A DNA stretch of 64,000 nt, from NCBI GenBank assembly GCA_003054495.1, contig CP028514.1:794501-858500 (forward strand), written 5' to 3'. Each line of letters opens with the position of its first letter. Positions within the stretch are counted from its first letter, which is position 1. The translations under genes and the position numbers were made by a program. This DNA comes from Carboxydocella thermautotrophica (GTDB lineage Bacteria; Bacillota; GCA-003054495; Carboxydocellales; Carboxydocellaceae). The notes below the pieces were generated by a model. The model was not told where the DNA came from. It did not search any database and saw nothing but the letters and a program-made list of their open reading frames with translations. Of this stretch, positions 1 through 64,000 are shown piece after piece.

Positions 1-2
1 GC

Positions 3-1316
3 CGTTATCTGGTGCTGATGCCTACCGTGGACTATGTCGGGGTCAGCCGCCGCATTGAAGATGAAGAGGAAAGACAGCGTCTGCGGGAACTGGCGGAAAA
101 GCTGCGGCCCCCTAAAATCGGGGTGATCGTACGAACGGTGGCAGAAGGTATGTCGGCCAGTGAGCTGCAGCAGGACCTGGAGATGCTGCTGAAACTGTGG
201 AAGCGCATCCAGATGCGCAGCACTGGTGGGGGAGTGCCCAGTCTGGTGCACCGGGATTTGGATCTGGTGCAGCGCCTGGTTCGGGATTTGTTTACGGAAG
301 AAATTGAACGGGTAATGATCGATCAGCGCCATGCCTATGAAAAGGTACTGGAACTGCTGGACCTGATGGCTCCTCAGTTGAAATACCGGGTGCAGCTGTT
401 TGAGGGGGAAAACCTCTTCCAGCGCTTCAACCTGGAAGCCGAGCTGGAAAAGGCTTTAAAACGCCGGGTCTGGCTGAAAAGCGGCGGTTATCTGGTTATC
501 GACCAGACAGAGGCTTTGACTGCCATCGATGTCAATACCGGTAAATATGTGGGTCAGAAGGACCTGGAGGAGACGGTGCTGCATACCAATCTGGAGGCGG
601 CCCGGGAAATCGTGCGCCAGATGCGCCTGCGCAATCTGGGCGGCATTATTATTATTGATTTTATCGATATGGCGACCGAGGAGCACCGGCAACAGGTGCT
701 GGCAGTACTGGAGGAGGAAATCAGGAAGGACCGGACTAAAACCCATGTGCTGGGTATTACCCAGCTGGGTCTGGTGGAAATAACCCGCAAGAAAACCCGC
801 TCCGGCCTGGAAAGCCTGTTGATGCGCCCCTGTCCCTACTGTGAAGGCCGGGGCCTGGTGCTCTCCGAGGAGACGGTCGCCATCAAGGTCAGACAGGCCC
901 TCTATGAGCTCTGCAGCCGCACCCTGGGCGAGGCCATTCTGGTGGAAGTCCATCCAGCGGTGGCTGCCTTGCTCATCGGCAGTGGTGGCAGCGGCCTGAG
1001 AGAGCTGGAAAGCCGCACCCGCCGGGAGATTTTGATTCGGGGTAATCAGGAGTTACATCTGGAGCAATTTAACCTGCGGGCCCTGTCATCCCGGGCTGAA
1101 CTGGAAAACAATATTCCTGTCAAATTGGGACAGGTGCTGCAACTCAAGGTGGAAGAGCCCCACACCGGCAATCCTCGGGATGGGATTGCCCGCTATCATG
1201 GTTTTGTCATCAATATCGATGGCGGTGGGGCTTTTATTGGGGAAAAGCTGCAGGTTGAAGTGACCCGGGTGCAGAAAACTTCTGCCCGGGCCCGGATTTT
1301 GCGGATTGTTACTTGA
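3..1316 (+). CDS. rng: Ribonuclease G (Rne/Rng family), 5' end outside the window
   Basis: Endoribonuclease of the RNase E/G family, which processes rRNA precursors and decays mRNA. The reading frame is open to the left edge (R-Y-L-V-L-M-P-T-V), so the N-terminal S1 domain lies outside the window and the GTG at 12 is not the real start. Visible are the core segment around VGVSRRI, the metal-binding region with AIDVNTGKYVG and IIIIDFIDM, and the zinc-link CPYCEGRG about two thirds of the way along. It ends with TGA at 1314-1316, inside the -35 box of the rplU promoter. RNase G directly before rplU is common in Clostridia. Family assignment is secure; E versus G follows from the short C-terminus, which has no degradosome scaffold. 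Confidence 0.93.
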   Translation, partial: RYLVLMPTVDYVGVSRRIEDEEERQRLRELAEKLRPPKIGVIVRTVAEGMSASELQQDLEMLLKLWKRIQMRSTGGGVPSLVHRDLDLVQRLVRDLFTEEIERVMIDQRHAYEKVLELLDLMAPQLKYRVQLFEGENLFQRFNLEAELEKALKRRVWLKSGGYLVIDQTEALTAIDVNTGKYVGQKDLEETVLHTNLEAAREIVRQMRLRNLGGIIIIDFIDMATEEHRQQVLAVLEEEIRKDRTKTHVLGITQLGLVEITRKKTRSGLESLLMRPCPYCEGRGLVLSEETVAIKVRQALYELCSRTLGEAILVEVHPAVAALLIGSGGSGLRELESRTRREILIRGNQELHLEQFNLRALSSRAELENNIPVKLGQVLQLKVEEPHTGNPRDGIARYHGFVINIDGGGAFIGEKLQVEVTRVQKTSARARILRIVT

Positions 1317-1341
1317 CATTTCTGCCCTTTTCCGGTAGAAT
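1313..1341 (+). promoter_or_regulatory. SigA-type promoter of the rplU operon
   Basis: TTGACA at 1313-1318, a 17-base spacer, then TAGAAT at 1336-1341. The -35 box overlaps the stop codon of the ribonuclease gene. It would start a transcript with a leader of about 85 bases before rplU. Confidence 0.85.
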
Positions 1342-1346
1342 AATTG

Positions 1347-1431
1347 AGTGTTCACAACCGCACGAAAGGGGCCGGAAAATGGCCGACAGGCCTGCCTGCT
1401 TTCGGCGAGTCTGGAATAGGGAGGTGCAAGC
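1347..1431 (+). promoter_or_regulatory. Possible L21 leader (ribosomal-protein leader) upstream of rplU
   Basis: About 85 untranslated bases between the promoter and the rplU ribosome-binding site contain complementary GGCC/GGCC and GCC/GGC segments that can fold into stacked hairpins ending at GGGAGGTG. A conserved L21 leader is known at this position in Firmicutes. I recognise the position and hairpin potential, not a full consensus match, so this is tentative. Confidence 0.4.
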
Positions 1432-1743
1432 ATGTACGCAATTATCCAAACTGGCGGTAAGCAGTACCGGGTACAGGAAGGCGATGTACTGCGGGTTGAA
1501 AAGCTGAATGCAGAAGTTGGCGCTACTGTGGAACTGGACCAGGTTCTGGCTGTAGCAAAGGATGGCCAGCTGGTAGTGGGCAATCCTACCGTACCGGGGG
1601 CCAAGGCTGTACTGAAAGTGCTGGAACACGGCAAAGGCAAGAAGATCATTGTCTTCAAGTACAAGCCCAAGAAAAACTATCGCCGTAAGCAAGGTCATCG
1701 TCAACCCTACACCAAGGTTGTAGTGGAAAAGATTATGGCCTAA
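1432..1743 (+). CDS. rplU: Large-subunit ribosomal protein L21
   Basis: Structural protein of the 50S subunit that binds 23S rRNA. The 103-residue product has the usual bL21 length and start ([14 protein letters not shown]) and the basic C-terminal part ([14 protein letters not shown]) that contacts RNA. ATG follows GGGAGGTG. It is the first gene of the rplU-prp-rpmA operon; the next gene starts 2 bases after its stop. Confidence 0.98.
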
Positions 1744-1745
1744 CT

Positions 1746-2090
1746 ATGATTACCATCGAAATTTTCCGGACCGGTACAGGGGAAATCAAGGCTTACCGTT
1801 TCAGCGGACATGCTGGTGCGCGCCGTCCCGGGGAGACTTATGACTTCCTCTGCGGAGTGGTTTCCATGCTGGCTCTGGCTATCACCAACGGACTAACCGA
1901 GGTGGCAGGCGTTGAGCCCCGGGAACTGACGGTGGCTGATGGTTACCTGTACTGTGTGTTACCCGATAATCTGGCGGCTGACCGGCGCCTCCAGGCCCGA
2001 GTTTTGACAGAAACGCTGGCACTAAACGCTGAACAGCTGTCAGCCGACCACCCCGAACATGTAACTGTGATCAAGAGGAGGTGGACCTGA
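1746..2090 (+). CDS. prp: Ribosomal-processing cysteine protease Prp
   Basis: Cysteine protease that removes the N-terminal extension of ribosomal protein L27 in Firmicutes. The 114 residues carry the family signature: His22 in FSGHAG and Cys36 in DFLCGVVS are the expected catalytic pair. It lies between rplU and rpmA, the typical place, and its TGA overlaps the rpmA ATG (positions 2088-2092), suggesting translational coupling of protease and substrate. The substrate in this window has a matching extension. Confidence is high because motif, length and context agree. Confidence 0.93.
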
Positions 2091-2389
2091 TGTTAAAGCT
2101 GAATCTGCAGAACCTGCAACTGTTCGCTCAGAAAAAAGGGGTAGGTTCTTCCAAGAACGGCCGGGACTCTGAAGCCAAGCGGCTGGGGGTCAAGCGGCAT
2201 GATGGCCAGGTTGTACTGGCCGGCAATATCCTGGTGCGCCAGCGGGGAACCAAGATTCACCCTGGCCGCAATGTCGGTATCGGCAAGGATGATACCCTGT
2301 TCGCCCTGATCGACGGGGTTGTGCGCTTTGAAAGAAAAGGTCGCGACAAGAAACAGGTCAGCGTATATCCTGTGGAAGCGGCTCTGTAA
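2090..2389 (+). CDS. rpmA: Large-subunit ribosomal protein L27, with cleavable N-terminal extension
   Basis: bL27 of the 50S subunit, whose N-terminus reaches the peptidyl-transferase centre. The start is set at ATG 2090: AGAGGAGGTGG lies at the right distance, while the in-frame GTG at 2081 sits inside that ribosome-binding site. The protein begins with a hydrophobic extension ending in LQLFA just before [20 protein letters not shown], the conserved mature start. The residues LQLFA/QKKG fit the Prp cleavage site. 99 residues in total, followed by a strong terminator. Confidence 0.97.
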
Positions 2390-2395
2390 GATTTA

Positions 2396-2429
2396 CCCCA
2401 GCCAGCCTCTGGCTGGGGTCTTTATCTTT
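2396..2429 (+). terminator. Rho-independent terminator after rpmA
   Basis: Perfect 10-bp stem (2396-2405 with 2409-2418, CCCCAGCCAG/CTGGCTGGGG), 3-base loop, then a T-rich run TCTTTATCTTT. It separates the ribosomal-protein operon from the spo0B-obg pair, which may be read partly through it. Confidence 0.85.
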
Positions 2430-2450
2430 GCGGGGGAAGGTGAGGGAGTC

Positions 2451-4209
<1,759 letters not shown>

Positions 4210-4220
4210 AGCCTGCCTTT

Positions 4221-4451
4221 TTATTTTCTAACGTAAAAAATAATTATCCGCTGACGTAATAAATAATATATAATCCAGATGGAGGCCAGAGCGGTAACAG
4301 GCCATGGAATACTGATTAAATGCCAGTGCTGCGGTACTAGTATACCAAGGCTGACCAGGAGAGGTAAAATTACCGGGAGAGCGCAATGGAGTAGGTGCCA
4401 GACAACAGTCACAACAGCCAGGATAAATCCGAAAAAACCGTTTTTTATCAT
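4221..4451 (-). CDS. Small hydrophobic membrane protein, unknown function
   Basis: 76 residues, almost entirely hydrophobic, with about two membrane segments (FFGFILAVVTVVWHLL and a later ALASIWIIYYLL) and a basic C-terminus (RQRIIIFYVRK). I do not recognise a family. Translation is well supported: AAGGAGGT lies 7 bases before the ATG at 4451. It is transcribed against obg and yhbY. A second frame starting at 4470 begins inside the Shine-Dalgarno and looks like a shadow. Either a real small membrane protein or a chance frame; the ribosome-binding site favours a gene. Confidence 0.55.
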   Translation of the reverse strand: MIKNGFFGFILAVVTVVWHLLHCALPVILPLLVSLGILVPQHWHLISIPWPVTALASIWIIYYLLRQRIIIFYVRK

Positions 4452-4524
4452 TGGACTTACCTCCTTCCATAAAATAATATAAGCTGGGATTGGAAACGAT
4501 GTATGCAGATGATAACTACCGGGG

Positions 4525-4553
4525 TGGAGAGACCCTTTTTTTTATGGTATAAT
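4525..4553 (+). promoter_or_regulatory. SigA-type promoter upstream of yhbY
   Basis: Perfect -10 TATAAT at 4548-4553, with a weak -35 TGGAGA at 4525-4530 (4 of 6) and a 17-base spacer. It lies 35 bases upstream of the yhbY start. Confidence 0.6.
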
Positions 4554-4588
4554 ATAAGCCAAACTTAAACGAATGAGGTGCAAAATTC

Positions 4589-4882
4589 ATGGTATTGACA
4601 GGGAAACAGAAACGCTATCTCCGGGGATTGGGCAGTTTAGAACCCGTCACCGTTCAGATTGGTAAAGGTGGGGTCACTCCCACTGTCATTCAGCAGCTGG
4701 ATGAAACTCTGGAGGCCCGCGAGCTGGTCAAGGTCCGGGTGCTGAAAAACTGTCTCGAAGAAAAGGAAGACATTGCTCGCCGGCTGGCAGAAGGTACCGG
4801 GGCCGAGCTGGTACAGATGATCGGGCACAATCTCCTCTTCTATCGACCGGCCCAAAAGCCGCAAATTCAATTACCCGGATAA
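4589..4882 (+). CDS. yhbY: YhbY-family RNA-binding protein (CRM domain)
   Basis: 97-residue single CRS1/YhbY (CRM) domain, which binds pre-50S ribosomal particles. The start MVLTGKQKRYLRGLG and the loop VQIGKGGVTP are the family hallmarks (GKGG loop contacts RNA). In Bacillus the homologue yqeI sits just before nadD; here proB and proA lie between. GAGGTG precedes the ATG. Confidence 0.93.
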   Translation: MVLTGKQKRYLRGLGSLEPVTVQIGKGGVTPTVIQQLDETLEARELVKVRVLKNCLEEKEDIARRLAEGTGAELVQMIGHNLLFYRPAQKPQIQLPG

Positions 4883-4909
4883 GCGATTTACGGTGTGGAG
4901 GGGAGCAAG

Positions 4910-6040
4910 ATGGTTGAGGAGAGAAAGAGATATCTGAAGCAGGTAAAAAGGGTAGTTGTCAAGGTTGGTTCATCTACCCTGACCCACAGTAGCGGGCGGC
5001 TCAACCTGCAGCACATGGAGGCGCTGGTGCACCAGCTGGCTGATTTACATAACCGGGGTTTACAGGTGATTCTGGTTACTTCCGGAGCAGTAGGGGCCGG
5101 GATCGGCAAGCTGGGTTTGAAACGACGGCCTCGCACCATCCCGGAAAAGCAGGCCGCGGCTGCGGTGGGACAGGGGATATTATTGCATATGTATGAAAAA
5201 TTGTTCGCCGAATATGGTCAGACGGTGGCCCAGATTCTCCTGACCCGGGAGGATGTGGCCCATCGTTCCCGGTTTCTGAATGCTCGCAATGCCCTGTTTA
5301 CCCTGCTGAAGCTGGAAGTAATTCCAATCATAAATGAAAATGATGCGGTGGCGGTGGAGGAAATCAAGTTCGGGGACAATGATACCCTTTCCGCCCTGGT
5401 GGCCAGTCTGGTGGAAGCTGATCTGCTTATTTTGCTTTCCGATATCGCTGGCCTGTATGAGGCTGATCCGCGCAGCCAGCCTGATGCCCGTTTGCTCAAC
5501 TGGGTGGCGGAGATTACCCCGGAAATTGAGGCTATGGCCGGGGGAGCGGGGACCCAGCTGGGTACCGGAGGAATGGCGACTAAAATCCAGGCAGCCAAAA
5601 TCGCTGTTTCTTCCGGAACGGCTATGGTAATTGCTGATGGTTCCCGGCCCGGAGTGATTCAGGATATCCTGGCCGGAGAGGAGGTTGGCACCTGGTTTAA
5701 ACCCCAGGACCATCCCCTGCAGGCCCGTAAGCGCTGGATTGCCTTCAGCCCTGGTGTGAAAGGGCGGCTGGTAGTGGATGACGGTGCTGTCCGCGCTCTG
5801 GTTAAGGGGCGCAAGAGTCTGTTAGCCAGCGGCTTGCTAGCGGTAGAGGGCAGCTTCAGCGAGGGACAGGTGGTAACGGTGGTGGACCGGGAAGGACGGG
5901 AGATCGCCCGGGGACTGGTCAACTACAGTGCTACTGAGCTGGAGCAGATCAAGGGTCTGAAAACCGAGGCGATTGAACGGCTATTAGGTCATAAAAACTA
6001 TGATGAAGTGATTCACCGGGATAATCTGGTGGTTTTATAG
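4910..6040 (+). CDS. proB: Glutamate 5-kinase
   Basis: Phosphorylates L-glutamate to gamma-glutamyl phosphate, the first step of proline synthesis. 376 residues: an N-terminal amino-acid-kinase domain ([35 protein letters not shown]) and a C-terminal PUA domain (from about 275, [16 protein letters not shown]), the long proB form. ATG 4910 is chosen over GTG 4895 because GGAGGGG lies between them. It forms an operon with proA 12 bases downstream. Confidence 0.97.
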
Positions 6041-6052
6041 GGAGGGTATAGG

Positions 6053-7309
6053 ATGGATGTACGGCAGTATGTAGTGGAAAAAGCCAAACTGGCCCAGAAG
6101 GCGGCCCGGCAGCTGGCAGCTGCCAGCACTGATGTCAAGAATGCAGCCTTACTGGCCATGGCCGAGGCTTTGCAACAGCGGTCAGATGAGATATTGCGGG
6201 CCAATGCCCAGGATATGGAGGCAGGACGGCAGAAGGGGCTCTCCCAGGCCCTGCTGGATCGGTTGTTGTTGACGGAAAAGCGCATTGCCGACATGGCAGA
6301 AGGGTTACGCCAGGTAGCCGCTTTGCCGGATCCGGTTGGGGAAGTGGTAAAAATGTGGACCCGCCCCAATGGGTTACAGATCGGACAAATGCGGGTGCCG
6401 CTGGGTGTAGTGGGCATAATCTATGAGGCCCGGCCCAATGTCACGGTGGATGCGGCTGCTCTCTGCCTGAAAACCGGCAATGCTGTGCTTTTGCGTGGCG
6501 GCTCGGAAGCCATTCATTCCAATACCGCCATTGCCCGGATTATTTCCCGGGCGGCCCGGGAGGTGGGTCTGCCGGAAGGGGCTATTCAGCTGATAGAAAT
6601 CACTGACCGGGAAGCGGTCAATGTTATGTTGCGTTTAAATGGCTATCTGGATGTCCTCATTCCCCGGGGGGGTGCCGGGCTGATTCGCACGGTGGTGGAA
6701 AATGCCAGCGTGCCGGTAATTGAAACCGGGGTGGGCAACTGTCATGTTTATGTGGATGCGGAAGCCGATCTGGCCATGGCGGAGGAAATTGTGATCAACG
6801 CCAAAACCCAGCGGCCGGCGGTTTGCAATGCCATGGAGACTCTGCTGGTCCACCGGGAGGTAGCCGCCGAATTTTTGCCCGGCCTGGCAGAAAGGCTGAC
6901 GGAGCTGGGGGTAGAGCTGAGGGGCTGTCCTGTCACCCGGAGTCTGGTGCCGGGGATTCAACCCGCTACTGAGGACGATTGGGCCACGGAATTTCTTGAT
7001 CTGATTCTGGCCATCCGGGTAGTGGATTCCCTGGATGAGGCTCTGGAGCATATCTACCTGTATGGTACCAAACATTCAGAAGCGATTGTGACCAGCAACT
7101 ATTTTACTGCCCGGCGCTTCCTGCAGGAAGTGGATGCGGCTGCCGTCTATGTAAATGCCTCTACCCGTTTTACTGATGGTTTCCAGTTCGGTTTCGGGGC
7201 GGAAATTGGGATCAGTACCCAGAAATTGCATGCCAGGGGGCCGATGGGATTGACGGAATTGACAACCATCAAGTATATTGTTTATGGTGAAGGTCAAATC
7301 AGGGAGTAA
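6053..7309 (+). CDS. proA: Gamma-glutamyl phosphate reductase
   Basis: NADPH-dependent reduction of gamma-glutamyl phosphate to glutamate semialdehyde, the second proline step. 418 residues of the aldehyde-dehydrogenase superfamily; the catalytic cysteine is in [14 protein letters not shown], and [15 protein letters not shown]-like and LRGGSEA segments are present. GGGAGGG precedes the ATG. Cotranscribed with proB; no clear terminator follows. Confidence 0.97.
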
Positions 7310-7415
7310 ACGGGAGATATTTTTGTTTTTTGATAGTACATGACAGAACAAGTCTCTTTTCTGCTGCTCAGGGGGTATTTTTGGCGGTTGCCGGAAAAGA
7401 ACTGGTCCGGACAGC

Positions 7416-7456
7416 CCTTTGTCGCTTATGCTGTTATTACAAATCGGCGACAAAGG
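7416..7456 (+). repeat. 11-bp inverted repeat overlapping the ribosome-binding site of the Cys-rich mini-gene
   Basis: CCCTTTGTCGC (7415-7425) is exactly complementary to GCGACAAAGGG (7447-7457) across a 21-base loop. The right arm includes the AAAGGG part of the ribosome-binding site of the gene at 7468. Folded, it would hide that site; as DNA, it could be an operator. No T-run follows, so it is not a terminator. Confidence 0.6.
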
Positions 7457-7467
7457 GGTGAAAGGCC

Positions 7468-7641
7468 ATGGTGTGCAAGAGCTGTCAACTGTGTGGCAGG
7501 GAAGGGCAGGCTGACCTGGTCTGTAGCTGGATTCTGGCAGATGGGGAAGTAACAGAAGCCTGCTGGTGTGTGTGCAAAGATTGTCGCCAGCATCTAGAAG
7601 ATCGGGTCTGGAGTGTTTATCGGGAATTGCTGGGAATGTGA
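7468..7641 (+). CDS. Cysteine-rich mini-protein (zinc-ribbon-like), unknown function
   Basis: 57 residues with eight cysteines: Cys3, 6, 9, 19, 32, 34, 36 and 39, plus His42. The CxxC pairs CKSC at the start and CKDC near residue 36-39 suggest a small zinc-binding knuckle. I recognise no family. ATG 7468 follows AAAGGGGTG at 8 bases; the stop is 15 bases before nadD, so it reads as part of the proBA-nadD operon. The frame at 7340-7552 in another phase is a shadow. Evidence is the cysteine pattern, spacing and ribosome-binding site; function is unknown. Confidence 0.6.
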   Translation: MVCKSCQLCGREGQADLVCSWILADGEVTEACWCVCKDCRQHLEDRVWSVYRELLGM

Positions 7642-7656
7642 GGCAAGGAGTGGACC

Positions 7657-8265
7657 ATGGATAAGCGGGTTGCGGTGATGGGTGGGACTTTTGATCCCAT
7701 CCATCTAGGCCACCTGGTGGTGGCTCAGGAAGTTGCGGATGAACTGGGGCTGGATCGGGTGCTGTTCGTTCCCTCCGGCCAGCCCCCCCATAAACAGGGG
7801 GCAAAAGTGACAGCGGCGGAGCTAAGGGCGGAAATGGTCAGGCTGGCCATAGCGGACAATCCCCGTTTTCAGCTTTGCCTGCTGGAGCTGGAAAGGCCAG
7901 GGCCTTCATATACATACGATACGGTTCGGCAGCTGCTGGACCAGGGGAATTACCAGGAGCTCTATTTCATCACCGGGGCCGATGCGGTGCTGGAGATTCT
8001 GACCTGGCACCGGGTGCGGGAATTGCTGGCCTTATGTCATTTTATTGCTGTTACAAGGCCGGGTTTTGAGCTGGAGCAATTGCGGGAGGTGCAGGGACGG
8101 CTGGGAACGCAGCTGGGACAGCGAATCCGGCCCTTTACAGTGCCCTCTCTGGCTATTTCCTCCTCGGACATACGGGCCCGGGTGGCCCGGGGGAAAAGCA
8201 TCAAGTATCTGGTTCATCCCGAGGTAGAAAAATTTATTGTTAATAATAACCTGTACCGGTTTTAA
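7657..8265 (+). CDS. nadD: Nicotinate-nucleotide adenylyltransferase
   Basis: Transfers AMP from ATP to nicotinate mononucleotide, giving deamido-NAD. 202 residues with the nucleotidyltransferase start GGTFDPIHLGHL (residues 5-16) and the C-terminal ISSSDIRARVARGKS adenylate site. AAGGAG precedes the ATG. In Bacillus nadD is followed directly by yqeK; here about 2.5 kb of other genes intervene. Confidence 0.97.
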   Translation: MDKRVAVMGGTFDPIHLGHLVVAQEVADELGLDRVLFVPSGQPPHKQGAKVTAAELRAEMVRLAIADNPRFQLCLLELERPGPSYTYDTVRQLLDQGNYQELYFITGADAVLEILTWHRVRELLALCHFIAVTRPGFELEQLREVQGRLGTQLGQRIRPFTVPSLAISSSDIRARVARGKSIKYLVHPEVEKFIVNNNLYRF

Positions 8266-8346
8266 TTTGCTCACATACTTTGCGCCCACCATTCAAATAC
8301 TAAACTTGCCTGAAAGGCAGACTTATTTTTGGAGAGGTGGGTTACC

Positions 8347-8601
8347 ATGGTGACAACATTGTATGTAGGCAATTTGCCCTGGGCCATTAAACAGGATGAC
8401 TTAATCCGGGCCTTTTCCCAGCATGGGGAAGTGCTGGGGGCCAGGATTATTACTGACCGGGAAACCGGGCGCAGTCGCGGTTTCGGTTTTGTGGAAGTCA
8501 ACGATGCCGATGCCGATCGCATGATTCAGGCGATGAACGGGGCGGAGCTACAGGGACGTACAATTACTGTAAATGAGGCTAAACCCAGGGAATTACAGTA
8601 A
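8347..8601 (+). CDS. RRM-type RNA-binding protein
   Basis: 84-residue single RNA-recognition motif, like the small bacterial/cyanobacterial Rbp proteins. RNP2 is LYVGNL (residues 5-10) and RNP1 is RGFGFVEV (about 44-51). Start ATG 8347 is chosen because GAGAGGTGG precedes it; the TTG at 8329 lies upstream of that site. No glycine-rich tail. Role in RNA folding or stability is inferred from the family. A bidirectional terminator follows. Confidence 0.92.
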   Translation: MVTTLYVGNLPWAIKQDDLIRAFSQHGEVLGARIITDRETGRSRGFGFVEVNDADADRMIQAMNGAELQGRTITVNEAKPRELQ

Positions 8602-8606
8602 GTAAA

Positions 8607-8645
8607 AGAAGACTGTCGACCTTTACGTCGGCAGTCTTCTTTTAA
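8607..8645. terminator. Bidirectional terminator between the RRM gene and the HD-GYP gene
   Basis: 14-bp stem with one G-T pair (8607-8620 with 8627-8640), loop CTTTAC, flanked by AAAA on the left and TTTT on the right, so it can stop transcripts from both convergent genes. Confidence 0.85.
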
Positions 8646-9805
8646 AATTCTTTTTCAGCAATCTTTTCACAGGCCAGTTTTACTGAAATAAAGGTACCCT
8701 TTCCAGTATAGGAGATAAGCAATTGTTCACATTGATTAAAAACCAGCGGCAGACCTCTTCCCAGGGAGTTCCGGGTGGAAAAACCATTAATTAGGATGAA
8801 TTGTGGCAATTTTTCCAGCACAAACCCTTTTCCCTCGTCTCTAAGGGTAATAATGATGTTATAGCTTTTATCTAACCCCCATTGTACGTGCCCCCGGCCA
8901 GCATGTTTTACAATATTTGTGATTAACTCAGAAAAAACCACGGAATAGATCCTTTGCTTATGCTGGGGTACTAAAATTTTTTCCAGCCAGTTGCTAAACA
9001 TTTGTCTGGCCTGGGATATATCAAAAACGCTTTTAATAGAAACTTTAGTAAAATAGGTGTAATCGAGTTCGTGGTGTTTAATTTCTTCATCGCTGATTAA
9101 CTTTACCTTTCCGTTTGTGACATCCTCCAAAAAATTTTTATAAAGTGCTACTATATGTTTATACTGCCAATCATGGTGTCCTTCAGGGTTAAAAGTTTTT
9201 TCCCACCAATTAATGAAGACATTTACTACCTGCGGGTCCCATTGTTTACCTGCCTCTTGAATTAATATCCCGATTGCCTGTTCCTGGGACATACCTGGAC
9301 GGTATACTCTGTCACTGGTCATTGCATCAAAAGCATCTGCCACTGCTAATATTCTGGCGCCTAAATCAATGGTTTCACCAACCAGGCCATAGGGGTAACC
9401 GCTTCCATTCCAGTATTCATGGTGCTGAGCAATGGCAGGCAATAGTTCCCGAAAACTTTCAAATCCTTCCAGAATACGACATGCTATTAAAGGATGCTGT
9501 TTAAGCAGGGTCATTTCTTCTTCTGTTAACTTATCTGGCTTTCTTAATATTTGGTCGGGTACTCCGATTTTACCGATATCGTGGAATAGTGCGGCCAGAT
9601 AGATTTGCTCCACCTGTTCTTGTGGGAGATCCATTTCCAGGGCAATGATTCTGGCATACTCTGCTACTTTCTGGGAGTGATGTTTTGTATAACTGTCTTT
9701 TGCTTCAACAGCCTGGATGATTGTATTAATCGCTGCAATCATGACTTCATTAGTTGGTATTTCCGAGTATTTGGCAGCGAACAGGCTGATGTATTTGATG
9801 TCCAT
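8642..9805 (-). CDS. HD-GYP phosphodiesterase fused to a HATPase domain
   Basis: 387 residues. The N-terminal half is an HD-GYP domain: HDIGKIG (75-81), HHEYWNGSGYP with the GYP at 136-138, and VADAFDAMTSDRVYR; this family cleaves cyclic di-GMP. The C-terminal third is a histidine-kinase-like ATPase of the RsbW/SpoIIAB type: N box ELITNIVKHAG (from 293), G1 DEGKGF (323-328) and G2 SLGRGLPLV (347-355). No membrane segments and no receiver domain, so it is cytoplasmic. Its 5' leader holds a c-di-GMP riboswitch and terminator. It may couple c-di-GMP turnover to serine phosphorylation or anti-sigma control; that is inference. Confidence 0.92.
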   Translation of the reverse strand: MDIKYISLFAAKYSEIPTNEVMIAAINTIIQAVEAKDSYTKHHSQKVAEYARIIALEMDLPQEQVEQIYLAALFHDIGKIGVPDQILRKPDKLTEEEMTLLKQHPLIACRILEGFESFRELLPAIAQHHEYWNGSGYPYGLVGETIDLGARILAVADAFDAMTSDRVYRPGMSQEQAIGILIQEAGKQWDPQVVNVFINWWEKTFNPEGHHDWQYKHIVALYKNFLEDVTNGKVKLISDEEIKHHELDYTYFTKVSIKSVFDISQARQMFSNWLEKILVPQHKQRIYSVVFSELITNIVKHAGRGHVQWGLDKSYNIIITLRDEGKGFVLEKLPQFILINGFSTRNSLGRGLPLVFNQCEQLLISYTGKGTFISVKLACEKIAEKEF

Positions 9806-9912
9806 TGAATTTGTATCCCCTTCCCTATGTTATTAACCATGAAATAGCACATTAAATTAAAGCCAGCGGTACCATTTTTCCGGACTAGATTCTTAAACAT
9901 CCTTAATAATAG

Positions 9913-9945
9913 AAAAAGCCTTTCCAGGGAAGCCCATGGAAAGGC
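9913..9945 (-). terminator. Riboswitch-associated terminator (minus strand)
   Basis: Read on the minus strand: GCCTTTCCA, a 10-base loop, TGGAAAGGC, then TTTTT. It lies between the c-di-GMP aptamer and the HD-GYP start, as expected for the expression platform. Another hairpin (9943-9966) sits between the aptamer and this terminator. Confidence 0.85.
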
Positions 9946-9967
9946 AGAGCAACCATATGCTCGCTGC

Positions 9968-10061
9968 TTTCCAGCTTCGGCAACCTGGCAATCATAGCCC
10001 TGGAGGGGCCTTAGACCCATGGCTTTGCGCCCCCATCTTTCGATGGGTTTGCCTTTATCGA
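9968..10061 (-). promoter_or_regulatory. Cyclic di-GMP-I (GEMM-I) riboswitch aptamer
   Basis: Read on the minus strand, the aptamer landmarks appear in order: AAAGGCAAACC, a hairpin with a GAAA loop (CCCATCGAAAGATGGGG), GCGCAAAGCCA, GGGTCTAAGG, and after a short variable arm CTATGATTGCCAGGTTGCCGAAGC. These are the conserved GEMM-I elements (GNRA tetraloop, receptor, GCAAAGCCA joint). It precedes a terminator and then the HD-GYP gene on the same strand, so c-di-GMP probably controls transcription of that gene. Direction of control cannot be read with certainty. Confidence 0.92.
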
Positions 10062-10105
10062 CTGTTTTGCATTTTATTGTATAGCACAAATTTAATCTAC
10101 TAAAT

Positions 10106-10135
10106 AATTTATTACAATTAAACTAAAAATGTCAA
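10106..10135 (-). promoter_or_regulatory. Probable promoter of the riboswitch-HD-GYP transcript
   Basis: Minus-strand TTGACA (plus-strand 10130-10135), then an AT-rich spacer of 17-18 bases and ATAAAT/TAAATT near 10106-10112. The -35 is perfect, the -10 fair (4 of 6). A TACAAT further downstream near 10076-10081 is an alternative -10. Confidence 0.55.
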
Positions 10136-10153
10136 TACTGGATAAAGAATATT

Positions 10154-10636
10154 TTAACATACATCCACCACTTGACCACCGGTAATAACCTGCAGTTGCT
10201 CCAGGGTTACTGGCACAGCTGAATTGGGAGTACCGGCAGCAGCATAGACCAGCGGAAATCTCTGCATACTGATATCCAGATATACCGGCAGGGGCTGGGA
10301 GAGAGCAAAGGGACAAACTCCGCCAGCGGGATAGCCGGTATAGTGCAGGGCCTGTTCGGGATTAGCAAAACGGATTTTGCGGGCTCCGGTCAGGGCCTTT
10401 AATTTTTTGGTATCCACCCTGAGATCTCCACAGGTAACTACCAGCAGGGGCTTCTCATCAGCCAGGAATACCAGGCTTTTAGCGATTTGGGCCGGTGTCA
10501 CCCCTAGCGCCCTGGCAGCCAGCTCACTGGTTTCGGTACTGACCTCAAACTCGATTACCTTTATTCCCAGCTGGAATTGATCCAGAAATTCCTGAATCCG
10601 TTGATGAACTGGATTTTGCAGGGTTTGTACCACCAT
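10154..10636 (-). CDS. YbaK/EbsC-family aminoacyl-tRNA deacylase
   Basis: 160-residue single YbaK domain, which hydrolyses mischarged tRNA (Cys-tRNAPro or similar) in trans. Family features are VTPAQIAKSLVFLAD, LLVVTCGDLRVDTKKL and the GYPAGGVCPFAL loop with the conserved GG.CPF. Length matches stand-alone YbaK/YeaK proteins. It is transcribed away from yqeK and upstream of the c-di-GMP leader. Exact tRNA substrate cannot be told. Confidence 0.93.
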   Translation of the reverse strand: MVVQTLQNPVHQRIQEFLDQFQLGIKVIEFEVSTETSELAARALGVTPAQIAKSLVFLADEKPLLVVTCGDLRVDTKKLKALTGARKIRFANPEQALHYTGYPAGGVCPFALSQPLPVYLDISMQRFPLVYAAAGTPNSAVPVTLEQLQVITGGQVVDVC

Positions 10637-10700
10637 TGTCTCCCCCTCATCTCCTTTTTTAGAGTCAGTATAAAGAAAAATGGGAGAAAATGCAAGGCAC

Positions 10701-10729
10701 TCGCCATTTTTGCCTGTTTATGCTATAAT
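10701..10729 (+). promoter_or_regulatory. Promoter of the yqeK-rsfS operon
   Basis: -10 TATAAT at 10724-10729 is perfect; -35 TCGCCA at 10701-10706 matches 4 of 6; spacer 17. It lies 35 bases before the yqeK start. Confidence 0.6.
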
Positions 10730-10763
10730 GGGCGGAGAAAACTGTCAACAGGGGTTAACCGGG

Positions 10764-11333
10764 ATGGAAGCAGTTACCTTTATTCAACAACAAGTAAAAG
10801 GAGAACGCTGGCAGCATATTGAAGGGGTACGCCAGCAGGCCCGCCGTTTGGCCCTTACCCACGGACTGGAGCCGGAAAAGGCGGAACAGGCGGCCGTCTG
10901 GCATGATGTCGCCCGCGATTATCCTCCGGAGCGGTTGCTGGAACTGGCCCGGCAGCAGGGGCTGGAACTGGATGCCGACTGGCTGGCTGTACCCATGCTT
11001 TTACATGGGCCGGTGGGAGCGCAGCTGGCGGCTGAACAGGGGGTAAGGGACAAGGAAGTTTTGCAGGCCATTGCCCGTCATACCCTGGGCCATCCGGAGG
11101 CGACAGCCCTGGACAAGCTGTTGTTTGTGGCCGATATGATCGAACCGGGACGGGATTACCCTGGAGTGGAGGAATTAAGACTGCTGGCAGCCAGGGATCT
11201 GGAAGGGGCCTATCTGGCCGGGCTGGATCATACTCTCCGCTATTTGCTGGAGCGCCAGCAATACATCCATCCGCTGGCGGTTAGGGCCCGCAATGCCCAG
11301 TTACTAAGACTTAAGGCAAGGGAGGTAAAATAA
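10764..11333 (+). CDS. yqeK: YqeK, HD-domain Ap4A (symmetrical) hydrolase
   Basis: 189-residue HD-superfamily hydrolase that splits diadenosine tetraphosphate into two ADP. Metal ligands: RWQHIEGV (first His), AVWHDVARD (HD), LHGPVGA, and IARHTLGH with ALDKLLFVADMIEPGRDY, the usual YqeK order. ATG 10764 with AGGGG upstream is preferred over the long upstream frame from 10680, which runs across the promoter. It is followed directly by rsfS. Confidence 0.94.
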   Translation: MEAVTFIQQQVKGERWQHIEGVRQQARRLALTHGLEPEKAEQAAVWHDVARDYPPERLLELARQQGLELDADWLAVPMLLHGPVGAQLAAEQGVRDKEVLQAIARHTLGHPEATALDKLLFVADMIEPGRDYPGVEELRLLAARDLEGAYLAGLDHTLRYLLERQQYIHPLAVRARNAQLLRLKAREVK

Positions 11334-11684
11334 GTGTCTGAGCAAGAGACCAGAAAGTTACTGGATTTGATTAAAGCCGGTGCCGAAGACAAGAAAGCCC
11401 GCAATATCACTATTCTGGAACTGGGTGAACTCTCAATTATGACCGATTATTTTGTCATCATGAGCGGTAATTCCACTACCCAGGTGCGGGCTATCGCCGA
11501 TGGGATTGAAGAGAAGGTCAAGGAAGGCCTGGGGGTAATTCCCCTGCGGCGGGAAGGCCTGCGTTCTGGCCGCTGGATTTTGCTGGATTATGGTCAGGCG
11601 GTGGTGCATGTCTTTCTGGAGGAAGAGCGCCAGTATTATAACCTGGAACGTCTCTGGGGCGAGGCTAAGCGCCTTGACAGTTAA
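11334..11684 (+). CDS. rsfS: Ribosome silencing factor RsfS
   Basis: 116-residue RsfS/YbeB/Iojap protein that binds L14 and blocks subunit joining in starved cells. Typical parts: ARNITILELGELS, MTDYFVIMSGNSTTQVRAIADGIEE and WILLDYGQAVVHVFLEEERQYYNLERLW. GTG start directly follows the yqeK TAA. The leuS promoter lies inside its 3' end. Confidence 0.96.
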   Translation: MSEQETRKLLDLIKAGAEDKKARNITILELGELSIMTDYFVIMSGNSTTQVRAIADGIEEKVKEGLGVIPLRREGLRSGRWILLDYGQAVVHVFLEEERQYYNLERLWGEAKRLDS

Positions 11685-11702
11685 GCCGCTTTTCAGTATA
11701 AT
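11674..11702 (+). promoter_or_regulatory. Consensus SigA promoter of the T-box-leuS transcript
   Basis: TTGACA (11674-11679), 17-base spacer, TATAAT (11697-11702): a perfect match to consensus, starting inside the end of rsfS. Confidence 0.93.
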
Positions 11703-11721
11703 ATCGGACAAAATGGTAATT

Positions 11722-11965
11722 TAATGGCGATGAAGGGGAAGAGTACCTTATTAGCCGGTTGACAGAGAGCCGCTGGCTGGTGGAAAGCGGTAACCGCCAT
11801 AGGGGAACTGGCCCCGGAGCTGGAAAGGCGAACCCGCTGGCAGTAGTCTTTCCCGGCCGCCGCCGTTACCGGCAGCAAGGGGATCGGGCTTTTTGAGTCC
11901 GGTCAATTTGGGTGGTACCGCGGAAGCAAGGCCTTTCGTCCCAAGGGGGAGGAAAGGCTTTTCTA
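11722..11965 (+). promoter_or_regulatory. T-box leader (leucine) upstream of leuS
   Basis: tRNA-sensing leader. Stem I carries AGAGAGCCGCTGGCTGG and GGAAAGCGG; the specifier codon is probably CTG (Leu) at 11808-11810, in the context GGGGAACTGGCCCCGGAG. The T-box proper is GGTGGTACCGCGG (11911-11923), which pairs with the uncharged tRNA acceptor end. A terminator follows: GCCTTTC (11931-11937) with GAAAGGC (11952-11958) and TTTTCT. Uncharged tRNA-Leu should favour the antiterminator and leuS expression. Confidence 0.96.
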
Positions 11966-11994
11966 TTTGGCAAAAATAAGGAGGAGTGGACTGG

Positions 11995-14472
11995 ATGGAG
12001 CAGCGCTATAATTTTGCTGAGATCGAACCGAAGTGGCAGGCCCGCTGGGCGGAGGAAAAGCTCTACCGGGTAGAAGAAAGTCAGGACAAGCCCAAGTATT
12101 ATTGTCTGGAGATGTTCCCTTATCCCTCCGGCAATTTGCATATGGGGCATGTGCGCAATTATTCCATCGGGGATGTGGTGGCCCGCTTTAAAACCATGCA
12201 GGGTTACCAGGTACTGCATCCCATGGGCTGGGATGCTTTTGGCTTGCCGGCAGAAAATGCGGCAATTAAGCATGGGATTCATCCGGCGACCTGGACCTGG
12301 TCCAATATTGACAATATGCGGCGGCAATTAAAGGGCATGGGGATCAGTTATGACTGGGACCGGGAGGTAGCTACCTGTCATCCCGGCTATTATCGCTGGA
12401 CCCAGTGGCTGTTCCTGCAATTCTTCAAAAAAGGTCTGGCTTATAAGAAAAAATCGGCGGTTAACTGGTGTCCTTCCTGTGCCACCGTGCTGGCCAATGA
12501 GCAGGTGGTGGACGGGCACTGTGAACGCTGTGATTCCCAGGTTACCAAAAAGGACCTGGAACAGTGGTTCTTGCGCATTACCGATTATGCGGAACGTTTG
12601 CTGAATGACCTGGAAAAACTGACCGGCTGGCCGGAAAAGGTCAAGATTATGCAGGAAAACTGGATCGGCCGCAGTGAAGGGGTGGAAATCACCTTTGGCA
12701 TCAAGGGGCGGGAGGAAACCATTACCGTCTATACTACCCGACCGGATACCATTTTCGGGGTAACCTATATGGTGCTGGCCCCCGAACATCCCCTGGTGCC
12801 GGAACTGGTAAAAGGCCAGCCCCAGGAAGCTGAGGTTATGGCTTTCCGGGAAAGAATGAAAACCCTGAGCGAAATCGCCCGCACATCCACGGAAGCGGAA
12901 AAGGAAGGGGTTTTCACCGGGGCCTATGCCGTCAATCCCCTGACAGGCAAGGAAGTACCCATCCTGATTGCCAATTACGTCTTACTGGATTATGGTACCG
13001 GGGCGGTAATGGGGGTTCCAGCCCATGATCAGCGGGACTTTGAATTTGCCCGCAAATACAAGCTGCCGGTGGTTGTGGTAATCCAGCCGGAAGGGGAAGA
13101 ACTGGATGGTGCCAGCATGACCGCGGCCTATGCCGGGGAAGGCAAGCTGGTCAACTCCGGGGAATTCAATGGCCTGCCCAATGAAGAAGCCTGGGATAGA
13201 ATCGCCGAAACCATTGAGGCCAGAGGACTGGGGCGCAAGCGGGTTAATTACCGCTTGCGGGACTGGCTGATTTCCCGCCAGCGTTACTGGGGTGCGCCTA
13301 TTCCCATTGTCTACTGCGATAGTTGCGGGATTGTGCCGGTACCGGAAGAACAGCTGCCGGTGCTGTTGCCGGAAAATGTGGATTTCAAGCCCGGGGGTCA
13401 GTCACCTCTGGCGGAATGCGAGGAATTTGTCCACACCACCTGTCCGCAGTGCGGCGGAGCCGCCCGGCGGGAAACCGATACCATGGATACTTTTATCTGC
13501 TCATCCTGGTATTTCCTGCGCTACACTACCCCACGGGCTACAGATGTGCCCTTCGCCAAAGAGCTGGTAGACTTCTGGATGCCGGTGGACCAGTATATCG
13601 GCGGGGTAGAACATGCTATTTTGCATTTGCTCTATAGCCGTTTCTTCACCAAGGTTTTGTATGATCTGGGTTTGGTCAGTGTGGATGAGCCCTTTACCAA
13701 TTTGCTCACTCAGGGCATGGTGCTGAAGGATGGGGCCAAGATGTCCAAGTCCAGGGGCAATGTGGTCAGTCCGGAAGAGATTATGGCCAAATACGGGGCT
13801 GATACCGCCCGGCTCTTCATCCTTTTTGCTGCTCCCCCGGAACGGGATCTGGAGTGGAGTGACCAGGGGGTAGAAGGGGCTTATCGTTTCCTGAACCGGG
13901 TCTGGCGCCTGGTTCACCATTACCATCAGAATCTGGCCGGAGTCAGCGCCTACCAGGGTGGGGAACTGAGAGCTGAGGACAAGGAGTTGCGGCGGCAGCT
14001 GCATGCCACCCTGAAAAAGGTTACCGATGATATCTCCCAGCGCTTCAATTTCAACACCGCCATCAGTGCCATCATGGAACTGGTCAATGGCCTCTATAGC
14101 TACAAGGACAAGGTAACTGAGCCCAATCTGGCGGTAGTCAAGGAGGCGCTGGAGTTGCTGGTCATCATGCTGGCTCCCTTTGCCCCGCATATTACTGAGG
14201 AATTGTGGCAGGCTCTCGGCCACACTGACAGTGTCCATCGCCAGAGCTGGCCCCGGGTGGATGAGCAGGCCCTGGTGGCTGAGGAAATTACCCTGGTGGT
14301 GCAAATCAATGGCAAGGTGCGGGATCGGGTGAATGTGCCCGCTGGCCTCAGTGTCCAGGAACAGCAGGAGGCGGTACTGGCCCTGCCCAAAGTTAAAAGC
14401 TGGCTGGAAGGCAAGACGGTGGTCAAAGTCATTCCGGTACCCAATAAACTGGTGAATATCGTGATAAAATAA
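11995..14472 (+). CDS. leuS: Leucyl-tRNA synthetase
   Basis: Class I synthetase, 825 residues. HIGH motif as HMGH in [12 protein letters not shown], the CP1 editing domain ([35 protein letters not shown]), KMSKS in [12 protein letters not shown], and the C-terminal anticodon-binding and tail domains. ATG 11995 is chosen: AAGGAGG ends at 11984, too close to the in-frame GTG at 11986. Controlled by the T-box directly upstream and ended by a terminator. Confidence 0.98.
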
Positions 14473-14479
14473 CCAGAGC

Positions 14480-14512
14480 GGGACTGTCTGGCGGGACAGT
14501 CTCCTCTTTTTT
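14480..14512 (+). terminator. Terminator after leuS
   Basis: Stem GGGACTGTC with GACAGTCTCC (one bulge), loop TGGCGG, followed by CTCTTTTTT. Confidence 0.85.
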
Positions 14513-14558
14513 GCAGGAAAAAATCGGCCGAGGGAGAAGTATAGAGGGTGGAGGGGAT

Positions 14559-15033
14559 TTGAGTTGTGGTTTTTTGCTGCTGGCCCAGTTTTTTGGACAA
14601 ATGGGCCGCGGGATGTTTGAAGTTCTCTATAATCTGCTATTATTAAAATACGGATATACTATGGCCTTTGCCGGACAGGTGATTGGACTGTCAGCTGCGG
14701 TTACAGCCGTGATGATGCCCCTGGCCGGCCGGCTGGGGGACCGGCGGGGGCGGAGGACTTTGCACATTCTGGATGGCCCTGATGAATGCTGCCCATCCGC
14801 TGGTGCAAAATATTACCCTGACGGCAGTGGCCGCAGATAAACGCGGGCTGGCTTCTTCCCTGAACGGCACTCTCTACCAGGCGGGCTGGGCCGTGGGAGG
14901 GCCGCTGACCGGTTATTTGCTGCACTGGGGAGGTTACCAAGCCGTCTTCTGGGGTGTCGGTTTGTTATATCTGGTAGGTACCGGCTGGTTTTATCTCTTT
15001 TTTGGCCGGCCATTGAAGGAGGAAGGGGTATGA
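14559..15033 (+). pseudogene. Broken MFS transporter (internal deletion and frameshift)
   Basis: The first part (14559 to about 14770) encodes the N-terminal helices of a major-facilitator protein, ending in the loop motif GRLGDRRGRRT. The sequence then jumps in another frame to the last helices (MALMNAAHPLVQNITLTAVA to FGRPLKEEGV, about 14773-15033), as if helices 3-9 were deleted. Total about 155 codons against about 400 for the family. GGAGGGG lies before the possible TTG start. The 3' end overlaps the next gene by 4 bases, so it probably was part of that operon. Confidence 0.8.
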
Positions 15034-15788
15034 GCAAGTGGCTAATTGTCAATGGCGATGATTTCGGATTATCTCCCGGCATCAACGAAGGGGTACGGCG
15101 CTGCCACCGGGAAGGGATTTTGACCAGCACTACCATCCTGGTCAACCAGCCCTGGGCCCGGGAGGCGGTGGACCTCAGCCGGGAATGTCCGGCCCTGGAA
15201 ATGGGTGTGCATCTCAATTTGACAGTGGGCAAGGCCCTGACTGACGGCCGCCAGTTTGAACCCTATCCCGTTTTGTATGAACGCCTGCAGCGGGCCAGTG
15301 CCGAAGAGATCGCTCGTTTCCAGGAATGGGCGGAAGCAGAATGGCTGGCCCAGATTCAAACGGCCCGCAGCTGGGGCCTGGAACTGAGTCACCTGGATTC
15401 CCATCATCATGTCCACGGTTGGCCCTGGTTACGGCCGGTAGCACTGCACCTGGCCCGGCTCTTTGATTTACCCCTGCGGGCTCCCCAGGAGGAGGCTAAA
15501 GCCTTTTTCCGGCAGCAGGGAGTAGCAACTCCCGACTTTTTTGTGGAGCATTTTTTTGGTGCCGGGGTGACCAGGGAGAATTTTGAAAAAATCTTACAGG
15601 GGATGGCTGCTGGTTTTACAGAAGTGATGACCCATCCGGCGGTACCGGACTGGCAACTGCTGGCCATCAGCTCATATACCGAAAACCGGGGGCGGGAACT
15701 GGAGATTTTGCGCTGGCCGGGCTGGCAGGAAATAATGGCTGAGCTGGGCGTTAGCTATGGCCACTGGCGGGATTTACAGGGGAGGTAA
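15030..15788 (+). CDS. ChbG/YdjC-family carbohydrate deacetylase
   Basis: 252 residues. The family removes acetyl groups from N-acetylated sugars with a metal held by Asp and His. Visible are VNGDDFGLSPGINEGV (Asp-Asp at the metal site), MGVHLNLTVGK (His) and SHLDSHHHVHGWP (His cluster), the usual order. It overlaps the broken MFS gene by ATGA. Substrate is unknown; a chitin/peptidoglycan-derived sugar is typical for the family. Confidence 0.92.
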   Translation: MSKWLIVNGDDFGLSPGINEGVRRCHREGILTSTTILVNQPWAREAVDLSRECPALEMGVHLNLTVGKALTDGRQFEPYPVLYERLQRASAEEIARFQEWAEAEWLAQIQTARSWGLELSHLDSHHHVHGWPWLRPVALHLARLFDLPLRAPQEEAKAFFRQQGVATPDFFVEHFFGAGVTRENFEKILQGMAAGFTEVMTHPAVPDWQLLAISSYTENRGRELEILRWPGWQEIMAELGVSYGHWRDLQGR

Positions 15789-15793
15789 AAAAG

Positions 15794-16411
15794 ATGGAGA
15801 AAGAACAGATTTATGAACTGATGCGCAGCCGGCGCAGTATCCGGCTTTACAAGCCCGACCCTATTCCTCAGGAGACGCTGGAACGGATCATTGCCGGGGC
15901 CCTCTGGGCCCCCTCGGGGATGAACAAACAGGACTGGCTGGTGGTAGTGGTAACCGGCGAGAAAAAACAGGAGCTGATTCGCCTGTTTGGCGAAGGGGGA
16001 GAATATTTACGGGAACGGCTGGAACAGCTCTTCCCCCCCAAAATGGTCAATCTGACTATGCAGTTCTTTCGCACTGGCGGCAATGCCCAGGCCATCGTGC
16101 TGGTCTATGTACCCAGGGAACAGATAAAGATTTCGCCTGACATGAATCTTAATGAGCGCCATGCTGCCGAACATGATCGCATGGGCGCGGTCCAGAGCGC
16201 TTCAGCCCTGATTCAGAACCTGTTGCTGCTGGCTCATGCCGAAGGGCTGGGTTCCTGCTGGCTCAATGGGCCTCTGTTCGTGCAGGAGGAAATCAACGCC
16301 TTGCTGGGTATCAAGGATAAGGAACTGGTGGCTGCCGTAACTCTGGGCTGGCCGGATCAGCAACCACCGGTACCACCCCGCAAACCGGATCGCGTCCTCT
16401 GGTACAAATAA
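15794..16411 (+). CDS. Nitroreductase-family FMN oxidoreductase
   Basis: 205 residues of the nitroreductase fold, FMN-dependent. The start MRSRRSIRLYKPDPIP and ALWAPSGMNKQDWLVVVV form the FMN phosphate site; LGSCWLNG and VAAVTLGWPDQ complete it. GGAGG precedes the ATG by 8 bases. Physiological substrate cannot be read. A terminator follows. Confidence 0.93.
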   Translation: MEKEQIYELMRSRRSIRLYKPDPIPQETLERIIAGALWAPSGMNKQDWLVVVVTGEKKQELIRLFGEGGEYLRERLEQLFPPKMVNLTMQFFRTGGNAQAIVLVYVPREQIKISPDMNLNERHAAEHDRMGAVQSASALIQNLLLLAHAEGLGSCWLNGPLFVQEEINALLGIKDKELVAAVTLGWPDQQPPVPPRKPDRVLWYK

Positions 16412-16426
16412 ACGACAAAATCTCCC

Positions 16427-16462
16427 AAAAAAGCCCCCTTGTTCCCGGGGCTTTTCTTTTTT
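16427..16462 (+). terminator. Terminator after the nitroreductase gene
   Basis: AAAAAAGCCCC / CGGGGCTTTT stem with loop CTTGTTCC and a T-run to 16462. Confidence 0.85.
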
Positions 16463-16485
16463 ACAATGGGAGAGAGGTGAGAAAA

Positions 16486-16956
16486 TTGGTCAGGAAAGTC
16501 ATCATTGGTCTCTGTGCCGGTTTGGCCTGCTTTTTACTGGGCTGGCAAACCGGGCGGCTGGTGGAAAAAGAGCCGGCAGCCATGGTGCTAAAGGCGGACA
16601 AGCTCTTGAACCAGGTTAAACTGCCGGTTGATGCCAGCCTGGTGCCCGCAGCTCAGCCCCTGGTGGAGGAAGAAAAGCAAGAGCAATCCCTGACGGAGGT
16701 AAAAAAGGAGGCGCCGAAAAAGGTACAGACCAGAACAAAAATTAAAAATAACCAGCAAACGCAGCAGGTGGTGAACATTAATCAGGCTACCGCTGAGGAA
16801 CTGGAGAATCTGCCTGGTATCGGTCCGGCCCTGGCCCGGCGAATAGTGGAATATCGCAATCAGCATGGTCTTTTTACTGATAAAGAGCAGTTACTGGCTG
16901 TGCCGGGCATCGGGCCGAAAAAGATGGTGGAACTCCGGCCCCGGGTCAGGATATGA
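16486..16956 (+). CDS. comEA: ComEA-like DNA-binding competence protein
   Basis: 156 residues. N-terminal membrane anchor (VIIGLCAGLACFLLGW), a charged linker, then a helix-hairpin-helix pair: NINQATAEELENLPGIGPALARRIVEYR and LLAVPGIGPKKMVELRP. ComEA binds incoming double-stranded DNA outside the membrane. Start taken as TTG 16486, 5 bases after GAGAGGTGA; GTG 16477 lies inside that site. Its stop overlaps the comEC ATG (ATGA). Confidence 0.93.
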   Translation: MVRKVIIGLCAGLACFLLGWQTGRLVEKEPAAMVLKADKLLNQVKLPVDASLVPAAQPLVEEEKQEQSLTEVKKEAPKKVQTRTKIKNNQQTQQVVNINQATAEELENLPGIGPALARRIVEYRNQHGLFTDKEQLLAVPGIGPKKMVELRPRVRI

Positions 16957-19193
16957 ATCCCCTGGTTGGAACTGCCCTCAGCTACGCTCTGGTGCTGCTC
17001 AGCTGGGAACAGGGGGGATGGCTGTTCTGGTTTGCTTGCCTGTTGGCCCTGCTGGCCCTTTTTAGCTGGCGGCCCCGGAAGATTCTACTGCCCATCGGGG
17101 CAGGGATAGTGCTGGCGGGGCTGGTGCTGGCTCTCTGGCAATATTCCTTTCCTCGCTTGCCCTGGCAGGAGGGGCAAAAGGTGACTGTGGAAGGGGAATG
17201 GCTGGAAACCAGTCCGACAGCTTATGGCTGGAAAGGCATCCTGCGTACTGATGCTGGCAAAGTGCTGGTCTATACCGGGACGGAGATCGGGGCAGGGCGC
17301 CGGGCCCGGGTTAGTGGTAAGGCGGAACAGCCGCCCCTGGCCCTCAATCCCGGCCAGTTCGATTACCGGCGCTATCTCTGGCACCGGAAGATCAGCTGGC
17401 AAATCAAGGCGGACAGGGTGAGTGACCTGGGGCCAGGCAGCAGTTGGCGCCTGGCTCTGGCAGGGCTGAGGGGACAAATCAGCCAGCAGGCACTAAACAA
17501 TGCGCCGGGCCGCAGTGGCACCTTGCTGGCAGCCATGGTCTGGGGTCAGGAGCAGTACCTGGAGTCAGAGACCAGAGATGGACTGAACCGGGCGGGGCTG
17601 GCCCATCTCCTTTCTGTTTCCGGCTTCCATGTCTCCCTGCTGGCGGTGCCGGTCTGGCTCTGGAGCCGCCGGCTGGGGGGCTCGCCCTGGTGGCGGCTGG
17701 GGGCAGCTCTGACCCTGGCCCTTTTTTATGGCGCTCTTTCCGGTTTTGAGCCACCTGTACTCAGGGCGCTGATTATGCTGGCTCTGGCCATGCTGGGCCG
17801 GGAGCTAGGGCAGGGCAAAGATGATGAAGCCGGATTAGCCCTGGCCCTGTTTCTGACTTCCTTTACCCAGCCCTTGCTGATTACGGAAGCTGGTTACCAG
17901 CTGACCTTTCTTGCCACCTGGGCCTTGCTGGTGCCTGGGCGGCAGTTGAGGGGGCGCTGGGCCTGGCTGTCTTTGCCCCTGCTGGTACAGGCCTTCACTT
18001 TACCAGCACTGATTTACCACTTCCACTACTTTAATCCCTGGTCCCTGCTGGCCAATCTGCTGCTAACCCCGGTGGCTACTCTGGCTCTCTGGCTGGGGTT
18101 TCTGGCCGGGAGTCTGGGCTGGTTCTGGCCCCTCTGGGGACAGGCCCTTTATCCGGCAGCAGCGTTGCCGGCCCTGCTGTTGCTTGCAGCTGCTGACCTG
18201 ATCCAGCAGTTGCCAGGGGCCCGGTTGGCTTTTCGGGGCTGGTCGGCGGCTGCTACCGTCCTGTTTTTGCTGGTGCTGGCCTGGTTTTTACGGGGCGGCT
18301 GGGCGGGCAGCAGTGGCCTCTGGCTGCGGGGTTGGGCCTGGCGGCTATTGCCTGGTCGCTGGCGCTACGGACTGGCGGTAGGGCTGGTAATAGGCTGTTT
18401 TAGCCTTTACTGGCGCTGGTCCCAACCGGCTTTACAGGTTACCTGGCTGGCTGTAGGGGAAGGGTTTGCTGCGGTAATCACTACCCGGACCGGGGAAACC
18501 TATTTGCTGGATGCCGGCCCAGCCGGCAAGCGGGTAGTAGGGGCCTATCTGGCCCAGGCGGGAATTGATCATCTGCGGGGAGTCATCATTACCCACCCTC
18601 ATGCTGACCATTATGGGGGTCTGGAGGAGCTTATGGGGAAGGTGAGCATCGACTGGCTGGCAGCGGGGCCGGGAGCCTGGCAGGAACCGGCGCTGGCTGC
18701 CCTGGGGCAGAGCTGGCAGAGGGAGGGAACCCGACTACTCACCTGGCAGCAGGGGGAAGACAGACAGCTGGCCCCTGGTATGCGCCTCAGGGTATTAATG
18801 GCCAGAACAGCAGGAGAGGATTGGAATCAGCGCTCCCTTGTGATAGAATTGAAAAAGGATAATTACTCCCTCTTGTTTACCGGAGATGCCGATCGTCAGG
18901 GGCTGGACCAGCTGGCCAGTGCCTACCGGCCCCAGGACCTGCTGGCAGTAACTATGCCCCATCATGGCAGCCGGGATGGTGCTAGTGGCTACTGGCTGCA
19001 GCGCTGGCAACCCCGGCTGGCGGTGATTCCTGTAGGCCCTAATCGCTATGGTCACCCCCATCAGGAAACCCTGCTCAGGCTGCAAAGGCAGGGGATAGCC
19101 GTATTGCGCACTGACCGCCAGGGAGCGGTAAGCCTTAGTTGGCCGGAGGGAGAGGATCCGCAGATTAGCTTTTTCAGGCAGGAGGAACCTTAA
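16953..19193 (+). CDS. comEC: ComEC/Rec2 DNA uptake channel protein
   Basis: 746 residues. Order: short membrane N-terminus, OB-like DUF4131 region (about 60-150), the multi-helix Competence domain (about 190-500; SVSGFHVSLLAVP is its typical loop), then a metallo-beta-lactamase domain with ITHPHADHYGG (about 545) and PHHGSRDGAS. It moves single-stranded DNA across the membrane. Overlaps comEA by 4 bases and holA by 1. Confidence 0.96.
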   Translation: MNPLVGTALSYALVLLSWEQGGWLFWFACLLALLALFSWRPRKILLPIGAGIVLAGLVLALWQYSFPRLPWQEGQKVTVEGEWLETSPTAYGWKGILRTDAGKVLVYTGTEIGAGRRARVSGKAEQPPLALNPGQFDYRRYLWHRKISWQIKADRVSDLGPGSSWRLALAGLRGQISQQALNNAPGRSGTLLAAMVWGQEQYLESETRDGLNRAGLAHLLSVSGFHVSLLAVPVWLWSRRLGGSPWWRLGAALTLALFYGALSGFEPPVLRALIMLALAMLGRELGQGKDDEAGLALALFLTSFTQPLLITEAGYQLTFLATWALLVPGRQLRGRWAWLSLPLLVQAFTLPALIYHFHYFNPWSLLANLLLTPVATLALWLGFLAGSLGWFWPLWGQALYPAAALPALLLLAAADLIQQLPGARLAFRGWSAAATVLFLLVLAWFLRGGWAGSSGLWLRGWAWRLLPGRWRYGLAVGLVIGCFSLYWRWSQPALQVTWLAVGEGFAAVITTRTGETYLLDAGPAGKRVVGAYLAQAGIDHLRGVIITHPHADHYGGLEELMGKVSIDWLAAGPGAWQEPALAALGQSWQREGTRLLTWQQGEDRQLAPGMRLRVLMARTAGEDWNQRSLVIELKKDNYSLLFTGDADRQGLDQLASAYRPQDLLAVTMPHHGSRDGASGYWLQRWQPRLAVIPVGPNRYGHPHQETLLRLQRQGIAVLRTDRQGAVSLSWPEGEDPQISFFRQEEP

Positions 19194-20200
19194 TGCTGGC
19201 AGCAGACGGAGTTTTACAGAGCATTAAAAGAGGGGTAGTCAGTCCCCTTTATTTTATCTATGGTGAGGAAACCTGGCAGATTCGGGAGCTGGTACGGGCT
19301 TTTCGGGAGTTGCTGGCTCCCGCGCTGCGGGATTTTAATTTACAGGTACTGGATGGGAAGAACACTTCCTGGGAGCAGCTGGTAAACAGCGCCCGCACCA
19401 TTCCCTTTCTGGCTGAACGGCGGGTAGTAATCGTGGAAAACTGGCAGGCCCTGCTCGCGGGAGAAGGCGGGCAGGGGGAAGAAGTCTTTTTGAGCTACCT
19501 GTCTGATCCCAACCCGGCCACGACCCTGGTGCTGGTCCAGGAAGGCAAGCCGGATAAAGGGCGGAAAGCGGTGAAGGCCCTGGAAAAAGCAGCCCAGGTG
19601 GTGCAGTGTACCCAACCCAAAGGCAGTGAATTGCTGGAGTTTATCCGCAACCAGGCCAGGCAGCTGGGCTTGAGACTGGAAGAGGAGGCGATCCGGGAGC
19701 TGGCCCTGATGGCAGGTAGTAACCTGCCTTTGCTCCACCAGGAGCTGCAAAAACTGGCCCTGTATGCCCAGGGGGAGATGCTGAACAAGGACCAGATTCA
19801 GGAGCTGGTGGCCCCTAGTCCAGAAGCAACCATCTTTCAGCTGGTGGATGCGGTGGCTGAAGGGCGCTTTACCGCAGCCTTACCGCTGTTGAAAGAACTT
19901 CTTTTTCACGGGGAACCACCGGCACGCATCCTGTATATGCTTACCCGCCAGTTTCGCTTGCTCTGGCAGGCCAGTTTGCTGGCAGCACGGGGCTACGGGG
20001 ATAAGCAAATAGCTGCCCAGATCAATGCCCCCCCTTTTGCTGTTCCCAAATTACTGCGCCAGAGCCGCCGGTTTTCTGAGGGGGATTTCTACACCATCTG
20101 GGACATACTGCTGGAGGCAGATCTGGCCCTCAAAACCAGTCGCCAGGACCAGCAGCTGGTGCTGGAGCTGACAATTTTACGGTTGTGCGGAAAAAAATAA
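19193..20200 (+). CDS. holA: DNA polymerase III subunit delta
   Basis: 335 residues; the wrench subunit of the clamp loader that opens the sliding clamp. Recognised by YFIYGEETWQI-like start, RRVVIVENW, the middle AAA+ lid and the C-terminal collar (FLFHGEPPARILYMLTRQFRLLWQ). comEC-holA-rpsT is the usual Firmicutes order. TAATG overlap with comEC. Confidence 0.95.
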   Translation: MLAADGVLQSIKRGVVSPLYFIYGEETWQIRELVRAFRELLAPALRDFNLQVLDGKNTSWEQLVNSARTIPFLAERRVVIVENWQALLAGEGGQGEEVFLSYLSDPNPATTLVLVQEGKPDKGRKAVKALEKAAQVVQCTQPKGSELLEFIRNQARQLGLRLEEEAIRELALMAGSNLPLLHQELQKLALYAQGEMLNKDQIQELVAPSPEATIFQLVDAVAEGRFTAALPLLKELLFHGEPPARILYMLTRQFRLLWQASLLAARGYGDKQIAAQINAPPFAVPKLLRQSRRFSEGDFYTIWDILLEADLALKTSRQDQQLVLELTILRLCGKK

Positions 20201-20232
20201 AAACAGCAGGACTGTGAGCCTGCTGTTTTTTT
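20200..20232. terminator. Terminator between convergent holA and rpsT
   Basis: AAAACAGCAGG / CCTGCTGTTTTTTT with an 8-base loop; A-run and T-run on both sides make it usable in both directions. Confidence 0.88.
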
Positions 20233-20253
20233 AATGACTAATCTGTCGACAAA

Positions 20254-20520
20254 TTAGCCGGCGATTTGATTGAATTTCCTGGTTAAACGGGATTTGCGCC
20301 GAGCAGCGGCGTTCTTATGTAGAACACCTTTGGTAACTGCCTTGTCCAACAGGCGGCAAGCCTTAACTAAAGCAGCTTTGGCGGTATCCACATCAGTGGT
20401 GGCCAGAGCTTCATGGAAACGCCGGATGGCAGTTTTTACGGTGGATTTGATGGCAGCATTGCGCAGAGCACGCTTTCTGGCTTTGATAGCTCTTTTGGCT
20501 GCGGACTTGATGTTGGCCAC
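20254..20520 (-). CDS. rpsT: Small-subunit ribosomal protein S20
   Basis: 88 residues, basic three-helix protein that binds 16S rRNA: ANIKSAAKRAIKARKRALRNA at the start and AARRKSRLTRKFNQI near the end. GTG start at 20520 (V before ANIKS) lies after AAGGAGGTG; the longer frame from 20568 crosses that site. Confidence 0.96.
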   Translation of the reverse strand: MANIKSAAKRAIKARKRALRNAAIKSTVKTAIRRFHEALATTDVDTAKAALVKACRLLDKAVTKGVLHKNAAARRKSRLTRKFNQIAG

Positions 20521-20558
20521 AGATTTCACCTCCTTCGGGGTTGCAGTCAACAAAAGTA

Positions 20559-20587
20559 ATTTTAACATGAGTAACCCAAAAAAGCAA
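20559..20587 (-). promoter_or_regulatory. Promoter of rpsT
   Basis: Minus strand TTGCTT (20582-20587), 17-base spacer, TAAAAT (20559-20564). Confidence 0.6.
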
Positions 20588-20661
20588 GAGTATAAATTAA
20601 GAATAGGATATGGTCAATTGGGTATCCTAACGTTGAACGTAAAAACAAGGGGGTGAAAATA

Positions 20662-20991
20662 ATGCTGGGAGCGATTGTGCGTTTTATAGTCTCTGCCATA
20701 GTACTTATGGTTGTCAGTTTCCTGGTACCCGGCTTTAAGGTTGCCGGTTTCGTCGGCGCCCTGATAGCAGCAGCAGTTATTGCGATTCTGGGTTATGTGG
20801 CTGAGCTGGTACTGGGAGACAAAGTCTCACCGCGTAGCCGGGGTCTGGTCGGCTTTATTACCGCAGCGGTGGTTATCTATCTGGCCCAGTTTATCGTTCC
20901 GGCCCAGATCAGCGCTTCCATTCTGGGAGCATTGATTGCCGCTTTTGTCATCGGTTTGATCGATGCAGTGGTACCGACCATGATTCGCTAA
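20662..20991 (+). CDS. Small membrane protein of the 4-TM phage-holin-like family
   Basis: 109 residues with four hydrophobic segments (IVRFIVSAIVLMVVSFLVPGF, FVGALIAAAVIAILGYVAE, LVGFITAAVVIYLAQFIV, ILGALIAAFVIGLIDAVVP). It matches the PF04020-type membrane family called holin-like; no lytic role is implied. ATG 20662 follows AAGGGGG; GTG 20653 overlaps that site. Single-gene unit between rpsT promoter and a terminator. Confidence 0.85.
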   Translation: MLGAIVRFIVSAIVLMVVSFLVPGFKVAGFVGALIAAAVIAILGYVAELVLGDKVSPRSRGLVGFITAAVVIYLAQFIVPAQISASILGALIAAFVIGLIDAVVPTMIR

Positions 20992-21013
20992 CAGGAAAAG
21001 TTAAAATAAAAGG

Positions 21014-21043
21014 ACTGTCGGCAAAAGTGCCGGCAGTTTTTTT
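21014..21043 (+). terminator. Terminator after the holin-like gene
   Basis: ACTGTCGGCA / TGCCGGCAGT stem (one G-T pair), loop AAAG, T7 run. Confidence 0.88.
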
Positions 21044-21060
21044 GTTCTATTTGCCTGAAG

Positions 21061-21085
21061 GCCTGCATAGATATATTCTGCAGGC
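21061..21085 (+). repeat. Hairpin just upstream of the spoIIP ribosome-binding site
   Basis: GCCTGCA (21061-21067) pairs with TGCAGGC (21079-21085) across an AT-rich loop; the right arm abuts AGGAGGTGG. It may affect access to the site or simply be 5' leader structure. Confidence 0.45.
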
Positions 21086-21099
21086 AGGAGGTGGACAAA

Positions 21100-22128
21100 A
21101 TGCGGTTCAAAGGCAGGACAGCGGGCTGGTTAGCCCTGGGTTTGACTACTTTGCTGGCGGCCTGGTGGAATATTCCCACCCGGGCCCAGGTGGAGGCGGT
21201 AGATAAGGTGGGGCAAATAGCACCCAAAATGGATGCCCGTCAGATGTTACAGCGGGAATTGCCTTTGCTGGGAACGGAAATGATGTGGACAAGCCCGGAA
21301 TGGCTGCCGGTAGGCAAACCCCAGGTATATCTGGCCCAGGGGATTCCCTTCTTGCGAGTGATGGCCGAAGAGGAGGAATGGAATGACAGTGATAAACCAG
21401 TGGCCCGGACCGATAGGGTGGTGGATAGTGTCTATCAGCCCCAGGCTGATCCGCATGAAGAGGTCAAACCGGAACAGGTGCCGGGTTTAGGTCAGTTTCG
21501 CCTCTGGTTGCCAGCGGGACAGAAGGTTCCTCTGGTTGGGATTTATAATACCCATACTTCCGAAACCTATCGCCTTACTGATAAAACCGACAAGGTACCC
21601 GGGGAAAAAGGCGGGGTTTTTGCCGCTGCTTCCGCCCTGGCGGAAGAGCTGAGCAGCCGCTATGGCATTGGCGTAGTGCAGAGCCAGGCTATTCATGATG
21701 AAAACTGGCTTCTGCATAATCCCTATGCCAATTCGGCTGTGACGGCCCGGCAGATGCTGGAAAAGTATCCGGACTTGCAGCTTCTTATCGATATTCACCG
21801 GGATGCAGAAGTGCCCCGGGAGAACAGTGTGGTAAAAATCCAGGGCCGGGAGGCCGCCCGGATTATGCTGGTGGTGGGCACCAACAGCAGGGGCAATCAC
21901 CCCAGCTGGCAAAAAAACCTGGCTTTTGCCCAGCAGCTGGCAAAGCAGATTGAGCAACAATATCCAGGCCTGGTGCGAAAGGTGATGACTAAACCAGGCC
22001 GCTATAACCAGCATCTCCATCCCCGGGCTGTTTTGATTGAAATTGGGAGTACAAGCAATTCTACAGCTGAGGCAGAATACACTGCCCGCCTGCTGGCTAA
22101 AATGGTAGCAGATGTTGTCAAGAAATAA
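21100..22128 (+). CDS. spoIIP: Stage II sporulation protein P
   Basis: 342 residues. SpoIIP is a peptidoglycan amidase/endopeptidase that works with SpoIID and SpoIIM at the engulfing septum. Features: N-terminal membrane segment (LALGLTTLLAAWW), and the amidase domain with VGIYNTHTSETY (metal-binding His), DENWLLHNPYANS, LLIDIHRDAEVP and LIEIGSTSNSTAEA (catalytic Glu). ATG 21100 follows AGGAGGTGG. Shows the host forms spores. Confidence 0.95.
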   Translation: MRFKGRTAGWLALGLTTLLAAWWNIPTRAQVEAVDKVGQIAPKMDARQMLQRELPLLGTEMMWTSPEWLPVGKPQVYLAQGIPFLRVMAEEEEWNDSDKPVARTDRVVDSVYQPQADPHEEVKPEQVPGLGQFRLWLPAGQKVPLVGIYNTHTSETYRLTDKTDKVPGEKGGVFAAASALAEELSSRYGIGVVQSQAIHDENWLLHNPYANSAVTARQMLEKYPDLQLLIDIHRDAEVPRENSVVKIQGREAARIMLVVGTNSRGNHPSWQKNLAFAQQLAKQIEQQYPGLVRKVMTKPGRYNQHLHPRAVLIEIGSTSNSTAEAEYTARLLAKMVADVVKK

Positions 22129-22143
22129 AATCAGGAGTATAAT
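22115..22143 (+). promoter_or_regulatory. SigA-type promoter of the EamA transporter gene
   Basis: TTGTCA (22115-22120), 17-base spacer, TATAAT (22138-22143), starting in the last codons of spoIIP. Confidence 0.85.
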
Positions 22144-22179
22144 CGTTGTTAAGTATAGAGAGATAGGGGATGGGGACAG

Positions 22180-23070
22180 GTGCAATATTTATTACTGGTA
22201 TTGACAGCTTTTTTCTGGGGTGGGGCCTTTATTGCTGGAAAAGTGGCAGTAAAGACGACACCCCCTTTTGTCGTGGCTTTTTTACGTTTTCTGATAGCTG
22301 GTATTTTACTTTTGTTGCTACTGAGGCGTCGGGAGGGTTGGCCGGACTGGCGGAAGAAAGAAAATTTCTCTGGTCTTTTCTTTTTAGGTCTAACCGGGGT
22401 GTTTGGCTATAATCTGCTATTTTTTGAGGCTCTCAAACATACTTCTCCTGTCAATGGTTCCCTGATTGTGGCGGCCAATCCCGGAGTTACGGCTTTAATC
22501 AATCGCTTCTGGCATGGTGAAAGACTGGGTCCACGGCGCTGGCTGGGGATTCTGCTGTCCTTTACCGGGGTTACTCTGGTCATCTGCCGGGGAGATCTGG
22601 AGCTGCTGGCCAATTTGCGCTTTAATTTTGGCGATATTCTGCTGGTGGGCGCTACTTTGTGCTGGGCCCTTTATTCCATCAAAGGCAAAGAGGTCATGAA
22701 CAACTTTACTCCCCTGGCGGCCACGGCTTTTGCCTGTACGTTCGGGGCCTTATTACTCTTGCCTTTTGCCCTCTGGCAGGGGGGGCAACAGGGATGGAGC
22801 TGGCTGGGACAGGCCCAGCCCTGGCTGGCCATTATCTTTTTGGCAATTTTTGCTTCTGTGCTGGGGTTTGTCTGGTGGTACCAGGGAGTGCAGGCTATCG
22901 GGGCATCCCGGGCTGCCATTTTCATCAATCTGGTGCCCATTTCAGTGATGCTGATGTCAGCCCTGCAGGGGGAAAAGTTGACCTGGGTACAGCTGCTGGG
23001 AGCAGCCCTGGTGCTGGGTGGGGTTTATCTGACCTCCATGGCTAAAGTCCAGCCTGGCCGGGCACACTAA
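22180..23070 (+). CDS. EamA/DMT-superfamily permease
   Basis: 296 residues, about ten membrane segments arranged as two EamA repeats (LTAFFWGGAFIAGKVAVKTTPPF and LLVGATLCWALYSIKGKEV mark each repeat). Family members export amino acids, nucleotides or other small metabolites; the substrate is unknown. GTG start at 22180 follows GGGGATGGGG. Confidence 0.92.
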   Translation: MQYLLLVLTAFFWGGAFIAGKVAVKTTPPFVVAFLRFLIAGILLLLLLRRREGWPDWRKKENFSGLFFLGLTGVFGYNLLFFEALKHTSPVNGSLIVAANPGVTALINRFWHGERLGPRRWLGILLSFTGVTLVICRGDLELLANLRFNFGDILLVGATLCWALYSIKGKEVMNNFTPLAATAFACTFGALLLLPFALWQGGQQGWSWLGQAQPWLAIIFLAIFASVLGFVWWYQGVQAIGASRAAIFINLVPISVMLMSALQGEKLTWVQLLGAALVLGGVYLTSMAKVQPGRAH

Positions 23071-23103
23071 AAAGTAAAAGCCTGGTTGAAAGGATGGACC
23101 CCT

Positions 23104-23328
23104 GTGCAAAAACTGGTGCTGGTACTGGCACTGACGGTGACTTTCTGGGGAGTGGCAACAGCCTACTCTGTATTTGTCCACTGGGTGAAGCCGCCTGCTG
23201 ACCCCTGGCAACGAACGGTACAGGGGCTGGAGCGAAGCTTCAAAAAGGTGGAAAAGCGACTGACCGTGGAACTGGCGGCCCGCAGGGCTTTGCTGAAATA
23301 CTGGCGAAAGGAAGACGGACATGAGTAG
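23104..23328 (+). CDS. Small single-pass membrane protein, unknown function
   Basis: About 74 residues: one hydrophobic segment (LVLVLALTVTFWGVATAYSVFV) then a charged helix rich in Lys, Arg and Glu (GLERSFKKVEKRLTVELAARRALLKYW). No family recognised. GTG 23104 is chosen because GAAAGGATGG lies upstream; TTG 23086 is an alternative. It overlaps murJ by 8 bases. Confidence 0.7.
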   Translation: MQKLVLVLALTVTFWGVATAYSVFVHWVKPPADPWQRTVQGLERSFKKVEKRLTVELAARRALLKYWRKEDGHE

Positions 23329-24892
23329 CAAAAGCGGTGGAGTGGCCCGGGCGGCCGGTATTTTAATGGTGACCATGATATTAAGCCGCATCCTGGGACT
23401 GGTAAGGGATCAGGTGCTTACTGCCCGCTTTGGCAGCAGCCATTTAACTGATGCTTATCTGGCGGCTTTTACCATACCCGATTTGCTATATAACTTGCTG
23501 GTGGGTGGCGCCCTGAGCGCCGCCTTTATTCCGGTTTTTTCCTCCTACCTGGCCCGGGGGGAAGAGAAAGAGGCCTTTACTGTTGCCTCTACAGCTATCA
23601 ATCTGGTTATGCTGCTTCTCAGTCTGGGGACAGTGCTGGCCATGATATTTACCCCCGCTCTGATGCCCCTGGTAGCTTACAAGTTTCCTGCTGAGACCAG
23701 GGAAATAACCATTTATCTGACCCGCATTATGTTGCCTTCGGTGCTATTTACCGCCCTTAACGGGCTGATGATGGGCATTCTCAATTCCTACAAGCATTTT
23801 ACCGCTCCGGCGGTAGGGGCACTCTGGTATAATGTGGCCATCATCCTGGCTGGTTGGTTTCTCGCCCCCTGGCTGGGGATTGCAGCCTTTCCGGTGGGGG
23901 TCTTGCTGGGAGTAATGGCCAATTTCCTCTGGCAGTTGCCCCGGGTGAAAAAAATAGGCTTTCGTTACCGGCCGGTACTGGAGCTCCGGCATCCTGGCCT
24001 GCAAAAAATGCTGTGGCTGATGTTACCGGCTTTACTGGGGCTGGCGGCCAATCAGATCAATCTGATTATCAATCAGAATCTGGCTTCCGGACTGGATGCA
24101 GGCAGTATCACAGCCCTACGGGTAGCCAACCGCCTGATGGCGGTACCTCTGGGGGTTTTTGCCTTTGCGATTGGGGCTGCGGTTTTTCCCACCCTTACCT
24201 CACTGGCGGCTGTGGGCAAAATGTCGGAATTCAAAAACACTCTGCTGGATGGCCTGCGTTCGGTTTTTTTCATTACCCTGCCGGCAGCCGCAGGTCTGAT
24301 GGCATTAGCAGAACCCATTGTGCGCCTGCTGTTTCAGCAGGGCAAGTTTTCTGCTGCTGATACCCGGCTGACAGCCCTGGCCCTGTTCTGGTATTGTCTC
24401 GGCCTTTTTGCCCAGGGAGCGGTGCTGGTGGTAACCCGGGCTTTTTATGCTTTGCAGGATACCACTACTCCTGTAAGTGTGGCAGTGGTAACAATCTTAA
24501 TCAACTATCTACTGAATGTAGCTATGGTGGAGCGCTTTGCAGCGCCCGGGCTGGCTTTTGGTTATTCGGTTACCGGTATTATCAATTTCCTGGCTTTGCT
24601 TTATCTTTTGCGGCGCAAGACCGGGCCTCTCGGACTGTCCCAGCTGGTGCGTTCCTGGGGCAAGGGCAGTACAGCTGCTCTGGTGATGGGGATAGCGGTT
24701 TATTTCCTGGACCAGGGGCTGGTGCAGGTGGTCCCGGTCAGCCAGAAGGGAGGGCAGTTGCTGGAAGTACTGCTCACTGTGACAAGTGGAGCTGCCCTGT
24801 ACTGGTTGCTGGCTCGCCTCTTCAAAATGCAGGAAGCGGAACAGGTGCGCCAGCTGGTGGTGCGGCGTTTGAACAGGCAACGAGCGGCTTAG
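23321..24892 (+). CDS. murJ: Lipid II flippase MurJ
   Basis: 523 residues with about 14 membrane segments; MOP superfamily flippase that moves lipid-linked peptidoglycan precursor outward. Start with AAGILMVTMILSRILGLVRDQVLTARFG and segments DAYLAAFTIPDLLYNLLVGGALSAAFIPVFS are diagnostic. Overlaps the small upstream gene by 8 bases. Confidence 0.95.
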   Translation: MSSKSGGVARAAGILMVTMILSRILGLVRDQVLTARFGSSHLTDAYLAAFTIPDLLYNLLVGGALSAAFIPVFSSYLARGEEKEAFTVASTAINLVMLLLSLGTVLAMIFTPALMPLVAYKFPAETREITIYLTRIMLPSVLFTALNGLMMGILNSYKHFTAPAVGALWYNVAIILAGWFLAPWLGIAAFPVGVLLGVMANFLWQLPRVKKIGFRYRPVLELRHPGLQKMLWLMLPALLGLAANQINLIINQNLASGLDAGSITALRVANRLMAVPLGVFAFAIGAAVFPTLTSLAAVGKMSEFKNTLLDGLRSVFFITLPAAAGLMALAEPIVRLLFQQGKFSAADTRLTALALFWYCLGLFAQGAVLVVTRAFYALQDTTTPVSVAVVTILINYLLNVAMVERFAAPGLAFGYSVTGIINFLALLYLLRRKTGPLGLSQLVRSWGKGSTAALVMGIAVYFLDQGLVQVVPVSQKGGQLLEVLLTVTSGAALYWLLARLFKMQEAEQVRQLVVRRLNRQRAA

Positions 24893-24912
24893 CTCTTGCC
24901 TGTATTTTTTTT
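24874..24912 (+). terminator. Terminator overlapping the murJ stop
   Basis: CAGGCAACGAGC pairs with GCTCTTGCCTG (one bulged C), loop GGCTTA, then TATTTTTTTT. Confidence 0.85.
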
Positions 24913-24930
24913 CACCTCGGAGAAATACTA
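24901..24930 (+). promoter_or_regulatory. Candidate SigG-type promoter of the gerA-gerB-gerC operon
   Basis: TGTATT (24901-24906), 17-base spacer, AATACTA (24924-24930), close to the forespore SigG pattern (TGAATA...CATACTA). The -35 overlaps the murJ terminator T-run, so it could be chance. Confidence 0.35.
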
Positions 24931-24968
24931 ACCTCAGCAGGCAGAGTTTGGCTGAACGAGGTGAGAGT

Positions 24969-26468
24969 ATGCGCTGGTTCGGGGGTAAAAAGAGCAATTC
25001 GCTGAAAGCACGGGTTCAGTACCTGCAGGGACGGTTTCAACAGGCCCCTGATTTTACTATTCGCTATTTTCGCATTGGCAAAAGCCTGGAACAGGAAGGC
25101 GCCATTGTTTTCTTGAAAGGCATTGTTGATCGCACCATGGTCCATGCCGATATTCTGCGGCCTTTGCTGATCTGGGGGCGGCAGACGGAGAGCGTGGACT
25201 GGCAGGCAACAGAATCTTTGTTGTTATCGGTAGGGCAAATCAAGGAACTGGGAAACATAGAGGAGGGGGTACAGTCCCTGTTGCGCGGGGATACCCTCTT
25301 GTTGCTGGATGGGCTGGACCTGATTTATGCCATCAATACCCGGGGCTGGGAAAAACGGGGCATAACGGAACCCTCCTCGGAGCCGGTTATTCGTGGTCCT
25401 CATGATGGCTTTACGGAAACCCTGGTCACTAACCTGTCCCAAATTCGGCGGCGGCTGAAAACCACCCGGCTCAAAGCCAAACGTTATCAGGTGGGGAGAT
25501 ATAGCAAGACTGATGTGGCTTTGCTTTACCTGGATGGTATCGCCAATCCCCAGGTAATCGAGGAGCTGGAGAAACGGATCGAACAGCTGGATCTGGATGC
25601 TTTGCAAAGCAGTGGCCAACTGGAACAACTGATCGAAGATAATCCCTATTCTCCTTTTCCCCAGATTCAGTCCACCGAGCGACCGGACAAAGCAGTGGCC
25701 AATTTACTGGAGGGCCGGGTGGTTTTGGTGGTGGATGGTAGCCCCCAGGTGCTGATTGCCCCGTCGGTTTTCAGCCAGTTTTACCAGAGTCCAGAGGATT
25801 ACGGTTCCCGCTGGCTAATGGCCACTTTTGTGCGCCTGATGAGGCTGGGCGGGTTCATAGTGGCTCTGACTCTGCCGGCAATTTATATTGCCTTGATTTC
25901 TTTCAATTATGAGATGATACCTCTGCGTTTATTGATACCTCTGGCGGAAAGCCGTTCCCGGGTGCCTTTTCCGCCCATAGTTGAGGCAATGCTGATGGAA
26001 ATAACCATTGAGCTGTTGCGGGAAGCGGGGATTCGCCTGCCCAGCCCTATCGGACAAACTATCGGTATCGTGGGCGGTCTGGTGGTGGGCCAGGCGGCCG
26101 TGCAGGCTGGCCTGGTCTCCAATGTTATGGTAATTGTAGTAGCGGTGACAGCCATTGCATCTTTTGTGGTGCCTACCTATGATGTGGGCTTTTCGGTACG
26201 GCTTTTGCGTTTCCCCCTTATGTTTCTGGCCTCAGCCTTTGGGCTGGTGGGGATTGCAGTGGGTTTGACCATGTTGCTGGCCCATCTGGCTATTCTGGAG
26301 TCGGTAGGTACTCCTTATGCCCTGGGTATCAGCCCCTTGCGCCTTAAGGACTGGCTGGATTCAGCTATTCGCGCGCCTAGCTGGTTTCTGAATCAGCGGC
26401 CTACCATCGGTCATCCCTTGAACCGGACCAGACAGCAGACGGGAAAGGGGGAGAAAAAGCATGAGTAA
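24969..26468 (+). CDS. Spore germination protein, GerA family (receptor subunit A)
   Basis: 499 residues. GerA-type subunit of a nutrient germinant receptor in the spore inner membrane. N-terminal soluble half (about 1-280) then five or six membrane segments; FVRLMRLGGFIVALTLPAIYIALISFNYEMIP and IGIVGGLVVGQAAVQAGLVSNVMVIVVAVTAIASF are characteristic. ATG 24969 follows GAGGTGA. First of a gerA-gerB-gerC set. Confidence 0.95.
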   Translation: MRWFGGKKSNSLKARVQYLQGRFQQAPDFTIRYFRIGKSLEQEGAIVFLKGIVDRTMVHADILRPLLIWGRQTESVDWQATESLLLSVGQIKELGNIEEGVQSLLRGDTLLLLDGLDLIYAINTRGWEKRGITEPSSEPVIRGPHDGFTETLVTNLSQIRRRLKTTRLKAKRYQVGRYSKTDVALLYLDGIANPQVIEELEKRIEQLDLDALQSSGQLEQLIEDNPYSPFPQIQSTERPDKAVANLLEGRVVLVVDGSPQVLIAPSVFSQFYQSPEDYGSRWLMATFVRLMRLGGFIVALTLPAIYIALISFNYEMIPLRLLIPLAESRSRVPFPPIVEAMLMEITIELLREAGIRLPSPIGQTIGIVGGLVVGQAAVQAGLVSNVMVIVVAVTAIASFVVPTYDVGFSVRLLRFPLMFLASAFGLVGIAVGLTMLLAHLAILESVGTPYALGISPLRLKDWLDSAIRAPSWFLNQRPTIGHPLNRTRQQTGKGEKKHE

Positions 26469-27564
26469 AACGGCACCAGCAGGCAAACTTACCCGACAAC
26501 AGCTGTTTTTCCTTATTTCCGGGATCCAGATCGGGGTGGGTATACTTTCCTTGCCAGCTGGTTTGCACAAGGTTGCCCGCCAGGATGGCTGGATTTCCGC
26601 CTTTATTGCGGGTTTAATGGCTGCCCTGGGACTGGTGTTTATCCATCTGGTTTGCCGCCGCTTTCCCGGACAGGCCCTTTATGATATTCTGGACAGCGTT
26701 TGGGGGAAATATCTGGGTAAATTCTGGACTGGATTGTTTATTATCTATTTCTGGGCTACAGGGGCGGTAATTTTCCGTATATATTTGGAAATCCTGCAAA
26801 TCTGGATGCTGCCCCTGACACCGCGCTGGGTCCTGATTATCCTTTTGATGTTACCAGTTTTTTACCTGGTATTCAATGGGTTGACTGTACTGGGACGTTT
26901 TGCGGAAATGCTGTTTCTCATCAGTGCCTGGATTGTGATCCTTCTTTATTTCCCTCTGCGGGAGGCTCACTGGTATTATCTCAAACCCATCGGTACGGCA
27001 GGCCTGAAAGCCATCCTGCTGGGGAGTTTTAAAGCAGCTCTGGCTATGCTGGGGTTTGAGTTTTACTGGCTGGCCTATCCCTATACCAGTCCACGGCGGC
27101 GCTTGCTCTTCTGGGCCCTGGCTGCCAACGGCCTGGTTACTATTCTCTACATGGCAGTAACAGTAATTGCTTTTGCTTTTTATAGCCCGGAGGAGATTGA
27201 AAGCTGGCGCTGGCCGACTCTAGGCCTACTCAAGGTGATTCAGTTTTCTTTTATTGAGCGGATGGAATATGTGATTTTAGCTCTTTGGGTGCCGGTAGTC
27301 CTTTTGACTGTGATTGGGATGTTTTATGGTGCCGGTTTAGGAACAGCGCATTTGCTGAAGCGTGAGGATCATCGTTATCTAACTTTGCTTCTGGTCCTGC
27401 TGGCAGGGGTTGTCGACATATTTTTACCTGATGCTGATAAATTGAGTAAACTGGGAGATTATCTGGGTTATGCCGGTTTAGGGCTGGGGATCCTCCTGCC
27501 AGGACTAAGCTGGTTGCTGGCCAGTTTGCTGCCCAGGGGAGGGATGAGGAATGAAAGGAATTAA
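26461..27564 (+). CDS. Spore germination permease, GerB family
   Basis: 367 residues, ten membrane segments, APC-superfamily endospore germination permease. It begins with KLTRQQLFFLISGIQIGVGILSLPAG, the family start. It probably binds the germinant amino acid or sugar with the GerA and GerC subunits. Overlaps the gerA-type gene by 8 bases and the gerC-type gene by 14. Confidence 0.95.
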   Translation: MSKTAPAGKLTRQQLFFLISGIQIGVGILSLPAGLHKVARQDGWISAFIAGLMAALGLVFIHLVCRRFPGQALYDILDSVWGKYLGKFWTGLFIIYFWATGAVIFRIYLEILQIWMLPLTPRWVLIILLMLPVFYLVFNGLTVLGRFAEMLFLISAWIVILLYFPLREAHWYYLKPIGTAGLKAILLGSFKAALAMLGFEFYWLAYPYTSPRRRLLFWALAANGLVTILYMAVTVIAFAFYSPEEIESWRWPTLGLLKVIQFSFIERMEYVILALWVPVVLLTVIGMFYGAGLGTAHLLKREDHRYLTLLLVLLAGVVDIFLPDADKLSKLGDYLGYAGLGLGILLPGLSWLLASLLPRGGMRNERN

Positions 27565-28648
27565 AACCCTGGCTCTGGGCTTGATTCTATTAATCACCAG
27601 TGGTTGCTGGGATGCCAGACCCCTGGAAGAAAGTACCATCACCCTGAGTGTGGGGATTGACCGGGATGAACGGGGACGGTTGCTCATGACCACCGTGGCT
27701 CCAGTGCTGGAGGAAGATGCGAAAAAGAAGGTACTGGTTGTCTCCACTCTGGCCCATACTCCCCGCCAGGCTCGCATGAATCTGGACCGGATGTTACCAA
27801 ATCCGATCAGTGGTGGTAAACTCCAATTTATTTTGATCGGTGAGGAACAAGCCCGAAATGGTATCCGGGGTATCATGGATGTGTTTTTCCGGGATCCTGG
27901 CAATCCTTCTACTGCCTATGTGGGAGTAGTGGAGGGCAAGGCCCAGGAGCTCTTTATGCAGGAATATCCTGATAAGCCCCGCATTTCCCTTTACCTGGCC
28001 AGCCTGGTCAAACACGGTAAGGGGGAAGGAAAGGTGATACCTGTTACAGTGCAGCGCCTGCGCACCATGATGTATGATGAAGGCCAGGATACCTTTTTGC
28101 CCTATTTTCGCCGGGGGTCCAAGGAAGTTAGCCTGGCTGGCACTGCCTTGTTTATAGAGGACAAATTCCAAACAGTCCTGCCGCCACGGGAAAGCGCCTG
28201 GCTCTCCCTGGTTAACGGCGATACCAGCAGAATAAAACTTACTATGCGCTGGCGCAAGGATGAACTGGAAACACCTGATGACTTCCTTTCGGTCTGTTAT
28301 TTTGCCGAGGATCGGGACTTCAAGGTGCATAAAGGAGAGGGGTGGAAAGTGGAAATAAATCTAAAAACCAGGACGTCCCTGGAGGAAGTTCCCTGGGATT
28401 TAGATTTAAGTGATAAAAAAACTGTCAAGAAAATACAGAGTTTTTTAAGTCAGGAAGCTCAGAGGGAAATAATGAATATGTTGCGGTTTGTACAGAAAGT
28501 GCCTGCTGATGTCCTGGGTGTGGGCCAGCGGATACGGGCAGAGTTCCCGCGGGAATGGCAAAAAATGGACTGGAGGCAGGAATTTCCCCGGGTAAAGTTT
28601 CAGGTCAAGGTTCAGGTGGATATTGCCCGCACTGGATTGACCAAATAG
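27551..28648 (+). CDS. Spore germination lipoprotein, Ger(x)C family
   Basis: 365 residues. Signal peptide with lipobox LLITSGCWDARPLEE (Cys at about 17 is lipidated), then GerC domains (SVGIDRDERG, GGKLQFILIGEEQARNGI, and the C-terminal VPADVLGVGQRIRAEFP). Third subunit of the germinant receptor. Family certain, germinant unknown. Confidence 0.95.
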   Translation: MKGIKTLALGLILLITSGCWDARPLEESTITLSVGIDRDERGRLLMTTVAPVLEEDAKKKVLVVSTLAHTPRQARMNLDRMLPNPISGGKLQFILIGEEQARNGIRGIMDVFFRDPGNPSTAYVGVVEGKAQELFMQEYPDKPRISLYLASLVKHGKGEGKVIPVTVQRLRTMMYDEGQDTFLPYFRRGSKEVSLAGTALFIEDKFQTVLPPRESAWLSLVNGDTSRIKLTMRWRKDELETPDDFLSVCYFAEDRDFKVHKGEGWKVEINLKTRTSLEEVPWDLDLSDKKTVKKIQSFLSQEAQREIMNMLRFVQKVPADVLGVGQRIRAEFPREWQKMDWRQEFPRVKFQVKVQVDIARTGLTK

Positions 28649-28650
28649 GA

Positions 28651-28679
28651 TTGCTCCTCAGGGCAGAAAATGCTATAAT
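28651..28679 (+). promoter_or_regulatory. Promoter of lepA
   Basis: TTGCTC (28651-28656), 17-base spacer, TATAAT (28674-28679). Confidence 0.7.
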
Positions 28680-28717
28680 ATTTTGGTAACTGATGCCCTG
28701 AAGGAGGACAGAACAGC

Positions 28718-30520
28718 ATGGTCCATGACCATATTCGCAATTTCTGCATTATCGCTCATATTGACCACGGCAAATCCACTCTGGCCGACCGGCTGTTGGA
28801 ATATACCGGCACCTTAAGTGAACGGGAAATGACGGAACAGGTGCTGGACTTGATGGAACTGGAAAAGGAACGGGGTATTACCATCAAGCTGCAGGCTGTG
28901 CGCCTCAATTATAAGGCCAGGGATGGCAGGGAATACATCCTCAACCTGATTGACACACCTGGCCATGTGGACTTTACCTATGAGGTATCCCGAAGTCTGG
29001 CCGCCTGTGAAGGAGCGCTGCTGGTGGTGGATGCCTCCCAGGGGATTGAGGCCCAGACTCTGGCCAATGTCTATATGGCCTTAGAGCATGATCTGGAAAT
29101 CATCCCGGTAATCAATAAAATCGACCTGCCCAGTGCCGAGCCGGAGCGGGTGCGGCAGGAGATTGAAGATGTAATCGGTCTGGATGCTTCTGAAGCCATC
29201 CTGGCTTCAGCCAAAGCCGGTATTGGGGTGGAAGAGATTCTGGAAGCCATTGTAGCCAAAATTCCGGCTCCCAAGGGGGAGCCTGAGGCTCCCCTGCAGG
29301 CCTTGATTTTTGACAGTCACTTTGACCCCTACAAGGGGGTAATCGTCTACTTCCGGGTAGTGCAGGGCACCATCAAAAAAGGTATGAAGATTCGCTTCAT
29401 GGCCACGGGCAAGGAGTTTGAAGTCACCGAAGTGGGGACTTTCCGGCCTTTCCCGGTGCCGACAGTGCAGCTGTCGGTGGGTGAGGTGGGCTATCTGGCG
29501 GCCAGTATCAAAAATGTGAAAGATACTACTGTTGGGGATACTATTACCGAAGCGGAGCGGCCGGCTGCTGAGCCTTTGCCCGGTTACCGCAAGGCCACGC
29601 CCATGGTCTTCTGTGGCCTCTATCCAGTGGATAGCGGGGATTATGATGATCTGCGGGATGCTCTGGAAAAGCTCAATCTCAATGATGCGGCCTTAATCTA
29701 TGAGCCGGAGACATCGGTGGCGCTGGGTTTTGGTTTTCGCTGTGGGTTCCTGGGGCTGTTACACATGGAGATTATCCAGGAGCGCCTGGAGCGGGAATAC
29801 GGCCTGACTTTGATCACTACTGCCCCCAGTGTGGTCTACCGGGTTTATCTGACCAACGGGGAAGTAATCGATATCGATAACCCTACCAAATTGCCGCCGC
29901 CTACTCAGATCGAACACCTGGAGGAACCCTATGTCAAAGCCACCATCATGGTGCCCAACAATTTTGTCGGGGCAATTATGGATCTGGCTCAGGAAAAGCG
30001 GGGCAATTTCCTCAACATGGAATACCTGAGTGAAAGCCGGGTCATGTTGCATTATGAACTGCCCCTGGCGGAAATCGTTTATGATTTCTTTGATCAGCTT
30101 AAATCCAGGACCAAGGGTTATGCTTCTTTTGATTATGAATTCATTGGCTACAAGCCATCCAAACTGGTCAAACTGGATATACTCATCCACGGGGAAGTGG
30201 TGGATGCCCTTTCCTTTATTGTCCACAAGGACAAAGCCTACCAGCGCGGGCGGCAGATGGTGGAAAAACTGCGGGATCTCATCCCCCGCCATCAGTTTGA
30301 AATCCCTATCCAGGCGGCCATCGGCAATAAAGTCATCGCCCGGGAGACGGTCAAGGCTTTGCGCAAAAATGTACTGGCCAAGTGTTATGGCGGGGATATT
30401 ACCCGGAAGAAAAAGCTGCTGGAAAAACAAAAAGAAGGGAAAAAGCGGATGAAGCAGGTGGGAAATGTGGAAATTCCCCAGGAAGCCTTTATGGCAGTGC
30501 TCAGTATTGACCAGAAATAA
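28718..30520 (+). CDS. lepA: Elongation factor 4 (LepA)
   Basis: 600-residue translational GTPase that back-translocates or helps assemble ribosomes under stress. G domain with [16 protein letters not shown] (G1), DTPGHVDF (G3), NKIDLP (G4); EF-G-like domains II, III and V, and the LepA C-terminal domain. Length is standard. ATG follows AAGGAGG. Confidence 0.97.
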
Positions 30521-30547
30521 AAGAGGCCGGGTTTCCGGCCTCTTTAT
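30519..30547. terminator. Terminator between convergent lepA and the ferredoxin gene
   Basis: AAGAGGCCGG / CCGGCCTCTT, loop GTTT, A-run and T-run on both sides. Confidence 0.87.
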
Positions 30548-30732
30548 ACTTCGGCAATGGCATCAGTGGGGCAATTTTCCAGAGCTTCCCTGGCCTCATC
30601 CTCCAGGTCATCTGGCACCTCATCCACAATGGCTTTGGCTTTGCCTTCATCATCCCAGTCATAGACATCGGGGCAGGTGCTGACGCAGGCGCCACAGCTG
30701 ATGCACAAATCAGGATCTACCTTGACTTTCAT
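30544..30732 (-). CDS. Ferredoxin, single [4Fe-4S] cluster
   Basis: 62 residues, acidic. Cluster ligands are Cys10, Cys13, Cys16 and Cys54 (CISCGAC and NCP); Cys20 is extra, as in clostridial single-cluster ferredoxins where it may form a disulfide. Low-potential electron carrier in the cytoplasm. AAGGAGG precedes the ATG. Divergent from hemW. Confidence 0.95.
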   Translation of the reverse strand: MKVKVDPDLCISCGACVSTCPDVYDWDDEGKAKAIVDEVPDDLEDEAREALENCPTDAIAEV

Positions 30733-30778
30733 GGTCTCAACCTCCTTCGCCTACAGTTTGCCCGAAAGGGGGAAAAAT

Positions 30779-31882
30779 ATGCTGGGGGTCTATGTTCATG
30801 TTCCCTTTTGTTTGCGAAAATGCCATTATTGTGATTTTTATTCCCGGCCGGCCAGCGGGGAAGAAAGGGAGCGCTATCTTGACCTTGTTTGCCAGGAAAC
30901 GGAAGCGGCTGTCCGGCAGGTGCCGGAACGAGAAGTGGATACCATTTTCCTGGGGGGCGGTACTCCGGGGCTGCTGGGTCCAGAGGGCATAAAAAAAATT
31001 CTGCAGGCTATTGCCGGGAATTTTCATATCATCAATACCGTTGAAATAACTATGGAGACAAACCCCGGAGCAAATAGAGATATATGGCCGCTAATGGCAG
31101 CAGCAGGCATCAACCGGGTGAGTCTGGGTGCTCAGGCGGCCCAGGAGCGACTGTTACGGGTTTTAGGCCGCTGCCATACCTGGCAGGAAGTCCAGAACAC
31201 GGTGCAGGCAGTTCGCCGGGCTGGCTTAACCAACCTCAATCTCGACCTGATGTACGGATTGCCGGGACAATCCCTGGCGGACTGGCAGGAAACAGTAGCA
31301 GCTGCCCTGGCGCTGGAAGTGCCCCATCTCTCCCTTTATGCCCTGAAAGTGGAAGAAAATACCCCCTTTGACCGCTGGGAAAGGGAGGGCAGGATAACCC
31401 TGCCGGAAGAAGAGGAATGGGCGGAAATGTACTGGTGGGCCAGGGAAAAACTGGAGACAGCAGGTTACCTGAATTATGAACTGAGTAACTTCGCCCGGCC
31501 AGGATTTGAATGCCGGCATAATCTCAAATACTGGCGCCGCCAGCCTTATCTGGGACTGGGGCCGGCAGCCCATTCCTGCTGGGGGAATGTACGCTGGGCC
31601 AATCCCGCCAGCCTGGAGGAGTGGGAAGCAGAAGTTCGGGCTCGGGGCTGGAGCGGGCAGCTGGTGGAAAGGCTGAGCGAGAAAGAAATCCTGGCTGAAC
31701 AGGTTATTCTCGGCCTGCGCCTGGCCGAAGGAGTGGTTCTGACCCCGGAAATTGAGGCAGAATGGTCAACAGTTATAGCTTCTCTGAAGCAGCGGGGTCT
31801 GGTCCAGGTTTCGGGAAACAGGCTTAAACTCACGCGGCAGGCCTGGTATATTGCCAATGAAGTGATGGCAGAGTTTATCTAG
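30779..31882 (+). CDS. hemW: Radical-SAM heme chaperone HemW (coproporphyrinogen-oxidase-like)
   Basis: 367 residues. Radical SAM cluster CLRKCHYC (Cys11, 15, 18) after VYVHVPF, with FLGGGTPGLL and LSLYALKVEENTPF as in HemW/HemN relatives. HemW delivers heme to target proteins and lacks HemN catalytic extras. ATG 30779 follows AGGGGG; the frame upstream to 30677 covers the ferredoxin promoter side and is not used. Placed before hrcA, its usual location. Confidence 0.92.
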   Translation: MLGVYVHVPFCLRKCHYCDFYSRPASGEERERYLDLVCQETEAAVRQVPEREVDTIFLGGGTPGLLGPEGIKKILQAIAGNFHIINTVEITMETNPGANRDIWPLMAAAGINRVSLGAQAAQERLLRVLGRCHTWQEVQNTVQAVRRAGLTNLNLDLMYGLPGQSLADWQETVAAALALEVPHLSLYALKVEENTPFDRWEREGRITLPEEEEWAEMYWWAREKLETAGYLNYELSNFARPGFECRHNLKYWRRQPYLGLGPAAHSCWGNVRWANPASLEEWEAEVRARGWSGQLVERLSEKEILAEQVILGLRLAEGVVLTPEIEAEWSTVIASLKQRGLVQVSGNRLKLTRQAWYIANEVMAEFI

Positions 31883-31886
31883 TACC

Positions 31887-31915
31887 TTGACATTCCCTGC
31901 CCCAGGTGGTATTTT
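31887..31915 (+). promoter_or_regulatory. SigA promoter of the hrcA-cpn-grpE-dnaK-dnaJ operon
   Basis: TTGACA (31887-31892), 17-base spacer, TATTTT (31910-31915). It lies just upstream of the CIRCE element, which would cover the start region. Confidence 0.75.
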
Positions 31916-31929
31916 TTAAGTAGTGGCCT

Positions 31930-31956
31930 TTAGCACTCGTCTGGTGAGAGTGCTAA
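31930..31956 (+). promoter_or_regulatory. CIRCE operator (HrcA binding site)
   Basis: TTAGCACTC, 9-base spacer, GAGTGCTAA: an exact CIRCE match. HrcA binds here and represses the heat-shock operon; stress releases it. Confidence 0.97.
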
Positions 31957-31984
31957 CAACGGGCCTGGCGGAAGGTGATGAGGG

Positions 31985-33019
31985 ATGCAATTGGATGAGC
32001 GGAAAAAGCGCATTTTACTGGCGATTATTCAGGACTATATTGCTACCGCTGAACCGGTAGGCTCCCGAACCATTGCCAAAAAGTATGAGCTGGGGGTGAG
32101 CCCGGCTACTATACGCAATGAAATGGCCGACCTGGAAGAAATGGGCTATATCGAACAGCCTCATACTTCAGCGGGGCGGATTCCCTCAGACCTGGGCTAT
32201 CGCTATTATGTGGACTTTTTGATGGAGAAATACCGCCTGGCTGATGAAGACCGGGAATACATCCGCCAGGGGTTTGAAACCAGACGGATGGAAGTGGCCC
32301 AGGTGATTCAGCGGACTGGCCAGTTGCTGTCCCAGATGACCAATTATACCACAATAGTGCTGGGACCACAGCTGGGCAAAACGGGGATTAAGCATGTGCA
32401 ACTGGTACCGGTAGAACCAGGCAAGGCCTTGCTGGTCATGGTCAGCCTTTCCGGTCTGGTACAGAACCGGCTCATCGAGATTCCGGAAAATTTGTCAGCC
32501 GAGGATTTATGGCAGATTAGCCAGGTATTGAATGCCAAGCTCCATGGCAAAACCATAGCCGATATTCGCCGCACCCTGTTGCAGGAGATTTATTCTGAAC
32601 TGGCCCGGCAACGGGCGGTGGCGGAACTGGTACTGGATTTACTCAGCCAGGAGGAGCTTCTGAGCGGGGAGGAAAAGGTCTATCTGGCCGGGATCCTCAA
32701 TATTCTTAACCAGCCGGAATTTCGCAATATCGAGAAAATCAAGACTCTGTTGTCCCTGCTGGAACAGGAGGAACAGCTGCGCCACCTGGTTCAGCCCGAG
32801 GATGAAGGCTTGCTGGTGCGAATCGGGGCAGAGAACCCCATTCAGGTGATGCGGGATTGTTCCATGGTCACTGCTACCTATACGGTCGATGGTCAGGTGG
32901 TGGGAGCCATCGGGGTACTGGGCCCCACCCGGATGGAGTATGCCCGGGTGATGGCCCTGGTGGAATATATTACCGAAAACCTCTCCCAGATGCTGACCGA
33001 TTTTTACCGCCGCACCTAG
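31985..33019 (+). CDS. hrcA: Heat-inducible transcription repressor HrcA
   Basis: 344 residues. N-terminal winged helix (ILLAIIQDYIATAEPVGSRT), then the GAF-like HrcA domain. Self-regulated through the CIRCE element 29 bases upstream of its start. First gene of the chaperone operon. Start at ATG 31985 follows GAAGGTG. Confidence 0.97.
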   Translation: MQLDERKKRILLAIIQDYIATAEPVGSRTIAKKYELGVSPATIRNEMADLEEMGYIEQPHTSAGRIPSDLGYRYYVDFLMEKYRLADEDREYIRQGFETRRMEVAQVIQRTGQLLSQMTNYTTIVLGPQLGKTGIKHVQLVPVEPGKALLVMVSLSGLVQNRLIEIPENLSAEDLWQISQVLNAKLHGKTIADIRRTLLQEIYSELARQRAVAELVLDLLSQEELLSGEEKVYLAGILNILNQPEFRNIEKIKTLLSLLEQEEQLRHLVQPEDEGLLVRIGAENPIQVMRDCSMVTATYTVDGQVVGAIGVLGPTRMEYARVMALVEYITENLSQMLTDFYRRT

Positions 33020-33041
33020 AGCGGCTGAAGGAGGGAAGGCA

Positions 33042-34610
33042 ATGAGCTTAAAACAGCAAGCTGTCCAGGCCACCGAGGTGGATGAGAAACTGGCAGCTCT
33101 GATGACCAATGCCAATGCCATCAGGGCCATTGCCGCTGCTGTGGAAGGCACTCTGGGTCCTAAAGGTCTGGATACCATGCTGGTGGATAAATTCGGTGAC
33201 GTGGTCATCACCAATGACGGCGTCACCATTTTAACGCTGATGGAAGCCAATCATCCGGCCGCCCGATTGCTGATCAATGTGGCAAAAGCCCAGCAGGCGG
33301 AAATCGGTGATGGTACTACCACTGCCACTGTGATGGCCGGGGCCCTGGTTGCAGAAGGGGTTAACCAGGTAGTACGGGGGGTGCCGGTCACCAGGGTGAT
33401 CGAGGGCATCCGGATAGGAGTCAGGGGAGCCCTGGAGTTTATCGAACAACAGGCCCGCCCTGTACGCAGCCTCAAAGATCCCCTGCTCTATCGCATTGCC
33501 TACATAGCCGGACGGGAAAACGAAGATATTGCCCGCCTGGTAGTGGATGCAGCCCGCCTGGTGGGAATCAAGAAATTGAAGGAACCGGGCTTTAAGCTGG
33601 CAGATACGATTGTGGCCGAGGAAGGGGCCGATAACCAGGTCTTTTCCGGGGTGATCATCAACAAGGAACCTATGAATGACGAGATGCCCCGGGACCTGCG
33701 GGATGCAAAAGTCCTGATCATTGATGATGCCCTGGAACCGGAGGAGCTGGAAGATGAGGCCCTGGCTACTGAGGCCGGTTTCAACCGCTATATGGAATTA
33801 CAGCAGGAATTCAAGGATAATGTGCGCAAAATCGTGGATCTGGGTGTAGGACTGGTTATCGTTGACCGCGGGGTAGAGGCCTGGGCGGAAGAAACTCTGA
33901 CTGACGCCGGAGTGATGGTGTTACAGCGGGTTTCCAACAAGGAACTGCGCAAGGCAGCGGAACATACAGGAGCCCGACCCATTAAACGCACCGGTCTCAA
34001 GCGCTCCCCGGAAGAACTGGTTCGCTATCTGGGCCAGGCCAAATGGGTGCTGGCTGATGAGCGCCTGGAACATGTGCGGATTCTCGGTGGTGCTGGTAAA
34101 CCTATGGCTACCGTGCTGGTGGGAGCCGCCACTGAAGAAGTAGTCGGTGAACGGGAGCGGATTGCCAAGGATGCCGCTTCCTCCGTTCAGGCTGCTGTTT
34201 GTGGCGGGGTAGTGGCCGGAGGCGGTTCCCTTGAGCTGGCTGCTGCTCGCCAGGTGGAAAAACTGCGGGAAAACACCCGGGGTATGGCTGCCTATGGTAT
34301 TGATTGCGTGGTGGCTGCCCTCAAACGGCCCCTGGCCCAAATCGTGGAAAATGCCGGCTTCAATTCTCTGGAGAAACTGGGGGATGTGGTAGCTGCTCAG
34401 GCGGAAAAAGGCAATAACGCCCTGGCCATAGATTGTGACAGCGGTCAGGTAGTGGATATGTGGGAACTAGGCGTGGTTGATCCGGCCCTGGTGAAACTGC
34501 ATGCTTTGCGCGCTGCCGGGGAAGTCGCTGAAGCTATTCTGCGGATTGATACCATCATCCGGAAAAAAGAGGAGAAAAGCAGCAAGCTGGAGCCAGAAAT
34601 GGAGGAATAG
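33042..34610 (+). CDS. Archaeal-like (group III) chaperonin, TCP-1/Cpn60 type
   Basis: 522 residues, much closer in pattern to archaeal thermosomes than to GroEL. Motifs: LGPKGLDTMLVDKFGDVVITNDG (residues 38-60), GDGTTTATVMAGALV (89-103), and VVAGGGSLELA near 390. The apical region around 200-300 keeps the thermosome-like insertion (built-in lid, acidic and helical) and there is no GGM tail. ATP-dependent folding machine that needs no GroES partner. It lies inside hrcA-grpE-dnaK-dnaJ, the known location of bacterial group III chaperonins such as that of Carboxydothermus. GAAGGAGGG precedes the ATG. Confidence 0.93.
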   Translation: MSLKQQAVQATEVDEKLAALMTNANAIRAIAAAVEGTLGPKGLDTMLVDKFGDVVITNDGVTILTLMEANHPAARLLINVAKAQQAEIGDGTTTATVMAGALVAEGVNQVVRGVPVTRVIEGIRIGVRGALEFIEQQARPVRSLKDPLLYRIAYIAGRENEDIARLVVDAARLVGIKKLKEPGFKLADTIVAEEGADNQVFSGVIINKEPMNDEMPRDLRDAKVLIIDDALEPEELEDEALATEAGFNRYMELQQEFKDNVRKIVDLGVGLVIVDRGVEAWAEETLTDAGVMVLQRVSNKELRKAAEHTGARPIKRTGLKRSPEELVRYLGQAKWVLADERLEHVRILGGAGKPMATVLVGAATEEVVGERERIAKDAASSVQAAVCGGVVAGGGSLELAAARQVEKLRENTRGMAAYGIDCVVAALKRPLAQIVENAGFNSLEKLGDVVAAQAEKGNNALAIDCDSGQVVDMWELGVVDPALVKLHALRAAGEVAEAILRIDTIIRKKEEKSSKLEPEMEE

Positions 34611-34616
34611 GGAGAC

Positions 34617-35171
34617 ATGACCCAGATGGAAGAGGATAAAAAAATGGAAGCCAATGAACAGGAACCGGCCGGGGCCGGAGCTGCTCAGGAACAGACGCAG
34701 GAACCCGGTCAGCTGGAACAGCTGCAACAGCGAATAAATCAGCTGGAACAGCAGCTGGCCGAGGAAAAGAATGCCCGCTTGCGGGCCCTGGCTGATCTGG
34801 AAAACTTCCGACGGCGGGCCCGGCAGGAACGGGAAGAACTGTTGAAATATGAGGCAGAAGGCCTGATTACAGCCCTCTTGCCGGTTATTGACAATTTTGA
34901 ACGGGCTCTGGCGGCTACCGGAGAAGAAGGCCAGTTACGGCAAGGGGTGGAAATGATTTACCGCCAGTTGATGGAAGTCCTGACCAGAGCGGGGCTGATT
35001 CCGATGGAATGTCAGGGCCAGGAATTTGATCCTCACCTGCATCAGGCTGTTATGCAGGTCCCAACTGAAGAACAGCCGGAAAACACCATTGTGGATGTGT
35101 ATCAAAAAGGATATTATCTCAAGGATAAGGTAATTCGCCCGGCCATGGTCACAGTGGCCGTCAGGAACTGA
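34617..35171 (+). CDS. grpE: GrpE, nucleotide exchange factor of DnaK
   Basis: 184 residues: acidic, coiled-coil N-terminus (EQEPAGAGAAQEQTQ... LEQQLAEEK), then the GrpE beta domain (RLRALADLENFRRR, YDPHLHQAV-like EFDPHLHQAVMQV). It ejects ADP from DnaK. Start at ATG 34617, 7 bases after the chaperonin stop; ATG 34644 is a less likely alternative. Confidence 0.95.
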   Translation: MTQMEEDKKMEANEQEPAGAGAAQEQTQEPGQLEQLQQRINQLEQQLAEEKNARLRALADLENFRRRARQEREELLKYEAEGLITALLPVIDNFERALAATGEEGQLRQGVEMIYRQLMEVLTRAGLIPMECQGQEFDPHLHQAVMQVPTEEQPENTIVDVYQKGYYLKDKVIRPAMVTVAVRN

Positions 35172-35197
35172 GCAACATATAATCTTTAGGAGGGTGA

Positions 35198-37003
<1,806 letters not shown>

Positions 37004-37065
37004 ACTGGCGGGGGAGGAGACTCCCCCTTTTCCTAATTGCCGCAAAAAGTTTGAGGTGGTAGCTG

Positions 37066-38211
37066 ATGAGCAAACGGGATTACTATGAGGTGTTAGGGGT
37101 TGGCCGTAACGCCACCGAAGAGGAAATCAAGAAGGCGTACCGCAAATTGAGCAAAAAGTATCACCCGGACCTCAACCCTGGAGATAAAAGCGCCGAGGAA
37201 AAATTCAAGGAAATCAATGAAGCCTACGAGGTGCTGTCTGACCCCCAAAAGCGGGCTGCCTATGACCAGTTTGGCCATGCCGGGGCCCAGGGCTTTGGCG
37301 GCCAGGGGGGCTTTGGTGATTTCCAGGGCGGCTTCGGTGGTTTTGGGGCCGAGGAAATCTTCGGCGATATTTTCGATATGTTTTTTGGCGGTGGTAGCCG
37401 TAAGCGCCAGGGCCCGCAGCGGGGTTCTGACCTGAGTGCGGAAATTGAGCTGACTTTTGAGGAGGCGGCTTTTGGCACCACCAAAACCATCGAAATTCCC
37501 CGCACCGAAACCTGTGAAATCTGCCATGGTACCGGGGCGAAGCCGGGCACCGGGCAGCGTACCTGTCCCACCTGTAATGGTACGGGACAGCAGCAGATTG
37601 TGCAAAATACGCCTTTTGGCCGCTTTATCCAGAGCCGCCCTTGCCAAACCTGTGCTGGACAGGGTAAAATTATTGAGCAGCCCTGTCAACACTGTCATGG
37701 CAAAGGCAGGGTAAGGAAATTGCGCAAAATCACCGTCAACATCCCTGCCGGGGTGGATAGCGGCACCCGGGTGCGCAAGGCGGGGGAAGGGGAAGCCGGC
37801 CTCAGAGGTGGGCCGCCGGGAGATCTCTATTTGATTGTACGGGTTAAACCCCATAAGATTTTTCGCCGTGAGCACAATGATGTGGTGATGAAATTGAATA
37901 TTTCCTTCCCGCAAGCAGCGCTGGGAGATGAAGTGGAAGTACCCACCCTGGAAGGGAAGGAGAAAATCAAGATCAGTCCCGGCACCCAGAATGGCACAGT
38001 CATTCGCTTGCGCGGCAAAGGCATCGTAGATGTCCATGGCCGGGGGCGGGGTGACCAGCGCATCGAAATCCAGGTGGAAGTGCCGACCAAATTGACGGAA
38101 CGGCAAAAACAGCTGCTGGAGGAACTGGCGGAAACCATGGGACAGAAGCCGGCAGGAGTTCACCAGGAAAAGAGTTTTTTTGATAAAGTGAAGGATGCCT
38201 TTATGGGCTAA
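37066..38211 (+). CDS. dnaJ: Chaperone DnaJ (Hsp40)
   Basis: 381 residues, type A: J domain with HPD at 33-35, Gly/Phe linker, four CxxCxGxG zinc repeats ([32 protein letters not shown]), and two beta-sandwich domains. It stimulates DnaK and hands it substrates. The stop lies 12 bases before a TnpB element that now separates it from prmA. Confidence 0.97.
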
Positions 38212-38252
38212 ATGATGGTGGTATGCAGCAGCTTCAGAAAACTAGACTATAA

Positions 38253-38281
38253 TTGATTGTATTTAACTGTTTTGCTACATT
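38253..38281 (+). promoter_or_regulatory. Promoter inside the left end of TnpB element copy 1
   Basis: TTGATT (38253-38258), 17-base spacer, TACATT (38276-38281). The next ATG begins only 7 bases later, so transcripts may be leaderless. Copy 2 has TACAAT at the same place. Confidence 0.6.
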
Positions 38282-38287
38282 AAAGGT

Positions 38288-38344
38288 ATGGAACTATTAT
38301 CCATTGGAGAAGCAGCAAAGTCCGGCAGGGTTTCGGGGAGCTGA
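38288..38344 (+). pseudogene. Remnant of IS607-type tnpA (18 codons)
   Basis: MELLSIGEAAKSGRVSGS then TGA. The first 11 residues match the usual start of an IS607-family serine transposase (MerR-like helix-turn-helix, IGEAAK). The rest of tnpA is missing. The TGA is in frame with tnpB, two codons before its ATG. Copy 2 has the same peptide with three silent changes. It may be a translated leader for tnpB (GGGGAG lies at its end) or only a scar. Confidence 0.65.
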
Positions 38345-38350
38345 TCAGGA

Positions 38351-40039
38351 ATGCCAAAGAAACACGAGAAGAACAAATTTAGCATAACTGTGTGCGGGGA
38401 GTTTTTTCCGGAGATTTACCCGGCTCACCGGTCTTCGAAGTGGAGCCGGGGCGAAGAAGACCCGCTGACTACGGAGATGCGTCTCTTCTGTGCCTGTATG
38501 CGGTGGGCCTTTAACCGGCTCCTGGAAGGTGCTTCCCGCCATGAAATCAAGAAGTCAGGACAAGAACTTTTCGGGCTGAACTCCCGCTATGCGGATGATG
38601 CCAGACTTAAAGCACAGGCCCTGCTGGACTCCCAAACAGAACTGCTGAAGTTAGAAAATGAAGAAACAGAAAAGAAACTGGGCCGGGCCAGGAAGAAACT
38701 CAGCCTGGCTATGAGGAAACTGGCGAAGGCAGAGGAAAAGGGGGCTGCTTCAGAAGTTATTGAAAAGCTCCGCCTGGCAGTCAAGGGGCGGAACAAGCGG
38801 GTGGTTTCACTGGCAAAAAGGCTGGCTGAACTGAAGGATTACCAGGAGAAGGGTACAATACCAGAGGTAGTCTTTGGGGGCAGAAGGCTATGGGAAAAGG
38901 TCTGCCAGGGCCGGGCCGCCCGTGAAAAATGGCGGCACGCCCGCAGGAATCGCCTCTACTCCCGGGGAGACGAGAGCAAGGGAGGCAACCCCAACATTAA
39001 GATATTTTATGACGGACAGGACTTCCGCCTGGCGGTTTCCCTCTCCCACCTTTCTGAACAGACAGGCATAGATAAACTTGGTCGCCCCAGGATGAGCCAG
39101 GCCCCCAGGGTTGAGGGCAAGTTGTGGCTGCCGGAAAAACACCGGGAACTGGTGCAGATATGGCTGACCATGAAGTTACCCTATGCGGTAGAACTGATCC
39201 GCACCCTGGAAGGACGCTATTTGGTACATTTGACATTTGAAGTGGTCAGGGTGCAGGAACCGGACTTTGCTAAAGGTTGTCTGGCTATAGACACAAACCC
39301 TGATGGGGTAGCCCTGTGTAACGTTAGCGCTTCCGGCCAGCCGGAACCGTGGCCGGAGGGTTTTAATATTCCTTATCCCGGCAACCTGGGTAAGTACGAA
39401 GGAGAGTTTCAGGTTATTCCTTACCCGAACGGATTCATGTACATCAGAATACCAGACTTAGCCCATGCTTCCAGCTTCCGGCGTAGCTACCTGATAGGCG
39501 TTTTAGCCAAAGTAGTGGTAGATATAGCTTTCTTTTTAGGCAAACCCATTGTTTTAGAAAACCTGAACTTTGGCAAAGACAGGCTGGACACTAATAAAAA
39601 GTTTAACCGCATGGCTTCCAATTTTCCATTTGCGAAAATGGTAGGAGCAATGTATCGGAGAGCGGTAAAAGAAGGGGTGCCTTTCAAGTTAGTATCACCC
39701 CGGCATACTTCAACCATAGGTTACTGGAAGTATATGAAACGTTACGCCGTTCCGGTGCATTGCGCGGCGGCACTGGTTACAGGACGCCGGGCAATGGGCT
39801 TCAGGGAACGGGTGACTATAGAACTCAGGCAACTGGTATCGCAAATCAAGCAAAACCTGACCCGGAAGGATAATCCTGATAGACCTGGGGAAGGAAAAGG
39901 GATGACCCGTGGGGTCAGGGCCTGCTTGAGGCGGCTGGAGGAGAGGCTTTCTGTGCATAACGGGCTTGCCCAGAGTGAACAGGAGGCGTATAACTCCGTC
40001 TGGCCTGACCTGAAGTTATTGGCCCTGTCCGTACGGTGA
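38351..40039 (+). CDS. TnpB-like (IS605 OrfB-type) RuvC protein, copy 1
   Basis: 562 residues. RuvC-I Asp314 (CLAIDTNPDGVAL) and RuvC-II Glu403 (IVLENLNF) are visible. The third block reads VPVHCAAALVTGRRAMGF (about 468-485): where TnpB usually has Asp in a D-x-NAA context, this has His470-Cys471. The CxxC zinc finger usually found between RuvC-II and III is absent. The N-terminal part has a basic helical stretch (about 100-200). TnpB proteins are RNA-guided nucleases; the altered site means activity needs testing. Differs from copy 2 at 18 residues; both frames are intact. Confidence 0.85.
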   Translation: MPKKHEKNKFSITVCGEFFPEIYPAHRSSKWSRGEEDPLTTEMRLFCACMRWAFNRLLEGASRHEIKKSGQELFGLNSRYADDARLKAQALLDSQTELLKLENEETEKKLGRARKKLSLAMRKLAKAEEKGAASEVIEKLRLAVKGRNKRVVSLAKRLAELKDYQEKGTIPEVVFGGRRLWEKVCQGRAAREKWRHARRNRLYSRGDESKGGNPNIKIFYDGQDFRLAVSLSHLSEQTGIDKLGRPRMSQAPRVEGKLWLPEKHRELVQIWLTMKLPYAVELIRTLEGRYLVHLTFEVVRVQEPDFAKGCLAIDTNPDGVALCNVSASGQPEPWPEGFNIPYPGNLGKYEGEFQVIPYPNGFMYIRIPDLAHASSFRRSYLIGVLAKVVVDIAFFLGKPIVLENLNFGKDRLDTNKKFNRMASNFPFAKMVGAMYRRAVKEGVPFKLVSPRHTSTIGYWKYMKRYAVPVHCAAALVTGRRAMGFRERVTIELRQLVSQIKQNLTRKDNPDRPGEGKGMTRGVRACLRRLEERLSVHNGLAQSEQEAYNSVWPDLKLLALSVR

Positions 40040-40283
40040 CCCCGTTTAGCCGGTGTCGGAGAAACCGGTAGGCGTCCTAACAGGACGCGGGAGGCGGAGT
40101 TATACTCCCACCGGGAGGTCAGCATAAACCGGTGCAGTACTCCCGTCCGGGTGGAACTCCCGGGCCGAGGTCCCCTGTCGCCCTGCCCCGCGGGGGTAAA
40201 TCAAGTATTCGGAAAGGAGGCGAAATCCTGGTCTGGGGGCCAACTTGGCTGGAGATAAAAACAGTCAAGTTTTTTGAACCAGG
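40040..40283 (+). ncRNA. Probable omega (guide) RNA of TnpB element copy 1
   Basis: 244 bp downstream of tnpB to the element end, GC-rich with many hairpins: GCGTCCT/AGGACGC (40072-40088), GGAGT/ACTCC (40096-40108), CCGGG/CCCGG (40147-40163) and CCCCGCGGGG (40186-40195). It differs from copy 2 at 2 positions only. This is the expected place of the right-end RNA that guides TnpB. The guide would begin at 40284, TTGGGCAAATG..., which covers the prmA start. Exact ends are unknown. Confidence 0.55.
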
Positions 40284-40291
40284 TTGGGCAA

Positions 40292-41230
40292 ATGAAGTGG
40301 CAGGAAATTCAGGTGACTGTCCACCGGGATGGAGTGGAAGCGGTAGCCAATATTCTACATGAGACTGGAGCCAATGGAGTAATCATCGAAGACCCGCAGT
40401 TGAAATGGCAATACATTGAGGAGAAACGCTGGGATTATTATGAATTTCCCGAGGAAGAGGCGGGTGATCCCGATCTGGTGGTGGTCAAGGCTTACCTGCC
40501 CGAAGGAACAAAGCTGGCCGCCCAGGTGGAAGATGTGAAGCGGGCGGTCAATGACCTGAAACATTATCATTTGCCCGGACTCTATTGTGAACTGGCCTTT
40601 TCCCTGGTTGATGATCAGGACTGGGCGACCTCCTGGAAAAAATATTTTAAAACGGAAAAAATAGGAGAGAAGATAGTGATCAAACCCACCTGGGAGGATT
40701 ATCAGGCTCAGGATGGGGAGATCGTGGTAGAACTGGATCCGGGGATGGCCTTTGGCACTGGAACCCATCCCACTACTGCCATGTGTATCCGGGCCCTGGA
40801 AAAACTTTTCCCCGGTCCCAGAGTTGTCTATGATGTGGGCACCGGTTCTGGCGTGCTGGCCATCGTGGCCGCTAAACTGGGGGCAGAAGATGTCCTGGCC
40901 ATCGATCTGGATGAAACGGCGGTCAAGGTGGCCTGGGAAAATGCCGACCAGAATGATGTCACCCATATTGTCCGGGTGGAAGAAGGCAATTTGCTGGATA
41001 CAGTGGCCGAGCCCGCGGATTTGATTATCGCCAACATTATCGCTGATATCATCATCATGGTTACACCGGCAGTAAAGGAACACCTGCTGCCTGGTGGCCG
41101 GTTCCTCTGTTCCGGCATTATCGAGGAAAGGGAACAGGAGGTCAGGGCTGCCCTGGAGGTCAGTGGCCTGACTATAGTGGAAACCTGGCGGGATAGCGGC
41201 TGGGTAGCTATGCTGGCCGAAAGGAGATAG
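40292..41230 (+). CDS. prmA: Ribosomal protein L11 methyltransferase
   Basis: 312 residues; trimethylates lysines of L11. SAM domain: LDPGMAFGTGTHPTTAM, VYDVGTGSGVLAIVAAKLGA and NIIADII. Start at ATG 40292 (MKWQEIQVTVHRDGVEA) is typical; the upstream extension to 40274 is in the TnpB element. Native Shine-Dalgarno was displaced by the insertion; only AGG of the element right end remains at a useful distance. Operon with rsmE. Confidence 0.95.
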   Translation: MKWQEIQVTVHRDGVEAVANILHETGANGVIIEDPQLKWQYIEEKRWDYYEFPEEEAGDPDLVVVKAYLPEGTKLAAQVEDVKRAVNDLKHYHLPGLYCELAFSLVDDQDWATSWKKYFKTEKIGEKIVIKPTWEDYQAQDGEIVVELDPGMAFGTGTHPTTAMCIRALEKLFPGPRVVYDVGTGSGVLAIVAAKLGAEDVLAIDLDETAVKVAWENADQNDVTHIVRVEEGNLLDTVAEPADLIIANIIADIIIMVTPAVKEHLLPGGRFLCSGIIEEREQEVRAALEVSGLTIVETWRDSGWVAMLAERR

Positions 41231-41233
41231 GAG

Positions 41234-41995
41234 ATGACCCGCTTTTTTGTCCAACCAGAGCAAATCGGTGAACAGTATATTACCATCACCGGGGACGATG
41301 CCTACCATTTGGCCCGGGTGCTGCGGGCCAAACCGGGAGAGCTGCTGGAGGCCGTCTGCGGTGATGGTTATGTATATTCCGGGGAAATTGTGGAAATTGC
41401 TAAAGATAGGGTGTTTGCCCGCAGGCAGGAGCGTCAGCCTGACCTATCCGAATCCCCTCTGGAAATCTGTCTGGTTCAGGGGCTACCCAAAGGGGAAAAA
41501 ATGGAGCTGGTACTGCAGAAAGGTACAGAGCTGGGGGTCAAGCGCTTTATCCCCCTGGTTATGGCCAGGACGGTAGTAAGGCTGGAAGGCAATAAAGCCG
41601 CCGAACGAGTGGAACGCTGGCGCAAGATCGTACGGGAAGCGGCCAAACAATGCCGCCGTGGGCTGGTGCCGGAAGTGGACCCAGTTGCAACCTGGGAACA
41701 GCTCTGGCCGCAAATCCAGGCAGGGGACCTGCTACTTCTGCCCTGGGAAGAAGAGCAAAGCCGGGGGTTAAGGCAGCTGGCTGCTACTCTGCCGGTTCCT
41801 GGCCCCCGCCGCGTCTTTGTCATCATTGGCCCTGAAGGAGGGATAACCCCGGAGGAAGCAGCAGCGGCCCTGGAAAAGGGGGCCATCAGCATCAGCCTGG
41901 GGCCTCGGATTTTGCGCACAGAAACGGCGGCTATCACTGCAATCAGTCTGATCCAGTATCTCTGGGGCGACCTGGGAGGTGAGCCTAATGGCTGA
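41234..41995 (+). CDS. rsmE: 16S rRNA m3U1498 methyltransferase RsmE
   Basis: 253-residue SPOUT methyltransferase. N-terminal PUA-like domain and the knotted SAM domain with IGPEGGITPEEAAA and LGPRILRTETAAI. Three bases after prmA, overlapping mtaB by 8. Confidence 0.95.
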   Translation: MTRFFVQPEQIGEQYITITGDDAYHLARVLRAKPGELLEAVCGDGYVYSGEIVEIAKDRVFARRQERQPDLSESPLEICLVQGLPKGEKMELVLQKGTELGVKRFIPLVMARTVVRLEGNKAAERVERWRKIVREAAKQCRRGLVPEVDPVATWEQLWPQIQAGDLLLLPWEEEQSRGLRQLAATLPVPGPRRVFVIIGPEGGITPEEAAAALEKGAISISLGPRILRTETAAITAISLIQYLWGDLGGEPNG

Positions 41996-43283
41996 ACGAA
42001 CAGTAGCTTTTGCTACTCTGGGCTGCAAGACCAATCAGTATGAAAGTGAAGCCATGGCCTCCCTCTTTCGTCAGGCCGGCTACCAGGTAGTGGATTTTGA
42101 ACAACCGGCAGATGTCTATATCATCAATACCTGTTCTGTTACCCATCTCAGCAACCGCAAAAGCCGCCAGTTGATCCGGCGGGCTGCCCGCCGGGGTGGG
42201 CTGGTGGTGGTGACTGGCTGTTATGCCCAGACGGCTCCGGGGGAAGTGCTGGCCATCGAGGGTGTAGACCTGGTAGTGGGCACCCGCGACCGCCAGCAGC
42301 TGGTGCAGCTGGTGGAAGAAGCCCGCGCCGGTACGGAACCTCTGGCCCGGGTGGAGAATATCATGGAAGCAGCGGCTTTTGAGGAAATCGCTCCCGTTCT
42401 AGAGGAGGGGCGGGCCCGGGCTTTTGTCAAAATCCAGGAAGGCTGCAATAATTTCTGCAGTTATTGTATTATCCCCTATGCCCGGGGACCCCAGCGCAGC
42501 CGGGAGCCAGCCCGGGTGCTGGCGGAAATCCAGGCCCTGGTGGAACGGGGTTATCAGGAAGTGGTTCTGACCGGTATCTGTATCGGGGCCTATGGCCGGG
42601 AAGGCGGCGAGGGCGACCTGGCCTGGCTGGTGGAAAAAATCTGCCGGGAAACAGGCATATGCCGTTTACGCCTGGGCTCTATTGAGCCCACTGACCTGAC
42701 ACCGGCCTTGTTAGAGATAATGGCAGATTATCCACAGGTTTGTCCCCATCTACATATCCCCCTGCAAAGCGGCTGTGATGTAACCTTAAGGGAAATGAAC
42801 CGCCATTACAGCACCTATGAGTATGCCCGCCTGCTGGGAGTGGTGCGGGAATTTTTGCCCCAGGCGGCTATAACTACCGATGTGATTGTGGGATTTCCCG
42901 GGGAATCAGGGGAACACTTTGCCGCAACTAAAGACTTTATCAGCCAGATGGGTTTTGCCCGCTTGCATGTTTTCCCTTACTCACCACGTCAGGGAACTCC
43001 TGCTGCAGAACGGACAGACCAGGTTCCGGCAGCGGTGAAGGAAAAGCGGGTGAAAGAGCTAAACCAGCTGGGACGACAGCTGGCCCGCAATTATGGACAG
43101 CGTTTTCTTGAAACAATCCAGGCAGTGCTGGTGGAACAGGAATATAAAGATGGTTTCTGGGAAGGCCTGACCGCCAATTATTTACGGGTTTTGTTACCAG
43201 CCCGGCCAGAGGAAAGAGGACAGCTAATTTCTGTTCGCCTCATCGGATGGCGTGGAGATTATCTGGTTGGGGAAAGATTGTAA
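41988..43283 (+). CDS. mtaB: tRNA t6A37 methylthiotransferase MtaB
   Basis: 431 residues. Radical SAM enzyme that adds a methylthio group to t6A37. First Fe-S cluster on Cys13, Cys49 and Cys78 (LGCKTNQ, NTCSVTH, TGCYAQ); second on Cys153, 157 and 160 (CNNFCSYC); TRAM domain at the end. ATG 41988 follows GGGAGGTGA; the GTG at 41979 is within that site. Confidence 0.95.
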   Translation: MAERTVAFATLGCKTNQYESEAMASLFRQAGYQVVDFEQPADVYIINTCSVTHLSNRKSRQLIRRAARRGGLVVVTGCYAQTAPGEVLAIEGVDLVVGTRDRQQLVQLVEEARAGTEPLARVENIMEAAAFEEIAPVLEEGRARAFVKIQEGCNNFCSYCIIPYARGPQRSREPARVLAEIQALVERGYQEVVLTGICIGAYGREGGEGDLAWLVEKICRETGICRLRLGSIEPTDLTPALLEIMADYPQVCPHLHIPLQSGCDVTLREMNRHYSTYEYARLLGVVREFLPQAAITTDVIVGFPGESGEHFAATKDFISQMGFARLHVFPYSPRQGTPAAERTDQVPAAVKEKRVKELNQLGRQLARNYGQRFLETIQAVLVEQEYKDGFWEGLTANYLRVLLPARPEERGQLISVRLIGWRGDYLVGERL

Positions 43284-43370
43284 ATTTTTTGCGACAATAA
43301 GCAGGATTTGTTGTGGTAAATAGCGAATTATATAGTGTTGCAACCAGTATTCGGCGGAAGGAGGTGTACT

Positions 43371-43715
43371 ATGCAGGACTGCATTTTTTGCAAGATCGTC
43401 AACAGGGAAATCCCGGCCAAAGTAGTATATGAAGATGAAAAAGTGCTGGTTTTCCACGATATTAACCCGGTGGCACCCATTCATCTTTTGCTTATTCCCA
43501 AGCAGCACATCCCTCATTTGCTGGCTGCGGATGAAGTTGACGAAGCACTGTTGGGACACCTTCAGCTTGTCGCCGGACGGGTTGCCAAGGACCTGGGTTT
43601 GGAGGAAAAGGGTTTTCGACTCGTAACCAATAATTTGAAGGATGCGGGTCAGGTTGTTTTCCACCTCCACTACCACCTGTTAGCCGGGCGTCCCTTTGGC
43701 TGGCCGCCGGGTTAA
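43371..43715 (+). CDS. HIT-family (histidine triad) nucleotide-binding protein
   Basis: 114 residues. Begins QDCIFCKIVNREIPAKVVYEDE (zinc-type CxxC as in the HinT branch) and carries the triad HLHYH in VFHLHYHLLAGR. These proteins hydrolyse AMP-lysine and similar phosphoramidates. ATG 43371 follows GGAGG; the extra frame upstream from 43335 is not needed. Confidence 0.95.
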   Translation: MQDCIFCKIVNREIPAKVVYEDEKVLVFHDINPVAPIHLLLIPKQHIPHLLAADEVDEALLGHLQLVAGRVAKDLGLEEKGFRLVTNNLKDAGQVVFHLHYHLLAGRPFGWPPG

Positions 43716-43724
43716 ATGGGGTTA

Positions 43725-43754
43725 TTGACACCCCTTTGTATTGTAGGATATAAT
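43725..43754 (+). promoter_or_regulatory. Promoter of rpsU-yqeY
   Basis: TTGACA (43725-43730), 18-base spacer, TATAAT (43749-43754). A GGCGCT/AGCGCT hairpin follows in the leader. Confidence 0.85.
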
Positions 43755-43805
43755 AGGCAAGGCGCTTAATTAGCGCTAGGGTGCCAGTGGAGGGGAGGGA
43801 AACAG

Positions 43806-43982
43806 ATGTCTGAAGTTCGCGTGGGTAAAAACGAATCCCTGGACAGCGCCCTGCGGCGGTTCAAGAAATCCTGCCAGCGGGCCGGGGTTCTTTCTGAAGT
43901 GAGAAAACGGGAACACTATGAAAAACCCAGTGTTAAACGGAAGAAGAAGTCCGAAGCTGCCAGAAAGCGTAAGTTCCGCTAA
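43806..43982 (+). CDS. rpsU: Small-subunit ribosomal protein S21
   Basis: 58 residues, very basic: [20 protein letters not shown] at the start, C-terminal [14 protein letters not shown]. It is too short for a long-frame search but clear by sequence. GAGGGA precedes ATG 43806. Followed by yqeY, the usual pair. Confidence 0.97.
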
Positions 43983-43998
43983 TTAAGGGGGTTACCTT

Positions 43999-44448
43999 AT
44001 GTCCCTGTTAGAGCGGTTGACAGCTGATATGAAAGAGGCCATGAAAGCCAAGGAAGCCGGGAAAGTCCGCCTCTCCACCATTCGCATGGCCAAATCAGCT
44101 ATCAAGAACGCAGAAATTGAAAAAAAGCGGGAATTGACGGAAGAGGAAATCATCGAAGTCATTGCCCGTGAAGTCAAACAGCGGCGGGATGCCATGGAGG
44201 AGTACCGCAAGGCTGGCCGTGAGGATATCGTCCAGCAGCTGGAAGCAGAGGTGGCAGTCCTGCTGCCTTACCTGCCAGAACAGCTGGATGAAAACCAGTT
44301 ACGGCAACTGATCCAGGAAGCCATCGCAGCTACCGGGGCCCAGGGGCCTAAGGAAATGGGCAAGGTCATGGGCTATCTGATGCCGAAAATTAAAGGCCGG
44401 GCCGATGGCAAACTGGTCAATCATCTGGTTAAGGAATATCTGGGATAA
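43999..44448 (+). CDS. yqeY: GatB/YqeY-domain protein
   Basis: 149 residues of the YqeY family (tail domain of GatB): helical N-terminus (MSLLERLTADMKEAMKAK), PYLPEQLDENQLRQLI and GKVMGYLMPKIKGRADGKLVN. Possibly involved in tRNA or translation quality; role not settled. AGGGGG precedes ATG. A terminator follows. Confidence 0.95.
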   Translation: MSLLERLTADMKEAMKAKEAGKVRLSTIRMAKSAIKNAEIEKKRELTEEEIIEVIAREVKQRRDAMEEYRKAGREDIVQQLEAEVAVLLPYLPEQLDENQLRQLIQEAIAATGAQGPKEMGKVMGYLMPKIKGRADGKLVNHLVKEYLG

Positions 44449-44454
44449 AAACAG

Positions 44455-44482
44455 GCCCGGGATCGAAGATCCCGGGCTTTTG
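44455..44482 (+). terminator. Terminator after yqeY
   Basis: Perfect 10-bp stem GCCCGGGATC/GATCCCGGGC, loop GAA, TTTT. A group II intron-like end begins 3 bases later. Confidence 0.9.
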
Positions 44483-44484
44483 AT

Positions 44485-44645
44485 GTGCGCCCGGCATGGG
44501 CGTTGTCTATAGGGTGGAAGTCCCGAACGGCAAAGGTAGCAGTAGCCGTAGCTTAAGAAGCGGGGCTAAAGCTCATCCGCTGTTATCTTCAGGCCGGTGT
44601 AATGGTCAATGGGGTAGTAATGGACGGGCTAACCCCCTAATTTTG
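44485..44645 (+). mobile_element. 5' fragment of a group II intron
   Basis: Begins with GTGCGCCCGGCATGGGC and AGGGTGGAAGTCCCGAAC, the start and domain I of many bacterial group II introns. No maturase gene follows; the sequence is lost after about 160 bases, at the IS3-type remnant. Some group II introns insert just after terminators, as here. The fragment cannot splice. Confidence 0.6.
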
Positions 44646-44692
44646 GATACATACTTTTAAATTCTCAAGTTTTCGTTGATTTTTCTCTCAAT

Positions 44693-44935
44693 CTAATAAA
44701 ATTTCATAAAATCACTTACTACTTTGTAGGCTTCGGCATATGTTTGGAACTCATACAAGCTTAAGCATTCTGCTTCTAGAATGTTTTTCCTGGAAAATAC
44801 GAAATTTGATTTGTGGACCATTATCTGTTCTGATAACAGGTTTAATTTCTCCCTCAAGTAGTTTTCGCTTCCATAATGCCTGTTCCAGTGTTCGTAAGTC
44901 GAATTGTAGTAGATAAACAAGTTATTTGACGAAAC
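44693..44935 (-). pseudogene. Degenerate IS3-type transposase remnant
   Basis: Minus strand. One frame reads LEQALWKRKLLEGEIKPVIRTDNGPQ with the second catalytic Asp region (RTDNGPQ) of an IS3-family DDE transposase; another frame reads ECLSLYEFQTYAEAYKVVSDFMKFY, its C-terminal end. The middle is deleted, with at least one frameshift, so it is dead. The 88-codon frame at 44693-44959 is not a real protein. Lower GC than the surrounding core genes. Confidence 0.75.
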
Positions 44936-45022
44936 TTTTTGGAAAATATTAGTTGACAATGTTTTTTTTTATTATTACTTACGGGGCCCCAAAAAACTTC
45001 AAAGAATTGGGGGAGATTATAT

Positions 45023-45643
45023 TTGAAAGGTGGCATTTTAAGTAAATCCTATATTTGGGCTATTACTTTGGTCGTTTTAATTTTTATATTTACTTTAAGC
45101 CCTCATGTTCATGCATACAACAGTACAGGCGCTGTTTCATATGCTGAAAAGTGGGCAAAAAGTCGAAACTCTAACTATCCATCATTTGATAACGATTGTA
45201 CAAACTTTGTTTCTCAGGCTATCCATGACCCTACGGGTGCTGGTAAACCCTTTGATGAGTCAGGATCATCCCAGTATTTTATGTGGTATATATATAAACG
45301 GTGGTGGGGATGGGATTATACCACAACCTGGTCAGTAGCAAGTCACTTTTATAATTACCTAAGAGAAAATCCAGCTGGCTCCTGGATTAACTCATGGAAT
45401 CCTCCGCAACCTACCACACCTTCTGATATGAAGGAAGGTGACATACTTTTCTATGATTGGAATAACGATGGTTCTAAAGACCATGCAGCTATTGTGGTAG
45501 GATACGGGACTGATCCTACTTCCGGTTATGTTGGTAATTTACAAGACCAGCATACTACTGACAGATATTATGCCATTTGGCACTTACGCCCTTACAATTC
45601 CAAATGGACTACCACCGTAATTTATGATATGAGACCTTTTTGA
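45023..45643 (+). CDS. Secreted amidase-domain protein (Amidase_6)
   Basis: 206 residues. Signal peptide (SKSYIWAITLVVLIFIFTL...HA), then the putative amidase domain: YAEKWAKSRNSNYPSFDNDCTNFVSQAIHD (catalytic Cys in DCTNFVSQ) and DHAAIVVGY (His) close to the end. Probably a cell-wall or cyclic peptide hydrolase outside the cell. TTG start follows GGGGGAG. AT-rich, unlike flanking core genes, so possibly acquired. It may share a transcript with the next gene. Confidence 0.85.
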   Translation: MKGGILSKSYIWAITLVVLIFIFTLSPHVHAYNSTGAVSYAEKWAKSRNSNYPSFDNDCTNFVSQAIHDPTGAGKPFDESGSSQYFMWYIYKRWWGWDYTTTWSVASHFYNYLRENPAGSWINSWNPPQPTTPSDMKEGDILFYDWNNDGSKDHAAIVVGYGTDPTSGYVGNLQDQHTTDRYYAIWHLRPYNSKWTTTVIYDMRPF

Positions 45644-45661
45644 AAAGGGGGCAAATAGATA

Positions 45662-46237
45662 ATGCAAGTTACAAAGAAAAGTTTATTTATCAGTACTCTT
45701 ATTGTCTTATCCGCCTTAGTCATAATATGGGGAGGTCTGGGCTTTGTTGATAAAAATACAGCCGATGACCAGGCAGAGATTCGCCAGACAATTTTAAAAT
45801 CTGTTGAATTAAGCCAGTCTCTTCCAGTACTCCCTGAACCTCAGGCATCAACCCCCCAGGAAAAAATTCCTGATCAAGTAAAAAGAATAATGTATGATAA
45901 GATTACATCCAGCTTGATGGAAATCTACAGCTCCAAATCTCCCTTACTTATACAACGTATTAGCGCCTTACAACAAGCTGTTGACAAACAAGAGCTGGAA
46001 AAGTTCAGAGCCAGGGGTGGCGGCTACTCTAAAGTCGAAAACGTTCAGATTACTATCAATGGAGATTCAGCCACTGCCCAGGCTGATATTACCACCTGGT
46101 CAGAATTTATCGAGGCAAATGGTAAAAAATTCAGGCCAGAAAATGGCGGACATTATGTATTTAGCCTGGTTAAAGAAAATGGTAAGTGGAAAATAACCGG
46201 TGAAGAATTTAGCTTTCTGCCTGGACAAGAACCTTAA
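45662..46237 (+). CDS. Membrane-anchored extracellular protein, unknown function
   Basis: 191 residues. One N-terminal membrane segment (KSLFISTLIVLSALVIIWGGLGF), a linker, and a C-terminal alpha+beta domain (VQITINGDSATAQADITTWSEF, VFSLVKENGKWKITGEEF) like the NTF2-like/SnoaL-type folds of lipoprotein-like proteins. No family is certain. Follows the amidase gene by 18 bases; the pair may act together at the cell surface. Confidence 0.7.
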   Translation: MQVTKKSLFISTLIVLSALVIIWGGLGFVDKNTADDQAEIRQTILKSVELSQSLPVLPEPQASTPQEKIPDQVKRIMYDKITSSLMEIYSSKSPLLIQRISALQQAVDKQELEKFRARGGGYSKVENVQITINGDSATAQADITTWSEFIEANGKKFRPENGGHYVFSLVKENGKWKITGEEFSFLPGQEP

Positions 46238-46245
46238 TCAATGTT

Positions 46246-46279
46246 AAAAAGGGGCTTTTTCAGCCCCTTTTCCTTTTTA
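46246..46279. terminator. Terminator between the secreted pair and the OFA gene
   Basis: AAAAAGGGGCT / AGCCCCTTTT stem with T-run TCCTTTTT; A-run on the left lets it act for the minus strand too. Confidence 0.85.
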
Positions 46280-46298
46280 ATCTCTGAGCTTAAGCACC

Positions 46299-47537
46299 CT
46301 AAGCCACATGTTTTTCTTCCTGGCCTAAAAGGGCGACAGAGCGGGGAGCCCGCGTCACCAGAGACAGGCCGGCGGCCAGGACGCAGAGCAGGGCAGCGAT
46401 ATAATAGGCATAAGTATAAGTGCCGGTGGTATCGGCTACCCAGCCTGCCAGTAACGGTCCCACCATACCGCCTACTCCCCAGGCGGTGAAAACAATCCCG
46501 TAGTTCAGCCCCAGGTTTCTGGTGCCGAAATAGTCAGCGGTAGCAGAGGGGAAGAGGGAGAGACAGGCCCCGTAATTGAAGCCAACCAGGGCAGCGCCGG
46601 CGGCCAGCAGGGACAGAGTGTTCAGTTTGGCGAACAGGCTCATGACAATTGCCTGCAGCACGAAGACCAGCAGCATGGTGCGGGTACGGCCGATAATATC
46701 AGAGAGGATCCCGGCAATTATTCGCCCTCCGGCATTGAAAATGGCCAGCAGAGCCACCAGGGCAAAACCCCACTGGATATTGAGCTGAACCTTGGCGATT
46801 TTGGAAAGATGGCCGATAATCATTAACCCGGCAAGGGAGCCGCAGGCAAACATGAGCCAGAGCAAATAGAACTGCCGGGTTTTCAGCATTTCCTGCCAAC
46901 TGTAGTCATTAACAGCAGGAGCAGTATTCTGGGGTTTGCCCGCAGGGCTGGCCACGGGAGCTTTGTAATCAGCGGGCGGGTTAGTCAACAGCTGGGCCAG
47001 CAGGGTGGCGACCAGCAGAAAGGCGATGCCCAGGATCCGGAAAGAATCATTGATTCCATATACTTTTAACAGGTAGTTGGTCAATGGGGCGATATAGACG
47101 GAAGCAAGGCCAAAACCGCTGACCACAATCCCGGTGATCAAGCCTTTCTTTTCCGGGGGAAACCATTTGACGGCAGCGGGGGTGGCGGCGGCATAACCTA
47201 GGCCTATGCCGGCCCCGGCTAACAGGCCGAAAGAAATGGTGATCCCCATTACTGAATCGAAAAAGCTGGCCAGAATCAGGCCGCTACCAGTCAAGATGCC
47301 ACCGACCGTAGCTACAATTCGGGGGCCGGCTTTATCCTGCCAGCGCCCGGCGGGAATCATCATCAGGGCAAAAACCAGAATGGCCAGGGTATAAGGTAAA
47401 GAGGATTGGGTTTTGCTCCAGTTCCACTGTTCAGTTAAAGCTTTGGCAAAGACGCTCCAGGCATATAGCACGCCCAGGGCCAGATTGATACCCGTCCCGG
47501 CCAGGGTCACAACCCAGCCGCGGGATGAATTAGCCAT
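46299..47537 (-). CDS. OFA-family MFS transporter (oxalate/formate antiporter type)
   Basis: 412 residues, 12 membrane segments. OFA markers: GWVVTLAGTGINLALGVLYAWSVF at the start and a long middle loop; GAGIGLGYAAATPAAVKWFPPEKKGLITG is typical. Exchanges carboxylates such as oxalate/formate in related proteins; here the substrate is unknown. ATG 47537 follows AGGAGGTG. Leader has two hairpins. Confidence 0.9.
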   Translation of the reverse strand: MANSSRGWVVTLAGTGINLALGVLYAWSVFAKALTEQWNWSKTQSSLPYTLAILVFALMMIPAGRWQDKAGPRIVATVGGILTGSGLILASFFDSVMGITISFGLLAGAGIGLGYAAATPAAVKWFPPEKKGLITGIVVSGFGLASVYIAPLTNYLLKVYGINDSFRILGIAFLLVATLLAQLLTNPPADYKAPVASPAGKPQNTAPAVNDYSWQEMLKTRQFYLLWLMFACGSLAGLMIIGHLSKIAKVQLNIQWGFALVALLAIFNAGGRIIAGILSDIIGRTRTMLLVFVLQAIVMSLFAKLNTLSLLAAGAALVGFNYGACLSLFPSATADYFGTRNLGLNYGIVFTAWGVGGMVGPLLAGWVADTTGTYTYAYYIAALLCVLAAGLSLVTRAPRSVALLGQEEKHVA

Positions 47538-47558
47538 TTCACACACCTCCTGTTTTGA

Positions 47559-47592
47559 GGAAGGCGGGCCCCTGCCTTCCGGAGAGCTCTCC
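47559..47592 (-). repeat. Two tandem palindromes upstream of the OFA gene
   Basis: GGAAGGC (47559-47565) with GCCTTCC (47574-47580), and the 12-bp perfect palindrome GGAGAGCTCTCC (47581-47592). They lie in the leader before the OFA ribosome-binding site; operator or mRNA structure. The rest of 47593-47835 holds only the mntA promoter. Confidence 0.55.
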
Positions 47593-47783
47593 TGAATTTG
47601 TTATTTCCTGTTATCAATTGTAAGCCATAAAGAGAAAAAAAGCGGTACAATTTCCGGTAATAATAAAAAATAAATCCTGAATGGAAGTTATGAGCATATA
47701 AATGGTATATAGTAGAATTGACAAACAATTTGAAAATTTGGGTGAACGGGCTTGAATGATTATTCAATGGAAAGTTTGAAAAA

Positions 47784-47813
47784 ATGGCATTTTTCCCCTG
47801 TTTCAGGTATAAT
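47784..47813 (+). promoter_or_regulatory. Promoter of the mntA-hepT pair
   Basis: TATAAT at 47808-47813, perfect; -35 ATGGCA at 47784-47789 (4 of 6), spacer 18. Confidence 0.5.
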
Positions 47814-47835
47814 GGTAGCAAAGGCGGTGAGAAGG

Positions 47836-48255
47836 ATGGAAGAACTGGCTTTATTACATCCATTGTGGAAAAAAAATAAAGTAGTGGCGGTCTGGCTGTT
47901 TGGGTCACGGGCGCGCGGTGAGGCCAGAGAGGATAGCGACTGGGACCTGGCTCTTTTATTTAAGCAACCATATCCAGGGTTGCAGGAAAAAATGAGCTTA
48001 ATTGCTGATGTTACGGGTATCCTTAAAACTGATAAAGTTGACATTGTTTTTTTACATGATGCCCCTCTGGTTTTGCAGAAGGAAATAGTATATGATGGTA
48101 AAGTCATTTTTGAAACTGACTGGGACTTCCGGACTGATTTCGAGGAAATGGTGGTTCGTCGCTGGCTGGATTTTGAACCAGTCTGGCAACAAATGACCAG
48201 GGATTTACTGGAAAACCTGAAGGAAGAGTTCGGAGGTGGTGAAAGTGGTCTATAA
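47836..48255 (+). CDS. MntA-like nucleotidyltransferase antitoxin
   Basis: 139 residues. Pol-beta type nucleotidyltransferase with the GS-x10-DxD motif: Gly23-Ser24 and Asp35, Asp37 in GSRARGEAREDSDWDLALLF, third Asp in VDIVF. MntA antitoxins neutralise the HEPN toxin by adenylating it. ATG 47836 follows AAGGCGGTGA. Overlaps the toxin gene by 11 bases. Confidence 0.9.
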   Translation: MEELALLHPLWKKNKVVAVWLFGSRARGEAREDSDWDLALLFKQPYPGLQEKMSLIADVTGILKTDKVDIVFLHDAPLVLQKEIVYDGKVIFETDWDFRTDFEEMVVRRWLDFEPVWQQMTRDLLENLKEEFGGGESGL

Positions 48256-48664
48256 TTCAACGCGCCTGTTTGCCTATTTAGAAAATTTAAAGGAAAGATA
48301 TTTTAATCTTGCTGAAATGGCAAAGCTGAGTAAAGAGGAATTTTTAGCAGACAAACGCAATAGCGATATCGTGTTTGCCAATCTATATATTGCTTTAAAT
48401 ATAATTCTGGATGCTGGCTCACATATTATTGTCAAAAATGGACAGAAAAGGCCGGGTACCTATCGGGAAATTATTGATGAACTGGGTAAGCTGGGGGTAA
48501 TTCCGGCGGATTTTGCAGAAAGAGTTAAAGGGCTGGCCGGATATCGCAATCGTATGGCTCATGGTTACATTGATATAACACCGGAAGAGCTATATCAGAT
48601 AATTACTGAAAATCTTGATGATATTAAAAAATTCATTGGCTATTTCAGTCGATTGCTCACCTAG
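48245..48664 (+). CDS. HepT-like toxin (HEPN RNase, DUF86)
   Basis: 139 residues, helical HEPN domain. The RNase motif R-x4-H-x-Y is Arg101, His106 and Tyr108 in RNRMAHGY; Tyr108 is the residue that MntA adenylates in studied pairs. GTG 48245 follows GGAGGTG. The pair is a type VII toxin-antitoxin unit. Activity is inferred. Confidence 0.9.
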   Translation: MVYNSTRLFAYLENLKERYFNLAEMAKLSKEEFLADKRNSDIVFANLYIALNIILDAGSHIIVKNGQKRPGTYREIIDELGKLGVIPADFAERVKGLAGYRNRMAHGYIDITPEELYQIITENLDDIKKFIGYFSRLLT

Positions 48665-48680
48665 AGGGAGGGAGAGGGAA

Positions 48681-49193
48681 TTGCCTTATCCTGCGTTTTA
48701 TCTTAACGGCTGGGAAGCGCTATTGATCTTCATGATCGGGTTCCTGGCCTTACTGGTGGAAATCCTGGTTATCCCTGGTTTTGGGCTGGTAGGACTGGCG
48801 GGTATCCTGTTCATGCTCTTTGCCCTTTATCTGGCCCTGCATGCCCCGGGAGCGGTGCTGGCTGCTCTGGCTCTGGCTATTCTGGTTGCTGCCGTTGTTC
48901 TCTACTGGGCCTGGCGGCGGATGGAAGAAAAAAGATTGCTGAATCAGCTCATTCTCACCGATAACCAGGAAAGCAAAGCCGGTTATCTGGCCCCTGATCC
49001 TTCCTGGCAGAAACTGGTGGGAAAAAGCGGGCTGACGCTGACGCCTTTGCGTCCGGCGGGCAAGGTGGAAATAGCTGGCCAGGTGGTGGATGTAGTCTCA
49101 GAAGGGGAGTACCTCCCCGGAGGTGTAAAGGTGACAGTAATCAAGGTCGAGGGACAAAGGATTGTAGTGAGGAAAGAAAAACCCGGGCCATAA
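48681..49193 (+). CDS. NfeD-like membrane protein (short form)
   Basis: 170 residues: about four hydrophobic segments in the first half (ALLIFMIGFLALLVEILVIPGFGL, VGLAGILFMLFALYLALH, GAVLAALALAILVAAVVLYW), then an NfeD OB-fold domain (GKSGLTLTPLRPAGKVEIAGQVVDVVSEG). It usually pairs with the flotillin FloA; here floA lies 3.5 kb away. TTG 48681 follows GGGAGGGAGAGGG. Confidence 0.9.
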   Translation: MPYPAFYLNGWEALLIFMIGFLALLVEILVIPGFGLVGLAGILFMLFALYLALHAPGAVLAALALAILVAAVVLYWAWRRMEEKRLLNQLILTDNQESKAGYLAPDPSWQKLVGKSGLTLTPLRPAGKVEIAGQVVDVVSEGEYLPGGVKVTVIKVEGQRIVVRKEKPGP

Positions 49194-49208
49194 AGGCTCG
49201 GGTTTTCT
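49177..49208. terminator. Terminator overlapping the nfeD stop
   Basis: AAAACCCGGGC / GCTCGGGTTTT with A-run and T-run on both sides; separates convergent nfeD and the oxidase gene. Confidence 0.82.
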
Positions 49209-49219
49209 CATAGCCTTTT

Positions 49220-51907
49220 TTATTTATGGTATTTCTGTTTCAGCATTATGCAGGCTGGGGTTAACAGTTTGATGGCGGCTTCCATATAGCTTGCAATCGC
49301 AGCTGTTGGGTCATAGATTTCTTCAATTCCCATGGCTTCAGCTACCAAATCGGTGATATCTTTTTGCTTGACGTTGGCGTTGAGCATATTGGAAGTAAAG
49401 TTCATTTGTGAGCCACAACCGGCACAGTTGGTTACAATGTACTCGGCTCCGGTGGCTGTGGCCTCATTAATCCGTTTTTGTCCGGAATAGCCGACAGTGG
49501 GAATGGATTGGAAGGAAGCGACCAGACCGCAACAAAGGCCTTTTTCGCGGTTATGCTCCATTTCAATCAGTTCAATCCCGGGAATGGCTTTCAAGATTGC
49601 CCGTGGTTCTTCATAAATATTAAACCAGCGCCCGCAGTGGCAGGAATCATGGTAAGTAACTTTAGCGTTGATGGGTTTGGTGAAGCGCAATTTTCCTTCC
49701 TGCAACAAGCGGTTAAGGAAAACCGTCACGTGTTCTGTTTCAATATCCCAGTCAATTCCCAGATGGTGAGCCATCTCCGGATAATTTTCCGTAAAGGTGG
49801 CAAAACAGCCGGGACAGGACAGGAGTAATTTTTTAACCCCTCGTTTTTTCAGATTTTCATAGTTGGCCTTAACTTTGGCCCCGAACTCTTCCATATACCC
49901 ACCTAAAGCATGATAAAGTCCGCAACATCCTTCATCAGCACCAAGATAGACGAAAGGCACTCCTGCTTTGTTCATAATGCGCGCAATATTCTGCGGCATG
50001 TTTTTCATGATAATGGAAGCCCAGCAGCCTGGCCAGTAGGCTATTTCCCCTTCTTCCTCGTACTTGATTTCAGGGGTAATCCAGCTTTTGGTTTCTGCCG
50101 GCACGCCCCAGAAGTTACCGCTGTTAACTACATTATCTTTTACTAACTCAAGCCCGGTGTTGATAAAACCGGCCTGATTGACGGCAGGTCGCATTTCCAG
50201 CCACCGGTGGGCATTGGGTAACAGGGTCTGACAGACCAGATCGCATTTTTTACAGGTAGTACAGTTAAACAGGGCGGTCACTGCTGTCTCATCCAGATCG
50301 ATATTGCCTTTGGCATATTCGTTCAGGATATACCACTTTCCTCTAGGTGAATTGGATTCCCAGGGGTCGGGCATAAATACGGTACAGTTAGTACGGCAGA
50401 AACCGCATTGGGCGCAAATGTAACTTTCGGCCAACACAGCACCGGAAAAGGGACCTTTGGCTTTTTCCTCGATATGATCTTTAGCTGAATTTCCGCCGAG
50501 CAGGCTGGTTAACCCGCCTAATAGGGATTTACCCATGGTAGCACCTTTTATGGCGGTATTTAACATCTTAAGGGGTGAATTTTTATCCAGACCGGGGGGA
50601 AGAATTTTTCCAGGATTAAGGATGCCCTGGGGATCGGTTTCTTGCTTGAACTTCACTATCTGTTTTAACAGGTTATTTCCCAGTAGCTGTTCGGCGTAAT
50701 CGGTAAAGTACATGCCCAGGGCGAAAATTTTACCCCCCAGTTTGGTGGCAATGTCATTGATTATCAGGGAATTGGCATAGAGCAGAGGGAAATTGAGTTT
50801 GCGTTCATCAGCCGGCATCAGACCTAAAAAGGTAATGGCGTCTTGCCCGACGAAAGTACCCTCGAAAGCAAATTCTCCTTTGAATTTGTGTTCCACTTCA
50901 CCAATAAATTCAGCGGCTTTTGCCAGGGGTACTATTACTTCTGACGCAATCAGGGAAGGCCCCAGTCTTTTCAGGCGCATGGTATAGAAACGGTTATTCC
51001 ATTCATGGTGAGCAGCTTCGGAAGAAAGCAGCTGACCACCGGCCCGGGCAATCAGTGTTTGCGCTATATCGACCTGTTTTTCATCAGGAGAGGATAAAAC
51101 AATATTGACCAGGTATTTATCCTCTGGTAACACCTTTTCCCGGGTAGTGCTTTGATGTAAGGCGATAAATTCTGGTGTCAGCACCGTTATGTTCCAGACA
51201 GGAAGATTATGGTTTTCCAGTTCTTTGACAAGCTCGGGTAAGGGCAAAAGATTGTTAAATACTGCGGCAAGGGGAAAATCATTTTTTTGCTTCATTACTT
51301 TCAAAGTAATTTCGTAAATAATTCCGGTGATACCTTCCAGGCCGTAAATCAAATCCAGGTCTTGCAGAGAGAATGTTCTTTCTGTACCATCGCCAAGGAT
51401 AGCTTTTACCTCCACCAGATTATCTTTAAAACTGCCGTAGCGATAGCTGCCCAGTCCTGTTCCTCCTTGAGCTGTCCAACCGCCAACAGTGGAACCGGGA
51501 TAACTGGAGGGATATAGCCTGAGGGTATATCCGCGGGAGGCAAGAAAACTATCCAGCTCTTCCCAGACAATACCTGGCTCGACAGTAACAGTTTGTTGCT
51601 CCGGATCAAAAGCGATGATATTTTTCATGCGGATCAGGTCCACTACTACGCCGCCTTTGGTGGGAATGGCTCCGCCGAAGCCTGATGTAGCGGCACCGCG
51701 GGGGATTAACGGAGTTCTGGTTTCATTGGCCCACTTCATTAAATCGATTAATTCCTGTTTGTTTTCCGGCTGCACTACTGCAGAAGGCATGGAATTGAAG
51801 GTTTTTTTCACTGCTGCTGGCAGCACTCCGACGTCATGGCTGTACAAAAGCCGTTCCAGTTGATTGTCCCGAAAACGGTTACCAAAAATGTCTTTTAGGG
51901 TTTGCAT
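49220..51907 (-). CDS. FAD-linked oxidase fused to an Fe-S CCG protein (glycolate/lactate oxidase type)
   Basis: 895 residues. The N-terminal half is a FAD_binding_4 domain (PRGAATSGFGGAI, GSTVGGWTAQGGTGLGSYRYG) plus FAD-oxidase C domain (GlcD-like). Then two 4Fe-4S motifs, CAQCGFCRTNC (about 495-506) and CTTCKKCDLVC (about 545-556), and two CCG repeats (ending GCCG and LCCG), as in GlcF/LutA. A GlcD-GlcF fusion, oxidising a 2-hydroxyacid to a quinone or ferredoxin. ATG 51907 follows AGGAGG. A TetR gene and a large palindrome lie upstream. Confidence 0.92.
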   Translation of the reverse strand: MQTLKDIFGNRFRDNQLERLLYSHDVGVLPAAVKKTFNSMPSAVVQPENKQELIDLMKWANETRTPLIPRGAATSGFGGAIPTKGGVVVDLIRMKNIIAFDPEQQTVTVEPGIVWEELDSFLASRGYTLRLYPSSYPGSTVGGWTAQGGTGLGSYRYGSFKDNLVEVKAILGDGTERTFSLQDLDLIYGLEGITGIIYEITLKVMKQKNDFPLAAVFNNLLPLPELVKELENHNLPVWNITVLTPEFIALHQSTTREKVLPEDKYLVNIVLSSPDEKQVDIAQTLIARAGGQLLSSEAAHHEWNNRFYTMRLKRLGPSLIASEVIVPLAKAAEFIGEVEHKFKGEFAFEGTFVGQDAITFLGLMPADERKLNFPLLYANSLIINDIATKLGGKIFALGMYFTDYAEQLLGNNLLKQIVKFKQETDPQGILNPGKILPPGLDKNSPLKMLNTAIKGATMGKSLLGGLTSLLGGNSAKDHIEEKAKGPFSGAVLAESYICAQCGFCRTNCTVFMPDPWESNSPRGKWYILNEYAKGNIDLDETAVTALFNCTTCKKCDLVCQTLLPNAHRWLEMRPAVNQAGFINTGLELVKDNVVNSGNFWGVPAETKSWITPEIKYEEEGEIAYWPGCWASIIMKNMPQNIARIMNKAGVPFVYLGADEGCCGLYHALGGYMEEFGAKVKANYENLKKRGVKKLLLSCPGCFATFTENYPEMAHHLGIDWDIETEHVTVFLNRLLQEGKLRFTKPINAKVTYHDSCHCGRWFNIYEEPRAILKAIPGIELIEMEHNREKGLCCGLVASFQSIPTVGYSGQKRINEATATGAEYIVTNCAGCGSQMNFTSNMLNANVKQKDITDLVAEAMGIEEIYDPTAAIASYMEAAIKLLTPACIMLKQKYHK

Positions 51908-51945
51908 AATTCTACCTCCTCCGCTTATATTGATTGTGTATTTAA

Positions 51946-51983
51946 TCACATATACAGAAAGAATAATCTTTCTGTATATGTGA
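51946..51983 (-). promoter_or_regulatory. 17-bp perfect palindrome, probable TetR operator
   Basis: TCACATATACAGAAAGA (51946-51962) and its complement (51967-51983), 4-base centre ATAA. It lies between the TetR stop and the oxidase start. No T-run, so not a terminator. The half-site TCTTTCTGT recurs at 52596-52604, right after the tetR -10. Confidence 0.75.
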
Positions 51984-51991
51984 AAAATATT

Positions 51992-52573
51992 TTAAGCTCT
52001 AAGGGCAGAGAAAATAAGTTCCGCTGTCTCATCTATCAGGTTGCTCAACGGTTCGGTAATGACACCGTCAGTTTTCAGTTCGATCATTCTCATAATGGGG
52101 CCGGAAACCATGGCGGCCAGCAATATGGGATTAACAGGTTTGAACTCACCGCAAGCCTGACCACAGCTGATAATTTCTTTGACCGCTTCCAAACCTTCAG
52201 CGGTACAGATAGTAAAATTACAGTTTAGCACTTCCGGGGGACGGGCGTGTAATAGATAATTTACGGTGATCAAATCCGTGTCCGCCCATTCAAACATCAT
52301 TTTGACAAAATATCTCACCTTTTCGCGCCCTGATTGCCGGGGGCGGACATAGCAGTCATATTTGTTCAGAAACAGGTTTACCGCATCTTCATGGATGGTT
52401 CGGGCCAGTTCTTCCTTGGAGGGAAAGTGGTGGTAGATAGCTCCGATACTGACGCCGCTCGCCTTGACCAGATCGGGAATACTGGTCCGATGATAGCCTT
52501 TTTCCACAAACAGTTTTCGCGCTACATTGTAAATTTTGTTTTTGATCTCCGTATCGGGCGTCGTTTTCTTCAA
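51992..52573 (-). CDS. TetR-family transcriptional regulator
   Basis: 193 residues. N-terminal helix-turn-helix ([37 protein letters not shown]) then a ligand domain. TTG 52573 follows GGAGGT; GTG 52588 lies within that site. Located just upstream of the oxidase fusion on the same strand, with palindromes before both, so it likely regulates the oxidase and itself. Ligand unknown. Confidence 0.93.
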
Positions 52574-52595
52574 TCTGATGACCTCCACCGAATGA

Positions 52596-52641
52596 TCTTT
52601 CTGTTTGATTTTATTATATACCAGTGCTGTTCTCTGCGCAA
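52596..52641 (-). promoter_or_regulatory. tetR promoter with a downstream half-operator
   Basis: Minus strand TTGCGC (52636-52641), 17-base spacer, TATAAT (52613-52618). The repeated half-site (52596-52604) lies just downstream, near the transcript start. Confidence 0.65.
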
Positions 52642-52653
52642 GACAAAAAATGG

Positions 52654-52683
52654 TTGTTATATGCTTAACAAATCGGATATAAT
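52654..52683 (+). promoter_or_regulatory. Promoter of floA
   Basis: TTGTTA (52654-52659), 18-base spacer, TATAAT (52678-52683). Confidence 0.7.
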
Positions 52684-52717
52684 TGTAAAGAGAGCAAGGA
52701 AAGGAGAGGATGGAAGC

Positions 52718-53713
52718 ATGTATTTACCCCAAATAGCCGGTCTTGGGCTGGGATTGAGTTTTGTTTTGCTCTTTTTTATCATCATCGTTGTTTTTAGTTT
52801 TATTCCCCTGGGTTTGTGGATTAGTGCCCTGGCTTCTGGAGTGCCGGTGGGAATTGTCACCCTGATCGGGATGCGGCTGCGCCGGGTACCGCCGGCCCAG
52901 ATTGTCAACCCTCTGATCAAGGCTCGTAAAGCCGGGCTGGACCTCAGTGTCAACCAGCTGGAGGCCCATTTTCTGGCCGGAGGCAATGTGGACCGGGTTG
53001 TGGATGCCCTGATTGCAGCGGAACGGGCCAATATTCCTCTGGCTTTTGAGCGAGCTGCGGCCATTGATCTGGCCGGTCGCAATGTCCTGCAGGCTGTACA
53101 GATGAGCGTGAACCCTAAAGTAATTGAAACACCCCTGATTTCAGCGGTGGCCAAGGACGGCATCGAGGTAAAAGCCATCGCCCGGGTGACAGTAAGGGCC
53201 AATATCGACCGCCTGGTGGGCGGTGCCGGGGAAGAGACCATCATCGCCCGGGTGGGAGAAGGGGTAGTAACCACGGTGGGCAGCAGTGAATCCCACAAGG
53301 CGGTGCTGGAAAACCCTGATCTGATTTCCCGAACGGTACTGGCCAAAGGTTTGGATGCCGGGACAGCTTTTGAGATATTGTCCATCGACATTGCCGATGT
53401 GGATGTGGGGCGCAACGTGGGGGCACAGTTGCAGACAGACCAGGCTGAGGCGGATAAACGGATTGCCCAGGCCAAGGCGGAAGAGCGGCGGGCGATGGCG
53501 GTGGCCCGGGAACAGGAAATGAAGGCGATGGTGCAGGAGATGCGGGCCAAAGTGGTAGAGGCGGAGGCGGAAGTACCGCGGGCCCTGGCCCAGGCTTTAC
53601 GGGAAGGAAGGCTGGGGGCGATGGACTATTATGCCCTGCAGAACCTGCTGGCTGATACCCGCATGCGGGATAGTATCGCTGGACCCCGCCAGCCGGAAGC
53701 GGGAAAGGAGTAG
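52718..53713 (+). CDS. floA: Flotillin-like protein FloA
   Basis: 331 residues. N-terminal hairpin in the membrane ([20 protein letters not shown]), then the SPFH domain and a coiled coil ([33 protein letters not shown]), as in YqfA. It forms lipid microdomains and affects protein localisation. ATG 52718 follows AAGGAGAGG; the ATG at 52710 is out of frame. Confidence 0.95.
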
Positions 53714-53719
53714 GTCTGG

Positions 53720-53878
53720 ATGGAGAAAAGGAAAAAAGAAAAGCAAAGCCAGCGGGAAACCAGGCGGGAGCAAGAGCTGGAGCCCCGGGAATGGCAACGG
53801 GAGGACTGGCGCCAGGCGATTCTGGCCCGGGAGATTCTGGGACCCTGTAAAGGCAGGAAATGGTTTTTTGGCAGGTAA
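53720..53878 (+). CDS. Small charged protein, unknown function
   Basis: 52 residues, mostly Arg, Lys, Glu and Gln (EKRKKEKQSQRETRREQELE...), ending CKGRKWFFGR. No family recognised. AAGGAG lies 9 bases upstream of ATG 53720, directly after floA, before the yqfC hairpin. Could be a real small gene or a floA tail region. Confidence 0.5.
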   Translation: MEKRKKEKQSQRETRREQELEPREWQREDWRQAILAREILGPCKGRKWFFGR

Positions 53879-53893
53879 CAGGCAGGCATATAA

Positions 53894-53935
53894 CCCCTCC
53901 TGTCCTCATAAATATGGATGAGGACAAAGGAGGGG
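53894..53935 (+). promoter_or_regulatory. Long hairpin covering the yqfC ribosome-binding site
   Basis: CCCCTCCTGTCCTCAT (53894-53909) pairs with ATGAGGAC (53918-53925), a 2-base bulge, and AGGAGGGG (53928-53935): 16 pairs. AGGAGGGG is the Shine-Dalgarno of yqfC. The stem is strong enough to hide the site unless something opens it. Confidence 0.75.
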
Positions 53936-53941
53936 ATTTTT

Positions 53942-54214
53942 ATGTCCTGGAAGAACTGGCGGCAGAATTTGAACCAGATTCTGGATTTACCCCGGGATGT
54001 GACTTTGAATTTGCCCAAAATCATTGTCTCTGGCCAGGTACAGGCCATTCTGGAAAACCATCGGGGGGTAGTGGAATACAGTCCGGAAAGAGTTCGCTTT
54101 CAGCTGGAGAAGGGACAATTGCTGCTGAAAGGCAAGGATCTGGTATTAAGGGGAATATTGCCGGAAGAAGCGGTAGTGGAAGGCTGGATTACCGGTATCG
54201 AGTTTCTGGAGTAG
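53942..54214 (+). CDS. yqfC: Sporulation protein YqfC
   Basis: 90 residues of the YqfC/YabP-type family: LPRDVTLNLPKIIVSGQVQAILENHRGVVEYSPERVRFQLEKG. Needed in the mother cell during spore formation in Bacillus (SigE regulon). ATG 53942 follows AGGAGGGG; a long hairpin may sequester that site. Followed by yqfD. Confidence 0.92.
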   Translation: MSWKNWRQNLNQILDLPRDVTLNLPKIIVSGQVQAILENHRGVVEYSPERVRFQLEKGQLLLKGKDLVLRGILPEEAVVEGWITGIEFLE

Positions 54215-54226
54215 GGGGGAAAAGAG

Positions 54227-55429
54227 ATGCTGGTACAGAGAATACTGGCCTGGTTAAGGGGATATGTGATTATTCGCATTCGCGGGCCTCGGCTGGAACG
54301 GCTGCTGAATATGGCTGTGAGCCGGGGTATTTATTTATGGGATATTGTCCGCTTAAAGGATGGGTCTGCCCTGGCCAAGGTCTCTCTCCCCGGGTTTTTG
54401 GCGCTGCGCCATTTGCGCCGAAGACTTAATCTGCAACTGGGCATAGCAGCTCGCCGGGGCCTGCCCTTCTGGTGGAGTGCCTTGAAAAAAAGACAAATGC
54501 TGCTCTATGGGGCGTTATTATTTGTTTTTGTCCTCTATCTGGGGGCGAGTTTTGTCTGGCAGGTTGATGTGGTGGGTAACAAAAACCTGAGTCGGGAACA
54601 ATTATTGCGCGCGGCAGAGGCCCAGGGCTTAAAGCCCGGGGTGTGGAAGAAACAGCTGCCTTTGGAACGGCTGGAAAAACAGCTGTTACTGCAGTTTCCC
54701 CAGCTGGCCTGGCTGGAAATCGATTTTGAAGGAACCCGGGCCCTGATTCGGGTGGCCGAAAAAAAACTGCCACCGGAAAAGGAGGTAGCTATCGAGGGAC
54801 CGGCTTCACTGGTGGCTAATAAAGAAGGGGTTATCTGTGAAATCCTGGTCTTCAGCGGGGAAGGCCGGGTGAAGGAAGGGGATACTGTCAAACCAGGAGA
54901 TATCCTGATTGATGGGGTATTAACTCCCCCGGTGCCCACTACTCCCGATAGTCCCCCGCCGGAACCGAAAAAGGTACAGGCTCAGGGGATTGTGCGGGCC
55001 CGGGTCTGGTATGAGGCTATTGTGGAAACAGAACGGGAGCTGAGCTGGCAGGAACCGGGGGAAGTAATCGGACGGAAAGTGATTGTAAATCTGCGCGGGC
55101 ACAGCTATACTTTATGGCAGTGGGAAAATAATCGCAGTTCTGGCCCCAGGGTTACCGCGGAAAAGAGAAGGAATCCGCTGCCCGGTGTCGAATTAATTAC
55201 TGTTGAACAAAAACAGCTGCTGACCAGGCGCAAACAGCTGACAGCAGCAGAGGCAGAAACTCTGGTGCGGGAAAAAGCCTGGCAGCAAATTGCCAGCCAG
55301 CTGCCGGCCGGAGCCGAGGTGTTGCAGAAATCGTTTACCTTGCTGGATTCCGGCAATAATAGTACCGTAAAAGGCAGAATGATTGTGGAGACCAGAGAAC
55401 CCATAGGAGAGTTGAGGAGGATTGAATAA
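54227..55429 (+). CDS. yqfD: Sporulation protein YqfD
   Basis: 400 residues, single membrane segment (LLYGALLFVFVLYLGASFVW) and YqfD-type domains. SigE-dependent membrane protein of the mother cell. Order floA-yqfC-yqfD-phoH matches Bacillus. 12 bases after yqfC. Confidence 0.93.
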   Translation: MLVQRILAWLRGYVIIRIRGPRLERLLNMAVSRGIYLWDIVRLKDGSALAKVSLPGFLALRHLRRRLNLQLGIAARRGLPFWWSALKKRQMLLYGALLFVFVLYLGASFVWQVDVVGNKNLSREQLLRAAEAQGLKPGVWKKQLPLERLEKQLLLQFPQLAWLEIDFEGTRALIRVAEKKLPPEKEVAIEGPASLVANKEGVICEILVFSGEGRVKEGDTVKPGDILIDGVLTPPVPTTPDSPPPEPKKVQAQGIVRARVWYEAIVETERELSWQEPGEVIGRKVIVNLRGHSYTLWQWENNRSSGPRVTAEKRRNPLPGVELITVEQKQLLTRRKQLTAAEAETLVREKAWQQIASQLPAGAEVLQKSFTLLDSGNNSTVKGRMIVETREPIGELRRIE

Positions 55430-56398
55430 TTGGTCAGGACAGTAGAAGAAAAAGTGATATTCGGCGATAACGGTGAGGCAGCCCGGATTTTTGGCCAGCT
55501 GGATGGTCATCTGACCCTGATGGAGCGCGAATTTCCAGTCCAGCTGGCAGCCCGGGGCAATACTGTCACCATCCGCGGGGAAGAGGAGACAGTCAGCCAG
55601 GTACGGCAGGTTTTTGGCCAGTTAACCCAGCTGGCGCGACAACAGGAGGTTTTAACCAGCCAGGATGTGTTGCAGGTTATCGGCATGGTGAAAAAGGGCA
55701 GGGCGGAAGAGAGTGCCCTCTTGAGTCAAGAAGTAATCTTGCACAATGCCAGGGGCAAGGCGGTGCGGCCCAGAACCAATGGCCAGAAGGCCTATTTACA
55801 GGCGATCCAGCAGCATGATGTGGTTTTTGGTATCGGGCCTGCCGGCACGGGCAAGACTTACCTGGCGGTGGTGATGGCAGTCCTGGCTTTACGGCGGCGG
55901 GAGGTCAGCCGGCTTATCCTCACTCGCCCGGCGGTGGAAGCGGGGGAAAAACTGGGCTTTTTGCCCGGTGATTTACAGGAAAAAGTGGACCCGTATCTGC
56001 GGCCTCTCTATGATGCCCTTTATGATCTACTGGGGCAAGAAATTACCCAGCGTTATCTGGAGAAGGGCATTATTGAAGTGGCACCTCTGGCTTATATGCG
56101 GGGAAGAACCCTGGAAGACAGTTTTATCATACTCGATGAGGCGCAAAATACTACACCGGAACAAATGAAAATGTTTCTGACCCGATTGGGCTTAGGCTCC
56201 CGGGCAGTGATCACCGGGGATATCACCCAGATCGATTTGCCCCGGGGCCAGTTTTCCGGCCTGGTGGAGGTTCAGCAGATTTTGCGCGGAATCGAAGGGA
56301 TAAGTTTTTGTTATCTCTCAGAAGCAGATGTAGTACGGCATCCGCTGGTGCAGCGAATTGTGGAGGCATATCGGCGGCGTAACGAACGGAGTGAATAG
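55430..56398 (+). CDS. PhoH-family ATPase
   Basis: 322 residues. N-terminal KH-like region, then PhoH domain with Walker A GIGPAGTGKT (134-143), LTRPAVEAGE and IILDEAQNTT. Possibly an RNA helicase/nuclease partner of YbeY. TTG start follows the yqfD stop; AGGAGG lies upstream. Confidence 0.94.
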   Translation: MVRTVEEKVIFGDNGEAARIFGQLDGHLTLMEREFPVQLAARGNTVTIRGEEETVSQVRQVFGQLTQLARQQEVLTSQDVLQVIGMVKKGRAEESALLSQEVILHNARGKAVRPRTNGQKAYLQAIQQHDVVFGIGPAGTGKTYLAVVMAVLALRRREVSRLILTRPAVEAGEKLGFLPGDLQEKVDPYLRPLYDALYDLLGQEITQRYLEKGIIEVAPLAYMRGRTLEDSFIILDEAQNTTPEQMKMFLTRLGLGSRAVITGDITQIDLPRGQFSGLVEVQQILRGIEGISFCYLSEADVVRHPLVQRIVEAYRRRNERSE

Positions 56399-56400
56399 CA

Positions 56401-58605
56401 ATGAACTGGCAAGAACAGTTACGCAACCTCTTGTTACGGGGATATGTCAGGAAGCTGTGGGAACAAAAAGAAGTGCGCCGGGCACTGCTGGCCGGATTTT
56501 TTTTCCTGGCCTATTTTGTCGTCCTCAGTGTTAATTTTCTGCCTGATAACATTAATTTGAAAGTAGGGCAGGTAGCACCAAAAAACATTTTTTCACCAAG
56601 CAGTGTGGTTTATGTGGATGAGAAAGCCACCGAAGCCAGGCGGCAGGCAGCGGCTGCCACTATCGTGCCGGTTTATGACCAGAATGTAACGGTAGCCAGT
56701 AAACTGGAGGAAGAAGTAACCGGGTTCTTTGACCAGATTCGCCAGGCCCGGCAACAGACCCAGCTGAATTTGACGGACAAGCGTCTGCTGGTGGAAAAAA
56801 CCCTGACCATCCAGGTTCAGGACCAGGAAATCGAAATGCTGTTAACGGCCGATGACCGGACTATTGACAGTCTGGAGCAACAGGCTCTGCAGCTATTGCG
56901 CCAGGCCATGACCCAGGGCGTGCCAGAAGACAAGCTGGAAACGGAAAAAGAGCGGCTTCGCCGCCAAATAGGCGACCTGGGACTGAAAAAACCATACCGG
57001 GACTTACTGGTGCGGCTGACGGCCAATATCCTGCGGCCCAATCTGATTATCAACCAGGAGGAAACCAAACGGCGCATCAATGAGGCCCGACAGGCTGTGC
57101 CGCCGGTAACCAAGTCGGTATTGCAAAATGAGCTGATCATTTCCAAGGGGGAAAGAGTAACCCAGGAAACCCTGGAGAAACTACAGGCAGTGGGATTGAT
57201 GCGGCCTAAGTCCACCTGGCCGGTTTTGCTGGGCATTGCCTTGATGCTGGCTCTCAATTTTGCCCTGACTCTGGCCTATTTGATTTATTTTCGCCCTGAT
57301 CTGTATCACAATGAGAAACAGCTTTCCCTGCTGGCACTGATAGGGTTGATCAGCCTCCTGATTATTCGGGGCTTTTTGGCCCTCAATTTCAGTGACCGAC
57401 CTGAAATCAATGTCCTGAGTGCCTATATGGTTCCAGTAGCTGCGGCTTCCATGCTGATAACAGTCCTTTTGGACAGCCAGCTGGCCCTGTTAATTACCCT
57501 TTTGCTGAACTGGTGGCTGGGAGTGCTGTCAGGATTTCAACTGCGCTTTGCCCTGGTGGGATTGGTCAGTGGCATTTTTGCCATCTATGGCCTGCGGCGG
57601 GTGACCCAGCGTTCCGATCTGGTGAAAACAGGACTGATGCATGTGGCACTATCAGCGGTGGCGATGATTATCTCCGTCTGTCTGGTAACGGATGTCAGTC
57701 CTACCCTGACCGGAGTGGCCATTGCCTATGGAGTGGTGAACGGGGTGCTCAGTGCCGTACTGGCAGGAGGCTTTTTGCCTTTGCTGGAATCGGCTTTTGA
57801 CCTGACTTCACCCATGCGATTGCTGGAAATTACCAATCCCAATGCCCCTTTGTTGAAGGAGCTCTTGATGGAAGCACCGGGCACCTATCATCATGCCATT
57901 ATCGTCGGTAATCTGGCTGAAGCAGCGGCCGATGCTATTGGGGCTGATTCTCTGGTCTGCCGGGCCGGTGCCTATTATCACGATGTGGGGAAAATTCAGC
58001 GACCGGGCTTTTTTATCGAAAACCAGATGAGTGGAACTAACCCCCATGAACGGATTGCACCGTCTCTATCCACCCTGATCATTACTTCCCACGTTAAGGA
58101 TGGGGTGGAACTAGGCCGGAAATATCGCCTGCCCCAGGCAGTACTGGATATAATCGCCCAGCACCACGGCACCTGTTTGGTCAGCTATTTCTACCACCGG
58201 GCCAAGGAGGCTGACCGCCTGGAAACGGTACAGGAAGAAGACTACCGCTATCCAGGGCCCAAACCCCAGACACGGGAGGCTGCCATAGTCATGCTGGCGG
58301 ATTCCGTTGAAGCAGCGGTCAGAGCCAAAATGCAGGCTGGCCAGCTGGCAGGCCTGGGCCCTCTGGAAGGGTTTGTGCGCAAGATTATCAAGGAAAAACT
58401 GACTGATGGCCAGCTGGATGAGAGTGATTTAACCCTGCGGGATCTGGAAAAAATCGCTCAGGCCTTTATGAAGGTATTAAAAGGGATAGTCCATGCCCGC
58501 ATTGAATATCCTGAAGAATTGAAAGGATTGGAAAGGGGCAGTGCCAATGCCGATTCAGATCGAGAATCTCCAGAGCCAGCGGGAAATAACAGCGGAAATG
58601 CTTGA
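56401..58605 (+). CDS. pgpH: 7TM-HD phosphodiesterase PgpH/YqfF
   Basis: 734 residues. Order: one N-terminal membrane helix, extracellular 7TMR-HDED region, seven membrane segments (about 275-460), cytoplasmic HD domain (HDVGKIQ, around 527). PgpH hydrolyses cyclic di-AMP and controls potassium and cell-wall balance. Overlaps ybeY by 59 bases. Confidence 0.95.
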   Translation: MNWQEQLRNLLLRGYVRKLWEQKEVRRALLAGFFFLAYFVVLSVNFLPDNINLKVGQVAPKNIFSPSSVVYVDEKATEARRQAAAATIVPVYDQNVTVASKLEEEVTGFFDQIRQARQQTQLNLTDKRLLVEKTLTIQVQDQEIEMLLTADDRTIDSLEQQALQLLRQAMTQGVPEDKLETEKERLRRQIGDLGLKKPYRDLLVRLTANILRPNLIINQEETKRRINEARQAVPPVTKSVLQNELIISKGERVTQETLEKLQAVGLMRPKSTWPVLLGIALMLALNFALTLAYLIYFRPDLYHNEKQLSLLALIGLISLLIIRGFLALNFSDRPEINVLSAYMVPVAAASMLITVLLDSQLALLITLLLNWWLGVLSGFQLRFALVGLVSGIFAIYGLRRVTQRSDLVKTGLMHVALSAVAMIISVCLVTDVSPTLTGVAIAYGVVNGVLSAVLAGGFLPLLESAFDLTSPMRLLEITNPNAPLLKELLMEAPGTYHHAIIVGNLAEAAADAIGADSLVCRAGAYYHDVGKIQRPGFFIENQMSGTNPHERIAPSLSTLIITSHVKDGVELGRKYRLPQAVLDIIAQHHGTCLVSYFYHRAKEADRLETVQEEDYRYPGPKPQTREAAIVMLADSVEAAVRAKMQAGQLAGLGPLEGFVRKIIKEKLTDGQLDESDLTLRDLEKIAQAFMKVLKGIVHARIEYPEELKGLERGSANADSDRESPEPAGNNSGNA

Positions 58606-59017
58606 TACAATCCGCCAGGTGGCGGAATACACCTTGCAAATCCATGAAGGTACAGAAGGAGCAGAGGTCAGCCTGGTGCTGGTGGACGATGAGGAAATCC
58701 GCCGCCTCAACCGGGACTACCGCGGCAAGGATATGCCTACGGATGTGCTGTCTTTTGCCCAGCGCGAACGGCTGGAAGAAGAGCCGGAGTTTACCTCCCC
58801 TCTGGAAACAGAAGTGCTGGGCGATGTGATTATCTCGGTGGAAAGGGCCGAAGAACAGGCCCGGGATTATGGTCACAGCCTGAAGCGGGAACTGGCTTTT
58901 TTGACTGTGCATGGAGTCTTGCATCTCCTGGGCTATGACCACCAGACTGAAGCCGAGGAAGCGGAGATGCTGGAAACACAGAGGGAAGTACTGAATGCCC
59001 TGGGTATCCACCGTTAG
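58547..59017 (+). CDS. ybeY: Endoribonuclease YbeY
   Basis: 156 residues. Metal site HGVLHLLGYDH (three His, about 121-131) and LNRDYRGKDMPTDVLSF. Processes 16S rRNA 3' end and does quality control of ribosomes. ATG 58547 rather than GTG 58541 because of spacing to GAAAGGGG. Confidence 0.95.
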   Translation: MPIQIENLQSQREITAEMLDTIRQVAEYTLQIHEGTEGAEVSLVLVDDEEIRRLNRDYRGKDMPTDVLSFAQRERLEEEPEFTSPLETEVLGDVIISVERAEEQARDYGHSLKRELAFLTVHGVLHLLGYDHQTEAEEAEMLETQREVLNALGIHR

Positions 59018-59028
59018 GAGCATTGGGT

Positions 59029-59400
59029 ATGAGAAACCGCAATCTTTTACAGAGTTTTGCCTGTGCCTGGCAGGGGCTGTTATATGCCCTTAAAACCCAG
59101 CGCAATATGCGCATTCATCTGCTGGCTTTCATTCTGGTGATTGCCTTTAGCTTTATCCTGCACCTGAGCCGGGGAGAATTTTTATGGATCTGGCTGGCAG
59201 CTACCATGGTAATTTGCCTGGAACTGGTCAATACCGCTTTAGAAGCGGTGGTAGACCTGGCAGCCGGGCAGGAATGGCACCGTCTGGCAGCTATTGCCAA
59301 AGACGTGGCCGCCGGGGCGGTGTTGCTGGCAGCTATTCACGCTATGTTTGTCGGCTTACTGGTATTTGGCCCCCGCCTACTGGCTTTATTCAGCAGATAG
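59029..59400 (+). CDS. dgkA: Diacylglycerol/undecaprenol kinase DgkA
   Basis: 123 residues, three membrane segments. Family signature VICLELVNTALEAVVDL (Glu and Asn in the active site). Recycles lipid carriers for cell-wall synthesis. Start ATG 59029 follows TAGGAG; TTG 59023 is an alternative. Followed 6 bases later by TnpB element copy 2. Confidence 0.94.
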   Translation: MRNRNLLQSFACAWQGLLYALKTQRNMRIHLLAFILVIAFSFILHLSRGEFLWIWLAATMVICLELVNTALEAVVDLAAGQEWHRLAAIAKDVAAGAVLLAAIHAMFVGLLVFGPRLLALFSR

Positions 59401-59435
59401 AGGAGGTGCAGCAGCTTCAGAAAACTAGACTATAA

Positions 59436-59464
59436 TTGATTGTATTTAACTGTTTTGCTACAAT
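59436..59464 (+). promoter_or_regulatory. Promoter inside the left end of TnpB element copy 2
   Basis: TTGATT (59436-59441), 17-base spacer, TACAAT (59459-59464), better than copy 1; the remnant ATG follows after 6 bases. Confidence 0.62.
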
Positions 59465-59470
59465 AAAAAA

Positions 59471-59527
59471 ATGGAACTATTATCCATTGGTGAAGCAGCA
59501 AAGTCTGGCAGGGTTTCGGGGAGTTGA
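59471..59527 (+). pseudogene. Remnant of IS607-type tnpA (copy 2)
   Basis: Same 18 residues as in copy 1 (MELLSIGEAAKSGRVSGS), three silent third-base differences, TGA, in frame with tnpB. Confidence 0.65.
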
Positions 59528-59533
59528 TCAGGA

Positions 59534-61222
59534 ATGCCAGAGAAACACGAGAAGAACAAATTTAGCATAACTGTGTGCGGGGAGTTTTTTCCGGAGATTT
59601 ACCCGGCTCACCGGTCTTCGAAGTGGAGCCGGGGCGAAGAAGACCCGTTGACTACGGAGATGCGTCTCTTCTGTGCCTGTATGCGGTGGGCCTTTAACCG
59701 GCTCCTGGAAGGTGCTTCCCGCCATGAAATCAAGAAGGCAGGACAAGAACTTTTCGGGCTGAACTCCCGCTATGCGGATGATGCCAGACTTAAAGCACAG
59801 GCCCTGCTGGACTCCCAAACAGAACTGCTGGAGTTAGAAAATGAAGAAACAGAAAAGAAACTGGGCCGGGCCAGAAAGAAGCTCAGCCTGGCTATGAGGA
59901 AACTGGCGAAGGCAGAGGAAAAGGGGGCTGCTTCAGAAGTTATTGAAAAGCTCCGCCTGGCAGTCAAGGGGCGGAACAAGCGGGTGGTTTCACTGGCAAA
60001 AAGGCTGGCTGAACTGAAGGATTACCGGGAGAAGGGTACAATACCAGAGGTAGTCTTTGGGGGCAGAAGGCTGTGGGAAAAGGTCTGCCAGGGCCGGGCC
60101 GCCCGTGAAAAATGGCGGCACGCCCGCAGGAATCGCCTCTACTCCCGGGGAGACGAGAGCAAGGGAGGCAACCCCAACATTAAGATATTTTATGACGGAC
60201 AGGACTTCCGCCTGGCTGTTTCCCTCTCCCACCTTTCTGAACAGACAGGCATAGATAAACTTGGTCGCCCCAGGATGAGCCAGGCCCCCAGGGTTGAGGG
60301 CAAGTTGTGGCTGCCGGAAAAACACCGGAAACTGGTGCAGATATGGCTGGCCATGAAGTTACCCTATGCGGTAGAACTGATCCGCACCCTGGAAGGACGC
60401 TATTTGGTACATTTGACATTTGAAGTGGTCAGGGTGCAGGAACCGGACTTTGCTAAAGGTTGTCTGGCTATAGACACAAACCCTGATGGGGTAGCCCTGT
60501 GTAACGTTAGCGCTTCCGGCCAGCCGGAGCCGTGGCCGGAGGGTTTAAATATTCCTTATCCCGGCAATCTGGGCAAATACGAAGGAGAGTTTCAGGTTAT
60601 CCCTTACCCGAACGGCTTTCTTTATATCAGAATACCAGACTTAGCCTATGCTTCCAGCTTCCGGCGTAGCTACCTGATAGGCGTTTTAGCCAGAGTAGTG
60701 GTAGATATAGCTTTCTTTTCAGGCAAACCCATTGTTTTAGAAAATCTGAACTTTAGCAAAGACAGGCTGGACACTAATAAAAGGTTTAACCGCATGGCTT
60801 CCAATTTTCCATTTGCGAAAATGGTAGGAGCAATGTATCGGAGAGCGGTAAAAGAAGGGGTGCCTTTCAAGTTAGTATCACCCCGGCACACGTCCACCAT
60901 AGGTTACTGGAAGTATATGAAACGTTACGCCGTTTCAGTGCATTGTGCGGCGGCACTGGTTATAGGTCGTCGGGCAATGGGGTTCAGGGAACGGGTGACT
61001 GAAGAACTCAGGCAACTGGTATCGCAAATCAAGCAAAACCTGACCCGGAAGGTTAATCCTGATAGACCTGGGGAAGGAAAAGGGATGACCCGTGGGGTCA
61101 GGGCCTGCTTGAGGCGGCTGGGGGAGAGGCTTTCTGTGCATAACGGGCTTGCCCAGAGTGAGCAGGAGGCGTATAATTCCGTCTGGCCTGACCTGAAGTT
61201 ATTGGCCCTGTCCGTACGGTGA
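59534..61222 (+). CDS. TnpB-like RuvC protein, copy 2
   Basis: 562 residues, 96.8% identical to copy 1 (18 changes). Same RuvC-I Asp314 and RuvC-II Glu403, same altered third block (SVHCAAALVIGRRAMGF), no zinc finger. Changes cluster near the RuvC half, including G408S and P468S. The frame is intact in both, which argues for recent activity or selection. Confidence 0.85.
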   Translation: MPEKHEKNKFSITVCGEFFPEIYPAHRSSKWSRGEEDPLTTEMRLFCACMRWAFNRLLEGASRHEIKKAGQELFGLNSRYADDARLKAQALLDSQTELLELENEETEKKLGRARKKLSLAMRKLAKAEEKGAASEVIEKLRLAVKGRNKRVVSLAKRLAELKDYREKGTIPEVVFGGRRLWEKVCQGRAAREKWRHARRNRLYSRGDESKGGNPNIKIFYDGQDFRLAVSLSHLSEQTGIDKLGRPRMSQAPRVEGKLWLPEKHRKLVQIWLAMKLPYAVELIRTLEGRYLVHLTFEVVRVQEPDFAKGCLAIDTNPDGVALCNVSASGQPEPWPEGLNIPYPGNLGKYEGEFQVIPYPNGFLYIRIPDLAYASSFRRSYLIGVLARVVVDIAFFSGKPIVLENLNFSKDRLDTNKRFNRMASNFPFAKMVGAMYRRAVKEGVPFKLVSPRHTSTIGYWKYMKRYAVSVHCAAALVIGRRAMGFRERVTEELRQLVSQIKQNLTRKVNPDRPGEGKGMTRGVRACLRRLGERLSVHNGLAQSEQEAYNSVWPDLKLLALSVR

Positions 61223-61466
61223 CCCCGTTTAGCCGGTATCGGAGAAACCGGTAGGCGTCCTAACAGGACGCGGGAGGCGGAGTTATACTCCCACCGGGAG
61301 GTCAGCATAAACCGGTGCAGTACTCCCGTCCGGGTGGAACTCCCGGGCCGAGGTCCCCTGTCGCCCTGCCCCGCGGGGGCAAATCAAGTATTCGGAAAGG
61401 AGGCGAAATCCTGGTCTGGGGGCCAACTTGGCTGGAGATAAAAACAGTCAAGTTTTTTGAACCAGG
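61223..61466 (+). ncRNA. Probable omega (guide) RNA of TnpB element copy 2
   Basis: 244 bp right end with the same hairpins as copy 1 and two differences only. The predicted guide starts at 61467 (ATTGACATGAAAC...), over the cdd start. Confidence 0.55.
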
Positions 61467-61472
61467 ATTGAC

Positions 61473-61895
61473 ATGAAACTAACGGAACAGCAAATCCAGC
61501 AGCTGATCAGTGAAGCCATTGCAGCCCAGCAAAAGGCCTATGCACCCTATTCCCACTTTCGGGTAGGGGCAGCGCTGCTGGGTAAATCTGGCCGCATATA
61601 TCAGGGCTGCAATGTGGAAAATGCCTCTTATGGTTTGACCAATTGTGCTGAGCGGACTGCTATTTTCAGGGCTGTTGCGGAAGGAGAAAGGGATTTTGTG
61701 GCGCTGGCTTTGGTGGGAGATATAGCTGAACCCTGCTCCCCCTGTGGCGCTTGCCGCCAGGTGATGGTGGAATTTAACCCTGACCTGCAGGTGATAATGG
61801 CAGCACCGGACGGAAGTTACCGCCTAACCACGGCTGCCCAGTTATTGCCGGGATTTTTCAGCCCCCGGGCATTGCCCGCAGGAAAGGAGGAGTAA
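61473..61895 (+). CDS. cdd: Cytidine deaminase
   Basis: 140 residues, zinc-dependent, tetrameric. Motifs NCAERTAI (Cys and Glu) and PCSPCGACRQV (zinc Cys pair). Pyrimidine salvage, dgkA-cdd-era order as in Bacillus. Its own ribosome-binding site was cut off by the TnpB element; the element right end provides only AGG. Confidence 0.96.
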   Translation: MKLTEQQIQQLISEAIAAQQKAYAPYSHFRVGAALLGKSGRIYQGCNVENASYGLTNCAERTAIFRAVAEGERDFVALALVGDIAEPCSPCGACRQVMVEFNPDLQVIMAAPDGSYRLTTAAQLLPGFFSPRALPAGKEE

Positions 61896-61896
61896 G

Positions 61897-62793
61897 ATGG
61901 CTTTTCGTTCCGGTTTTGTAGCCATTGTCGGACGACCCAATGTAGGTAAATCCACTTTGATGAACAGTGTGGTTGGGGAAAAAGTGGCCATCATGTCCGA
62001 TAAGCCTCAGACTACCCGCAATAAAATTCGCTGTATTTATACTACAGATAGCGCTCAGGTCATTTTTGTTGACACTCCCGGAATCCACAAGCCCAAACAC
62101 CGGCTGGGGGAAGTATTGAACCAAGCTGCCCTCTCAACCTTAAAGGAAGTGGATGCCATTCTCTTTGTAGTGGAAGCTACTGCCCAGCCCGGACCAGGGG
62201 ATGAATTCATTATCGAGCACCTGGTGAAAGTTAATACTCCGGTGTTGCTGGTAGTTAACAAAATCGATCAGTTGCCTGATAAGCAGGCGGTTTTGCCGAT
62301 AATCGAAGCCTACCGTGATTTGCTGCCTTTTGCTGAAATCGTCCCTGTATCAGCTCTTTACCGGGACAATCTGGACCGGCTGGTAGAAGTCCTGTTCAAC
62401 TATTTACCGGAAGGGCCGATGTATTATCCTCCGGATATGGTAACTGATCACCCGGAACGTTTTATTGTGGCAGAAATAATTCGGGAAAAAATCCTGCATC
62501 TGACCCGGGATGAAGTACCCCATTCCGTAGCTGTTGAAGTGGAGGAAATGAAGGAACGGTCCAGCAATCTGGTGTATGTGCGGGCCAATATCTATGTGGA
62601 ACGGGAATCCCAGAAAGGCATTATTGTCGGCCATCAGGGCCGGATGTTAAAACAGGTAGGACAGCTGGCCCGTCAGGATCTGGAAAATTTGCTGGGTTCC
62701 AAACTTTATCTGGATTTATGGGTTAAAGTGAAAAAGGACTGGCGCAACCGGGAACAAATTTTACGGCAATTTGGCTACCGGGAGGAGGATTAG
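61897..62793 (+). CDS. era: GTPase Era
   Basis: 298 residues. G domain GRPNVGKSTLMNSVVG (G1), DTPGIHKPKH (G3), NKID (G4), then a KH domain (ERESQKGIIVGHQGRMLKQVG) that binds the 3' end of 16S rRNA. Starts 1 base after cdd stop. Confidence 0.97.
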   Translation: MAFRSGFVAIVGRPNVGKSTLMNSVVGEKVAIMSDKPQTTRNKIRCIYTTDSAQVIFVDTPGIHKPKHRLGEVLNQAALSTLKEVDAILFVVEATAQPGPGDEFIIEHLVKVNTPVLLVVNKIDQLPDKQAVLPIIEAYRDLLPFAEIVPVSALYRDNLDRLVEVLFNYLPEGPMYYPPDMVTDHPERFIVAEIIREKILHLTRDEVPHSVAVEVEEMKERSSNLVYVRANIYVERESQKGIIVGHQGRMLKQVGQLARQDLENLLGSKLYLDLWVKVKKDWRNREQILRQFGYREED

Positions 62794-62817
62794 ACAAGTT
62801 TTTGTCTAATTCTTTTA
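62789..62817 (+). terminator. Terminator after era
   Basis: ATTAGACAA / TTGTCTAAT, loop GTTT, TCTTTT. The stem overlaps the era stop codon. Confidence 0.82.
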
Positions 62818-62866
62818 TGGGTGTAAAAGTCAGACATCTGTCATCTTACAAAGGAGGAGTATCGAA

Positions 62867-63559
62867 ATGAACACCAGAGAAATCGCTGCTATGATTGACC
62901 ACACTTTATTGAAACCGGAAACCACACCGGAACAGATTATTAAGCTCTGTCAGGAGGCCCGGGAGCATGAGTTTGCCTCGGTTTGCGTCAATCCCGCCTA
63001 TGTGGCTCTGGCAGCCAGAGAGCTGGCTGATAGTCCGGTCAAAGTCTGTACTGTGATTGGTTTTCCGTTAGGAGCCAACCGTCCTCAAATCAAGGCCCAG
63101 GAAACAGAACTGGCTATCCGGGAAGGGGCCAGGGAAGTGGATATGGTTATCAATATCGGGGCGGCTAAGGCCGGGGACTGGCAGCTGGTAGAGGAGGATA
63201 TCCGGGCTGTGGTGGCTGCTGCCCGGAATCTGGAAAAGGAAGCGGGGCAGATTATCGTCAAGGTAATCATTGAAACCTGCCTGCTCACTGATGAGGAAAA
63301 AGTAAAAGCCTGCCAGGCGGCGGTAAACGCCGGGGCAGACTTTGTCAAAACTTCCACTGGATTTGCCGGTGGCGGGGCTACTGTGGCTGATGTGGAATTG
63401 ATGCGCAAGACGGTAGGACCGACCATCGGAGTTAAGGCATCCGGCGGGGTGCGCAACTTAGAACAGGCCCGGGCCATGATCGCTGCTGGAGCCAATCGCA
63501 TCGGTACCAGTAACGGAGTAGCCATTATGGCCGGATTGACTGTAAACGGTGGCTACTAA
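62867..63559 (+). CDS. deoC: Deoxyribose-phosphate aldolase
   Basis: 230 residues, TIM barrel; splits deoxyribose-5-phosphate into acetaldehyde and glyceraldehyde-3-phosphate. Schiff-base Lys in FVKTSTGFA (about 161); [16 protein letters not shown] and [14 protein letters not shown] are typical. AAAGGAGG precedes ATG. Works with cdd in nucleoside breakdown. Confidence 0.96.
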
Positions 63560-63990
63560 TCACTGGGACGGGGCGGATAGCCGACACAGGTTCCGGCCAG
63601 TTCCCTGGCCACTGTCTCCAGGGCTTCTTCCTCGCTGCTGGCACCGCTGACCAGGTGAGTATTGATGACCAGCGGCAGAAAAGCTGCCAGCAGATTTTTC
63701 ATGTTAATACAGCCTTCACTACCACTGAACAGCTGGTTAAGGGTGCGGTTCAGGCCGCGAGCTACCCGCACTCCCACCAGCTGTTTTAGTTTGGTTTCAA
63801 TCAGGGGGCAGTAGGGGCTGGGGGTACGGTGGAAGCTGGCCTCTACCCTGGTGATTTCATAGTCCGGTAAGCCAATGAATAACAGTAATCTGATGTCATG
63901 GTAGCGGTCACAGATGCTCAGTTCAGCCTGGATAACCTCAGAACTGATTTTTTTGAAATCTGCCTGCATGGTACGGGAAAATTCCGCCAT
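63556..63990 (-). CDS. DUF2889-family protein
   Basis: 144 residues. Pattern of DUF2889: early [59 protein letters not shown] and a cysteine-containing [11 protein letters not shown] helix. Function unknown. GGAGAGAG precedes ATG at 63990; tail overlaps deoC stop by 3 bases. The left neighbour lies outside the window. Confidence 0.75.
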
Positions 63991-64000
63991 TTCTCTCTCC

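What the first reader, a model, noticed from the sequence alone, without database searches (positions are those of the whole stretch)
38224..40283. Two identical-length TnpB elements carry the same tnpA deletion, so the deleted form itself has moved
Copy 1 (38224-40283) and copy 2 (59407-61466) are both 2060 bp. Both keep only 18 codons that look like the start of an IS607 serine transposase, then TGA, then tnpB in the same frame. The same scar in both places means the loss came before duplication; mobilisation would need a tnpA supplied elsewhere in the genome or another mechanism. The 18-codon peptide differs only by three silent changes.
Basis: partly seen in the sequence, partly recalled or inferred. 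Interest (0 to 1): 0.72.

Follow-up and report, generated by a model that had tools for sequence, protein, structure and literature searches.

The report
Transposase-less IS607 copies that still spread
A bacterial jumping gene lost most of its own transposase gene, yet this crippled form came to sit at many places in the genome, each time just in front of a gene's start codon, so it was most likely moved by an enzyme supplied from elsewhere.

Summary
Both copies are 2060 bp, 97% identical, with the same tnpA scar. The genome holds 20 places with this element. Of 18 copies that keep the tnpA region, 15 share the scar at unrelated sites; 3 carry other tnpA deletions.

Relatives in other Bacillota (TnpB 57-81% identical) with intact IS607-type tnpA show what was lost: tnpA codons 1-11 are joined, out of frame, to the last 62 nt of tnpA (about 553 bp gone). 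So the 18-codon peptide is 11 tnpA codons plus a shifted tail, and over all copies it is not kept as a peptide. What remains is 99 bp of left end (IS1535 TnpA needs 69-84 bp) and the tnpB start region. TnpB looks selected (dN/dS 0.28). The only intact tnpA in the genome belongs to another element (38% identity). A second genome has its own shared scar beside an intact cognate tnpA.

Unexpected: 19 of 19 copies with a right end lie 1-11 nt before a start codon, and 15 of 18 left ends follow GGAGG, the Shine-Dalgarno sequence.

Best reading: IS607 satellites mobilised in trans. Such an origin was already proposed for TnpB-only elements; the step series and the ribosome-binding-site placement are newer.

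The parts
38217..38221 (+). left flank of copy 1, GGTGG (Shine-Dalgarno-like); last GG is the probable crossover core
   Evidence: sequence; flank table
38222..38320 (+). left end kept by copy 1, 99 bp up to the scar
   Evidence: alignment with 18 other copies and with intact relatives
38288..38320 (+). tnpA codons 1-11 (MELLSIGEAAK)
   Evidence: relatives with intact tnpA
38320..38321 (+). deletion scar AAAG|TCCGG, about 553 bp of tnpA missing
   Evidence: 15 of 18 copies; distance tnpA ATG to tnpB ATG 616 nt in L094 and 63 nt here
38321..38382 (+). last 62 nt of tnpA, out of frame with the start, overlapping tnpB
   Evidence: relatives; tnpA-frame stop TAG at 38380 by eye
38351..40039 (+). 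tnpB copy 1, 562 aa
   Evidence: guided_TnpB 97.8 bits (cut-off 100) and TIGR01766 38.2 bits (cut-off 32)
40040..40283 (+). conserved right end of copy 1, probable guide-RNA scaffold, ending TTTTTTGAACCAGG
   Evidence: alignment of 15 right ends, consensus fold
40292..41230 (+). gene in front of which copy 1 sits; ATG 8 nt after the right end
59402..59406 (+). left flank of copy 2, GGAGG
   Evidence: sequence, flank table
59407..59503 (+). left end kept by copy 2, up to the same scar
59471..59503 (+). tnpA codons 1-11 of copy 2
59504..59565 (+). tnpA 3' tail of copy 2, overlapping tnpB
59534..61222 (+). tnpB copy 2, 562 aa
   Evidence: 96.6 and 37.5 bits
61223..61466 (+). right end of copy 2
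61473..61895 (+). gene in front of which copy 2 sits; ATG 6 nt after the right end

Best explanation
The two copies belong to a non-autonomous, tnpB-bearing satellite of an IS607-family transposon. Shown: the scar lies in an IS607-type tnpA that relatives keep whole; the deleted form, with about 99 bp of left end, tnpB, its start region and the right end, is at 15 unrelated sites in this genome. Inferred: it was moved in trans by a serine transposase that binds the kept ends and recombines at GG. Inferred: the 11 tnpA codons survive as part of the left-end binding platform, not as a peptide, and the tnpA tail survives because it holds the tnpB ribosome-binding site. Inferred: TnpB and its guide RNA still serve the element at a GGAGG-like motif, which would explain the selection on tnpB. 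The element sits between Shine-Dalgarno and start codon, in the gene's direction.
For: 15 of 18 copies share the scar, each with its own flanks and downstream gene. Intact tnpA with ATG in 10 of 25 relative loci read. c2365422 keeps 25 intact tnpA codons, so an intact ancestor was once here. c0238625 and c2063991, at unrelated sites, share a 198-bp deletion inside tnpB and group with support 0.979, so that form seems to have moved as well. In G114 three copies share another tnpA scar, beside an open cognate tnpA with the same left end. IS607 needs only TnpA to transpose, and IS1535 TnpA needs 69-84 bp of left end; 99 bp are kept (PMC6188088, abstract and passages). tnpB dN/dS 0.28 over 13 copies.
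Against: No cognate tnpA in this genome now; the one intact tnpA is 38% identical, and free alignment of its ends with the family's ends is no better than shuffles (left 1920 of 2000 shuffles as good or better, right 590 of 2000). Copies recombine: c0056027 and c2681257 share a 148-bp tnpB deletion but do not group, and c2681257 looks mosaic, so a shared scar could in part come from gene conversion. No empty sites were available. Among the 11 codons the counted changes are mostly silent (48 silent against 12 amino-acid differences summed over pairs of 13 copies), which taken alone would favour a kept peptide; they come from very few events, and two copies with broken or changed peptides were left out of that count.
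Confidence: 0.74

Rival explanations
1. Gene conversion: full-length copies spread first with their own tnpA, and the deleted version later overwrote them by recombination between copies.
For: c2681257 looks mosaic, and two copies share a 148-bp deletion without grouping in the tree. Copies with other tnpA content exist (3 of 18).
Against: No full-length tnpA copy of this family is left. 15 of 18 copies would have to be converted while differing by 0.8-6.3% in tnpB. The pair with the 198-bp deletion groups by descent yet lies at two unrelated sites.
Confidence: 0.15
2. The lone distant TnpA of this genome (2194467-2195021) is the present helper.
For: It is the only intact IS607 tnpA. Its element also follows GGAGG, and in fixed register its ends match 12 of 14 bases left and 9 of 10 right.
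Against: 38% identity. Free alignment of the ends is not above shuffles. The short terminal match recurs throughout the clade, so it need not mean shared recognition. The boundary of that element is not proven.
Confidence: 0.2
3. The 18-codon frame is a working leader peptide that couples translation to tnpB.
For: In frame with tnpB and ends 6 nt before its ATG; only silent changes between the two window copies.
Against: Other copies have E2G, E8K, S12F, S12Y or a frameshift, and c1969658 has an open 562-aa tnpB without it. Seven of its codons are out-of-frame sequence made by the deletion.
Confidence: 0.08
4. The kept tnpA bits are only leftovers of chance deletions, with no function.
For: Scars differ: c1969658 keeps only about 50 bp of left end, G114 keeps about 42 codons.
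Against: The common form has both ends and an open tnpB in most copies, and the single-copy form c1969658 is the one with the shortest left end; with so few scars this is weak.
Confidence: 0.2

Closest known systems
TnpB-only insertion sequences (IS1341, IS809, IS1136 type)
   Same: tnpB as the only whole gene; proposed in print as possible non-autonomous derivatives of IS607 or IS200/IS605 elements 'where TnpA is deleted' (PMC3627910, passages)
   Different: here the parent family, the scar, several alternative scars and a genome with satellite plus intact copy can be pointed to
IS607, IS1535, ISC1926 (IS607 family with serine TnpA)
   Same: intact relatives have a serine-recombinase tnpA overlapping tnpB, and GG at both ends
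   Different: tnpA deleted; flank is GGAGG rather than (G)GG with no further pattern (PMC6188088, passages)
IS607 TnpBs with RAGATH-18-derived RNA (ISFba1)
   Same: measured target motif AGGAG in 18 of 22 strains, found beside the left end; of two-ORF loci 30% have a broken TnpA (PMC11061315, passages)
   Different: ISFba1 TnpB is 387 aa with D-E-D; here 562 aa, no C4 finger, His at the third position; no Rfam match of the right end

Membership tests
IS607 family | serine-recombinase tnpA of the NF033518 type in the full-length form | tested here: met
   in relatives, over the cut-off in 8 of 8 chosen genomes; in the window copies only codons 1-11 and the 3' tail remain
IS607 family | GG at both ends and no target duplication | tested here: met
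   right ends end in CCAGG; 17 of 18 left flanks have GG in register, copy 2 (c0853907) has its GG two bases nearer; no repeat of flank seen by eye; no empty site to prove it
IS607 family | transposition by TnpA through a circle | not testable with these tools
   needs an assay
IS200/IS605 family | Y1 (HUH) transposase as mover | tested here: not met
   no Y1_Tnp match in this genome; relatives have a serine tnpA
TnpB RNA-guided nucleases | TnpB profile match | tested here: inconclusive
   TIGR01766 over its cut-off, guided_TnpB just under it; Pfam gave nothing of the kind
TnpB RNA-guided nucleases | RuvC D-E-D and C4 zinc finger | tested here: not met
   D314 and E403 align, third position is His470, no C4 finger; the same in the relatives with intact tnpA
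TnpB RNA-guided nucleases | cleavage with guide RNA next to a motif | not testable with these tools
   needs an assay

The most novel reading that the evidence does not exclude
A clade of IS607 elements has specialised on the ribosome-binding site: the transposase target (GGAGG), and presumably the TnpB target motif, is the Shine-Dalgarno sequence itself. Each copy then stands between Shine-Dalgarno and start codon, and its guide reads the first codons of the gene behind it. With His in place of the third RuvC Asp, TnpB may bind rather than cut, and the tnpA-less copies could be turning into RNA-guided controllers of host genes.
Probability: 0.1. Interest if true: 0.75.

Novelty: new variant of a known kind. 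Interest (0 to 1): 0.47.

Why it matters
How TnpB-only elements arise and move has been a proposal. Here one genome holds a graded series: a remnant with 25 intact tnpA codons, several different scars, one scar at 15 sites, and a further tnpB deletion at two sites. A second genome repeats it with an intact copy still present. That makes trans-mobilisation of tnpB satellites, and the question of why tnpB is kept in them, directly testable. The placement between Shine-Dalgarno and start codon suggests how such an element can enter gene-dense DNA with little harm.

Tried and rejected
Y1/HUH transposase as mover: no Y1_Tnp match in the genome. Viral carriers: scan of viral contigs with an alignment of 5 TnpBs, 43 pattern matches, no relative. 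Plasmids: 50 records matched, all under 60% identity. The phage collection was not searched. Rfam: nothing at the right end at gathering scores; at E up to 10 two chance-level matches. TnpB structure: predicted from 5 sequences, mean pLDDT 50, not used, no fold search made. Solved structures by sequence: one unrelated hit at E 0.78. Ends of the lone tnpAB element against the family. Empty site of that lone element: the joined frame stays open for 94 aa, but none of the other 60 genomes searched has a homologue, so the boundary is unproven. Consensus fold of the right end: 46 pairs, 13 with a change on both sides, no control run, middle columns poorly aligned. I guessed the organism from recall (Carboxydocella) and looked for papers (two listed, nothing on this element); no tool named it.

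Papers: eight searches of the held library. None listed named the Shine-Dalgarno as IS607 target; most subscription papers are not held. Passages only were seen of PMC10711439, PMC6188088, PMC3627910, PMC4227781, PMC11061315, PMC9956272 and PMC13418256, and starts of abstracts in the listings.

Dropped rows: c0450524 (38 bp of left end) is out of the alignment and the start-codon count. c0465086 has no left end; c2379398 lost the outer 27 bp. The tree leaves out c0465086 and c2365422 (17 copies). dN/dS used 13 copies, pairs not independent; the 11-codon count used 13 copies without c0931272 and c0056027. Right ends of relatives: 16 exact ones counted from 24 loci. In one search the rows L033, L036 and L095 were wrong reading frames and are disregarded. 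c2365422 is misaligned and was read.

Full report
WHAT IS THERE. The two copies are as described: 38224-40283 and 59407-61466, 2060 bp each, 97% identical. Each has an ATG, 18 codons, TGA, and 6 nt later tnpB (562 aa) in the same frame; the 18 codons differ by three silent changes. TnpB scores just below the cut-off of guided_TnpB (97.8 and 96.6 of 100 bits) and above that of TIGR01766; Pfam gave no TnpB match.

MORE COPIES. A search of the window's own genome (2.74 Mb, 2 contigs, 99.6% complete) with copy 1 gave 32 matching stretches, which I joined into 20 places. 19 reach the right end; one is a 38-bp left-end piece. Of the 19, 11 carry an open tnpB of 555-566 aa (one of them the 76%-identical c1969658), two an in-frame shortened one of 496 aa, and six are broken, cut or without a tnpB start. 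Each copy has its own flanks and its own downstream gene.

WHAT THE SCAR IS. Relatives in other Bacillota encode TnpB of 57-81% identity; weaker matches in further genomes are not used here. Of 25 relative loci read, 10 have a tnpA that starts with ATG and stays open (L094, L095, L107, L109, L112, L114, L115, L117, L118, L131); in L117 it runs in one frame into tnpB. The others have frameshifts, stops, deletions, a lost start, masked bases, or only part of the element. tnpA begins MELL(S/T)I(G/S)(E/K)AAK and overlaps the tnpB start. Against these, the window copies keep tnpA codons 1-11, then the scar AAAG|TCCGG, then the last 62 nt of tnpA. From tnpA ATG to tnpB ATG there are 616 nt in L094 and 63 nt here, so about 553 bp are gone and the frame shifts. 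Seven of the 18 codons are therefore out-of-frame sequence.

HOW MANY COPIES SHARE IT. Of 18 copies that keep the region, 15 share the scar, with single base changes around it in some. Three do not: c1969658 runs from about 50 bp of left end into the tnpA 3' end; c2365422 keeps 25 tnpA codons and then jumps into tnpB; c2681257 shares the 3' breakpoint but has tnpA sequence of about codons 56-71 before it and has lost the start. So tnpA was lost more than once, and one deleted form became common. c2365422 shows that an ancestor with more of tnpA was once here.

A SECOND LAYER. c0238625 and c2063991, at unrelated sites, share a 198-bp in-frame deletion inside tnpB (788-985) and group with support 0.979; this shorter form seems to have moved too. 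c0056027 and c2681257 share a 148-bp frameshifting deletion (774-921) but do not group, and c2681257 looks mosaic; recombination between copies is likelier there. That weakens the use of shared deletions as proof of movement.

A SECOND GENOME. In G114 three copies (L099, L103, L104) share another scar, tnpA near codon 42 joined to near codon 170, L103 with a decayed 5' part; L100 and L101 have other deletions and L102 lacks the start. One more copy in that genome, at a contig end, has an open tnpA (222 aa frame) with the same left end (L131). There satellite and possible helper live together. In the window's genome the profile finds one tnpA only, 38% identical to L094 TnpA, in another tnpAB element.

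WHY THESE PIECES SURVIVE. In IS1535 paired-end complexes need about 84 bp of left end, with weaker assembly down to 69 bp (PMC6188088, passages). Copy 1 keeps 99 bp from the GG core, so the 11 codons lie in or next to such a platform. The tnpA tail carries GGGGAG and AGG before the tnpB ATG, a likely ribosome-binding site (by eye). Over all copies the peptide is not kept: E2G, E8K, S12F, S12Y, one frameshift, and c1969658 without it. Against this, within 13 copies the differences in the 11 codons are mostly silent (48 to 12 summed over pairs), but they stem from two silent and one amino-acid change, and the copies with E2G and the frameshift were not in that count. Base variation is 1.62% in the 11 codons, 1.81% in tnpB, 1.53% in the right end and 5.75% in left-end positions 28-64. 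tnpB has dN/dS 0.28.

WHERE THEY INSERT. 15 of 18 left ends follow GGAGG in register; copy 1 has GGTGG, c0931272 has GAAGG, and copy 2 has GGAGG two bases nearer. In 19 of 19 copies with a right end a start codon of a frame of 60 aa or more follows after 1-11 nt. By the same loose rule 56 of 168 GGAGG sites in the window outside the two copies pass (33%), and 17% of GG sites; 18 of 18 by chance would be 2.6e-9 and 1e-14. The rule was set after seeing the sites. In relatives 12 of 16 right ends pass a 0-12 nt rule (misses L094, L097, L105, L112). The 14 left ends printed all follow GGAGG (one base further off in L096); L104 has AGAGG. So the elements stand between Shine-Dalgarno and start codon, in the gene's direction. 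Target choice, survival of harmless insertions, or both could do this. IS607 itself shows (G)GG without further pattern. For a set of IS607 TnpBs the measured motif is AGGAG in 18 of 22 strains (PMC11061315, passages), which fits. The lone tnpAB element also follows GGAGG, but inside a small reading frame.

TNPB. D314 and E403 align with the first two catalytic residues; the third Asp of ordinary TnpBs aligns with His470, and there is no C4 finger. The same holds in the relatives with intact tnpA and in several more distant TnpBs, while L080 and L081 have Asp there. So this belongs to the clade and did not follow from losing tnpA. Whether the enzyme cuts is unknown. The right end is conserved and foldable but has no Rfam name.

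COMPARISON. TnpB-only elements were proposed as possible non-autonomous derivatives 'where TnpA is deleted' (PMC3627910, passages). Newer here are the visible steps and the placement in ribosome-binding sites. The genes behind copies 1 and 2 look like prmA and cdd; these names are recalled and were not searched.

Noticed in passing
19 right ends in G000, among them window 40284-40294 and 61467-61475: Every copy with a right end sits 1-11 nt before a start codon, mostly after GGAGG, so the element lies between Shine-Dalgarno and start codon.
   Followed up: yes
window 39755-39766 (TnpB residues around His470): The third RuvC Asp is His in this TnpB and in relatives with intact tnpA; the C4 zinc finger is missing.
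   Followed up: partly
L033 (G000:C1:2191500-2197000, - strand): The genome's only intact IS607 tnpA, in a different tnpAB element (TnpB about 476 aa) that also follows GGAGG, inside a small reading frame.
   Followed up: partly
L122 (copy c2681257): A mosaic copy: same 3' breakpoint as the common scar, but tnpA sequence of about codons 56-71 before it, and a tnpB deletion shared with a copy it does not group with.
   Followed up: partly
L117 (G036:C7): tnpA and tnpB lie in one open frame of 782 aa, a possible fused product.
   Followed up: no
window 9976-10063 (-), 11721-11946 (+), 1346-1422 (+): Rfam matches to a c-di-GMP-I riboswitch, a T-box leader and an L21 leader; ordinary.
   Followed up: no
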